DNA of 39,681 bases from Candidatus Omnitrophota bacterium (GTDB lineage Bacteria > Omnitrophota > Gorgyraeia > Zapsychrales > Zapsychraceae), in assembly GCA_029261065.1 (NCBI GenBank), contig JAJDCB010000023.1, forward strand, positions 1 to 39,681. The letters run 5' to 3'. A program made the translations under genes and the position numbers. The notes beneath the pieces were generated by a model. It did not search any database, was not told the origin of the DNA, and worked only from the letters and a program-made list of their open reading frames with translations. Shown here in pieces: positions 1-39,681 of this stretch (its first letter is position 1; the number at the start of each line of letters is the position of its first letter).

Positions 1-2
1 CG

Positions 3-58
3 CCCTAAACCCTAAACCCTAAACCCTAAACCCTAAACCCTAAACCCTAAACCCTAAA
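3..58. repeat. (CCCTAAA)8 telomere-type tandem repeat
   Basis: Eight uninterrupted copies of the heptamer CCCTAAA occupy 3-58 and abut the ATG at 59 directly. The unit is identical to the plant/green-algal telomere repeat. It sits at the very edge of the window, where the 5' leader and ribosome binding site of the first gene would be expected. It may be a chimeric assembly end, or a genuine heptanucleotide tract upstream of the gene. The sequence alone does not decide. Confidence 0.95.
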
Positions 59-679
59 ATGTCAGATAAAATAACAAAACAAGATTTAATCAGCTTTGAA
101 AAAGAAATTGCTGAAATCTTTGGGGCAGGCAAAATCAAAGCCCCTGTCCATCTGCGCGCTGGCCGCGAAGATGCGCTGATTAAAATATTTGAAGAGAAAA
201 AAATCGGCGACAATGATTATGTCTTTGGCTATTGGGACTCACACGAATTAGCCCTCCTTAAAGGCGTTCCCCGCCAAGATTTAAAACAAGCCATTTGCGA
301 TGGCAAAAGCATCTCATTATGTTTCCCCAAACAAAAAGTTCTCTGTTCGGGAATCGTTGGCAGCTTGATGGGTACCGCCGTTGGTGCCGCGTGGGCGTTA
401 AAGAATAAAAAAGAAAAGGGACATGTCTACATCTTTTGCGGTGACATGTCCGCTGAAACCGGCATCTTCCACGAATCCGTCAAATACGCCACCAACTTCG
501 AGCTACCCGTCACATTCATCGTCTGCGACAACGGTGTCAGCGTCATGACCGACACCCGCGAAACCTGGGGGAGTCAGGAGCCTTGGTTTAAAGATACAAA
601 ATTTGAGAAGAAGATTATCTATTTTAAATACGAAAACGAGTATCCCCATTCGGGATTAGGGCGGCTGATAAAATTTTAG
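59..679 (+). CDS. Thiamine-diphosphate-dependent dehydrogenase E1 alpha-like subunit (split sugar-cluster type)
   Basis: This 206-residue protein has the diphosphate-binding half of a ThDP enzyme. The GD-x3-E stretch begins at G128-D129 with E133, and the metal-ligand Asn of the motif is N158, giving the classic 30-residue spacing. The upstream AVGAAWALK segment is also typical of E1 alpha. It is much shorter than pyruvate dehydrogenase E1 alpha (about 320-400), as in the compact E1 alpha/beta pairs found in glycan clusters. Its partner, the pyrimidine-binding half, is at 1342-1878, separated by an unrelated secreted-protein gene. Together they probably perform a ThDP-dependent C-C transfer on a nucleotide-activated keto sugar or on a precursor; the substrate is unknown. 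The start has no Shine-Dalgarno because the heptamer repeat replaces the leader. Codons in 340-560 are richer in C-endings than in the neighbouring insert. Confidence 0.8.
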   Translation: MSDKITKQDLISFEKEIAEIFGAGKIKAPVHLRAGREDALIKIFEEKKIGDNDYVFGYWDSHELALLKGVPRQDLKQAICDGKSISLCFPKQKVLCSGIVGSLMGTAVGAAWALKNKKEKGHVYIFCGDMSAETGIFHESVKYATNFELPVTFIVCDNGVSVMTDTRETWGSQEPWFKDTKFEKKIIYFKYENEYPHSGLGRLIKF

Positions 680-699
680 TATTTTTGGAAAAGGGTGCT

Positions 700-1341
700 G
701 TGAGAAAAAAAACTTTGACGTTCTGTAAATTTTTATGTGTTGGCGTATGTATTGTTCTTTGTACTAGTGTTTCAGCTGCAGATTCGATTGTAGGTATTTG
801 GGATTCCGTGAATCGATCTGAAGGCGGAATAGGCAATTCGTTAATGTTTACGAAAGACGGTTATGTGTATGTCCAGCATGGTGCTTTAATTAATTATCGG
901 TATGAGGTTAATGGAAACGATTTAATATTAGATGCCATTAATCCTCAAGATGAGGCGAATCAAAAAAATGTAATGCCTTTTGTTTTTGAGGGTGATAGGC
1001 TTATTTTTTATCCAGAGGACAAAGATAAGCGTCAAGATTTGACACGTGATGATGGTGATAAGTCCGTTGATTCGAAATTGGTTGGAAAATGGTCTTATCA
1101 AGATGAATCTCTTGGAGCTAAAGGTTTGATGCAGTTTACGTCGACGGGTTTATGTCGTTTAAGCATCCCTTTTCCAGGAACAAAGGAATGGAGTTACTCA
1201 TTGGATAATCACGTTTTAACAATGACTGCTGGTAAAGAGTCACCCCAAGTTTACAACATTACGATTGGAGATAATCAATTGATTCTTTTACCCATGAAGG
1301 GTAAAGAGGAAAAAAAATATACGAAGTGGAGCGTAGAATAA
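700..1341 (+). CDS. Secreted protein with two lipocalin-like VGxW repeats
   Basis: A GTG start at 700 is preferred over TTG at 685 because AAGGG lies about 5 nt upstream and the protein then begins with a basic n-region (VRKKT). A hydrophobic stretch ends at SVSAA, a good signal peptidase I site, so the protein is probably periplasmic or extracellular. The mature part has two similar halves. One begins at VGIWDS (about residue 32) and one at VGKWSY (about residue 129). Each continues with a predicted run of beta strands (fxxxGxxxx...Y.v.gn.l.l), as in small lipocalin-like domains. The function is unknown. It sits between the two halves of the ThDP enzyme, ends directly at the E1 beta ATG, and is visibly more AT-rich than E1 alpha. 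This suggests a late insertion into the operon. Confidence 0.6.
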   Translation: MRKKTLTFCKFLCVGVCIVLCTSVSAADSIVGIWDSVNRSEGGIGNSLMFTKDGYVYVQHGALINYRYEVNGNDLILDAINPQDEANQKNVMPFVFEGDRLIFYPEDKDKRQDLTRDDGDKSVDSKLVGKWSYQDESLGAKGLMQFTSTGLCRLSIPFPGTKEWSYSLDNHVLTMTAGKESPQVYNITIGDNQLILLPMKGKEEKKYTKWSVE

Positions 1342-1878
1342 ATGAAATATTTTGATGAATTGAAACGCACAATGGAATGGATTGCTGAGCAACCAAAAAC
1401 AATGTTTGTGGGGCAAACGGTCGCGGGGCCGGGGACGTTTATGTTTCAGACGTTAAGAGATGTGCCTAAAGATCGAACGCTTGAGATGCCGATTAATGAG
1501 AGTTTTCAGATGCAGTTTACGATTGGCCTTTCTCTGGCCGGATATGTTCCGATCTCCGTTTACCCACGTCAAAATTTTCTTCTGCTCGCCACAGCCGACA
1601 TGGTCAACATGCTCGATAAAATTCCAGCCATCAGTGACAATCAAGTGTTACCCAAGATCATCATTCGTGTGGCCGCCGGCCCTTATAAACCTGTTCATCC
1701 AGGCCATCAGCATGTAGGCAATTATGCCGAAGGTTTTAAAAAAATGTTTAGTTGGATTGAGGTTATCGAGCTAGAAGAACCAGAAGATATTTTCCCAACA
1801 TACAAGTATGCCCTGGAACGTGAAGATAATAAAGCGACATTGATTATTGAACATGGAAATTATTATAACGATAAATAG
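1342..1878 (+). CDS. Thiamine-diphosphate-dependent dehydrogenase E1 beta-like subunit (Pyr domain only)
   Basis: The 178 residues match the pyrimidine-binding domain of E1 beta/transketolase. The segment around residues 50-70 carries the conserved glutamate (E53 in INES) that activates the aminopyrimidine ring of ThDP, followed by the typical GLSLAG. The C-terminal transketolase domain of ordinary E1 beta is absent, so this is a minimal catalytic half that should pair with the 59-679 product. Its ATG follows the stop of the upstream secreted-protein gene without a gap. The last 57 bp (1822-1878) recur in diverged form at 2551-2608 on the other side of the TPR gene, so this locus has been rearranged by an insertion. 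Confidence 0.8.
   Translation: MKYFDELKRTMEWIAEQPKTMFVGQTVAGPGTFMFQTLRDVPKDRTLEMPINESFQMQFTIGLSLAGYVPISVYPRQNFLLLATADMVNMLDKIPAISDNQVLPKIIIRVAAGPYKPVHPGHQHVGNYAEGFKKMFSWIEVIELEEPEDIFPTYKYALEREDNKATLIIEHGNYYNDK
1822..1878 (+). repeat. Direct repeat copy 1: 3' end of E1 beta
   Basis: This is the proximal copy of a direct repeat pair (1822-1878 and 2551-2608), offset 729-730 bp. It encodes the genuine C-terminus of the E1 beta subunit (EDNKATLIIEHGNYYNDK, stop). The last 33 bp match the second copy at 27 positions by eye, and the first 16 bp at 15. Confidence 0.8.
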
Positions 1879-2580
1879 ATGATGGTTTTGAGTATGCTTT
1901 CTTTAAAAAATATTAAGTTGATCTTATTCTTATCTTTGTTTGGTTGTTTTATCATTACGACAAGTTTTGCAAATGTTGAGCAGTTATCAGAGTTAGATAG
2001 TAAGTTCCAGCAAGCACAAATTTATGTTCAGAATAAAGATTTTCAAGAAGCCGTAGATTTATTATCGGAGCTGGTAGAAGAAGATTCTGAGAATGTAGAG
2101 TATTACAGTTTGATAGGGCTTTCATATCAGTTATTAAACGATATTGATAAGGCTGCAATGTATTTTGACAAATGTATTAGAATGGACCCTGATAATTCTA
2201 TGCATTATATTAGTCGTTCTTCTACTGTTGACAATTTTCAAGCAAAGGAAGCTTGGCTTAAGAAAGCTCTTGAGAAAGATACTCATCATGATGCTGCCAC
2301 TGCGGTTTTAATAGGCCTTTACGATACAGAAGGAACTTCTGAAGAAAATAAGTGTCATTATCAAGAAGCTATTAGATTTGCTGAAGAAAGCATAAGAATT
2401 ACGGAAGACTACATAAATTATAATGAGAAGTTAAGAGAACCAAAAGAGCCTGAAATAGTTGAAATTCTTCCAATGATTAAAAGGCGGCTTTCTGATAAAG
2501 AAAATTGGGCCTTGAGATTAAGAAAAAAGTTAAAAGAAGATGAACCATGTGAAAATAATAAAGCGATGGATGCTCATTGA
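1879..2580 (+). CDS. Exported TPR-repeat protein
   Basis: The 233-residue product has an N-terminal hydrophobic segment (about residues 12-30, ending SFA) consistent with a signal peptide. An LFGC tetrapeptide inside it makes a lipoprotein possible. Tetratricopeptide repeats follow between about residues 35 and 110, with the pattern AVDLLSEL...Y..LG.sY. The remainder is helical and highly charged. ATG codons at 1879, 1882 and 1894 are all possible starts. The last ten residues (CENNKAMDAH) read into a sequence derived from the 3' end of the E1 beta gene, so the native C-terminus was probably altered when the gene landed here. TPR proteins bind other proteins; no specific partner can be named. 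Confidence 0.65.
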   Translation: MMVLSMLSLKNIKLILFLSLFGCFIITTSFANVEQLSELDSKFQQAQIYVQNKDFQEAVDLLSELVEEDSENVEYYSLIGLSYQLLNDIDKAAMYFDKCIRMDPDNSMHYISRSSTVDNFQAKEAWLKKALEKDTHHDAATAVLIGLYDTEGTSEENKCHYQEAIRFAEESIRITEDYINYNEKLREPKEPEIVEILPMIKRRLSDKENWALRLRKKLKEDEPCENNKAMDAH

Positions 2581-2608
2581 GCATGGGAATTATTATAATC
2601 GTAAATAA
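2551..2608 (+). pseudogene. Relic of the E1 beta 3' end (direct repeat copy 2)
   Basis: Downstream of the TPR insert the sequence again reads as the end of the E1 beta gene. After the shared GAAnATAATAAAGCGA, a 1-nt length difference shifts the frame. In the shifted frame it encodes LIEHGNYYNRK and a stop at 2606-2608, almost the same as the real C-terminus. The epimerase ribosome binding site (GGAGAAAAGG) follows at once, which is the arrangement expected of the uninterrupted operon. The relic therefore marks the distal boundary of the inserted TPR segment. Confidence 0.75.
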
Positions 2609-2626
2609 TTTATTTGGAGAAAAGGT

Positions 2627-3574
2627 ATGAAAATATTAATTACAGGTGGCGCGGGGTATCTTGGGTCTGTGATCACGCCTCGGCTTTTGGGGGAAGGGCA
2701 TTCGGTTGTTGTTTTGGATGATTTTATGTACGATCAAACGTCTTTGATGGATTGTTGCCATTATAAGACGCTTAAGGTTGTACGTGGGGATGCTCGGGAT
2801 AAGGAGCTGCTTTCGGAGTTGATGAAAGATGTTGATGCTATCTTTCCGCTGGCTTGTTTGACAGGAGCGCCTTTATGCGACAAAGATCCTCAGTTAGCTA
2901 AAGAAATTATTGTTGATGCGCTTCAAACGATTCTTGATTTGCGTACGGAAAAGCAAATGATCATTTATCCAACAACCAATAGTGGGTATGGTGTGGGAGA
3001 GAAGGGGAAGTTTTGTACAGAAGAGACACCTTTACGACCGATTTCTTTATACGGAAAACTAAAAGTTCAAGCGGAAGAGATGGTTTTAAAATCAGGAGCT
3101 GGTATCACGTTACGATTAGCAACAGCTTTTGGCATTTCACCACGTGTTCGCCTTGATTTATTGGTCAACGACTTTACCTATCGCGCTGTTCATGAAGGTA
3201 AGATTGAGTTATTTGAAGCCCATTTTAAAAGAAACTATATTCATGTCCGCGATGTGGCCAAAGCCTTTATTCATATGTTGAATAACTTTGACAAATTAAA
3301 AAATGAAACCTATAATGTGGGCCTAAGCGATGCGAACTTAAGCAAATTAGAACTTTGTCAGGTGATTCAACAATATGTGCCTGAATTTAAATTTGTTGAA
3401 TCCAACAACGGCGAAGATCCTGATAAGCGTGATTATATTGTCAGTAACGAAAAGATTGAATCGACAGGCTTTACCCCAGACGTATCCTTGTCTGATGGCA
3501 TTCAAGAACTCATCAAAGGATACACGATCGTTAGAAGTAATAAGAGTTCCACTATCCAATTAACTAACGTATAA
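2627..3574 (+). CDS. NAD-dependent nucleotide-sugar epimerase/dehydratase (extended SDR)
   Basis: A 315-residue extended short-chain dehydrogenase. The Rossmann glycine motif is at G7-x2-G10-x2-G13 (GGAGYLG), and the catalytic Tyr-Lys pair is Y142 and K146 (YGKLK). NYIHVRDVAKA near residue 205 is the usual sugar-binding-region signature of UDP-glucose 4-epimerase-like and dTDP-sugar enzymes. It probably epimerises, dehydrates or reduces a nucleotide sugar in the cytoplasm. A strong GGAGAAAAGG ribosome binding site precedes the ATG. It shares the cluster with the split ThDP enzyme and the DegT-fold enzyme, so a role in one deoxysugar pathway is plausible. The exact substrate cannot be deduced. 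Confidence 0.85.
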   Translation: MKILITGGAGYLGSVITPRLLGEGHSVVVLDDFMYDQTSLMDCCHYKTLKVVRGDARDKELLSELMKDVDAIFPLACLTGAPLCDKDPQLAKEIIVDALQTILDLRTEKQMIIYPTTNSGYGVGEKGKFCTEETPLRPISLYGKLKVQAEEMVLKSGAGITLRLATAFGISPRVRLDLLVNDFTYRAVHEGKIELFEAHFKRNYIHVRDVAKAFIHMLNNFDKLKNETYNVGLSDANLSKLELCQVIQQYVPEFKFVESNNGEDPDKRDYIVSNEKIESTGFTPDVSLSDGIQELIKGYTIVRSNKSSTIQLTNV

Positions 3575-3587
3575 AACATAATTAAAA

Positions 3588-5096
3588 ATGAATCAGATCG
3601 ACATTCTCTTTGTTCATCCTAATGCCTCGCGCAAAATTTATCAGGATTTAGCACAAGACTACTCCACGATTGAGCCTCCCATTTGGGCCGGGATGTTATT
3701 GAATCACTGCCTGAAAAGAAATTTCTCCGCTGAAATTATTGATTGTGAAGCCCTTCATCTAACAGATGAAGATGCCGCTAAACAAATTAAAGCTTTTAAT
3801 GCGCGCGTCACCTGCTTTGTTGTGTATGGCCAACAACCCTCAGCTAGTTCTCAAAACATGTCCGGCGCCATTACGTTGGCGGAGGAAGTCAAAGATGTTT
3901 TTCCTCAAACAACAATCCTATTTGTTGGCGGACATATTGCAGCCTTACCGTATGACGTTTTAAATGCTCATTCCTTCATTGACATGGTTTGTCAAAATGA
4001 AGGGGTCTATACTATTTCGCAATTGCTTAAGACAAATTTAAAAGATCAACTTAATCTTGTTAACGGATTAGGTTTCCGAGAAGACGGCAACATTGTTTTA
4101 AATCCGCCATCACCCATTGTTGAAAAAAGTGATCTTCCCACCGAACTTCCAGGAATACCCTGGGATCGATTACCGATGAAAAACTATCGCACCGCTCTTT
4201 GGCATGCTTTGCCTAATAATTCTGAAAGACAACCTTACGCTGCACTTTACACGTCATTAGGTTGTCCGATGAAATGTTCTTTTTGTATGATTAATATCAT
4301 TAACCGTCAGGAAAACGAGTATTCCGATGGCAGTGCTGTGTTTCGTTATTGGGATCCAGAATTTATTATCAAAGAGTTTGATCAGTTGGCAAAAATGGGT
4401 ATCAAGAACGTTAAGATTGCCGATGAGTTGTTTGTCTTAAATGCGAATCATTTTATGAAAGTGTGTGAGATGATTATTGAGCGCGATTATGATTTTAATA
4501 TTTGGTGTTATTCCCGTATTGATACGGTTAAAGAAAAATACTTAGAAACATTACGAAAAGCAGGGGTGACTTATTTAGCCTTGGGCATTGAAAGTGGGAA
4601 TACAAAGGTCAGAAAAGATGTCACTAAAGGGCGCTTTGAAGATGTGAATATTCGTGATGTCGTCAAAAAAGTTAGAGATAACGGTATTAATGTCGCGGCT
4701 AACTACATTTTTGGTTTACCAGAAGATGACATGGCGTCCATGCAGATGACATTAGACCTTGCCATGGAACTAAACACAGAGATGGCTAATTTTTATTCAG
4801 CGATGGCTTACCCGGGAAGCCCGCTACATGGTCAAGCGAAGGAGAAGGGATGGAAACTTCCCAGTACTTACGAAGGTTACTCGCAACATGCTTATGAAAC
4901 GCAACCCCTTCCAACAAAATTTTTAAAAGCAGAAGAAGTGTTAGCGTTTCGTGATGCCGCGTGGATGAAATATCACACGAATCCTAAATTTCTTAGTTTG
5001 CTTAAAGAGAAGTTTGGACAAGTGGCGATGGATGAAACGCTTAAGACGACAAAAATTAAATTAAAACGAAAAATTCTTGAGAAAGTTGCAACGTAG
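3588..5096 (+). CDS. B12-binding-domain radical SAM protein
   Basis: A 502-residue protein with two parts. Residues 1-150 have the alpha/beta pattern of a cobalamin-binding domain (DILFVHPN..., then ILFVGGHIAALP) but lack the DxHxxG cobalt-ligating motif, as in many class B radical SAM enzymes. Residues 210-420 form the radical SAM core, with the [4Fe-4S] cysteines C226, C230 and C233 in a C-x3-C-x2-C motif. GIESGN near residue 340 and an NYIFGLPEDD segment are also typical. It may methylate or rearrange a sugar or lipid precursor; the substrate is unknown. It lies 13 nt after the epimerase, and its stop touches the ATG of the next gene, so the three genes should be co-transcribed. Confidence 0.85.
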   Translation: MNQIDILFVHPNASRKIYQDLAQDYSTIEPPIWAGMLLNHCLKRNFSAEIIDCEALHLTDEDAAKQIKAFNARVTCFVVYGQQPSASSQNMSGAITLAEEVKDVFPQTTILFVGGHIAALPYDVLNAHSFIDMVCQNEGVYTISQLLKTNLKDQLNLVNGLGFREDGNIVLNPPSPIVEKSDLPTELPGIPWDRLPMKNYRTALWHALPNNSERQPYAALYTSLGCPMKCSFCMINIINRQENEYSDGSAVFRYWDPEFIIKEFDQLAKMGIKNVKIADELFVLNANHFMKVCEMIIERDYDFNIWCYSRIDTVKEKYLETLRKAGVTYLALGIESGNTKVRKDVTKGRFEDVNIRDVVKKVRDNGINVAANYIFGLPEDDMASMQMTLDLAMELNTEMANFYSAMAYPGSPLHGQAKEKGWKLPSTYEGYSQHAYETQPLPTKFLKAEEVLAFRDAAWMKYHTNPKFLSLLKEKFGQVAMDETLKTTKIKLKRKILEKVAT

Positions 5097-6089
5097 ATGA
5101 TTATAAGCCGAACACCTTTTCGCATCTCCTTTTTTGGGGGAGGAACAGATTATCCTGGTTGGTATAAGGATCATCGTGGCGGAGTTCTTGCCACGACCAT
5201 AGATAAATATTGCTATATTACATGTCGATATCTTCCACCTTTCTTTGAGCATAAATCACGTATCATTTATTCTAAGATGGAACATGTTAAGCGCATCAAT
5301 GAAATTGATCACCCTTCCGTTCGAGAAGTTCTTCGTTTTTTAAGTATCCGTCAGGGGATTGAAATTCATCATGATGCCGATTTGCCTGCGCGTACCGGTT
5401 TAGGATCAAGTTCGTCGTTTACGGTTGGACTATTAAGAAGTCTTTATGCTTTAAAGGGTGTTATGCCAACCAAAGAACGTTTGACGGAGGAGGCGATTCA
5501 TGTTGAGCAGGGTATGATTAAAGAAAATGTTGGCTGCCAAGATCAGACATTAGCCGCTCATGGGGGTTTAAATTTTATTGATTTTGGTGGCAACAATCAT
5601 CTTCGTGTTAGACCAATCACCTTGCCTAATCAAAGGCGAAAAAAACTGCAGAGTCATATGATGCTTTATTTTACAGGCTTTTCTCGTACAGCATCTAAAA
5701 TTGCTAAACATCAAATCAAAAATATTCCCAAGAAACAAAAAGAATTAAATGAGATGTATGAGATGGCTAAACACGCGTTAGGTCTTTTGGATAAAAATCA
5801 GATCGTAAAATTTGGTAAACTTCTTCATGAGAGTTGGCTTATTAAAAGAGAGTTGTCAGCTAAAGTGACAACTAAGAAAATAGATGACATCTACAATGCC
5901 GCTTATAGTTCTGGGGCCTTGGGAGGAAAGTTGTTGGGTGCTGGAGGTGGCGGGTTTTTATTATTGTTTGTTCCGCCGGAGAAGCAAAAGAAGGTTAAGG
6001 TCGCATTGAAAAAGCTATTGCTCGTGCCGTTTAAGTTTGAGAATCAGGGGAGTCAGATTATTTTTTATCAGCCGAATGGTGGGTATTAG
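5097..6089 (+). CDS. GHMP kinase, D-glycero-D-manno-heptose 7-phosphate kinase-like
   Basis: A 330-residue GHMP-superfamily sugar kinase. It opens with SRTPFRISFFGGGTDYP, the characteristic start of heptose 7-phosphate kinase HddA and related enzymes. The ATP-binding motif LGSSSS is at residues 102-107, and the C-terminal glycine-rich GAGGGGFLL motif lies near residue 280. HddA phosphorylates D-glycero-D-manno-heptose 7-phosphate at C1 for GDP-heptose synthesis. A GmhB-like phosphatase (14009-14572) and a mannose-1-P guanylyltransferase-like protein (9872-10936) elsewhere in the window could supply later steps. Other sugar 1-kinases share this motif pattern, so the substrate is tentative. The ATG directly follows the stop of the radical SAM gene. 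Confidence 0.8.
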   Translation: MIISRTPFRISFFGGGTDYPGWYKDHRGGVLATTIDKYCYITCRYLPPFFEHKSRIIYSKMEHVKRINEIDHPSVREVLRFLSIRQGIEIHHDADLPARTGLGSSSSFTVGLLRSLYALKGVMPTKERLTEEAIHVEQGMIKENVGCQDQTLAAHGGLNFIDFGGNNHLRVRPITLPNQRRKKLQSHMMLYFTGFSRTASKIAKHQIKNIPKKQKELNEMYEMAKHALGLLDKNQIVKFGKLLHESWLIKRELSAKVTTKKIDDIYNAAYSSGALGGKLLGAGGGGFLLLFVPPEKQKKVKVALKKLLLVPFKFENQGSQIIFYQPNGGY

Positions 6090-6138
6090 GGTTGTGATCG
6101 ATTTGATTCTCGGTGAGCAAATATATTAATAAAAAGTA

Positions 6139-6204
6139 TGTCATCCTCGCGAAAGCGGGGACCTCGTACTAGTTAAAATAGTTTCCCGCTTTCGCGGGAA
6201 TGAC
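6139..6204. repeat. REP-like palindromic repeat (GCGAAAGCGGG type)
   Basis: Two 23-nt arms, 6139-6161 and 6182-6204, are inverted copies with 3 mismatches, separated by about 20 nt. The arms carry a GTCATnCnCGCGAAAGCGGG core. A similar but not identical palindrome lies at 18656-18721. The element fills most of the gap between the GHMP kinase and the DegT gene and could form an mRNA hairpin. Its far edge (GGGGATGACAAG) reaches close to the next ATG. Confidence 0.85.
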
Positions 6205-6228
6205 AAAAGCTGCGGGGATGACAAGATT

Positions 6229-7407
6229 ATGAAGATTAATAACAACACCAGTTCCACCCTTTCCCAAAAATCCAAATATAAGGTTCCTTTCGGAACTGTT
6301 TCTGTAACCCCCCAAGCCCGTCAACTCATCAATGAAGCTCTTGATTCCAACTGGGTCACACGTGGTAAGTACGTTCAGGAGTTTGAAGAATCGTTTGCCA
6401 AATTATTTGATTCAAAATATGCGGTTGCCGTTAGTAGTGGGACGGATGCTGATGCTCTTTGTTGTGCTGCTCTTTATGATTTTGGAGCCAATCGTGGTGA
6501 TGAAATCATTATTCCAGCGTTAAGTTTTGTTGCGACAGGGAATTCAGTTATTCAAGCAGGCTTTAAACCAGTATTTGTTGATGTCACGGCTGAGACGTTA
6601 AATATTAATCCAAAAAAAATTGAAGAGGTTATTACTCCAAAGACGAGAGCGATCATGCCTGTTCATTTAATGGGCAAGCCTGCTGAGATGAATATGATTA
6701 TGGATTTGGCTAAGAAACACAACCTTTATGTCATCGAAGATGCGGCTGAGGCCCATGGGGCAGAATATCATGGAAAAAAGATTGGTAGTATTGGAGATAT
6801 GGCCGCCTTTAGTTTGTATGCGGCACATATTGTGACAACGATTGAGGGTGGGATTGTTACGACGAGCAATGAGCAAATGGCACATGCTTTAAGGTCTTTG
6901 AGGAATCATGGGATAGAAAATAAGTTCGAATTTAAACGCATTGGTTTTTCAGCCAAGATGAATGAGCTTGAGGCCGCTGTTGGAGTAGGGAATATTGCTA
7001 TTTTTGATCAAATTTTGGAAAAAAGAAGAAGAAATCTTATGTATTTAATTGAAAAATTTAAAGCATTTGAAGAATTTTTTATTACAATAAAAGAGCAGGC
7101 TCATGAAAAAATTGGACCGCATGCATTTTCAATTATTGTAAGAGAAGGCATGCCTTTTTCGAAAGAAGAGTTTGTTGATTTCATTGATAAAGCGGGTATT
7201 GATTCCAGAAATTTGTTTTATTCGATTCCTACGCAATGTCCAAGTTATGAATATTTAGGGTACCAGTTAGGTGATTTTCCTGAGTCTGAATTTTGTTCAG
7301 ACAGGGGAACACATATTGGTATTCATCAAGATATCGAGATCGATGGTTTAGATCACGTTGATACAGTTGTCCAAGAGTTTCTTAAATCTAAAGGTTTAAT
7401 AGGCTAA
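6229..7407 (+). CDS. DegT/DnrJ/EryC1/StrS-family enzyme with His replacing the PLP lysine (3-dehydratase-like)
   Basis: A 392-residue fold-type I PLP enzyme of the sugar aminotransferase family. SGTDAD, the VEDAAEAHG-like segment (VIEDAAEAHGA) and the EGG turn are all present. In ordinary aminotransferases the next motif is FYPTKxLG with the Schiff-base lysine. Here it reads YAAHIVTTIEGG, with H200 where the lysine belongs. Loss of this lysine is known in sugar 3-dehydratases such as ColD and the E1 dehydrase of CDP-dideoxyhexose synthesis, which use pyridoxamine phosphate and a histidine base. I therefore infer a nucleotide-sugar 3-deoxygenation rather than a plain transamination. It lies 9 nt before the GT4 gene. 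Confidence 0.8.
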   Translation: MKINNNTSSTLSQKSKYKVPFGTVSVTPQARQLINEALDSNWVTRGKYVQEFEESFAKLFDSKYAVAVSSGTDADALCCAALYDFGANRGDEIIIPALSFVATGNSVIQAGFKPVFVDVTAETLNINPKKIEEVITPKTRAIMPVHLMGKPAEMNMIMDLAKKHNLYVIEDAAEAHGAEYHGKKIGSIGDMAAFSLYAAHIVTTIEGGIVTTSNEQMAHALRSLRNHGIENKFEFKRIGFSAKMNELEAAVGVGNIAIFDQILEKRRRNLMYLIEKFKAFEEFFITIKEQAHEKIGPHAFSIIVREGMPFSKEEFVDFIDKAGIDSRNLFYSIPTQCPSYEYLGYQLGDFPESEFCSDRGTHIGIHQDIEIDGLDHVDTVVQEFLKSKGLIG

Positions 7408-7416
7408 ACAAAAAAT

Positions 7417-8616
7417 ATGCTAACAAAATACATTGATTCTATTAAACGTAGTAACGTCTCTGACAAAGTTATAGAGGAGCAGTTAAAAAAGATCCATATT
7501 GTTATTAACTGCCGATCGTTTATCAAAAAAAAATATACTGGTATTGGTCGGTATTCCTATCATTTGGTAAAGAGTTTATCAGAAATTGATAAGAAAAATA
7601 ATTATTCCCTCTATGCCAAAAAAGGAATTTTTAATATAACGAAAGGTGTTCCGCATTTTCGTTCAAAGAATTTTTTGCCTAAAATTGATCGTCTCAAAAG
7701 AGGAATAGATAAATCGTTTGGTAAAATCGATATTTATCACTCTCCAAGTCCAGATACGATTAATGTTAATAACGGTGCTAAAGTCATTGTTACCGTTCAT
7801 GATTTGATTTTTAAAGCATTTCCTCAAGGCCACACTCAAAAAACGATTGATGAAACAGAAAGGCAGATGGAAAGTATTGGAAACAAAGCTTCACGTATTA
7901 TCTGTTGCTCTCAAAACACAGTAAATGATTTAAAAAAATATTTTCACGTTAAAGAAGATAAAATCTCCCTTGTTTATCAGGGGGTGGATAATAGCGTTTT
8001 TTATCGTATTGGAGAAGAAGAAGCTAAATTAGCCACCAAAGTGATCCGTTCTAGTGGCATTAAGGAGCCCTACATTTTATCCGTTGGTACCATTGAGCCT
8101 CGCAAAAATTTAGAAAACGTTTTGCATGCCTTTGATAAACTAAGAACCAGAGGACATTTTAAGGGTAAGTTGGTCGTCATCGGAATGAAGGGATGGATGA
8201 GTGATAGTATTGAAGGGCTCATCAGAAAGTTAGAATTAAAGCAGCATGTTGTTTTTTTAGGTTATCTATCTGATCAAGAGTTGCGATTCTTTTACAATAA
8301 GGCGCAAGCTTTTGTCTTTCCTTCATATTATGAAGGTTTCGGATTTCCGATAGTAGAAGCTTTTAGTTGCGGTACCCCTGTCGTGACCTCAAACGTGTCT
8401 TCTTGTCCCGAGGTTGCAAAAGACGCTGCATTAATTACAGACCCTTATGACCCAGAAGACATAGCGCTTGCGCTGGCACGCATTGTCAATGATAGCGAAT
8501 TGCGTGATGAGCTTGTTGAGAAAGGATTCCAACGCGCTCAAGATTTTTGTTTTCATAAAACAGCACAAAAGACGCTTGATGTTTATCGGGATGTTTATCA
8601 GCAAAATGGATGCTGA
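7417..8616 (+). CDS. GT4-family glycosyltransferase
   Basis: A 399-residue GT-B glycosyltransferase. The N-terminal half contains the IGRYSYHLVKSL segment common in GT4 enzymes that follow a TGIGR start. The C-terminal donor-binding half has SVGTIEPRKNLENVL and the E-x7-E motif E306/E314 (EGFGFPIVE), followed by GTPVVTSN. It should transfer a sugar from a nucleotide donor to a growing glycan on the cytoplasmic face. Donor and acceptor are not predictable. An extra N-terminal stretch of about 25 residues precedes the fold. No clear Shine-Dalgarno is seen; translation may be coupled to the gene 9 nt upstream. Confidence 0.85.
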   Translation: MLTKYIDSIKRSNVSDKVIEEQLKKIHIVINCRSFIKKKYTGIGRYSYHLVKSLSEIDKKNNYSLYAKKGIFNITKGVPHFRSKNFLPKIDRLKRGIDKSFGKIDIYHSPSPDTINVNNGAKVIVTVHDLIFKAFPQGHTQKTIDETERQMESIGNKASRIICCSQNTVNDLKKYFHVKEDKISLVYQGVDNSVFYRIGEEEAKLATKVIRSSGIKEPYILSVGTIEPRKNLENVLHAFDKLRTRGHFKGKLVVIGMKGWMSDSIEGLIRKLELKQHVVFLGYLSDQELRFFYNKAQAFVFPSYYEGFGFPIVEAFSCGTPVVTSNVSSCPEVAKDAALITDPYDPEDIALALARIVNDSELRDELVEKGFQRAQDFCFHKTAQKTLDVYRDVYQQNGC

Positions 8617-8650
8617 TTAAACAGGCCTTGCGTCAAAAAAACCTCCGATC

Positions 8651-9493
8651 ATGAAAATTAGCGGTTTTACTATAGCGCGTAACGCGGTCAAATTTAATTA
8701 TCCCATCCTGGAATCCATCCAATCAATCTTACCCCTTTGTAATGAATTTATCGTTAATATCGGAGACTCCGAAGATGATACGCGAGCTTTGATTCAATCC
8801 ATTAAGAGTCCAAAAATTAAAATCATAGAAAACAAATGGGATTTTTCACAAGGCAAAGAGGTGTTGTCTTATCAAACAAATCTAGCCCTTAAAGCCTGCA
8901 CGGGAGACTGGGCTTTTTATTTGCAATCCGATGAAGTCATTCATCAAAAAGATTTCGCGCGGCTTAAAAAAACAATGAAGGACTCTTTAGATAATCAAGA
9001 GATCGATGCTATTCGTTTTCGATGGTTTCATTTTTATGGAAGTTATTATCGTTATCGCATTGATCGAGGGTGGTATCAAAAACAAGATCGTATTATTCGT
9101 AATAATGGTGAGATAGAATCTTTTGGTGATGCTTATGCATTTTGTAGAAAAGATGGAAAGGATTTAAAAAGTGCTAATTCGCATGCGTTTTTATATCATT
9201 ATGGTTGGGTTCAACCGCAGGAGATAATGGCGGATCGACGTAAGAATGCTGAGAAGATTGGATTTGTTTCTTTAAAAGAAGAGGAGAAAGAGGATAGCTA
9301 CGATTATGGCGATTTAGGGCGTTTTGAACCTTATTTTGGCTCGCATCCTAAGGTTATGGAAGACAGAATAAGAGTTCATGCGTTAAGTCAGGAGGATAAG
9401 GCGCGCATTGCAAAAGATTATTGGTGGCATCCTATGCGGATTCTTGGTGTGAGGTTTAAGACTGGGAAGAGAATAAAGGTGAAAATTGAATAG
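8651..9493 (+). CDS. GT2-family glycosyltransferase
   Basis: A 280-residue protein with a GT-A pattern. It opens with ISGFTIARNAVKFNYP, followed by ESIQSILPLCNEFIVNIGDSEDDT (split here by residues 24-47) and the acidic donor/metal site QSDEV near residue 95. The usual DxD is therefore represented by SDE. Basic residues are abundant at the C-terminus (KTGKRIKVKIE). It is the last gene of the first sugar cluster and is followed by a repeat-filled gap. The substrate is unknown; the family includes many LPS-core-type and O-antigen-type transferases. Confidence 0.75.
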   Translation: MKISGFTIARNAVKFNYPILESIQSILPLCNEFIVNIGDSEDDTRALIQSIKSPKIKIIENKWDFSQGKEVLSYQTNLALKACTGDWAFYLQSDEVIHQKDFARLKKTMKDSLDNQEIDAIRFRWFHFYGSYYRYRIDRGWYQKQDRIIRNNGEIESFGDAYAFCRKDGKDLKSANSHAFLYHYGWVQPQEIMADRRKNAEKIGFVSLKEEEKEDSYDYGDLGRFEPYFGSHPKVMEDRIRVHALSQEDKARIAKDYWWHPMRILGVRFKTGKRIKVKIE

Positions 9494-9522
9494 GTTTAAT
9501 TAATTTGTTTGAATTCAGCACG

Positions 9523-9778
9523 AATAACCAAGATATCCCGCCGTTAGCGGGACCCCGCCTTCCATGAAAAAGGAGATTGGCGGGGCAAGATACAAGTTAT
9601 CCCGGCCTGTGGCCGGGACCCGCGTCTCTTGACGCTAGGCAAAAAATACTCAATCAATCAAAAATCCAATACCCACTAATAACCAATATTGTTTGGATAT
9701 TTTAATATTGGTTTTTGATTATTTTTTGTATTTTGCCTTGGTCCCGCCAATGGCGGGATATCTTGTATCTTGGTTATT
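9523..9778. repeat. MITE-like composite palindromic element in the 9494-9871 gene-free gap
   Basis: No gene is visible between 9494 and 9871. The gap holds terminal inverted repeats 9523-9554 and 9740-9778, which agree at 30 of 32 positions apart from a 7-bp insertion in the right arm (duplicated GATACAA). Nested inside are a GC hairpin near 9601-9617 (CCCGGCC/GGCCGGG), outer AT arms 9656-9670/9707-9720, and perfect 10-bp arms 9681-9690/9704-9713. The layout is that of a non-autonomous miniature element or compound REP cluster. It ends about 30 bp before the promoter of the next operon. Confidence 0.75.
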
Positions 9779-9808
9779 TCTGGGCTTAGAAGGACAACAA
9801 GCAATTCA

Positions 9809-9837
9809 TAGACATTTACGCAGTGAATTGGTACAAT
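9809..9837 (+). promoter_or_regulatory. Sigma70-type promoter of the guanylyltransferase operon
   Basis: TAGACA (9809-9814) and TACAAT (9832-9837) are separated by 17 bp; each differs from consensus at one position. Transcription would start near 9844, about 28 nt before the TTG start codon at 9872. Confidence 0.7.
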
Positions 9838-9871
9838 AGGCAGATTTTCAAACATATAACGGAGGCAAGTT

Positions 9872-10936
9872 TTGGCTCAAATTAATGATTATTATGCTGT
9901 CATTTTAGCAGGTGGTTCGGGAACTCGATTCTGGCCTATGAGTCGTCGGTCGTACCCTAAACAATTTTTGAATATTACCAACAACGGAAGTTTGTTGCAA
10001 CAAACGGTTAAGCGTATTTTTCCTTTGGTTAAGGGTAAAAATATCCTAATTGTTACAAATAAAAGATTTAAGAAAGAAATCGAAGTGCAGCTTAAGGCTT
10101 ACAAGATACCATCAGCCAATATTTTACTTGAGCCCGAAGGTAAAAATACAGCACCCGCAATTTGTTGGGCGGCGGCTCGAATTTCTCAAACCAATCCTAA
10201 TGCCGTCATGGCTGTCCTACCATCGGATCATCTTATTACCAAGACAACTCAATTTTTAAATTTATTAAAAAAAGCGAAGAGCTTAGCGCAGCAAGAATAT
10301 TTAGTGACGCTTGGCATCGTTCCAACGCGTCCTGAGATGGGGTATGGATATTTGAAAACTGTTCAGAAAAAAGTTAAAAATAAGACTATAACCATTGTCA
10401 ATAAATTTACAGAAAAACCGTCTCTTGCCAAAGCCAAGAAGTTTGTTAGTCAGAAAAATTACTTTTGGAATAGCGGAATGTTTATTTGGAGAGTAGATGT
10501 CATCTTAAAAGAATTTCAAAGATTACAACCAAGCATTTATAAGCTTATTGGCACTAAAGCCTCGTCTGCTCATATTCAAAGCGTATGGCAAAAATTACCA
10601 AGCATATCTATTGATTACGGTATTTTAGAGAATGCTAAAAATGTTGCCGCAGTGCCTGCCAGTAATATCGGTTGGTCTGATCTGGGCAGTTGGGAATCAT
10701 TATCTGAAGAATTGGAATCGGATAAGAAAGGTAATATTCTCAGAGGTGATGTTTTAGCTATCGAGAATAAAAACTGTATGGTGTTCTCGCAACATAAATT
10801 TGTTGCCGCGATCGGTCTTGATAATATAACTGTTGTTGACACCAAAGATGCCCTGCTCATTTGTAGAACAGACCAGTCTCAGAAAGTCAAAGACGTTGTG
10901 TCTGCCCTCCTCAAGCAAAAACGGAACGAAACTTAA
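9872..10936 (+). CDS. manC: Mannose-1-phosphate guanylyltransferase
   Basis: A 354-residue nucleotidyltransferase. The signature LAGGSGTRFWPMSR (residues 12-25) with the following YPKQFL is diagnostic of ManC-type enzymes that make GDP-mannose from mannose 1-phosphate and GTP. FTEKP and WNSGMFIW further support this. It lacks the C-terminal phosphomannose isomerase cupin domain of bifunctional ManC (about 470 residues). The start is a TTG at 9872 with a strong GGAGG 5-6 nt upstream. It opens the second sugar operon. GDP-heptose guanylyltransferases are related, so a heptose 1-phosphate substrate is not excluded given the HddA-like and GmhB-like genes nearby. Confidence 0.88.
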   Translation: MAQINDYYAVILAGGSGTRFWPMSRRSYPKQFLNITNNGSLLQQTVKRIFPLVKGKNILIVTNKRFKKEIEVQLKAYKIPSANILLEPEGKNTAPAICWAAARISQTNPNAVMAVLPSDHLITKTTQFLNLLKKAKSLAQQEYLVTLGIVPTRPEMGYGYLKTVQKKVKNKTITIVNKFTEKPSLAKAKKFVSQKNYFWNSGMFIWRVDVILKEFQRLQPSIYKLIGTKASSAHIQSVWQKLPSISIDYGILENAKNVAAVPASNIGWSDLGSWESLSEELESDKKGNILRGDVLAIENKNCMVFSQHKFVAAIGLDNITVVDTKDALLICRTDQSQKVKDVVSALLKQKRNET

Positions 10937-10963
10937 TCTAAAAATAATTATATTAGAGTAATT

Positions 10964-12049
10964 ATGGATCTTAAAAAAATTCAACCGAAAAAAGTTCTTA
11001 TTGCTAATGTGTTTGGTATTGGAGATGTGTTATTTACGCTCCCTCTCATTACGCATCTTAAGAGTTTTAATCCTGAGATAGAGATTGGTTATTTATGCAA
11101 TAGAAGAACGGAGGAAGTCTTAGACAATTATAAGGACGTTGATCGTGTTTTTGTTTATGAAAGAGATGAGTTTCAGGCTGACTATAAAAAGTCGAAAAGA
11201 AAATTTTTGGGAAAAATCAAAGACATTTTATTATCTATCAAAAGTGAGAATTATGACTTATGTTTGGATGTGTCGCTTAGTGGTTACACCTCTTTTTTCT
11301 CATGGGTGATAGGTATTAAACATCGGATTGGTTTTGATTATAAAGGGCGAGGGGTCTTTTTAAGCCATCGAATCCCATTTATTGGTTTTGAAAATGAACA
11401 TGTTGTGGATCATTATCTTAGATTGATTGAAAAAATTGGTTTAAAGGCGCAGGTTTCAAATTTATCATTACCCGTTGGCAGTAAAGAGGTTGAGTGGGTT
11501 GGTGGCTTCTTAAATGAGCTGGGAGTTGATCAGAATGCCAAGATTATTGGGCTGGTTCCCGGAGGGGGCGCCAGTTGGGGTAAGGATGCTAAATATAAGC
11601 AGTGGGGTTGTGAGAATTACGCAAAATTAGCTGACAAAATCGTTGAAAATCTTTCTGCAACAATTATACTGTTGGGTGGCGAGAAGGATCAGGAAATATG
11701 TTCCAAGGTTTCGTCAAATATGAAGAATCGTTCTTTTACAGCTTGTGGTAAAACATCTATCATGCAGTTTGTGGCTTTGGCTAAGAAAACATCACTTATG
11801 ATTGTTAATGACGGAGGCCCTCTTCATTTAGCTGTTGCTGCGGGTTCTAAGACTGTTTCCATATTTGGTCCAGTTGATGAAAACGTATATGGGCCTTACC
11901 CAAAAGAAAATCATGTTGTGATAACTCATCCAATCGCCTGCCGTCCATGTTACAGGCGATTTAGACGGGCAAGCTGTGAACATATCAGTTGTTTAAGCGG
12001 TATAAGTGTTGATCAGGTCTTTTCTCAAGTATCTAAGGCGTTTGTTTAA
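10964..12049 (+). CDS. GT9-family glycosyltransferase (heptosyltransferase-like)
   Basis: A 361-residue GT-B protein of the ADP-heptose:LPS heptosyltransferase family. The N-terminal segment (LIANVFGIGDVLFTLPLI) matches the family start. In the C-terminal half, GLVPGGGASW begins the donor-binding domain, and NDGGPLHLAVA (N282-D283-G284-G285-P286, H288) with SIFGPV is the family's nucleotide-sugar-binding core. It would add heptose or a related sugar to a lipid-A-core-like acceptor at the inner membrane. It is 27 nt downstream of manC, in the same operon. Confidence 0.85.
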   Translation: MDLKKIQPKKVLIANVFGIGDVLFTLPLITHLKSFNPEIEIGYLCNRRTEEVLDNYKDVDRVFVYERDEFQADYKKSKRKFLGKIKDILLSIKSENYDLCLDVSLSGYTSFFSWVIGIKHRIGFDYKGRGVFLSHRIPFIGFENEHVVDHYLRLIEKIGLKAQVSNLSLPVGSKEVEWVGGFLNELGVDQNAKIIGLVPGGGASWGKDAKYKQWGCENYAKLADKIVENLSATIILLGGEKDQEICSKVSSNMKNRSFTACGKTSIMQFVALAKKTSLMIVNDGGPLHLAVAAGSKTVSIFGPVDENVYGPYPKENHVVITHPIACRPCYRRFRRASCEHISCLSGISVDQVFSQVSKAFV

Positions 12050-12071
12050 TTATTAAAAATTAAGGAATACT

Positions 12072-13199
12072 ATGTCTCTTACAAATAATACAGTTAACAT
12101 TCCTTTTATAGATTTTTCAGAACAATATCAAACCATTAAAGATGAAGTGCTTAGTGGGCTTCAAGCAGTTTTTGAAAAAGGGAACTTTATTCTTGGCCAA
12201 GAAGAAAAGGACTTTGAGGCCCAATTTGCGCAATATTGCGAAGCGAAATACGCGGTTGGCGTTAACTCAGGAACGGATGCTTTGTATCTGGCTCTTGCAT
12301 CATTAGATATTGATGTAGGCGATGAAGTTATTATTCCAACCTTTACTTTTATTGCTACAGCACTTTGTGTGTCTTATACCGGGGCAACACCTGTTTTTGT
12401 CGATATTGAAGATAAGACTTACAATATCGATCCTAAAAAACTAGAGGAAGCAATTACAGATAAAACAAAAGTTATTATGCCTGTCCATATTTATGGTCAG
12501 CCATCTAACATGGGTGAGATTAAGGCGATTGCAAAAGCACGTGGAATAAAGGTTGTTGAAGATGCTGCTCAAGCACATGGTTCAAGCTATCAAGGCGAGC
12601 GTGTCGGGTCGTTAGGCGATATTTCCTGTTTTAGTTTTTATCCTACAAAAAGTCTTGGCGCTTTTGGGGATGGTGGGATTGTTGTGACAAATAACCAAGA
12701 TGTGTTTGAAAAAGTGCAAATGTTACGTGATTATGGGCGTAAAGGAAGATATGACCATAAGGTTAAAGGATATAATTCTCGTCTAGATACGGTGCAAGCT
12801 GTTGTGTTATCTGCGAAATTAAAACATTTAGATCAGTGGAATAAAATGCGCAATGAACATGCAGCGTATTATTGTGAACTTTTAAAAGATGTTGATGCTG
12901 TTATTTGTCCACAGATTCAAGAGGATCGTACACATGTTTTTCAAACGTTCGCCGTTCGTGTACAAAATAGAGATAAAGTAATAGAGCAAATGAAAGAAAA
13001 AGGAGTGGGATGCTTAATTCATTATCCGATTCCTCTACATCTTCAAGAAGCTTACAAAGATGCCGGGTACAAACAGGGTGATTTTCCTGTTGCTGAAAAG
13101 ATAGCTAATGAAGTCTTATCATTACCTATGTTTCCCCATATGAAAAAAGAACAGATTGAATATGCGTCTCAATCATTGAAAGAAATAATAAATACTTAA
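12072..13199 (+). CDS. DegT/DnrJ/EryC1/StrS sugar aminotransferase
   Basis: A 375-residue PLP enzyme. Unlike the related gene at 6229, it keeps the Schiff-base lysine, K193, in FYPTKSLGAFGDGG. SGTDALYLAL near residue 70, VEDAAQAHGSS near residue 160 and GYNSRLDTVQA near residue 235 fit the FdtB/QdtB/WlbE group. Such enzymes install an amino group at C3 or C4 of a nucleotide-activated keto sugar, usually with glutamate as donor. AAGGA lies upstream of the ATG. It is 22 nt after the GT9 gene. Amino-sugar formation is well supported, the precise sugar is not. Confidence 0.87.
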   Translation: MSLTNNTVNIPFIDFSEQYQTIKDEVLSGLQAVFEKGNFILGQEEKDFEAQFAQYCEAKYAVGVNSGTDALYLALASLDIDVGDEVIIPTFTFIATALCVSYTGATPVFVDIEDKTYNIDPKKLEEAITDKTKVIMPVHIYGQPSNMGEIKAIAKARGIKVVEDAAQAHGSSYQGERVGSLGDISCFSFYPTKSLGAFGDGGIVVTNNQDVFEKVQMLRDYGRKGRYDHKVKGYNSRLDTVQAVVLSAKLKHLDQWNKMRNEHAAYYCELLKDVDAVICPQIQEDRTHVFQTFAVRVQNRDKVIEQMKEKGVGCLIHYPIPLHLQEAYKDAGYKQGDFPVAEKIANEVLSLPMFPHMKKEQIEYASQSLKEIINT

Positions 13200-13204
13200 A
13201 AGTT

Positions 13205-14005
13205 ATGAATTTACCCCAGAGTGAAATGGATAAGGACGTGAAAAAAATGAATAAAACACCGTTAAGTGTTGTCGTTATTACCAAAAATGAAGAAGATAAT
13301 ATCGGAGAATGTTTAGGCAGCGTTGATAATTGGGCTGATGAAATTGTTATTGTTGATGATGAAAGTTCAGATAAGACTGTTGAGATTGCCGAAAAATACG
13401 CTGATAAAATATATCACCGTCGAATGGATAATGAAGGTAAACATCGCAATTGGGCTTATGCGCAAGCGAAGAATGACTGGGTATTAAGTTTAGATGCTGA
13501 TGAGTATACGAGCGAAGAGCTAAAAAAAGAGATTACAGAGGCCTTAAAGAGTGATGCTTTTCAAGCTTATTCTATTCCTTTACGTAATTACATCGGAAAT
13601 TATTGGGTTCAATATTCTGGTTGGTATCCAGCAGGAAAACTTCGCCTCTTTAGAAAAAGTCTTTTTAAATATGAAGAGGTAGAGGTTCATCCTCGTGTCT
13701 TTTTGGAAGGTGAAACCGGACATTTAACAAAAGATATCGTCCATAAAGGATATCCTGACTTTGAACATTTTTTGCAAAGCTTAAATCGTCAAACAACTCT
13801 TGAAGCGAGAAAATGGGTTCAGACTGGACGACACATGTCTTTAGGAAAAGCGATTTGGAGAACGGTTGATCGTTTTCCACGATCATTTATTAGGAAAAAG
13901 GGATATAAAGATGGATTTGTTGGTTTTATGATTGCTTTTTTTGCGTCTTTATATCAAATCATGAGTTATGCCAAATATTGGGAAATGAAACATTTAAGAG
14001 ATTGA
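13205..14005 (+). CDS. GT2-family glycosyltransferase, WaaE/KdtX-like
   Basis: A 266-residue GT-A transferase resembling the LPS inner-core beta-1,4-glucosyltransferase group. VVVITKNEEDNIGECL is followed by WADEIVIVDDESSDKT, LSLDADEY (the acidic donor/metal site) and a WYPAGKLRLFRK segment. The C-terminus has the basic-aromatic pattern usual for a membrane-associated end. ATG 13205 gives a 14-residue hydrophilic extension; ATG 13247 (MNKTPLSVVV), with AAGGA about 10 nt upstream, is an equally good or better start. It sits 5 nt after the aminotransferase and 3 nt before the phosphatase. Confidence 0.83.
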   Translation: MNLPQSEMDKDVKKMNKTPLSVVVITKNEEDNIGECLGSVDNWADEIVIVDDESSDKTVEIAEKYADKIYHRRMDNEGKHRNWAYAQAKNDWVLSLDADEYTSEELKKEITEALKSDAFQAYSIPLRNYIGNYWVQYSGWYPAGKLRLFRKSLFKYEEVEVHPRVFLEGETGHLTKDIVHKGYPDFEHFLQSLNRQTTLEARKWVQTGRHMSLGKAIWRTVDRFPRSFIRKKGYKDGFVGFMIAFFASLYQIMSYAKYWEMKHLRD

Positions 14006-14008
14006 CGT

Positions 14009-14572
14009 ATGAAAGTAGTCTTTTTAGATAGAGATGGTGTCATTAATGAGTTTCCGGGAAATGGCAATTATGTGACGAAGGTCAAAGATTTTAAATTTTT
14101 ACCTGGCGCTCTCGAAGCTATTAAAAATTTGACAGAGGCTGGTCATACGATTTTTGTGGTATCGAATCAGGCTGGTGTTGGTAAGGGTGTGTTTACGAAA
14201 AATAAACTTACACGTATTACCAATAAGATGTTAAAAGGTGTCGAGAAGGCTGGAGGGAAGATTAAAAAAGTATATTATAGTACGGCACGTTCTGATGCGG
14301 GGTGTGAATATCGAAAGCCTAATATTGGATCCATCAAGAAAGCCATGAAACATCTCAAAAAGGATATGAAGGTTGCTAAAAAGGGATGTTTTGTGGGGGA
14401 CACGGTTTCCGATATTGTGACAGGGAAGAACGCAGGTTGTAAAACTATTTTTGTGCTCTCAGGACGCAGTGATCGTCAGCGTCTTAAAGAAAAGAAAATT
14501 AAGCCTGATTATATCGCTGATAATTTGCTAGAAGCATCGAAAATTATTCTATCTAAAAATGGTACTCTTTAA
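14009..14572 (+). CDS. HAD phosphatase, GmhB-like (heptose 1,7-bisphosphate phosphatase family)
   Basis: A 187-residue HAD-IIIA phosphatase. The nucleophile motif is FLDRDGVIN with D7 and D9, motif II is VSNQAG near residue 52, and the metal-binding motif is GDTVSDIVTGKNAG near residue 131. GmhB removes the C7 phosphate of D-glycero-D-manno-heptose 1,7-bisphosphate. Classical GmhB has a zinc loop with several Cys/His (ending CxCRKPxPG). Here the loop is reduced to one cysteine (GCEYRKPNIG), so zinc binding is probably lost. The context with an HddA-like kinase and a GT9 transferase supports heptose metabolism, but histidinol-phosphatase-like alternatives share the fold. Confidence 0.78.
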   Translation: MKVVFLDRDGVINEFPGNGNYVTKVKDFKFLPGALEAIKNLTEAGHTIFVVSNQAGVGKGVFTKNKLTRITNKMLKGVEKAGGKIKKVYYSTARSDAGCEYRKPNIGSIKKAMKHLKKDMKVAKKGCFVGDTVSDIVTGKNAGCKTIFVLSGRSDRQRLKEKKIKPDYIADNLLEASKIILSKNGTL

Positions 14573-14602
14573 AATAGGACTATAAGGCTACGTGGCTATA
14601 CT

Positions 14603-15688
14603 ATGAAAATTCTCATTACGCATGCCTCAGCTGGTGCTGGTCATCTTAAAGCAGCTGAAGCCATTTATGAAGGACTTAAAAGTAACGCAATCCATAATGT
14701 CATCCTCGTCGATGCCCTTGATCTTACCTCACCGTTATTTAAAAAATTATACCGCGAATCATATTCATTTCTAGTGACCAAAATTCCTATCGTCTGGAAG
14801 TTTGCCTTTTTTTTATTAGATATCCCTCTTCTACAACCCCTTGTTCGCGGTTTTCGTAGAATCTACAATGCCATTAATGCACGCGGACTTGCCAAGTACA
14901 TGGTTGATGAACAATTCGATTGTATCGTATCCACTCATTTTATGCCAACGGAGGTGTCTTGTGCGTTAAAAAGAAAGGGTAAGATAAGAGCTAGGATAGT
15001 GACCTGTGTGACAGATTTTGACGTGCATAGAATTTGGATAGCTGATGGAGTGGATATGTATACCGTGGCCAGCGATTGGACAAAGGGTAAGATGAAAAGT
15101 TTAGGTGTTGAGGAAAAACAAGTTTTTGCTACCGGAATTCCTACGAATGAAAAGTTTTCAGCGCTTAAAGATATTGCCTCATTAAAGAAAACATTTTCTC
15201 TACATGAAGATGCCTTTACTGTCCTTATTGCGACCGGTTCATTTGGGATTGGACCTATTGAGGCGTTGATCAATTCGTTAGAAGGTTTTCAAGTTGTCGT
15301 GATATGTGGTCATAACAAATCATTGTTTGAAAAATTATCTCAAAATAAAAGTGAGTTGACTAAAATTTTTGGTTTGGTAGATAACATGGATGAGATGATG
15401 GCAGTGTCCGATGTTATGGTTACTAAACCGGGCGGTTTATCTATATCAGAGGCGCTTGTGTGCCAATTGCCGCTTATTTTCTTTAGTGCTATTCCTGGAC
15501 AAGAAACAAATAATATTCATGTTCTAGCCCAACATGGTGTTGGCTTAAATACAAAAAGTGTTAATGATATAGTTTCAGAACTTAAGAAGTTAAAATCCTC
15601 CAAAGATTATTTTCTGACAGCCCTCAAAAAAACAGCACAGCTTGCCAAACCCTCTGCTGTTAAGGACATCGTTGCATTAATAAATTAG
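14603..15688 (+). CDS. MGDG-synthase-like glycosyltransferase (GT28)
   Basis: A 361-residue GT-B protein. The N-terminus (THASAGAGHLKAAEAI) is the hallmark of monogalactosyldiacylglycerol synthase and bacterial diacylglycerol glucosyltransferases, with CVTDFDVHRIW near residue 140 as the second family motif. The C-terminal donor-binding half has VTKPGGLSISEAL near residue 275. It would glycosylate a lipid acceptor at the cytoplasmic membrane using a UDP-sugar. The start is ATG 14603. The gene lies 30 nt after the phosphatase and 1 nt before priA, so it bridges the sugar operon and the housekeeping genes. Confidence 0.83.
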   Translation: MKILITHASAGAGHLKAAEAIYEGLKSNAIHNVILVDALDLTSPLFKKLYRESYSFLVTKIPIVWKFAFFLLDIPLLQPLVRGFRRIYNAINARGLAKYMVDEQFDCIVSTHFMPTEVSCALKRKGKIRARIVTCVTDFDVHRIWIADGVDMYTVASDWTKGKMKSLGVEEKQVFATGIPTNEKFSALKDIASLKKTFSLHEDAFTVLIATGSFGIGPIEALINSLEGFQVVVICGHNKSLFEKLSQNKSELTKIFGLVDNMDEMMAVSDVMVTKPGGLSISEALVCQLPLIFFSAIPGQETNNIHVLAQHGVGLNTKSVNDIVSELKKLKSSKDYFLTALKKTAQLAKPSAVKDIVALIN

Positions 15689-15689
15689 T

Positions 15690-17546
15690 ATGAAGTCAAA
15701 GTCCCCGCAAATCGCTGAAGTCGTCGTAGGTCTCCCTGTTGAAGGTCCCTTTGATTATTCTATTAATCAAGAAATAGATAAGAATATCGCTGTAGGAACG
15801 CGCGTGCGTGTTTCGTTTAATCATCGTAATCGTTTAGGCGTTATTACGGGATTAAAGGAGAAGAGCGAATTTAAGAAGTTAAATCCGATTATTTCTGTTT
15901 TGGATAATAAGCCGACTTTAGATGCGCTCGCCATGCTGCTTGCCAAACAGTTGAGAGATTATTACGGCTGTTCGTTAGGTGAGGCGATAGAGGCCTATTT
16001 GCCTGCGATGCTTAGAAAAGAAAAAAGTGTCTCGAATATTAATCGAAATGTTGAAATAAGAAATGCTCCTAATCAAGGAATGGACAAAGAATATGTTTTT
16101 GATGAGGACCGGGAAGTGCGTTGGTCTAAAATTAATGATGCGATTGGTAAAGCTCTTGATAAAAAAACCTTTGTCATATTTCTTGTTCCAGAACAGTCTC
16201 AACTAACATATGTAGTAGAAAAACTTTCTAGTTTTAGTGAAAGTCCTCTATTTGTTCTTGATAAGACCTTGACAGCTAAAAAAGAGTTGGAGGTATGGCA
16301 GGCTATACAAAAAAATAACTTTGGGGTTATCATTGGTTTAAGATCTGCCGTGTTTGCTCCGGCATCTCCACTAGGGTTGATTGTTGTTTATGACGAAGAG
16401 AATTTGTCTTATAAACAAGAACAGGTTCCTCATTATCATGTTCATAGAGTTGCTCAAATGCGAGCAGAGATAGATAGCTGTAGCGTGATGTTAGTTGGTA
16501 GTGCACCGTTAGCACAGAGTTGGTATGAAGCAAAAAAGAACGGGTTTAAACCAGAAAAGAATTTAAAAAGGGATGTTAATATTCAATTGGTTGATATGAC
16601 CAATTATAATCCACGGAAGACCTCAATAATAAGTTATCCTGTGCAAAATCATATTGCTAAGACTCTTCAAGATAGAGGTAAGGTGATTCTTTTTATTAAT
16701 CGACGTGGGCTTGCGAGTGTCACTCGTTGTCAGCAATGTTCTCATATTTTAAAATGCCCCCGTTGTCAGGTAAGCCTGACTTATTTATATTCCAAAAAAA
16801 TACTTATGTGCCGTTTGTGCAATCATAAAGAGGAGTTACCTAAAACTTGTCCGGGATGTCAGGGGTCTTATTTAAAAAGTCAGGGAGCGGGCATTGAGAA
16901 GTTGGTTAATCAACTTTTGCGTATTTATCCCCATCTTAATATTGTTCGATTCGATAAAGATTCCAAAAGTTTAGCCAAGGATTTTAATGTTGTTATAGCA
17001 ACTCAAGCTATAATGCGTTTTAAAGATGTTGTTCAAGCCGATTTTACGGCCGTCCTTAATTTTGATTCACAACTTCATCATCTAGATTTTCGCAGTGCAC
17101 AAAGAACTTTTTCATTGTTAATACATTTACGGGATATGACGAAGAAAAAAATGATAGTGCAAACAAGCATGCCAGATAACTATTGTTTAAAGGCGTTGAT
17201 TAAAAATGATAGGGAACTCTTTTATAAAGAGGAGCTTAAAATACGAAAGTCATTAGCTTTGCCACCGTATAAACATTTGTTAGCGATTGGTATGAGAGGG
17301 AGAAACGAAGAACATGTTTTTGAGCAGTGTCAGAAATTGTTTCAACTGTTAGGTGAACAAGAAGAAAAAAGTATAGAGATAACAGATCCTCATCCAGATG
17401 TTATGCCTAAGTTGCGAGATAAATATCGATACACTATCGTATTAAAGGGGAACTCTGTTAAGAAGATGTTGAGTTTAACGAAAGAAGTATTAAAAGGGTT
17501 AAAGAAAAAAAGTGATCTCATTGTCACGGTTAATGTTGATCCTTGA
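15690..17546 (+). CDS. priA: PriA-like primosomal protein N' with degenerate helicase motifs
   Basis: A 618-residue homologue of PriA (about 730 in E. coli), which restarts stalled replication forks. The N-terminal DNA-binding region, the INRRGLAS segment and the zinc module with eight cysteines (C347, C350, C356, C359, C374, C377, C387, C390) are intact. The ATPase/helicase motifs are not. Where GVTGSGKT (Walker A) is expected, near residue 145-155, the sequence is DEDREVRW. DEEH reads DEEN, the SATPS motif reads SAPLAQS, and the motif VI arginine finger region (QVAGRAGR) reads IHLRDMTKKK. The reading frame is open throughout, so this is a maintained protein rather than a decaying gene. It may act as a DNA- and primosome-binding scaffold without helicase activity. 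Confidence 0.82.
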   Translation: MKSKSPQIAEVVVGLPVEGPFDYSINQEIDKNIAVGTRVRVSFNHRNRLGVITGLKEKSEFKKLNPIISVLDNKPTLDALAMLLAKQLRDYYGCSLGEAIEAYLPAMLRKEKSVSNINRNVEIRNAPNQGMDKEYVFDEDREVRWSKINDAIGKALDKKTFVIFLVPEQSQLTYVVEKLSSFSESPLFVLDKTLTAKKELEVWQAIQKNNFGVIIGLRSAVFAPASPLGLIVVYDEENLSYKQEQVPHYHVHRVAQMRAEIDSCSVMLVGSAPLAQSWYEAKKNGFKPEKNLKRDVNIQLVDMTNYNPRKTSIISYPVQNHIAKTLQDRGKVILFINRRGLASVTRCQQCSHILKCPRCQVSLTYLYSKKILMCRLCNHKEELPKTCPGCQGSYLKSQGAGIEKLVNQLLRIYPHLNIVRFDKDSKSLAKDFNVVIATQAIMRFKDVVQADFTAVLNFDSQLHHLDFRSAQRTFSLLIHLRDMTKKKMIVQTSMPDNYCLKALIKNDRELFYKEELKIRKSLALPPYKHLLAIGMRGRNEEHVFEQCQKLFQLLGEQEEKSIEITDPHPDVMPKLRDKYRYTIVLKGNSVKKMLSLTKEVLKGLKKKSDLIVTVNVDP

Positions 17547-17571
17547 TTTTAAGCGCGCCATCGCGTGCAAA

Positions 17572-17692
17572 TTTAAGTGGCAAGAGTTATGATCATTCGC
17601 TCAAACAGTCCTCGCGGCGCATTTTTTCCGTTGTTATTGAAAAATGCTTTGCTGCGGAACTCGCTCAATGATCATATCTCTTGCCACTTAAA
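17572..17692. repeat. Long inverted repeat between priA and fmt
   Basis: Arms 17572-17597 and 17667-17692 are inverted copies matching at 25 of 26 positions. A 69-bp centre contains a further imperfect pairing around the GCGGCGCATTTTT/AAAAATGC region. In many bacteria priA is followed by def and fmt. Here no def is present, and this 121-bp hairpin-forming unit fills the gap. It may be a miniature mobile element or a strong RNA structure that uncouples fmt from priA. Confidence 0.85.
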
Positions 17693-17715
17693 CAGAAAAA
17701 TTAGGCAAGAAAATT

Positions 17716-18657
17716 ATGAAAATTATTTTTTTTGGAAGTGATGATTTTGCTCGGGCTCATTTAGAAGCGTTGCTTAACTCTTCTCATGATGTTATCGCTT
17801 GTGTAACCCAGCCAGATAAAGCCCGTGGGCGAGGGATGAAGGTGGTGCTATCTCCAATTAAAGAGTGTGCACAAGAACATGATATAAACGTTCTGCAACC
17901 AGAGGATCTTAGAGAAGATGGTGTCCTTCAAGCGTTAAAAAATCTTGAAGCGGATATGTTTGTTGTTATTGCTTATGGAAAGTTTTTACCATCGAAGCTT
18001 TTAGATGTTCCTAAATATTTTTCTATTAATGTTCATGGCTCTCTATTACCCCAATATCGTGGAGCCGCTCCCATTAATTGGGCAATTATCAATGGAGAGC
18101 AAAAAACAGGATTAACGATTATCAAGATGAATCCTAAAATGGATGCAGGCGAAATTATTAGTCAAAATAGTGTTTCTATTGATGAACAAGAAACAGCTCA
18201 AACATTAAGAAAAAAAATGATTGATGTTGGCGCGCAATTATTGCTTAAAACAATTGAAGATATTAAAAATAATTCATACTCACTAACCACGCAAGATGAA
18301 TCACAAGTATCGTTTGCTCAAATTTTGACGAAGGATTTAGGATTAATCGATTGGAATCAAAATGCTATAAATATCGAAAGAAAAATGAGAGGTCTCATGC
18401 CTTGGCCAACAGCATTTACTACCTTTAAAACTAAAAGTTTAAAGATTTTAGAGGCTCAAGTTTTAAAAGAAGGTTTTAGAGACGGGCGCCCTGGAGAGAT
18501 CGTTGAATTACAAAAAGAAGGGTTTGTTGTTGTGGCGGGAGAATACGCTTTATTAATTACGAAGGTGCATTTAGAGAATTCAAAGCCTATGACGGCATCT
18601 GATTTTATCAATGGCCAACGATTGGAACTTGGCGTTAAGTTAGGTGCTTTGCATTAA
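17716..18657 (+). CDS. fmt: Methionyl-tRNA formyltransferase
   Basis: A 313-residue protein with the full family signature HGSLLPQYRGAAPI. The catalytic residues N105, H107 and D143 (in MDAGEI) correspond to the E. coli triad N106, H108 and D144. The C-terminal OB-like domain is present (ERKMRGLMPWPTAF). It formylates initiator Met-tRNA using 10-formyltetrahydrofolate. It starts at ATG 17716 behind an AGGCAAG element. Peptide deformylase, often adjacent, is not encoded in this window. Confidence 0.95.
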   Translation: MKIIFFGSDDFARAHLEALLNSSHDVIACVTQPDKARGRGMKVVLSPIKECAQEHDINVLQPEDLREDGVLQALKNLEADMFVVIAYGKFLPSKLLDVPKYFSINVHGSLLPQYRGAAPINWAIINGEQKTGLTIIKMNPKMDAGEIISQNSVSIDEQETAQTLRKKMIDVGAQLLLKTIEDIKNNSYSLTTQDESQVSFAQILTKDLGLIDWNQNAINIERKMRGLMPWPTAFTTFKTKSLKILEAQVLKEGFRDGRPGEIVELQKEGFVVVAGEYALLITKVHLENSKPMTASDFINGQRLELGVKLGALH

Positions 18658-18721
18658 GCTTGTCATGCCCGAGACATCGGGAATCTATGAGATTCCGGCT
18701 TTCGACCGGAATGACAGGCTT
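18656..18721. repeat. REP-like palindromic repeat downstream of fmt
   Basis: Inverted arms run from AAGCTTGTCATGCCCGA at the left to TCGACCGGAATGACAGGCTT at the right, with internal GAATCT/AGATTC pairing. The GTCATnCC outer sequence relates it to the element at 6139-6204. It begins inside the fmt stop codon and could act as a 3' end stabiliser or terminator-like hairpin, although no long T-tract follows. Confidence 0.8.
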
Positions 18722-18762
18722 AGAGTCCCCTATTAATAGTTTTTAAAAAAATAATCTTAAAC

Positions 18763-18792
18763 CTTACAACTACTCCACTAACTATGTATAAT
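18763..18792 (+). promoter_or_regulatory. Promoter of the galT pair, leaderless arrangement
   Basis: A perfect TATAAT at 18787-18792 ends only 7 nt before the ATG at 18800. CTTACA at 18763-18768 is a fair -35 box with an 18-bp spacer. Transcription would start at or next to the A of the ATG, and no Shine-Dalgarno is present. Confidence 0.65.
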
Positions 18793-18799
18793 TAAAACC

Positions 18800-19813
18800 A
18801 TGCCTGAACTAAGAAAAGATCCTGTGGTGGGCCGTTGGGTGATTATGGCTACAGAGCGAGCCCGTCGGCCAGGAAATATTATCGATTCCTCTTATACAAG
18901 TCCGAAAAGCGATAAGGAACACTGTCGGTATTGTCGTTTGGAACAAGACCCTGTATACAAAGCAAGTTTGAATGGGGGAAATGACTGGGATGTTTGTGTG
19001 GTCCCATTTGAGAAATCTTTTTTAAATGCGCAAGGCCACTGTGAAAGAAAAAAGAATGGCTTGTATGAAGTCGTTAATGGCTATGGTTTACATGAAATAG
19101 TGATAGAAACAAACGAGCATATTGCTGGAATGGCGGACTTAGATCAAAATCAAATTAAACTTGTCATTGAGACCTATGCCAAACGGATTGATGCCTTAGC
19201 TGAGAACCCAGATGTCTTGTATGTCTCAGCCTATAAAAATTATGGTTCTTATGCCGGTGGGCGTAGCGTTGCGCATTCTAGAAGTCATATTATCGCTGGA
19301 CCTGTTAATTCGTTGCGGTTTAAAGAAAAGCTAACTGGAGCTAAAGAGTATTACGACAAGAAAAAGAGTTGTGTCTATTGTGATTTAATTGCTCAAGAGT
19401 ATGAATCCAAGGATCGTGTTGTCTTTGAATCTCAACATTTTTTGGCTATCGTTCCTTTTGCGGCAAGATTTTTATTTGAAGTCTGGATTCTACCAAAAAA
19501 ACATCACTGTCATTTTGCACAAGGTGTTGAAGGCTTTGAAGAAGACTTAGCCTATGTACTAAAGGGAGTATTAAGAAAATTTCAAATCGGACTGGAAGAT
19601 CCTTCGTATAATTATATGCTACATACCGCTCCTCTTTATAAAGCTAAAACAGCATCTGTTAAATGGCAAACCATTGAAGATGATTTTCATTGGCATATAG
19701 AAGTTATCCCACGTATGACGCTAATGGCAGGGTTTGAAAAAGGAACTGAATTTTATATTAACTCCGTGCCCCCTGAGCATGCGGCGGAGTATTTAAGAGA
19801 AGTAGAAATTTAA
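18800..19813 (+). CDS. GalT-like protein lacking the catalytic histidine
   Basis: A 337-residue paralogue of galactose-1-phosphate uridylyltransferase (HIT superfamily). The N-terminal RKDPVVGRWVIMA, the CRYC zinc-type pair and the late FHWHIEVIPR are all kept. The active site HxHxQ is changed to H159-S-R161-S-H163. The position of the nucleophilic histidine (H166 in E. coli), which forms the uridylylated intermediate, is arginine, and the following Gln is His. A second CVYC pair precedes the C-terminal half. It is translated as the first gene of a tandem, overlapping its intact paralogue by 1 nt (TAATG). It is probably inactive as a classic transferase. A regulatory, structural or altered nucleotidyl-binding role is possible. 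Confidence 0.82.
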   Translation: MPELRKDPVVGRWVIMATERARRPGNIIDSSYTSPKSDKEHCRYCRLEQDPVYKASLNGGNDWDVCVVPFEKSFLNAQGHCERKKNGLYEVVNGYGLHEIVIETNEHIAGMADLDQNQIKLVIETYAKRIDALAENPDVLYVSAYKNYGSYAGGRSVAHSRSHIIAGPVNSLRFKEKLTGAKEYYDKKKSCVYCDLIAQEYESKDRVVFESQHFLAIVPFAARFLFEVWILPKKHHCHFAQGVEGFEEDLAYVLKGVLRKFQIGLEDPSYNYMLHTAPLYKAKTASVKWQTIEDDFHWHIEVIPRMTLMAGFEKGTEFYINSVPPEHAAEYLREVEI

Positions 19814-20847
19814 TGACTGAATTCCGACGAGATCCGATAATTGGACAATGGGTGTTAGTGAAGACCGAGCAGTCTCTCACGCCAGATGATTATCCTAAAG
19901 AAAAGCGATATTTAAGGCAAGGAGCAATCTGTCCTTTTTGTCCTGAGCGTGAACATTTAACTCCTCCTGAGGTAGGAGCCATTCGTCAAAATGGTTCAGA
20001 GCCGAATTCACAAGGTTGGGATGTCCGTGTTGTTTCGAATAAATTTCCAGCGCTTAAGATAGAAGGCCATATTGATCATAGAATGCAGGGTATTTTTGAA
20101 CTTGCCAATGGCATTGGAGCCCATGAAGTCTTAATTGAGACGACTGATCATAAGAAACAAATGGCTGATTATTCTGATCATGAGATGGGACATGTCTTTC
20201 GAATGTATCAAATGCGACTGAATGATTTAACAGGGGATGATCGTTTTAAGTATATTGTCATGTTTAAAAATTATGGTGAATCAGCTGGAGCCAGTATTGA
20301 GCATGCACATAGTCAAATTATTGCGTTACCAATGATTCCTAAGTACGTTCTTGAAGAGCTTGAAGGGACAGTAAAGTATTATCAAAATTATAAGCGCTGT
20401 GTGTATTGTGATGTGATGAAGCAGGAAATGGAGAGTAAAGAACATGTCGTTTGTGAGAATGAGCATTTTCTTGTAATCTGTCCGTATGTTTCTAGGTATT
20501 CCTTCGAATGTTGGTTGCTACCCAAAAATCACAATTCTCGCTTCTCTCAATTACCAGAAGATCAGCTTGCAAGTTTGGCCGGTCTTTTTAGGGACGTTTT
20601 AAAGAGGTTAAAAAACTGTTTGTCTGATCCTTCTTTTAATTATTATCTTCACCTGCGACCAATTAATATAACTAAAGACGATCCAGATCACCTTCAAGAA
20701 AAAAGCGTTGAAGAAAGTTATCACTGGCATATTGAAATAGTACCCCAAATACACAAATTATCAGGTTTTGAATGGGGTTCAGGCTATTTCGTTGTTCAAA
20801 CCTCTCCACATCTAGCTGCTAAGTATCTGCGCGACACTTCTTTATGA
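19813..20847 (+). CDS. galT: Galactose-1-phosphate uridylyltransferase
   Basis: A 344-residue GalT-family enzyme with the intact active site H164-A-H166-S-Q168, exactly the numbering of the E. coli H164/H166/Q168. The zinc-site cysteines (CPFC), a second CVYC pair and YHWHIEIVPQ are present. It exchanges UMP between UDP-glucose and galactose 1-phosphate (Leloir pathway). ADP-/UDP-sugar phosphorylase-like activities also occur in this branch. Its ATG overlaps the stop of the upstream defective paralogue, so the two are translationally coupled and may form a heterodimer. Confidence 0.88.
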   Translation: MTEFRRDPIIGQWVLVKTEQSLTPDDYPKEKRYLRQGAICPFCPEREHLTPPEVGAIRQNGSEPNSQGWDVRVVSNKFPALKIEGHIDHRMQGIFELANGIGAHEVLIETTDHKKQMADYSDHEMGHVFRMYQMRLNDLTGDDRFKYIVMFKNYGESAGASIEHAHSQIIALPMIPKYVLEELEGTVKYYQNYKRCVYCDVMKQEMESKEHVVCENEHFLVICPYVSRYSFECWLLPKNHNSRFSQLPEDQLASLAGLFRDVLKRLKNCLSDPSFNYYLHLRPINITKDDPDHLQEKSVEESYHWHIEIVPQIHKLSGFEWGSGYFVVQTSPHLAAKYLRDTSL

Positions 20848-20871
20848 CCCTTTTGTAATCCACATTTCCTC

Positions 20872-20900
20872 TTGACATTTTTAGGGTGTGCGTATATGTT
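20872..20900 (+). promoter_or_regulatory. Promoter of gapdh
   Basis: A perfect TTGACA (20872-20877) is followed after 17 bp by TATGTT (20895-20900, 4 of 6 consensus). The transcript would have a leader of about 78 nt that ends in a strong AAGGAGA ribosome binding site, in contrast to the leaderless promoters elsewhere in the window. Confidence 0.65.
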
Positions 20901-20915
20901 ATATGTCTTATCTAA

Positions 20916-21995
<1,080 letters not shown>

Positions 21996-22072
21996 GAAGT
22001 ACAAAATAGGGTAGAAAGTCATTATTTTTTTCATAGATTACATGTTTGAAACGATAGTTTTTACTCGATAAC

Positions 22073-22107
22073 AAAAAAGCCAGTCGCAATTAGCAACTGG
22101 CTTTTTT
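22073..22107 (+). terminator. Rho-independent terminator after gap
   Basis: Perfect 12-bp arms AAAAAAGCCAGT (22073-22084) and ACTGGCTTTTTT (22096-22107) with an 11-nt loop end in a T-run. Being A-flanked and T-flanked it could also act on the opposite strand. Confidence 0.9.
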
Positions 22108-22157
22108 GTGTAATCAGTTCAGTAATGGTCGACAAGAGTCCACATTTTAAACATACA

Positions 22158-22186
22158 TTGTGATACCACGTTTGCTTTGTTACAAT
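22158..22186 (+). promoter_or_regulatory. Promoter of the KilA-N gene
   Basis: TTGTGA (22158-22163) and TACAAT (22181-22186) are separated by 17 bp. A leader of about 29 nt with an AGAGAG element precedes the ATG at 22222. The promoter follows the gap terminator, so the cassette has its own transcription unit. Confidence 0.6.
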
Positions 22187-22221
22187 AAGACAAAAATTTA
22201 ATAAGAGAGAAATGAGTTTAT

Positions 22222-23040
22222 ATGAGCACCGAGAACCAAATCATTGAAGTCAAGGGTTCGCAAATCCACCTTTTCACAAAAGATGAACAGGATTTTATCT
22301 CATTGACCGATATGTTGAAGGCTAAAGACGGAGATTTTTTTATTTCTGATTGGTTGAGGAACAGAAATACCCTTGAATATCTAGGAATTTGGGAGAAGAT
22401 ACACAATCCAGATTTTAATTATGGCGAATTCGCCATAATTAAAAGTCAGGCAGGATTAAACAGTTACAAAATAAGCGTGAAAGAGTGGGTTGAAAAAACT
22501 AATGCAATTGGCCTGCATGCCAAGGCAGGTAGATATGGCGGTACGTATGCTCACAAAGATATTGCTTTTGAATTTGGCATGTGGATTAGTGCCGAATTTA
22601 AAATATACCTGGTTAAGGAATTTCAACGGTTAAAAGAACAAGAAAATAAAACTAAGCAGCTTGAATGGAACTTACAGCGGACGTTAGCCAAAATCAATTA
22701 CCGTATTCATACCGATGCGATTAAAGAAAATTTGATTCCACCAAAATTATCGAAAGCCAGAAGGAATTTCATCTATGCCAGTGAAGCTGATTTGTTGAAT
22801 GTGGCTTTATTTGGCAAGACTGCGCAAGAATGGCGTAAACAAAATTCAGACAAAGAAGGCAATATCCGAGATTATTCGGCTCTGGAGCAGTTGGTCGTAT
22901 TGACTAATCTTGAAAGTATCAATGCTATGCTTATTGATCAGAAAATGGAGCAAGGAGAGAGGTTGGAGAAGTTGAATCAATTAGCAATTACGCAAATGAA
23001 ATCTCTATTAGGTAATCAGGACGTTAAGAAGCTGAAATAG
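22222..23040 (+). CDS. KilA-N domain protein
   Basis: A 272-residue protein whose first 135 residues are a KilA-N domain, a DNA-binding fold related to APSES proteins and common in phages, large DNA viruses and bacterial accessory loci. ISLTDMLK, DWLRNRNTLEYLG, AGLNSYKISVKEW and GGTYAHKDIAFEFGMWIS are typical segments. A helical linker and a C-terminal region rich in charged helices follow (YSALEQLVVLTNLESINA). This type is widely scattered in bacterial genomes outside prophages, and its role is not known. It is carried between gap and a relic of the gap 3' end. A 32-bp perfect palindrome lies within its coding sequence at 22413-22444. Confidence 0.85.
   Translation: MSTENQIIEVKGSQIHLFTKDEQDFISLTDMLKAKDGDFFISDWLRNRNTLEYLGIWEKIHNPDFNYGEFAIIKSQAGLNSYKISVKEWVEKTNAIGLHAKAGRYGGTYAHKDIAFEFGMWISAEFKIYLVKEFQRLKEQENKTKQLEWNLQRTLAKINYRIHTDAIKENLIPPKLSKARRNFIYASEADLLNVALFGKTAQEWRKQNSDKEGNIRDYSALEQLVVLTNLESINAMLIDQKMEQGERLEKLNQLAITQMKSLLGNQDVKKLK
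22413..22444. repeat. Perfect 32-bp palindrome inside the KilA-N gene
   Basis: The sequence is its own reverse complement over 32 bp, centred on GCGAATTCGC, with AT-rich outer arms (TTTTAATTAT). It encodes the FNYGEFAIIK stretch of the KilA-N domain. Part of it is constrained by that conserved protein motif. The full symmetry is more than the motif requires and could be a binding site for a dimer or a hairpin. Confidence 0.9.
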
Positions 23041-23110
23041 GTTAAGAATTTCTTGAACGGAAGCTTAATTAAAAGATAATTATCAGAAAACAATTGAGGA
23101 ATAGAAATTC

Positions 23111-23398
23111 ATGAACAAAGAAGAAGCCAAAGAAATTTTAGTCGAACATATTAATAGTTTGAGACAATTGTCCCATCCCGATTTATGCAAGTATTTGGAA
23201 GTAAAAAATATTGAAACCCCTGAGATCGTTGGAAAGTCAGACGTTAAATATCAATTAGAAATCCAAGCTTTGTGGGATGATGAGCCTAAAGGTCATTTGC
23301 GAGTTATGGTTTCAATTGATGATGGTGGATTAAGAGCTTATTTTCCCATGACAGATGACTTCATAATTACACCTGATGGATCTTTTGTCGATGAGTAA
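23111..23398 (+). CDS. Small conserved protein of unknown function
   Basis: A 95-residue acidic, soluble protein with no signal peptide or membrane segment. An N-terminal helix pair (EEAKEILVEHINSLRQL) is followed by a beta-rich half. It ends with the striking stretch SIDDGGLRAYFPMTDDFII and then PDGSFVDE. I recognise this C-terminal pattern as recurring in small uncharacterised bacterial proteins but cannot assign a function. TTGAGGAATAG upstream of the ATG holds a plausible ribosome binding site. It follows the KilA-N gene by 70 nt and belongs to the same inserted segment. Confidence 0.75.
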   Translation: MNKEEAKEILVEHINSLRQLSHPDLCKYLEVKNIETPEIVGKSDVKYQLEIQALWDDEPKGHLRVMVSIDDGGLRAYFPMTDDFIITPDGSFVDE

Positions 23399-23424
23399 AA
23401 TTAGGCTGATTTATATTTATATGA

Positions 23425-23462
23425 CAGACTATTTTTCTCATATTCGCAGATTATTTTTCTCA
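23425..23462. repeat. Tandem 16-bp direct repeats with 22-bp period
   Basis: CAGACTATTTTTCTCA (23425-23440) recurs as CAGATTATTTTTCTCA (23447-23462), one mismatch, with starts 22 bp apart, about two helical turns. They lie between the small gene and the GAPDH relic in the 23399-23790 gap. This spacing is typical of paired operator sites. The gap also holds the relic ORF, a terminator and the PAS-gene promoter. Confidence 0.7.
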
Positions 23463-23514
23463 ACACAGTATCAAGTAAAAACTCCTTAATAACACTAAAC
23501 TCTTGGGAGAAAAT

Positions 23515-23649
23515 ATGTTACACGGTAATAAAATGTTCAATAAGCCCATCACCTTAATATCTTATTGGTATAATAATGAGTGGGCTTATAGTAATAAAGT
23601 TGTTGATTTGATTAATTATGTTGATTCGGTCAAACCAGCAACAGTATAA
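23515..23649 (+). pseudogene. GAPDH C-terminal fragment
   Basis: A 44-residue reading frame starts at ATG 23515 behind GGGAGA and ends at TAA 23647-23649. Its second half ([19 protein letters not shown]) reproduces the GAPDH C-terminus. At DNA level 23565-23613 matches 21912-21960 of the intact gap gene at 46 of 49 positions. The last eleven codons and the upstream part differ. A terminator follows immediately. This is best explained as the displaced 3' end of a gap gene left behind by insertion of the KilA-N cassette. Whether the short ORF is translated is unknown. Confidence 0.85.
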
Positions 23650-23667
23650 GTAGTATTAGTCGATAAG

Positions 23668-23708
23668 AAATGGGTCAGTTACAAAGTGTAATTGGCCCAT
23701 TTTTATTT
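23668..23708 (+). terminator. Rho-independent terminator after the GAPDH relic
   Basis: Arms 23668-23683 and 23687-23702 pair over 16 positions with two G-U pairs and a 3-nt loop, followed by TTATTTTT. It may be the original gap terminator, now 1.65 kb from the intact gene. Confidence 0.88.
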
Positions 23709-23753
23709 TTGGACAGAACGTAGAAGATTTTTTTAAAATAGTTTTACTTTTAA

Positions 23754-23781
23754 TTGCTGGTTTATAACTTTTTGCTATAAT
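23754..23781 (+). promoter_or_regulatory. Promoter of the PAS gene, near-leaderless
   Basis: TTGCTG (23754-23759) and a perfect TATAAT (23776-23781) are 16 bp apart. The -10 box ends 9 nt before the ATG at 23791, so the transcript would have at most a few leader bases and no Shine-Dalgarno. Confidence 0.65.
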
Positions 23782-23790
23782 ATATTTATT

Positions 23791-24135
23791 ATGACTATTG
23801 ACGAGATGAAAGAATTAACGGATATTTCCGTTATTATTGCCAACAAAGAGGGAATAATCACATATATTAATGAGAAGTTTGTGGAAGTTTTTGGATTCAA
23901 TCGAGATGAGGCTATTGGTGAAAATATTGTCATTATCATTCCTGAAGAATTGCATGATGCCCACAATATGGGGTTCTCCCGTTTTGTATCAACAGGAAAA
24001 GGGTCTCTTCTTAATGAACCCCTTAGTTTAAAGGCAAGAAATAAAGCTGGTGATGAATTTGATGCAGAACATTTCATTATTGCTGAAAAAAGAAATGATG
24101 GTTGGGAAATAGGTTCGACAGTTAAGCCTTTATAA
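23791..24135 (+). CDS. Single PAS-domain protein
   Basis: The 114-residue product is one PAS domain. ISVIIANKEGIITYINEKFVEVFGF, split here for length, spans residues 11-35 and gives the conserved beta strands and helix. Next come GENIVIIIPEELHDAHNMGF and a C-terminal strand set (LKARNKAGDEFDAEHFII). No kinase, cyclase or DNA-binding output domain is attached. It may sense a small ligand or redox state and act on another protein. The large PAS-containing Amt-histidine kinase encoded 150 nt downstream is the obvious candidate partner. That link is inference from position only. Confidence 0.82.
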   Translation: MTIDEMKELTDISVIIANKEGIITYINEKFVEVFGFNRDEAIGENIVIIIPEELHDAHNMGFSRFVSTGKGSLLNEPLSLKARNKAGDEFDAEHFIIAEKRNDGWEIGSTVKPL

Positions 24136-24211
24136 ATTAAATTTTACTTTTTACTCTTCACAATATCCTTCCCTTTTATTCTAATTAAATTAAAATTTTA
24201 TGTTTTGACTG

Positions 24212-24240
24212 TTGATCTTCTTATACACGCAGTGTAATAT
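24212..24240 (+). promoter_or_regulatory. Possible promoter of the Amt-kinase gene
   Basis: TTGATC (24212-24217) and TAATAT (24235-24240) with a 17-bp spacer form a moderate promoter. A second -10-like TATAAT lies at 24263-24268 without a clear -35. AGGA at 24277-24280 serves the ATG at 24286. Confidence 0.4.
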
Positions 24241-24285
24241 AAATTCATATATTGCAATAGGATATAATATAAAAATAGGAATGTT

Positions 24286-27200
24286 ATGGACAAGTCTTTA
24301 GTTGATATTATGTGGGTCATTATTTGTGCTGCAGAAGTTTGCCTTATGCAGGGAGGGTTTCTTTGTTTGGAGGCTGGATTGACTAGGACCAAGAATTCTA
24401 TAAATGTTGCGATAAAAAATTTGACAGATTTTGGTGTTTCTTTTTTATTGTTTTTGCTTGTAGGTTTTGGCCTTATGTTTGGTGCAACAGATAATGGTTG
24501 GATTGGCACTACAAATTTTTTCCCCGCATTTAATTTTAGCGACCCTTGGTTTGCGGCATTCTTTCTATATCAAGCTGTTTTTTGTGGGACAGCCGTTACA
24601 ATTGTTTCCGGTGGGGTTGCAGAACGATTAAAATTTGTTGGATATATTGTAATTGCCATTATTGTTTCTTTGATAATCTATCCCGTTTTTGGTCATTGGG
24701 CTTGGGGAGGACTTTACGAAGGTGAGAAAGGTTGGTTAGCTGCTAAAGGATTTATTGACTTTGCGGGATCTAGTGTTGTCCACAGTGTAGGAGGTTGGGT
24801 CACTCTTGCGATACTTTTCATCATTGGTTCAAGAAAAGGGAGATTCCCTGAAGGAGAAGCCCCTAAGAAGATACCGGGATGCAATTTACCGTTAGCTATG
24901 TTTGGTGTATTGGTATTGTGGGTTGGGTGGATAGGTTTTAATGGTGGAAGTACGTTTGCATTTAATGATCAAGTTCCCAGAATTATAATGAATACCCTCA
25001 CAGCCGCAACCGCCGGTTTAGTAACCACCCTTTGTTTAGGATGGTTTATAAAAAAATATGCTGACCCTTATTTAGTCATCAATGGTTCTCTGGCAGGGCT
25101 CGTTTCTATCACGGCATGTTGTTATGCGGTTAATCCTCTTCAGGCTATTGTTATTGGAGGTGTTGGAGGTGTTATTTCATTTTTGACAGAAAATCTTCTT
25201 GAGAAATTACGTATTGATGATGCCATTGGGGCTTTTCCTGTCCATGCTGCTGCTGGTATATGGGGCACATTGGCTGTAGCCTTTTTTGGTGATCTTGAAA
25301 TATTAGGAACAGGTTTAACGCGGTGGCATCAGTTCCTTGTACAATTACAAGGTGTTGTTGTTTGTGCGGCGTGGGCATTTGGTGTTACTTTCATTCTTCT
25401 TAAAATGATTGATTGGATTTTCCCTTTAAGGATAAATGAGGAAGAAGAACAGATAGGCCTAAATGTTTCCGAACATAAAGCAACAACAGAGATTTATGAC
25501 TTACTCACAGTTCTTTCTGATCAGAAAAAATCTACAGACCTAAGTTTAAGAGCGCCAGTGGAACCATTTACAGAGATAGGTCAGATTGCTCAACATTATA
25601 ATGCCGTTATGGATTCATTGCAGGAAGCTTTGGAAAGAACTCAGACTATTGTTACGTCGGCAAAAGATTCCATTATTACTTTTTTTAAAGATGGGCTAGA
25701 AATCACTTTTTTTAATCCTGCTGCTGAACTTGCTTTTGGATATAAGAATGACCAAGTCCAAGGTAAGACGATAATGAATCTTTTTAGTTCCATTAAAGAA
25801 CAAGGCGTAGATGTTAATCAGTTTGAAAGTATTTTTGAAGAAGAAGAGAGTAATGCTTTTGGAGTAGCGAAAAGAAGTGATGGGACGACATTCCCCGTAG
25901 AGCTTTCAATTTCTAAGGGGAAAACGAAAAAAGAAATATATACAGCCACAATTCGTGATATTACTCAAAGAGTTAAAGATCAAGAAGAAAATTTTCAGAA
26001 GGCTCAAACTGTTAAAATGCTTCAAAAGGTCTCACAATTTTCTAACCAAGCTAAAGAAGGAGACAAGGCTTTAGAAAAAATTTTAATACTTTTGTGTTCT
26101 TATATGCAGTGGCCAATTGGACACGTCTATACATTAGACAATAGTACAGGTGACAGAATGATTTCAACATCCATTTGGTGGATGCCTGCTTCTAAAAAAT
26201 TTGGTCGCTTTAAAGAAGTAACAGAAAAATTATTTTTTCTAAAAGGAGAAGGGTTAATAGGGCAGGTTTTTAAGGAGAAAAAAGCAATTTGGGTGAAAGA
26301 TATCACAAAGGATCGTTTTTACAAAAGACATGCTATAGTCCAAGAATTGGGACTTAAAACGGCAATTGCTTTTCCAGTCTCTTTAGGCGAAGAAGTAACA
26401 GACGTCATAGAGTTTTATTCGACAGATGATTATAGGGAGCCAGATAATGAATTGATAGAAATCATTGAGAGCGCAGGTAAGCAACTCGGGACAGTAAGGG
26501 AGAGGGAACGGATAATGCTGCGTTTAAAACAAGAAAAAGAATTAGCCGAAGTTCTTAAAAAAAAGGCACAAGACGCAGCAAAAACTAAAAGTAATTTTCT
26601 TGCGAATATGTCTCATGAAATACGCACGCCTATGAATGCCATTTTAGGGTTTAGCGATTTACTTAGAAGATCTGATCTAAATGAAAAACAAAAAGATTAT
26701 TTAAATACTGTTACTGCGGGTGGAAAATTATTGATTGGAATTATTAATGATATTCTAGATGTTTCTAAGTTGGAATCTGGAAAATTTGAGTTAGAGTTGA
26801 TAGATTTTGACATTATGGAGCTAACGAGTGATGTGTTTAAAATGATTGTTTCAAGGATAGAAGGAAAGCATATTGAAACGTATATCGATATTGCAAAGGA
26901 TGTCCCACGGAGTTTAAAGGGTGATGCTACTCGATTAAAACAGGTTCTTGTGAATTTATTGGGAAATGCGATTAAATTCACGGAAAAAGGGTTTATAGGA
27001 ATAATCATTAATCTAAATAACTCACAGAGCACGGATAATAAGGTTGTGCTTAATTTTACAGTCAAAGATAGTGGAATTGGAATACCTAAAGATAAATGTA
27101 AGTTGGTTTTTGAATCATTTAGTCAGGCCGATGATTCGACAACAAGAAAATATGGGGGGACAGGTTTAGGATTAACAATATCTAAAGCTATTGTTGAGGC

Positions 27201-28545
27201 AATGGAGGGTAGAATATGGGTCGAGTCAGAAGAAGGGAAGGGAAGTGAATTTAAATTTACAATAAAGATTGCAAAGGGAGAGAACGTATATCATACGGAA
27301 AATTATATTCATGCACAAAAGATTCTAAAACATAAGAAAGTTGTTATTGTGGATGATTCTGAGATTGCTAGGAAAACTCTTAAGAAAAGTTGTGATGCAA
27401 TAGGCATAGAAATTTTATTGGTTGCTGATTCTGCGCAAGCGGCTCTTCAGCGAATTGATCAGCTTTCTGAGACGAATAAATGTCCGGATGTAATCCTTTC
27501 AGATATTATGATGGCTGGGATAGATGGGTATGCTTTTGTAAAAAAGATAAGAGGACATAAGGCTTTAAAAGATGTAAAGGTGATTGCTGTTTCAGCGGAT
27601 ATGGAGGCTGGTGTTAAAAAACATTCTGGAGTCTCTGGTTTTGAGATGATCTTATCAAAACCCGTTACAAAATATGAATTAGCTGATGCCATGGTTAAGG
27701 CTTTAGGTGAAAAATTAAATAATAATACAAAAGAAGCGGATGAGTTTGATGGAGATGGCAACTGTCAAGGGATCAACATTTTAGTGGTTGAAGATGTTTT
27801 GCCTAACCAAGAGTTAATAAAAGCCTATTTTCAGGTATTAAAATGTGAAGCAGATTATGCGGATAATGGAAAAGAGGCCGTAACAATGCTTAAGGAAAAT
27901 TTAAATAAGTATGATCTTTGTTTAATGGATATGCAAATGCCTATAATGGGAGGCGAAGAAGCAACAAAACTTATAAGAAAAGAAATTAGCAAGGATCTTC
28001 CTATTGTTGCTCTGACGGCAGCAGCTATGAAGGAAGATCAAGAAAAGTGTAAGAATGCAGGCATGAATGATTATCTTGCTAAACCGATTGATATTATAAA
28101 GCTTAAAAAAATTATTCTTGAATATGGACATAGAAAAAAGGGTGCAGACAAAGATAATCAAAAATCGAATGGCGCAATAAATATATTGATAGTGGATGAT
28201 AGTGTTCCCAATCAACAATTGCTGGGTGCTTTTTTAGGCCAAATGGGTTACAAAAGTGATTGCGCGAACAACGGTGAAGAAGCTTTAAATTTGATTAGAG
28301 CTGATAAAGATAAATATCAAGTATGTCTTATGGATATACAAATGCCAGTGATGGATGGTTTGGAGGCGACCAAGATTATAAGAAAGGAAATATCAAAAAG
28401 TTTTCCTATTATAGCAGTGACAGGAGCCACGGAGTTTGACAAAGAGACGTGTTTAAAAGTAGGTATGAATGGATATATGAATAAACCTGTTGATATGGAA
28501 AAATTGAAAGAGATTATTTCTGAACATATCAAGGCATCTAAATAA
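24286..28545 (+). CDS. Ammonium transporter-hybrid histidine kinase fusion (Amt-PAS-GAF-HisKA-HATPase-REC3)
   Basis: One continuous 1419-residue frame. Residues 1-390 form an Amt/MEP ammonium transporter with about 11 membrane helices, the GGVAERLKF and DFAGSSVVHSVGG signatures and the pore twin histidines H166 and H320. A linker (400-450) leads to a PAS domain (about 448-570), a GAF domain (about 590-740) and a coiled coil. HisKA follows with phospho-acceptor H777 in MSHEIRTPMN, then HATPase with DSGIGIP and GGTGLGL. Three receiver domains follow, with phospho-acceptor aspartates D1073, D1215 and D1350. Amt-kinase fusions are known in some bacteria and probably sense ammonium or its flux. 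Three receivers on one chain are an unusually long phosphorelay output. No Hpt domain or response regulator with a DNA-binding output is seen nearby. Confidence 0.93.
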   Translation: MDKSLVDIMWVIICAAEVCLMQGGFLCLEAGLTRTKNSINVAIKNLTDFGVSFLLFLLVGFGLMFGATDNGWIGTTNFFPAFNFSDPWFAAFFLYQAVFCGTAVTIVSGGVAERLKFVGYIVIAIIVSLIIYPVFGHWAWGGLYEGEKGWLAAKGFIDFAGSSVVHSVGGWVTLAILFIIGSRKGRFPEGEAPKKIPGCNLPLAMFGVLVLWVGWIGFNGGSTFAFNDQVPRIIMNTLTAATAGLVTTLCLGWFIKKYADPYLVINGSLAGLVSITACCYAVNPLQAIVIGGVGGVISFLTENLLEKLRIDDAIGAFPVHAAAGIWGTLAVAFFGDLEILGTGLTRWHQFLVQLQGVVVCAAWAFGVTFILLKMIDWIFPLRINEEEEQIGLNVSEHKATTEIYDLLTVLSDQKKSTDLSLRAPVEPFTEIGQIAQHYNAVMDSLQEALERTQTIVTSAKDSIITFFKDGLEITFFNPAAELAFGYKNDQVQGKTIMNLFSSIKEQGVDVNQFESIFEEEESNAFGVAKRSDGTTFPVELSISKGKTKKEIYTATIRDITQRVKDQEENFQKAQTVKMLQKVSQFSNQAKEGDKALEKILILLCSYMQWPIGHVYTLDNSTGDRMISTSIWWMPASKKFGRFKEVTEKLFFLKGEGLIGQVFKEKKAIWVKDITKDRFYKRHAIVQELGLKTAIAFPVSLGEEVTDVIEFYSTDDYREPDNELIEIIESAGKQLGTVRERERIMLRLKQEKELAEVLKKKAQDAAKTKSNFLANMSHEIRTPMNAILGFSDLLRRSDLNEKQKDYLNTVTAGGKLLIGIINDILDVSKLESGKFELELIDFDIMELTSDVFKMIVSRIEGKHIETYIDIAKDVPRSLKGDATRLKQVLVNLLGNAIKFTEKGFIGIIINLNNSQSTDNKVVLNFTVKDSGIGIPKDKCKLVFESFSQADDSTTRKYGGTGLGLTISKAIVEAMEGRIWVESEEGKGSEFKFTIKIAKGENVYHTENYIHAQKILKHKKVVIVDDSEIARKTLKKSCDAIGIEILLVADSAQAALQRIDQLSETNKCPDVILSDIMMAGIDGYAFVKKIRGHKALKDVKVIAVSADMEAGVKKHSGVSGFEMILSKPVTKYELADAMVKALGEKLNNNTKEADEFDGDGNCQGINILVVEDVLPNQELIKAYFQVLKCEADYADNGKEAVTMLKENLNKYDLCLMDMQMPIMGGEEATKLIRKEISKDLPIVALTAAAMKEDQEKCKNAGMNDYLAKPIDIIKLKKIILEYGHRKKGADKDNQKSNGAINILIVDDSVPNQQLLGAFLGQMGYKSDCANNGEEALNLIRADKDKYQVCLMDIQMPVMDGLEATKIIRKEISKSFPIIAVTGATEFDKETCLKVGMNGYMNKPVDMEKLKEIISEHIKASK

Positions 28546-28568
28546 GGTGGGAAGGATTGAGGTGTCAT

Positions 28569-29096
28569 TTGTTAAATAAATTGTCATATTTTTTAATTAT
28601 TCCTGTTTTCATCATTTCTTTTATCCTTTTTCAGTCGTATAACGTAAAAACACAAGAGCTTGAAGCTCCGCCAAATAAAATAAATGAGGGTGTTTTGCTT
28701 GGGAAGCATGGTCATTTTGCAGCTGGTGTTGTGATTGTCAAATTTAAATTATCATCGCCATTGGCCTCTCATGCAAAACAGTTATTTGATAAGGATCAGG
28801 ATTTCCAATCATTAACAGAGAATGCTTATTTGGATGAGTTAAACCGTCAGTATTATCTTAAAGAAATTATTAAGATTCAAAAAGATAATCGGTCTATAGA
28901 TGACATAAAGAAAAAGTTCCCTAAGAGGTCTCAAAGAATTCCAGAAGGGGCCGTAGTGCCAGAAATGGGATCAATTTATAAGTTTATTTTTGAAGCTCAG
29001 GATATTGACATTGAGGATATTTCACAGAAGTATTCAATAGACGAACATGTAGAGTATGCCCAGCCAGATTATATAGGAACTGTTTTAAATGAGTAA
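28569..29096 (+). CDS. Stand-alone subtilase-propeptide-like secreted protein
   Basis: The frame opens at TTG 28557, but TTG 28569 fits better, with GAGGTG about 5 nt upstream. A hydrophobic N-terminal segment (FLIIPVFIISFILFQ) is a signal peptide or anchor. The remainder contains VVIVKFK near the start and ends with HVEYAQPDYIGTVL. These are the first and last beta strands of an inhibitor-I9/fervidolysin-type subtilase prodomain, which precedes the protease in normal subtilases. No Asp-His-Ser protease domain follows: the frame stops 3 residues after the prodomain, and a terminator comes next. It could be a truncated protease or a free inhibitor/chaperone of a subtilase encoded elsewhere. 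Confidence 0.65.
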   Translation: MLNKLSYFLIIPVFIISFILFQSYNVKTQELEAPPNKINEGVLLGKHGHFAAGVVIVKFKLSSPLASHAKQLFDKDQDFQSLTENAYLDELNRQYYLKEIIKIQKDNRSIDDIKKKFPKRSQRIPEGAVVPEMGSIYKFIFEAQDIDIEDISQKYSIDEHVEYAQPDYIGTVLNE

Positions 29097-29147
29097 TTGT
29101 GATATTAAATAGTCTTTCAATGGCTAAAAATCCTAAAAAAGGCATAA

Positions 29148-29180
29148 AAAACGACTGAATTGCAGTCGTTTTCTTTTTTT
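29148..29180 (+). terminator. Rho-independent terminator
   Basis: Perfect 10-bp arms AAAACGACTG (29148-29157) and CAGTCGTTTT (29163-29172) with a 5-nt loop are followed by CTTTTTTT. It separates the signalling genes from the T2SS operon. Confidence 0.9.
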
Positions 29181-29231
29181 AAAAAGTGATTTGTTAATCA
29201 AATAATAGATAGAAAATAAGAAATTATTAAT

Positions 29232-29237
29232 TATACT
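29232..29237 (+). promoter_or_regulatory. -10 box of the T2SS operon, leaderless arrangement
   Basis: TATACT ends 6 nt before the ATG of gspE at 29244. No good -35 is seen. The tract between terminator and gene is AT-rich, and there is no Shine-Dalgarno. Read with the similar arrangement at other genes in this window, it suggests a leaderless transcript. Confidence 0.45.
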
Positions 29238-29243
29238 TATAGT

Positions 29244-30941
29244 ATGAATGCCCAACGTAAATTTCCATTAGGTCAGCTGCTTATTGAGAAGAATATCATT
29301 ACGCAAGAGCAGTTAGAGGTTGCTCTAGAAAAGCAACGAGAAACAGGTGAGCTTCTAGGAATCGTGTTGTTGGAGCTTGGCTATGTTGATGAAGAGATGG
29401 TCTTTTTACCTATTTTAGCAGGCCAATATGGTGTTGATTATATCAACATTAAAGAGATGGATATTCCGCGTGAGGCCATTGATAAGATTCCCGCCCAGTT
29501 TGCTAGTCACTATAAAGTAATGCCTATAGATTTTAGCAATGACACCTTGGTTCTAGCAACCAGTAAACCTCTTGATGTTCATATGTTGGATGAAATTAGT
29601 TTAGTTGTGAATTCAAAAATTAATCCTGTCTTGGGAAGTGAAAAGGATGTTATGGAGGCTATCCGTAAATATTACGGTGTTGGTGCGGCCACCATTGAAC
29701 AAATGATGGGAACCGTTGGGACATCCACCTTGACGGATGATGTTAAAGACATTGAAGAAATTGAGTCTGAAGCCTCCATTAGTAATTTTCTTAATCAAAT
29801 TTTTCTTGAAGCCTACCGAGACCGAGCGACAGATATTCATATCGAACCATTTGAAAAATCCCTTCAAGTTCGCTATCGCGTTGATGGGGTCCTTTACGAT
29901 GCGAAAGTTCCTCAGAATATTGTTCACTTTAAAGATTCTATAACATCACGTATCAAAATTCTTTCAAATTTAAATATTGCTGAAAAAAGAAAACCCCAAG
30001 ATGGTCGGTTTAAAATTAGGGTGGGGGACGTTGAGATTAGTTTACGTGTTTCTTTTTTGCCTACCCCTTATGGGGAGAGTGTTGTTTTGCGTATTTTAAA
30101 TTCGACAAGGTTATTTTCTTTTAAGGAGTTAGGATTAAATGAAAGAGAACAGACATTATTAGAAGGTTTAATTAAAAGGCCGCATGGTATCATTTTTTTG
30201 ACAGGTCCAACCGGTAGTGGAAAGACAACGACATTATATTCGTGTTTGTCGAGTCTCAATACTGAGGAGAATAAAATTATTACGATTGAGGATCCTATTG
30301 AATATCAATTAAAAGGGATTACTCAGATTCAAATCAACCCTGCAGTGGGTTTGACCTTTGCTGAAGGATTACGCTCCATGTTAAGACATGATCCTGACAT
30401 TATGATGGTGGGAGAGGTTCGCGATTTAGAGACGGCGGATATTGCTATTCAAGTTGCGTTAACAGGTCATTTAATTTTCTCAACACTACATACCAATGAT
30501 GCCGCAAGTGGGGTTACGCGTTTAATTGATATGGGTGTAGCTCCCTATCTTATTACGAGTACGATTGAGTGTTTTATCGCCCAAAGATTGGTTCGAGTCG
30601 TATGCTCTAAATGCAAGGAACCTTCAAAGATTACCAAAGAGATGATCAAAGATTTTGAGGATTTCATTTCAGAAGGAGAGGAGATGATTATTTATCAAGG
30701 TCCAGGATGCGAGCATTGTAATTTTACAGGCTACGTTGGACGTGAACCCATTTATGAATTTCTCCCCATGAATGAAGAGATTAGAAATTTAATTATGAAG
30801 AATGTGACAGTGAGTGAAATAAAAGAGGCGGCTATGAGAAATGGCATGACAACTTTGCGTGAGGCGGGATGGGAGAAAGTGAAATCGGGGGCAACGAATC
30901 CGCAAGAAGTTATGAGAGTGACTCAGGAAGAGGGAAGTTAA
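29244..30941 (+). CDS. gspE: Type II secretion ATPase GspE
   Basis: A 565-residue secretion ATPase of the GspE/PilB family. Residues 1-150 are the N-terminal T2SSE_N domain (GQLLIEKNIITQEQLEVAL). The ATPase core holds the Walker A loop GPTGSGKTT (residues 321-329), an Asp box (EDPIEYQ), a Walker B-like DIMMVGEVRD and a His box (GHLIFSTLHTND). A C-terminal zinc site C-x2-C...C-x2-C (CSKC, CEHC) is typical of GspE and PilB. It powers pseudopilus assembly at the inner membrane. It is the first gene of the T2SS operon and is followed by a perfect 31-bp hairpin before gspF. Confidence 0.93.
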   Translation: MNAQRKFPLGQLLIEKNIITQEQLEVALEKQRETGELLGIVLLELGYVDEEMVFLPILAGQYGVDYINIKEMDIPREAIDKIPAQFASHYKVMPIDFSNDTLVLATSKPLDVHMLDEISLVVNSKINPVLGSEKDVMEAIRKYYGVGAATIEQMMGTVGTSTLTDDVKDIEEIESEASISNFLNQIFLEAYRDRATDIHIEPFEKSLQVRYRVDGVLYDAKVPQNIVHFKDSITSRIKILSNLNIAEKRKPQDGRFKIRVGDVEISLRVSFLPTPYGESVVLRILNSTRLFSFKELGLNEREQTLLEGLIKRPHGIIFLTGPTGSGKTTTLYSCLSSLNTEENKIITIEDPIEYQLKGITQIQINPAVGLTFAEGLRSMLRHDPDIMMVGEVRDLETADIAIQVALTGHLIFSTLHTNDAASGVTRLIDMGVAPYLITSTIECFIAQRLVRVVCSKCKEPSKITKEMIKDFEDFISEGEEMIIYQGPGCEHCNFTGYVGREPIYEFLPMNEEIRNLIMKNVTVSEIKEAAMRNGMTTLREAGWEKVKSGATNPQEVMRVTQEEGS

Positions 30942-30961
30942 GTATATAAAGAAAGGGAGCG

Positions 30962-31027
30962 GTAGGTAGTAGGTTGTAAGTAGTATGTAGAACGATTTCT
31001 ACATACTACTTACAACCTACTACCTAC
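30962..31027. repeat. Perfect 31-bp inverted repeat between gspE and gspF
   Basis: Arms 30962-30992 and 30997-31027 are exact reverse complements over 31 bp with a 4-nt loop CGAT. The arm is built from degenerate GTAG(G/T)-type units (GTAGGTAGTAGGTTGTAAG and onward). It ends only 9 nt before the TTG start of gspF and removes any Shine-Dalgarno there. There is no trailing T-run, so it is not a classic terminator. Confidence 0.95.
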
Positions 31028-31036
31028 TGAATCAAT

Positions 31037-32266
31037 TTGCCAAAGTTCACATACAAAGCCAAAGAAGGTCCCGGACAAATTATCAGTGGCCATATTGAAG
31101 CTGACACGGTTGATAATGCGATTCAGAAAGTCATTCAATTGGGTTTAACACCGATAGATGTTTTTCTCCAACAAGTACCTCAAAAAGGAGCGGCTGCATC
31201 CAAACAAAGAAATTCTCCTTTTAACTTTGGACAAAAAGTAAAATTGAAAGATATTGTTCTTTTTACACGTCAGGTGAGCGATCTTGTTGATGCCTCAGTC
31301 CCTATGTTGCGAGCGTTACAAATTGTTTTAAATCAAACGCGAAATTCTATTTTTCAGGCTAAGGTGCAGCAGATTTATGACTTTGTTAAAGATGGAGGTT
31401 CTTTTTCAGAATCTCTAAATCAGCACAGAGATATATTCTCTAATTTGTATGTGAGTATGGTTAGGACGGGTGAATTGGGAGGGCAATTGTCTTTGGTTCT
31501 TAATCGTCTGGCCATTCACATGGAAGGGGAGCAGGAAACACGTTCGAAGGTAAAAAATAGTCTTGCGTATCCTTTATTTATCCTCATTGTTGGTGTTATT
31601 ACCGTTTTTATTTTATTGACGTATGTTGTTCCTCAACTGTCCGTCATGTATGATGACTTTGATCAGCAACTTCCTTTTGCCACTCGAATTTTGACAGGTT
31701 TAAGTGCATTTTGTTCTCGTTTTTGGTGGCTAATTTTATTGGCAGGCGGTTTTATTTTTGGAGCAGCTCGTCAATGGTTGCAGACAGAAGCCGGTCGTAC
31801 TAAGATTGATACGTTTGTTTTAAAAGCTCCTATCATTGGTGAATTTATTACTATCGTTGAAGTTGGACGGTTTGCCCGAACATTAGGAACTCTTGTTGAG
31901 AGTGGTGTCGTTATCACACAGGCTTTGGATTCCGTCTCAGCTGTCATGGAAAACAGTATTTTAAAAAGAGAGCTAGAGCAGGCCTCTCATCTTGTTGCTA
32001 ATGGAGCAAGTTTAAAAGTTGCTATGGATCAGTGCTCTTTTTTTCCAGAGATGGCCGTTAATATGATTTCTGTAGGGGAGGAAACAGGACAATTGCATAA
32101 AGGGCTTTATAAAATTGCAGATATTTATGAAAGAGAATCTGATGCGGCTATGAAAACGACTGTATCGTTATTAGGTCCTATTGTTTTAGTTTTAATTGTC
32201 GGTGTTGTTGGTTTTGTTGTTGTAGCGATGTTAATGCCGATATTTCAAATGAATGCGTTGATATAA
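31037..32266 (+). CDS. gspF: Type II secretion inner-membrane platform protein GspF
   Basis: A 409-residue GspF/PilC-family protein. It begins at TTG 31037 (MPKFTYKAKEGPG, the canonical family start). Two T2SSF domains are separated by membrane segments: LAYPLFILIVGVITVFILL near residue 180, WWLILLAGGFIF near residue 235, and GPIVLVLIVGVVGFVVVAML at the C-terminus. It forms the inner-membrane platform that works with GspE. There is no visible ribosome binding site, because a 31-bp hairpin lies immediately upstream. Confidence 0.93.
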   Translation: MPKFTYKAKEGPGQIISGHIEADTVDNAIQKVIQLGLTPIDVFLQQVPQKGAAASKQRNSPFNFGQKVKLKDIVLFTRQVSDLVDASVPMLRALQIVLNQTRNSIFQAKVQQIYDFVKDGGSFSESLNQHRDIFSNLYVSMVRTGELGGQLSLVLNRLAIHMEGEQETRSKVKNSLAYPLFILIVGVITVFILLTYVVPQLSVMYDDFDQQLPFATRILTGLSAFCSRFWWLILLAGGFIFGAARQWLQTEAGRTKIDTFVLKAPIIGEFITIVEVGRFARTLGTLVESGVVITQALDSVSAVMENSILKRELEQASHLVANGASLKVAMDQCSFFPEMAVNMISVGEETGQLHKGLYKIADIYERESDAAMKTTVSLLGPIVLVLIVGVVGFVVVAMLMPIFQMNALI

Positions 32267-32310
32267 AACAGAGTTGTGTGTTTTTTACATACAACGAAAC
32301 GGAGGAATAT

Positions 32311-32742
32311 ATGCAATTGAGTAAACGCGGATTTACATTGGTAGAAATCATTTTGGTTATGGCCATTGTTCTTATATTGGCTGCTATGGTTGTACCAAAT
32401 CTTTCGGGTAGAAAAGGTCAAGCTCAAAGATCAGCGGCTCAGGTCGATATAGAAACAAACCTGCCGGCGGCCCTTGATTTATATGAAATTGATAACGGCT
32501 TTTATCCATCCACTGATCAGGGCTTAAAAGCTCTTATCGTAAAATCTTCCTCGTCACCTGTTCCTCAAAATTGGAACGGCCCTTATTTGAAGAAGAAATC
32601 TATTCCATCAGATCCATGGGGTCAAAACTATGTTTATGTTTCACCAGGTGCCAATAATACAGAGGAATTCGATTTGTATTCCCTAGGAGCTGATGGTGTT
32701 GAAAGCGATGATGATATTGTCAATTGGGGAGAACTTGAATAA
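32311..32742 (+). CDS. gspG: Major pseudopilin GspG
   Basis: A 143-residue protein starting at ATG 32311 with GGAGGA just upstream, which is preferred over the in-frame ATG at 32278. The class III prepilin leader MQLSKRG is followed by FTLVEIILVMAIV, with Glu at +5, for cleavage and N-methylation by prepilin peptidase. The globular part has the T2SSG signatures GFYPSTDQGLKALI, PSDPWGQNY and EFDLYSLGADG with the calcium-binding acidic loop near the C-terminus. It is the main subunit of the pseudopilus. Its stop overlaps the TTG start of gspH. Confidence 0.95.
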   Translation: MQLSKRGFTLVEIILVMAIVLILAAMVVPNLSGRKGQAQRSAAQVDIETNLPAALDLYEIDNGFYPSTDQGLKALIVKSSSSPVPQNWNGPYLKKKSIPSDPWGQNYVYVSPGANNTEEFDLYSLGADGVESDDDIVNWGELE

Positions 32743-33220
32743 GAAGACTAGTCGAGGATTTACTCTTATTGAGATTTTACTAGTTGTTGTTCTTATATCC
32801 GTTATCTCCGCAATAGCGGTGCCTAACTTTAGTCAGCCTTATAAAAACCTTCAATTAAAAACAGCTACCAATGATATTGCCTACCTCATGAGATATGCGC
32901 AGAGTCGAGCTGTCTCTAAAAATAAGAAGGTTAGGATAGAATTTTCAGATGGTCGGCAAAGATATTGGTTAACAGAGGAAAGTCAAAAGGGCGTAGGTGT
33001 GGCTACAGAAGAGCAGTTTGTAAAAATATCTTCGCGTTTAGGAAGAGAAAATAATCTTGGGAAAGATATCCGTGTGGAGATGCAGGAAGAAAATCTTATT
33101 TTTTATCCAGATGGCACAATGGATAAAAGAGAGCTTTCTGTCTGTAATTTAAAGAAATGTTTTTTAATTTCAACAAAGGTTCAAAGAGGTTATGTGAGTG
33201 TTTTTGAAGAAGAGTCGTAA
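32735..33220 (+). CDS. gspH: Minor pseudopilin GspH
   Basis: The start is TTG 32735, with GGGGAGA upstream inside the end of gspG. This gives 161 residues and a leader NKKTSRG before FTLIEILLVVVLISV; the frame also extends further upstream without function. The hydrophobic helix and the following TATNDIAYLMRYAQSRAVSKN match GspH/FimT-type pseudopilins. It caps or primes the pseudopilus. Its C-terminal region is short and basic. The start codon overlaps gspG by 8 bp, so the two are translationally coupled. Confidence 0.87.
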   Translation: MNKKTSRGFTLIEILLVVVLISVISAIAVPNFSQPYKNLQLKTATNDIAYLMRYAQSRAVSKNKKVRIEFSDGRQRYWLTEESQKGVGVATEEQFVKISSRLGRENNLGKDIRVEMQEENLIFYPDGTMDKRELSVCNLKKCFLISTKVQRGYVSVFEEES

Positions 33221-33380
33221 GCTTTTTGGATTTATTGTTTGCTTAACAACGATAAGGTTAGTTAGTGATTAAGATTACTGAGCGTGTTTGTAGAGCCAGA
33301 CTTGGGTTGTTGCACCAATTTTCTTACCTATAAGGAGTTTTTCTTTAGAAAATCATACATAATATTTTTAATAACTATGT

Positions 33381-33386
33381 TAGAAT
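33381..33386 (+). promoter_or_regulatory. Possible -10 box ahead of gspI
   Basis: TAGAAT ends 7 nt before the ATG at 33394 within the 173-bp gspH-gspI gap, the largest gap in the pseudopilin gene run. No good -35 and no Shine-Dalgarno are seen. It resembles the leaderless arrangement at galT and the PAS gene. Confidence 0.35.
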
Positions 33387-33393
33387 CAACAAA

Positions 33394-33804
33394 ATGCCTA
33401 TTTCCCTCCATGATATAAAAAGTGCTCTAAAATCTAGAAAAGGGTCGCTGTTATTAGAAGCACTTTTATCTATTACGATTCTCTCTGTGAGCCTTTCTCT
33501 TATTATTAGGTCGATGACGGCTAGTATGCGGGCCACCGTTTATGGGGCTGATTTTAATACAGCTATTTTTCTGGCTGAGAACGAATTAACATTGGTTTTA
33601 GCAGAGGGGTTTATTGAGTCTGATGTTAGTAAACGGGCAACCTTTAAACGGCCAAATCAAAAGTTTAAATATCATTTAAGAACGAAGCCTATGGATGATG
33701 TTTCAGAGAACATCAACAAGGTTGAATTAACGACACAGTGGGTTAGTGGGAAAAAGGATAAGAATTTGTTGTTAGAAACGTATATGCTCAATCCAGTTGA
33801 ATGA
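33394..33804 (+). CDS. gspI: Minor pseudopilin GspI
   Basis: A 136-residue pseudopilin. The leader ends RKG before SLLLEALLSITILSVSLSLI, with Glu at +5. The +1 residue is Ser instead of Phe/Met, a mild deviation. The position before gspJ and the length suit GspI, with a FLAENELTLVLAEG segment matching the conserved helix of that family. It would form the tip complex with GspJ and GspK; no gspK-like gene is visible. It overlaps the region upstream of the gspJ start. The GspI assignment rests partly on gene order. Confidence 0.75.
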   Translation: MPISLHDIKSALKSRKGSLLLEALLSITILSVSLSLIIRSMTASMRATVYGADFNTAIFLAENELTLVLAEGFIESDVSKRATFKRPNQKFKYHLRTKPMDDVSENINKVELTTQWVSGKKDKNLLLETYMLNPVE

Positions 33805-33817
33805 TGACAGGTATTTT

Positions 33818-34528
33818 ATGACAAAAAAAGCTTTTACACTTCTAGAGCTATTGCTCGGTCTCAGTATTTTTTCATTGGTTGCAACAGGGGTATATAGTAC
33901 ATATTTTGTTGGTATTCGTTTAAGTGAACGAGCACAATCTCAGAATATGGTTATTAGTGAGATTAATTGGAGCTTGCAGGCATTAAGTCACGAATTGGAA
34001 TCGATGACTTTTTATAACTTTGAAAAATCGTATGAAGATAAGCAGGCCTTTTTGGGGAAAGATGATGAGGTTGCATTTTTATTAAAAAAGGATAATGAAC
34101 TTTATCGTGTTCGGTATTATTTAGATTCATCAGAATATGGTAGTGTTGTGACAACAGAAATTGGAAAGACATATACAAAGAATGTAAAGGTTGAAAATAA
34201 AGATGTCGGTCAGGAAAGGACATATAATTTGATGAGGGAGCAAACTCTGTTTAGAGATTTTCTTTCAGGAGGAAGCTCAGGAGCCGTTCAAAAAGAAATT
34301 ATTAGTTCTCATGTTAAGTCACAAGGATTGTCTTTGAGCTACGGTTATTTTCAATCGAAGGATGATGAAGACATTATTTTTAAGGATCAATGGGGTCAAA
34401 GCGGGATTCCAATGCATGTGAAATTGGAGGTTGAGTTTAATTGGGGGCAAAAAGATGTTAATAACACTGTGTTGCAAAAAGACATTTTGATTCCTCATGG
34501 TATGTATGGAATTATTGAAGAGGGTTAA
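33818..34528 (+). CDS. gspJ: Minor pseudopilin GspJ
   Basis: ATG 33818, with GACAGG upstream, gives 236 residues and a short leader MTKKA followed by FTLLELLLGLSIFSLVATGVY. The frame also opens at TTG 33797. The leader lacks the usual Gly at -1 (Ala instead), which prepilin peptidase tolerates. The long globular domain (EINWSLQALSHELESM...) and size match GspJ. It forms the pseudopilus tip with GspI. A 107-bp gap without obvious promoter follows before the gspL gene. Confidence 0.8.
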   Translation: MTKKAFTLLELLLGLSIFSLVATGVYSTYFVGIRLSERAQSQNMVISEINWSLQALSHELESMTFYNFEKSYEDKQAFLGKDDEVAFLLKKDNELYRVRYYLDSSEYGSVVTTEIGKTYTKNVKVENKDVGQERTYNLMREQTLFRDFLSGGSSGAVQKEIISSHVKSQGLSLSYGYFQSKDDEDIIFKDQWGQSGIPMHVKLEVEFNWGQKDVNNTVLQKDILIPHGMYGIIEEG

Positions 34529-34635
34529 GAGATATTCTTTGAAGTTAATTTCCTCATAACTTCTAGAATGCAAGGTTTTATTCTGATAAATTATAGGTAT
34601 GCAAATTTTTTTAACGTATTAATTCTATTTTATTC

Positions 34636-36069
34636 ATGAAAAAAGACATAGACACTACAATTGAGATTACAGATTCACACATCAAATTGTTTCAAGCCAA
34701 AGAAGTGCGTGGAAAAAAAGTTATCTGCAGTTGTGATATCAAGCCTGTTAATAATCAGAGTGATGCCGAAGTTGTTAAAATTTTAAATGAGCTGATTCTT
34801 TCTAAATCTATCCAAGCGGATCGTTTTACTCTTATTATTCCTCGAAGACTTGTTATTTTTAAACATATGCGCTTGCCTTCTAATAACATGAATGAAATTC
34901 GAAAGATGTTGGGTTTGCAACTTGTTAATAAGATTCCGTATTCTATCTCAGATGTTATTTTTGACTATCAAGTGTTAGAATCTGATAACTCAGGATATAC
35001 CCAAATTCTTGCCATTATTGTTCATCGTGATGTGAGTCAGAAATATAATAAAATTCTTAATCAAATTGGTGTTCATGCCAGCAAATTTAGTATTAGTTCG
35101 ATGGGGCTTTTGGGGTGGTTGAGGTATCAACAGGGTAAGAAGAGTCTGCAGGTTTCAGGGCCTGTCATATTAGTTAATGTTGATTTACAACATTCTGAAA
35201 TTTGTTTTTGTCAGAATGATAAACTGATTTTCTCAAGAAGTGTAGCTTATGGCGCTAAGGAGCTTAATTCAGAAACGTTAGTTAAATTGGTTCATCAAAT
35301 TGAATTGAGTCTTGGTACTTATACTAAAGAAAACATGGGAGCAAGCGTTGATCGTATTTTGATTTTATCCACCATAGCCGAAGCTCAGCAATTAAAGGTT
35401 GAGGTAGAAAGTTTTTTTAAAATACCAACCAGTGTTGTGACATCACTAGAAAATGTGTTAAGTCAAAAGAAAATTAATTTGGCATCGCTAAAGCAGCAAA
35501 TGGGAGTGTCATTAGCTGTTGGTCTTGGTTTTTTGTTGGGAGGGGCAGCGGGGAAGGTCAATTTAATGCCTCCGGAAGTTGGCGATAATAAGAAATCAAA
35601 GATTGTAAGATTGGAATTTGCGAAATTTGCTGCGTTTGTTGTTCTTGTTACAATGTTGATCGTCTCCTCTATGGGGTTAAAATATTACAAAGAGAATAAG
35701 CAATATCTTGTCCTCAAAGAAAGACATGAAAAGATAGAAACAGAATTAAAACAAGTTAGTAAGAAAACGGAGTTTGTGGGTTTCTTTGAGAAAGTGTTTA
35801 GTAAAAGAGTTGTGGTTGCCGATCTTGTGGTTAGTCTTTTTCAATTAACCAATGAAGACATCTCTTTTCGTTCCCTAGATTTGGATGATAAAGGAGGCTT
35901 TACCATTCAAGGGTATGCTCAAACATCTTCTAGTGTTAGTCAATTTCAAAAAGGATTAGTTGAGTCTTCTGTATTTCAAGATGTTAATTTGGTTTTTGCT
36001 ACAAAACGAAAAATATTTAATATGGAAGTAACAGATTTTAAATTAATTTGTCATTTAGCCGATATTTAA
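34636..36069 (+). CDS. gspL: GspL-type protein, PilM-PilN fusion
   Basis: A 477-residue protein. Residues 1-310 have the actin-like ATPase fold of PilM/GspL-N (IEITDSHIKLFQ at the start, RLPSNNMNEIRKML near residue 80). After a VNLMPPE segment, as in PilN, comes one membrane helix (about 334-351). A coiled coil and a periplasmic ferredoxin-like domain (FRSLDLDDKGGFTIQGYAQ) follow. In type IV pili these parts are separate PilM and PilN; in T2SS they are joined in GspL. It links GspE to the pseudopilus machinery across the inner membrane. It is followed 12 nt later by the PilO/GspM-like gene. Confidence 0.83.
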   Translation: MKKDIDTTIEITDSHIKLFQAKEVRGKKVICSCDIKPVNNQSDAEVVKILNELILSKSIQADRFTLIIPRRLVIFKHMRLPSNNMNEIRKMLGLQLVNKIPYSISDVIFDYQVLESDNSGYTQILAIIVHRDVSQKYNKILNQIGVHASKFSISSMGLLGWLRYQQGKKSLQVSGPVILVNVDLQHSEICFCQNDKLIFSRSVAYGAKELNSETLVKLVHQIELSLGTYTKENMGASVDRILILSTIAEAQQLKVEVESFFKIPTSVVTSLENVLSQKKINLASLKQQMGVSLAVGLGFLLGGAAGKVNLMPPEVGDNKKSKIVRLEFAKFAAFVVLVTMLIVSSMGLKYYKENKQYLVLKERHEKIETELKQVSKKTEFVGFFEKVFSKRVVVADLVVSLFQLTNEDISFRSLDLDDKGGFTIQGYAQTSSSVSQFQKGLVESSVFQDVNLVFATKRKIFNMEVTDFKLICHLADI

Positions 36070-36081
36070 AAAAGGTTTTAT

Positions 36082-36615
36082 ATGAGGCGTTTTAGTCGAA
36101 GAGAGCAAAAGATAGTTTATTTCTTTTTGGCAACAGTTTTAATAGCTGTCGTTTTTACATGGTGTATAAAGCCATTAAATAGTAAGCTTAAGAATATCAA
36201 ACAAAAAAAGCATGTGCTGCAACGAAAGATTACGAAGAAAACACGTGCAATGAGGCAATCGAAATCGGTAGATAAAAATTATGAGAAATACATTAATGAT
36301 TTGCGTCAACAGGGCACAAATGAAGAAGTGATGTCAAAAATAGTCTCGGAAATAGAAGAGGTTGCAGGAGATATCTCTTTACGTATTTCTGAATTAAAGC
36401 CCATGAGAGTAAAAAAAAGTGACTTTATTAATCAATTTTCTGTAAGTTTGACAATAGACAGCAATTTTGAAGAAGTCATCGAATTTATCCATATCCTCCA
36501 AAGTAAGCCCCATTTATTTAACGTTGAAGAGCTTAAATTCAACAAAGGCTCCCGCGCTAAGGTCAAATCGATTAAGTCCAGATTGGTCCTTGGAAAGATG
36601 TTTATTCCTAAATAA
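36082..36615 (+). CDS. gspM: GspM/PilO-like inner-membrane protein
   Basis: A 177-residue bitopic protein. A short basic N-terminus (RRFSRREQK) precedes one membrane helix (about 10-30). A charged coiled coil and a small ferredoxin-like periplasmic domain follow (FSVSLTIDSNFEEVIEFIHILQ). The topology, size and place after gspL match GspM/PilO, which pairs with GspL/PilN. Sequence conservation in this family is low, so the call is carried mainly by layout and context. Confidence 0.75.
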   Translation: MRRFSRREQKIVYFFLATVLIAVVFTWCIKPLNSKLKNIKQKKHVLQRKITKKTRAMRQSKSVDKNYEKYINDLRQQGTNEEVMSKIVSEIEEVAGDISLRISELKPMRVKKSDFINQFSVSLTIDSNFEEVIEFIHILQSKPHLFNVEELKFNKGSRAKVKSIKSRLVLGKMFIPK

Positions 36616-36666
36616 TAAAGACTAATAATAATTGACAGCAATAGGTAACTATATAACAATAAGATT

Positions 36667-36697
36667 AACTCTCTGAGTAGAGAGTTGTTGGTCTTTT
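36667..36697 (+). terminator. Terminator-like hairpin after gspM
   Basis: Arms AACTCTCT (36667-36674) and AGAGAGTT (36679-36686) with a 4-nt loop are followed by a T-rich tract with interruptions (GTTGGTCTTTTTCTTT). It divides the T2SS genes into two transcription units. Confidence 0.6.
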
Positions 36698-36770
36698 TCT
36701 TTAGTAACGAAATGTCAATAATCTTAAAATCCTTTCCAATTAATAAAAAAATGTATTTCTAGTGTGATAA

Positions 36771-37598
36771 ATGACCATGAGCTATCTAAGCACCCTTCAA
36801 TTAGATCGTGAGCCATTCTCAACAAGTCCAGACCCGGCCTTTTTTTACCGTTCGCAAGAGCATTATACAGCCCTAAATCGTTTAGAAATCGCTATTCGTC
36901 TAAAAAGAGGCTTAAGTATTATTTTAGGAGATGTCGGAACCGGAAAAACAACTCTTTCACGCGCGTTGCTACAATCCTTTAATGGAGAAGAAGGGGATTA
37001 TGTTTTTCATATGATTTTGGATCCTGCCTTTAAGAGTGAATATCAATTTTTATCTTATTTAACAAAACTTTTTGGTATAACGCCTTTTTTTCGTTCTACG
37101 ATAGATTATCGTGAGGCGATTGAGCGATACCTTTTTACGATGTGTGTTGAGAAGGGTAAAACGGTTGTTTTGTTAATTGACGAAGGTCAAAAGCTCAATC
37201 AACCTCAATTAGAAGTTTTGCGCACACTGTTAAATTATGAAACGAATGAGTATAAGTTATTACAACTTGTCATTTTATCTCAGCTTGAACTTTTACCTCG
37301 TATTAAGAAAATTAATAATTTTTTAGATCGTGTCAGTTTAAAGTATATGCTAAATCCTTTAGATGAATATGAAGTTGGTCAGATGATTGATTTTCGATTA
37401 AAACAGGCGGGTTATCGAGGAGAAAAGAGTTTATTTAGTTTCGAGTCTATTAGAAAAATTTATGAATATACAAAAGGATATCCTAGGCAGATTGCAAGAA
37501 TATGTCATAATGCTATGGAACAACTTATTATGGAAGATCGAGAGTGTGTTAATGGAGAGATGATTGATCAGATTATTTCTCAAGAAAAAATTTGGTAA
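36771..37598 (+). CDS. exeA: ExeA/GspA-type AAA ATPase
   Basis: A 275-residue AAA+ ATPase. The start LDREPFSTSPDPAFFYRS is the ExeA family signature. Walker A is GDVGTGKT (residues 53-60) and Walker B is LLIDEGQ (D137-E138). The sensor region FLDRVSLKYML and the C-terminal GYPRQIARICHNAM lid are also present. ExeA/GspA, with GspB, helps place and multimerise the secretin through peptidoglycan. The C-terminal peptidoglycan-binding domain of longer ExeA proteins is absent. ATG 36771 or 36777 can serve as start. It lies immediately before the gspC/B-like gene and gspD. Confidence 0.9.
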   Translation: MTMSYLSTLQLDREPFSTSPDPAFFYRSQEHYTALNRLEIAIRLKRGLSIILGDVGTGKTTLSRALLQSFNGEEGDYVFHMILDPAFKSEYQFLSYLTKLFGITPFFRSTIDYREAIERYLFTMCVEKGKTVVLLIDEGQKLNQPQLEVLRTLLNYETNEYKLLQLVILSQLELLPRIKKINNFLDRVSLKYMLNPLDEYEVGQMIDFRLKQAGYRGEKSLFSFESIRKIYEYTKGYPRQIARICHNAMEQLIMEDRECVNGEMIDQIISQEKIW

Positions 37599-37606
37599 TC
37601 TAAATT

Positions 37607-38215
37607 ATGACATCGGAGGAAAAGTTATTAAAGATTATTCGTAGTCAAAAAGAGACTCCTAAGTCTAGTTTGACCACCTCGCAGGCAACGCAGGTAGGTG
37701 GCACATCTGTTGAGGGAGAAGAAAAATCATTTGATGCGACAAAATTATTAAAAGGGATTAATTTTATATTAATAATTTCGATATTGATCTTGCTGGGTTA
37801 TAATGCATTGATTTATTTTCAAGATGATGAAACGGGTATTCATACGGCTGGGGTTATTCCACGTAGCGCAACAAAAAAAGGGGAATCTGTAGACGCTAAG
37901 CTTACAGAACTTAAGCCTTTCGATGATTATAGGTTGCAGTTAGAGCAGACAGATGTTTTTGAAGCCCCATGGGAGGCGCCGAAAGATACATCAACGAAAA
38001 ATTTAGATACTCCTTTAGTGGAGCTTACGAAAGTCTTACGCCTTATAGGAATTGTTTTAGACGCTGATCCAAAGGCGATTGTTGAAGATCTTAAGACTAA
38101 ACAAACTTATTTTTTATCTATAGGTGAAGAAATATCTGGTGCAAAACTTAAAAGCGTAGACGAAGGCAAAGTAACTTTTTTTTATAATGATCAAGAAGTA
38201 GATATAACACAATAG
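37607..38215 (+). CDS. GspC/GspB-like bitopic protein
   Basis: A 202-residue protein with a Ser/Thr-rich cytoplasmic tail, one membrane helix (about 50-71) and a periplasmic part. The last 60 residues (LRLIGIVLDADPKAIVEDLKTKQTYFLSIGEEI, split here across residues 144-176) resemble the homology-region domain of GspC and the related domain of PilP, which contact the secretin. Placement between exeA and gspD is also where GspB would be expected, so GspB is the main alternative. The first ATG is 9 nt after the ExeA stop. Confidence 0.7.
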   Translation: MTSEEKLLKIIRSQKETPKSSLTTSQATQVGGTSVEGEEKSFDATKLLKGINFILIISILILLGYNALIYFQDDETGIHTAGVIPRSATKKGESVDAKLTELKPFDDYRLQLEQTDVFEAPWEAPKDTSTKNLDTPLVELTKVLRLIGIVLDADPKAIVEDLKTKQTYFLSIGEEISGAKLKSVDEGKVTFFYNDQEVDITQ

Positions 38216-38228
38216 AGGATAAAACAAG

Positions 38229-39681
38229 ATGTGTGAGAAGGTGCTAAAAAGAAATTTCATAAAATTTCTCTGCGTTATGGTAATAGCTGTATTTTCTGTA
38301 ACAATCCTGTCATCGGTAAGTTATGCAAATTCAAAAAAAGTGCCTAAGGCCGTTTTAGATGTTTTGGATCTCAAGAACATGGATGTCTTAGATGTTCTTA
38401 AGCTCATTTCTCAAAAAAGTGGATGGAATATTGTTGCTAGTCAAAATGTAAAGGGACGTGTGACCGTTTTTTTAAAGGATATCGAAGTTGAGCAGGCTTT
38501 AAAAATTATTGTTGAGGCATACGGTTGGGCCTATTTACGAGCTGACGATGTGATTAAAGTTATCACGGCTCAGGAATATGAAGCTAAGTTAGGTTATAAA
38601 TTTGGTCAGAAACAAGAAACACGTATTCATCAATTATTATACACGACACCGAATGATCTTATTGGTACCCTAAGCCAGATGAAGAGCGCTAGTGGAAAAA
38701 TTATTCCTGATGAAAAATCATCGACCTTAATTCTTATTGATGAGATAAAGAAATTAGACGAAATGGAAAGTGTTATTAAGAAAGTTGATGTGGCCACAAA
38801 ATCAGAAGTATTTCAATTAAGTTATGCAAAGGCTGAAGATGTTTCTGGAAAAGTTTCTGAAATATTAACGCCAGGCGTCGGTAAAATGAGATTTGATACA
38901 CGTTCCAATAGAATTATTATTTCAGATACGTTGCAAAAAATAACGGAAATTAGTGAGGTTATTGAAGCTTTCGATCAAAAGGATAAGGAAGTTCAGATCA
39001 CAGCCAAAATTTTGCAAATTGTTTTGGATGATGAACATAAAATGGGAGTAGATTGGGAAGGAATCGTTTCCGATTACAATAGTTTGGATTTATTAAGTAA
39101 TTTTGATATTTTATCTGAAACAGATAAAAAGGGGCGGCTTAGTATTGGAACGATTGCCAATGATGATTATAGGGTATTGATTGAAGCCTTGGATACTGTT
39201 GGTGTGACCAATGTTCTTTCTAATCCATCTATTACAGTTATTAATAATAAAGAAGCCAAAATTCTTATTGGTTCACAGGAACCATATGTCACGAGTACCG
39301 TCACGACTCCTTCCTCAGGACCAACGACAACTGCTGAGAGCATTAATTTTATCGAAGTTGGGGTTAAATTATTTGTCACACCAACGATTCATGAAGATGA
39401 TTTTATAACGATGAAAATTAAACCAGAGGTTAGTTCTGTTTTACGTTTTCTTGAAACATCAAATAATAATTCTATACCCGTTGTCGAGACGTCTGAGGCA
39501 GAAACAACAGTCCTTGTAAAAAATAACGTCACCATTGTTATTGGTGGATTAATAAAAGAAGAACAAATTAAGTCAACACGTAAGGTTCCTGTTTTAGGAG
39601 ATATCCCTCTTATTAGCTTTGCATTTAAAAATGTGAGTGATCAAACAAGTAAGTCAGAATTAGTTATTTTCTTAACTCCTA
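38229..39681 (+). CDS. gspD: Type II secretion secretin GspD (partial, cut by window end)
   Basis: The frame starts at ATG 38229 behind AGAGGA and is open to the last base, giving 484 residues. An N-terminal signal peptide ends near SYAN. An N0/STN domain follows (LDLKNMDVLDVLKLISQKSGWNIV). N1/N2 secretin repeats follow (FQLSYAKAEDVSGKVSEIL, RSNRIIISDT). The secretin core follows, with VTNVLSNPSI, the NNKEAKILIG segment, VGVKLFVTPTI and, at the edge, VPVLGDIPLI and SELVIFLTP. Only the short end of the core and the S-domain are missing. The protein forms the outer-membrane channel. It has fewer N-domains than classic GspD, resembling secretins of deep-branching Gram-negative phyla. Confidence 0.93.
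   Translation, partial: MCEKVLKRNFIKFLCVMVIAVFSVTILSSVSYANSKKVPKAVLDVLDLKNMDVLDVLKLISQKSGWNIVASQNVKGRVTVFLKDIEVEQALKIIVEAYGWAYLRADDVIKVITAQEYEAKLGYKFGQKQETRIHQLLYTTPNDLIGTLSQMKSASGKIIPDEKSSTLILIDEIKKLDEMESVIKKVDVATKSEVFQLSYAKAEDVSGKVSEILTPGVGKMRFDTRSNRIIISDTLQKITEISEVIEAFDQKDKEVQITAKILQIVLDDEHKMGVDWEGIVSDYNSLDLLSNFDILSETDKKGRLSIGTIANDDYRVLIEALDTVGVTNVLSNPSITVINNKEAKILIGSQEPYVTSTVTTPSSGPTTTAESINFIEVGVKLFVTPTIHEDDFITMKIKPEVSSVLRFLETSNNNSIPVVETSEAETTVLVKNNVTIVIGGLIKEEQIKSTRKVPVLGDIPLISFAFKNVSDQTSKSELVIFLTP

Follow-up and report, generated by a model that had tools for sequence, protein, structure and literature searches.

The window analysed here comprises the first 39,681 bases of contig C16 (124,669 nt) of an Omnitrophota genome of 2.71 Mb (36 contigs, 95% complete), and all window features described below lie on its forward strand. 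It opens on an ancestral operon whose first gene, E1 alpha-like (59-679, Pfam E1_dh), adjoins E1 beta in relatives too. Here a secreted DUF5640 protein gene (685-1341) stands between it and a complete E1 beta-like gene of the transketolase pyrimidine-binding type (1342-1878). A TPR gene (1879-2580) comes directly after E1 beta, followed by the epimerase gene of the ancestral operon (2627-3574). The DUF5640 gene, the second extra gene of the locus, is single-copy in the genome, is absent from the E1 beta loci of relatives and has no flanking repeat at either border. In positions 1-58, directly before the E1 alpha start codon, CCCTAAA, a telomere unit of the plant type, is repeated about eight times; the run was found nowhere else in the genome and is probably a short tandem repeat at which the assembly broke.

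The 3' end of E1 beta is present twice, as the proximal copy that ends the gene itself (1820-1878) and as a distal, stranded copy (2549-2608) into which the TPR gene runs. The two form a direct repeat (1820-1877 and 2549-2607, about 80% identity, spacing 729-730 nt) made up of an 18-nt block (1820-1837 vs. 2549-2566, 94%) and a 37-nt block (1841-1877 vs. 2571-2607, 81%), the distal tail being longer by one net base. When E1 beta was aligned locally with the TPR segment, the score was 33, far above 300 dinucleotide shuffles (mean 12.9, maximum 24), so the repeat claimed in a preliminary description of this DNA is real, although it starts 2 nt earlier than was claimed. No further match to the E1 beta tail pattern was found in the whole 2.7-Mb genome. 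The proximal end, LIIEHGNYYNDK and a stop, is a normal, complete E1 beta terminus. The distal copy reads LIEHGNYYNRK and a stop (TAA, 2606-2608), then TTTATTTGGAGAAAAGGT, then the epimerase ATG at 2627, and the coding content described for it earlier was thus confirmed. The ORF frames likewise agree with the 1-nt indel that had been proposed and with the final ten TPR codons reading into the copy: the TPR ORF is in the E1 beta frame for ENNKA and frameshifted after it, with its last ten codons inside the distal tail. Similarity of the TPR protein to paralogues from its own genome stops at residues 219-221, and the distal copy starts at about residue 224. A separate run of overlapping genes for secreted and TPR proteins (L129, G000:C23 184000-199000) includes two paralogues, of about 500 aa each, of the window's TPR protein.

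The nearest relatives by E1 beta are all Omnitrophota. Across about 45 Omnitrophota loci the usual operon runs E1 alpha, E1 beta, SDR, epimerase, radical SAM and GHMP kinase, and in most relatives E1 beta ends in N(Y/F)YNxK. The TPR gene was absent at all of the E1 beta loci read, and a second E1 beta tail was found at no other; the relatives' loci are short, so counts in relatives are lower bounds. A nucleotidyltransferase-HepT pair follows E1 beta at two of the loci (L010 and L012), without a repeat. The SDR gene that separates E1 beta from the epimerase in most relatives (about 930 nt, sugar-nucleotide, MxKxSxILIVGHxDIIE...) is missing here, and its orthologue appears to have been lost, because the best match genome-wide is only a 35-45% identical relative. 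Four further loci (L111, L043, L029 and L021) also have no SDR gene, with 20-243 nt from E1 beta to the epimerase, and a direct E1 beta-epimerase junction is a derived state. It had been predicted that relatives without the TPR gene would show an E1 beta ending of the NYYNRK kind joined directly to the epimerase. The tail type was as predicted; the junction was not, as SDR intervenes in most, and a 'displaced original end' is therefore not simply readable from these relatives. What stands of the preliminary description is that a TPR gene landed at the E1 beta 3' end with a second tail left stranded, on the basis of its absence from relatives, the lack of second tails there and the same anatomy with known cargo elsewhere. 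Its identification of the distal copy as the original end of E1 beta does not stand in the same way.

Over their last 36 nt the proximal and distal tails share 28 positions, and their mean identities to 44 relatives over this length are nearly equal (27.0/36 and 26.9/36), which favours neither copy as the native one. Conserved codons differ silently only, replacements fall at columns that vary within the family, and in its residues the proximal tail is like that of the nearest genus (G006, L020) and the distal tail like those of most others. To judge from these comparisons, the copies have diverged to the degree seen between tails of different genera, and neither has decayed. As the divergence is of this extent and mostly silent, a recent local duplication is unlikely; instead, two diverged E1 beta tails appear to have been brought together at one locus.

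The window holds a second instance of this anatomy. The last 27 codons and stop of the GAPDH gene (20949-21995, protein start most likely at 20985; proximal end 21912-21995) recur at 23566-23649, followed by a terminator-like hairpin, and between the two copies lie a KilA-N gene (22222-23040, PADLOC candidate defence family PDC-S22) and an ORF for a 95-aa protein without a family match (23111-23398). At both E1 beta and GAPDH, the insert is flanked by the complete host gene and the displaced end fragment. Stranded GAPDH ends were found in three genera, each with different cargo: in this genome, in G019 (a Gp49-like toxin with an HTH antitoxin) and in G015 (AbiEi, AbiEii, a weak, sub-threshold HNH match and a nucleotidyltransferase). 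All three start at the identical base, the TGG of W310, behind unrelated flanks (taatatcttat|TGG, gacaaaaatc|TGG and agggtcaacc|TGG).

For G019, the stranded GAPDH end (EYIAAKQPALAKK and terminator) matches the uninterrupted native end in G025, a genome of the same genus, and the neighbouring gene that follows is also the same. The end that G019 uses (DSVK, stop, GGGTTACAACAAA) matches those used by G015, which is of another genus, and by G003. This pattern of matches indicates a native stranded end and a foreign end in use, and the native status of a stranded end is shown for the GAPDH of G019 only. A point against the explanation preferred below is that G003 carries the foreign-type end despite belonging to the same genus as G019 and G025. 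The G006 genome has a KilA-N gene 81% identical to that of the window, also downstream of GAPDH (itself 76% identical), where it comes after a nucleotidyltransferase-HEPN pair; no stranded end was found at the G006 GAPDH locus. GAPDH tails also occur in two IMG/VR contigs of temperate gut phages, 3300006099_000008 and 3300009117_000023 (loci L331 2919-4131 and L334 1-1088, one tail running from about codon 291), directly before a gene that inspection, rather than a family search, identified as tyrosine-integrase-like. The position of these tails makes the GAPDH 3' end a plausible phage attachment site in other hosts. No E1 beta or FecCD tail was found in phage contigs by exact pattern.

Repeats of a gene end that lack the remainder of the gene were sought in 720 kb of this genome (657 ORFs). 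A further 400 kb of contigs C3 and C19 gave no extra case, so that about 1.1 Mb was scanned in total, some 40% of the genome, and the case count is a sample. Besides E1 beta, the cases were GAPDH, a FecCD permease gene (twice) and comF. The FecCD permease 3' end is stranded first past HipAB and then past an Unstab_antitox/ParE pair (L175 10307-13846, G000:C23 about 333300-336850); both stranded ends have the same starting point, and the more distant of them is shorter and more degraded, in keeping with successive inserts piling up at the gene end. At comF it is the 5' end that is duplicated (128 bp, 97%), around an ORF6N gene (L166 14148-15768, G000:C23). All genuine 3'-end copies lie downstream of their gene on the same strand; none was found upstream or on the opposite strand in the scan of this genome. 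Among relatives, 2 of 30 ORF6N loci contain a stranded comM or leuS end (L214 and L212), and a HipA_C-HIRAN locus (L314) contains a stranded 5' end of a gene named tsaE by inspection. By Pfam and PADLOC, the cargo named for the other cases in this genome is KilA-N (PDC-S22), ORF6N (PDC-S05) and otherwise toxin-antitoxin modules. The TPR and DUF5640 proteins had no PADLOC match, and the TPR gene belongs to no known defence or toxin-antitoxin family, unlike the cargo of most other cases.

Several candidates were rejected as further cases: the repeats of L210, L207, L208 and L282 are interspersed or hairpin repeats, those of L217, L206, L223 and L202 are neighbouring ORF6N paralogues, and most control-locus matches are paralogous SDR, GalT or response-regulator domains. 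L211, with a PEP-CTERM end upstream of ORF6N, was ambiguous and was left out of the count.

At three other loci (L325-L327) ORF6N adjoins a tyrosine integrase gene, with smpB nearby in L325 and L327, and these are likely integrative elements at a tmRNA site; in L325 the integrase gene's own 3' end is stranded past two small ORFs. A different arrangement is seen in L169 (10765-13200, G000:C23), where paralogous 147-aa ORFs are each followed by a similar sequence of about 70 nt (TTTAGTGCCCAAACGGTGCCCATC...) in three copies; a cassette array is possible there.

Six pairs of ends, each included because it had been found, were pooled for a comparison of silent and replacement differences. Silent differences numbered 52.8 and replacements 33.2, with silent sites making up 21.5% of all sites (p about 1e-15), and this excess indicates that the stranded ends diverged while coding. 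It is clearest at FecCD (16 silent to 2 replacement), leuS and comM; the GAPDH pair of the window and the comF pair, two of the six, have no silent excess on their own.

The arrangement was compared with systems in which DNA is inserted at gene ends. The e14 prophage uses the 3' end of icd as its attB, and the gene is restored. More generally, under the Islander principle, integrative islands and prophages insert at a gene 3' end that serves as attB and is restored (PMC4383910). As in such islands, a regenerated gene and a displaced fragment mark the ends of each insert, the insert would supply a diverged end, and the junction base, at GAPDH, is fixed. Unlike them, the Omnitrophota inserts measure 0.7-4.7 kb, hold one to few genes, none of them for an integrase, and lie in many different protein genes, some at 5' ends, rather than in tRNA or tmRNA genes. 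The phages with GAPDH tails use the same gene end, which the integrase-like gene adjoins directly, but they are complete and apparently have other hosts, whereas phage genes are absent from the Omnitrophota cassettes. In fungal mitochondria, gene hybrids have been formed by mobile endonuclease ORFs at atp6 of Allomyces and at atp6, atp9, cox2 and nad3 of Glomus (PMC3630166). These share with the present cases a foreign C-terminus on a native gene, a cargo ORF, a native C-terminus stranded downstream (an origin that is apparent here for the GAPDH of G019 only) and many silent differences between the two ends; the present cases are bacterial and have no recognised homing endonuclease as cargo. 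Homology-facilitated illegitimate recombination resembles them in having one homologous end and in placing a foreign gene beside a conserved one (PMC3240628), but that process has no fixed junction, whereas the present cases retain a repeat and have fixed junctions at GAPDH and FecCD.

The TPR gene probably lies in a short insert at the 3' end of E1 beta that followed the pattern of elements integrating into gene ends. The arriving DNA would bring its own version of the last codons of the host gene, so that after integration the host gene would be complete and the resident end would stay on the far side as a fragment. An attachment site is suggested by stranded ends that start at one base in the three GAPDH genera and at one place in the two FecCD copies, E1 beta being one case; these fixed junctions favour site-specific recombination over random joining. 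The enzyme would be a site-specific recombinase that has since gone from the cassette or that acts in trans. No integrase was found in 1879-2580, in 22000-23565 or in the G015 and G019 cassettes, and no common core was visible among the E1 beta, GAPDH, FecCD, comM and leuS junctions. The E1 beta case would belong to the same class of gene-end insertions as the others, and the SDR loss before the epimerase would be a separate event. Retention of toxin-antitoxin and defence genes, once acquired, may explain why they are frequent as cargo.

Homologous recombination without a site-specific enzyme would have brought in E1 beta-TPR DNA of a related genome by a crossover inside E1 beta, the other end being closed by illegitimate joining or by a single crossover of a circle. 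Cassettes without a recombinase and target sites without a common core accord with it, diverged coding ends fit a foreign donor, and both illegitimate joining and the single crossover of circularised DNA are known (PMC3240628). The KilA-N gene beside GAPDH in two genera, at 81% identity where GAPDH has 76%, also speaks for such transfer. We nevertheless consider this rather unlikely, as the stranded GAPDH ends of three genera, with different cargo, begin at one base and the two FecCD ends at one place, and homology-facilitated illegitimate recombination mostly deletes resident DNA and leaves no repeat (PMC3240628). A homing process, in which a mobile endonuclease element brought the new gene end and has since decayed to other cargo, would account for an anatomy that is the same as at fungal mitochondrial atp6, atp9, cox2 and nad3 (PMC3630166), and the weak, sub-threshold HNH match in the G015 GAPDH cassette is in its favour. 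Yet no endonuclease is present in the window's E1 beta segment (TPR only) or GAPDH segment (KilA-N and the 95-aa protein), and the cargo is mostly toxin-antitoxin, ORF6N or KilA-N, so that homing is highly improbable.

Had the 3' end of E1 beta been duplicated locally in tandem, the TPR gene would have arisen, or landed, between the two copies. Copies that are close, on the same strand and found only here suggest such a duplication, but it is disfavoured and in our judgement improbable: the copies differ from each other as much as from the E1 beta of other genera, both ends look working when an idle local copy should have decayed, and the same anatomy occurs at unrelated genes with unrelated cargo. 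An assembly artefact could be suspected, given a draft of metagenome type and a window that is a contig end starting in (CCCTAAA)n; it is scarcely credible for copies only about 80% identical and single-copy in the genome, with an anatomy that recurs in independently assembled genomes.

The insertion reading is thus preferred, and under it the segments are best read as what remains of elements whose attachment sites are gene ends, or as cassettes of such elements that lack an integrase. A wider proposal, which we hold as no better than tentative and consider somewhat doubtful, is that Omnitrophota exchange integrase-less gene-end cassettes that land at a fixed base, restore the gene with codons of their own, strand the native end, stack at one gene over time, and are mobilised by a recombinase in trans. 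Each cassette, as proposed, would comprise one to few genes, often toxin-antitoxin, ORF6N or KilA-N, together with the last or first codons of a conserved host gene, which would serve as its attachment site.

What differs from the known systems is that the inserts are small and integrase-less, carry mostly toxin-antitoxin or candidate-defence cargo and are spread over many housekeeping genes. Islands are routinely found through displaced tRNA ends; displaced protein-gene ends around inserts of one to four genes are rarely sought, and a stranded gene end is a simple pattern for which every genome can be screened. Stranded ends also form a layered record, as with the two stacked inserts at one permease gene, and the inserts alter the tails of housekeeping proteins by horizontal transfer. 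Displaced protein-gene ends reveal a way in which small modules for defence or of the toxin-antitoxin kind get into essential operons without damaging them, and their recurrence in this genome and in related genera points to a repeated route by which new genes are slipped into essential ones that remain unbroken.
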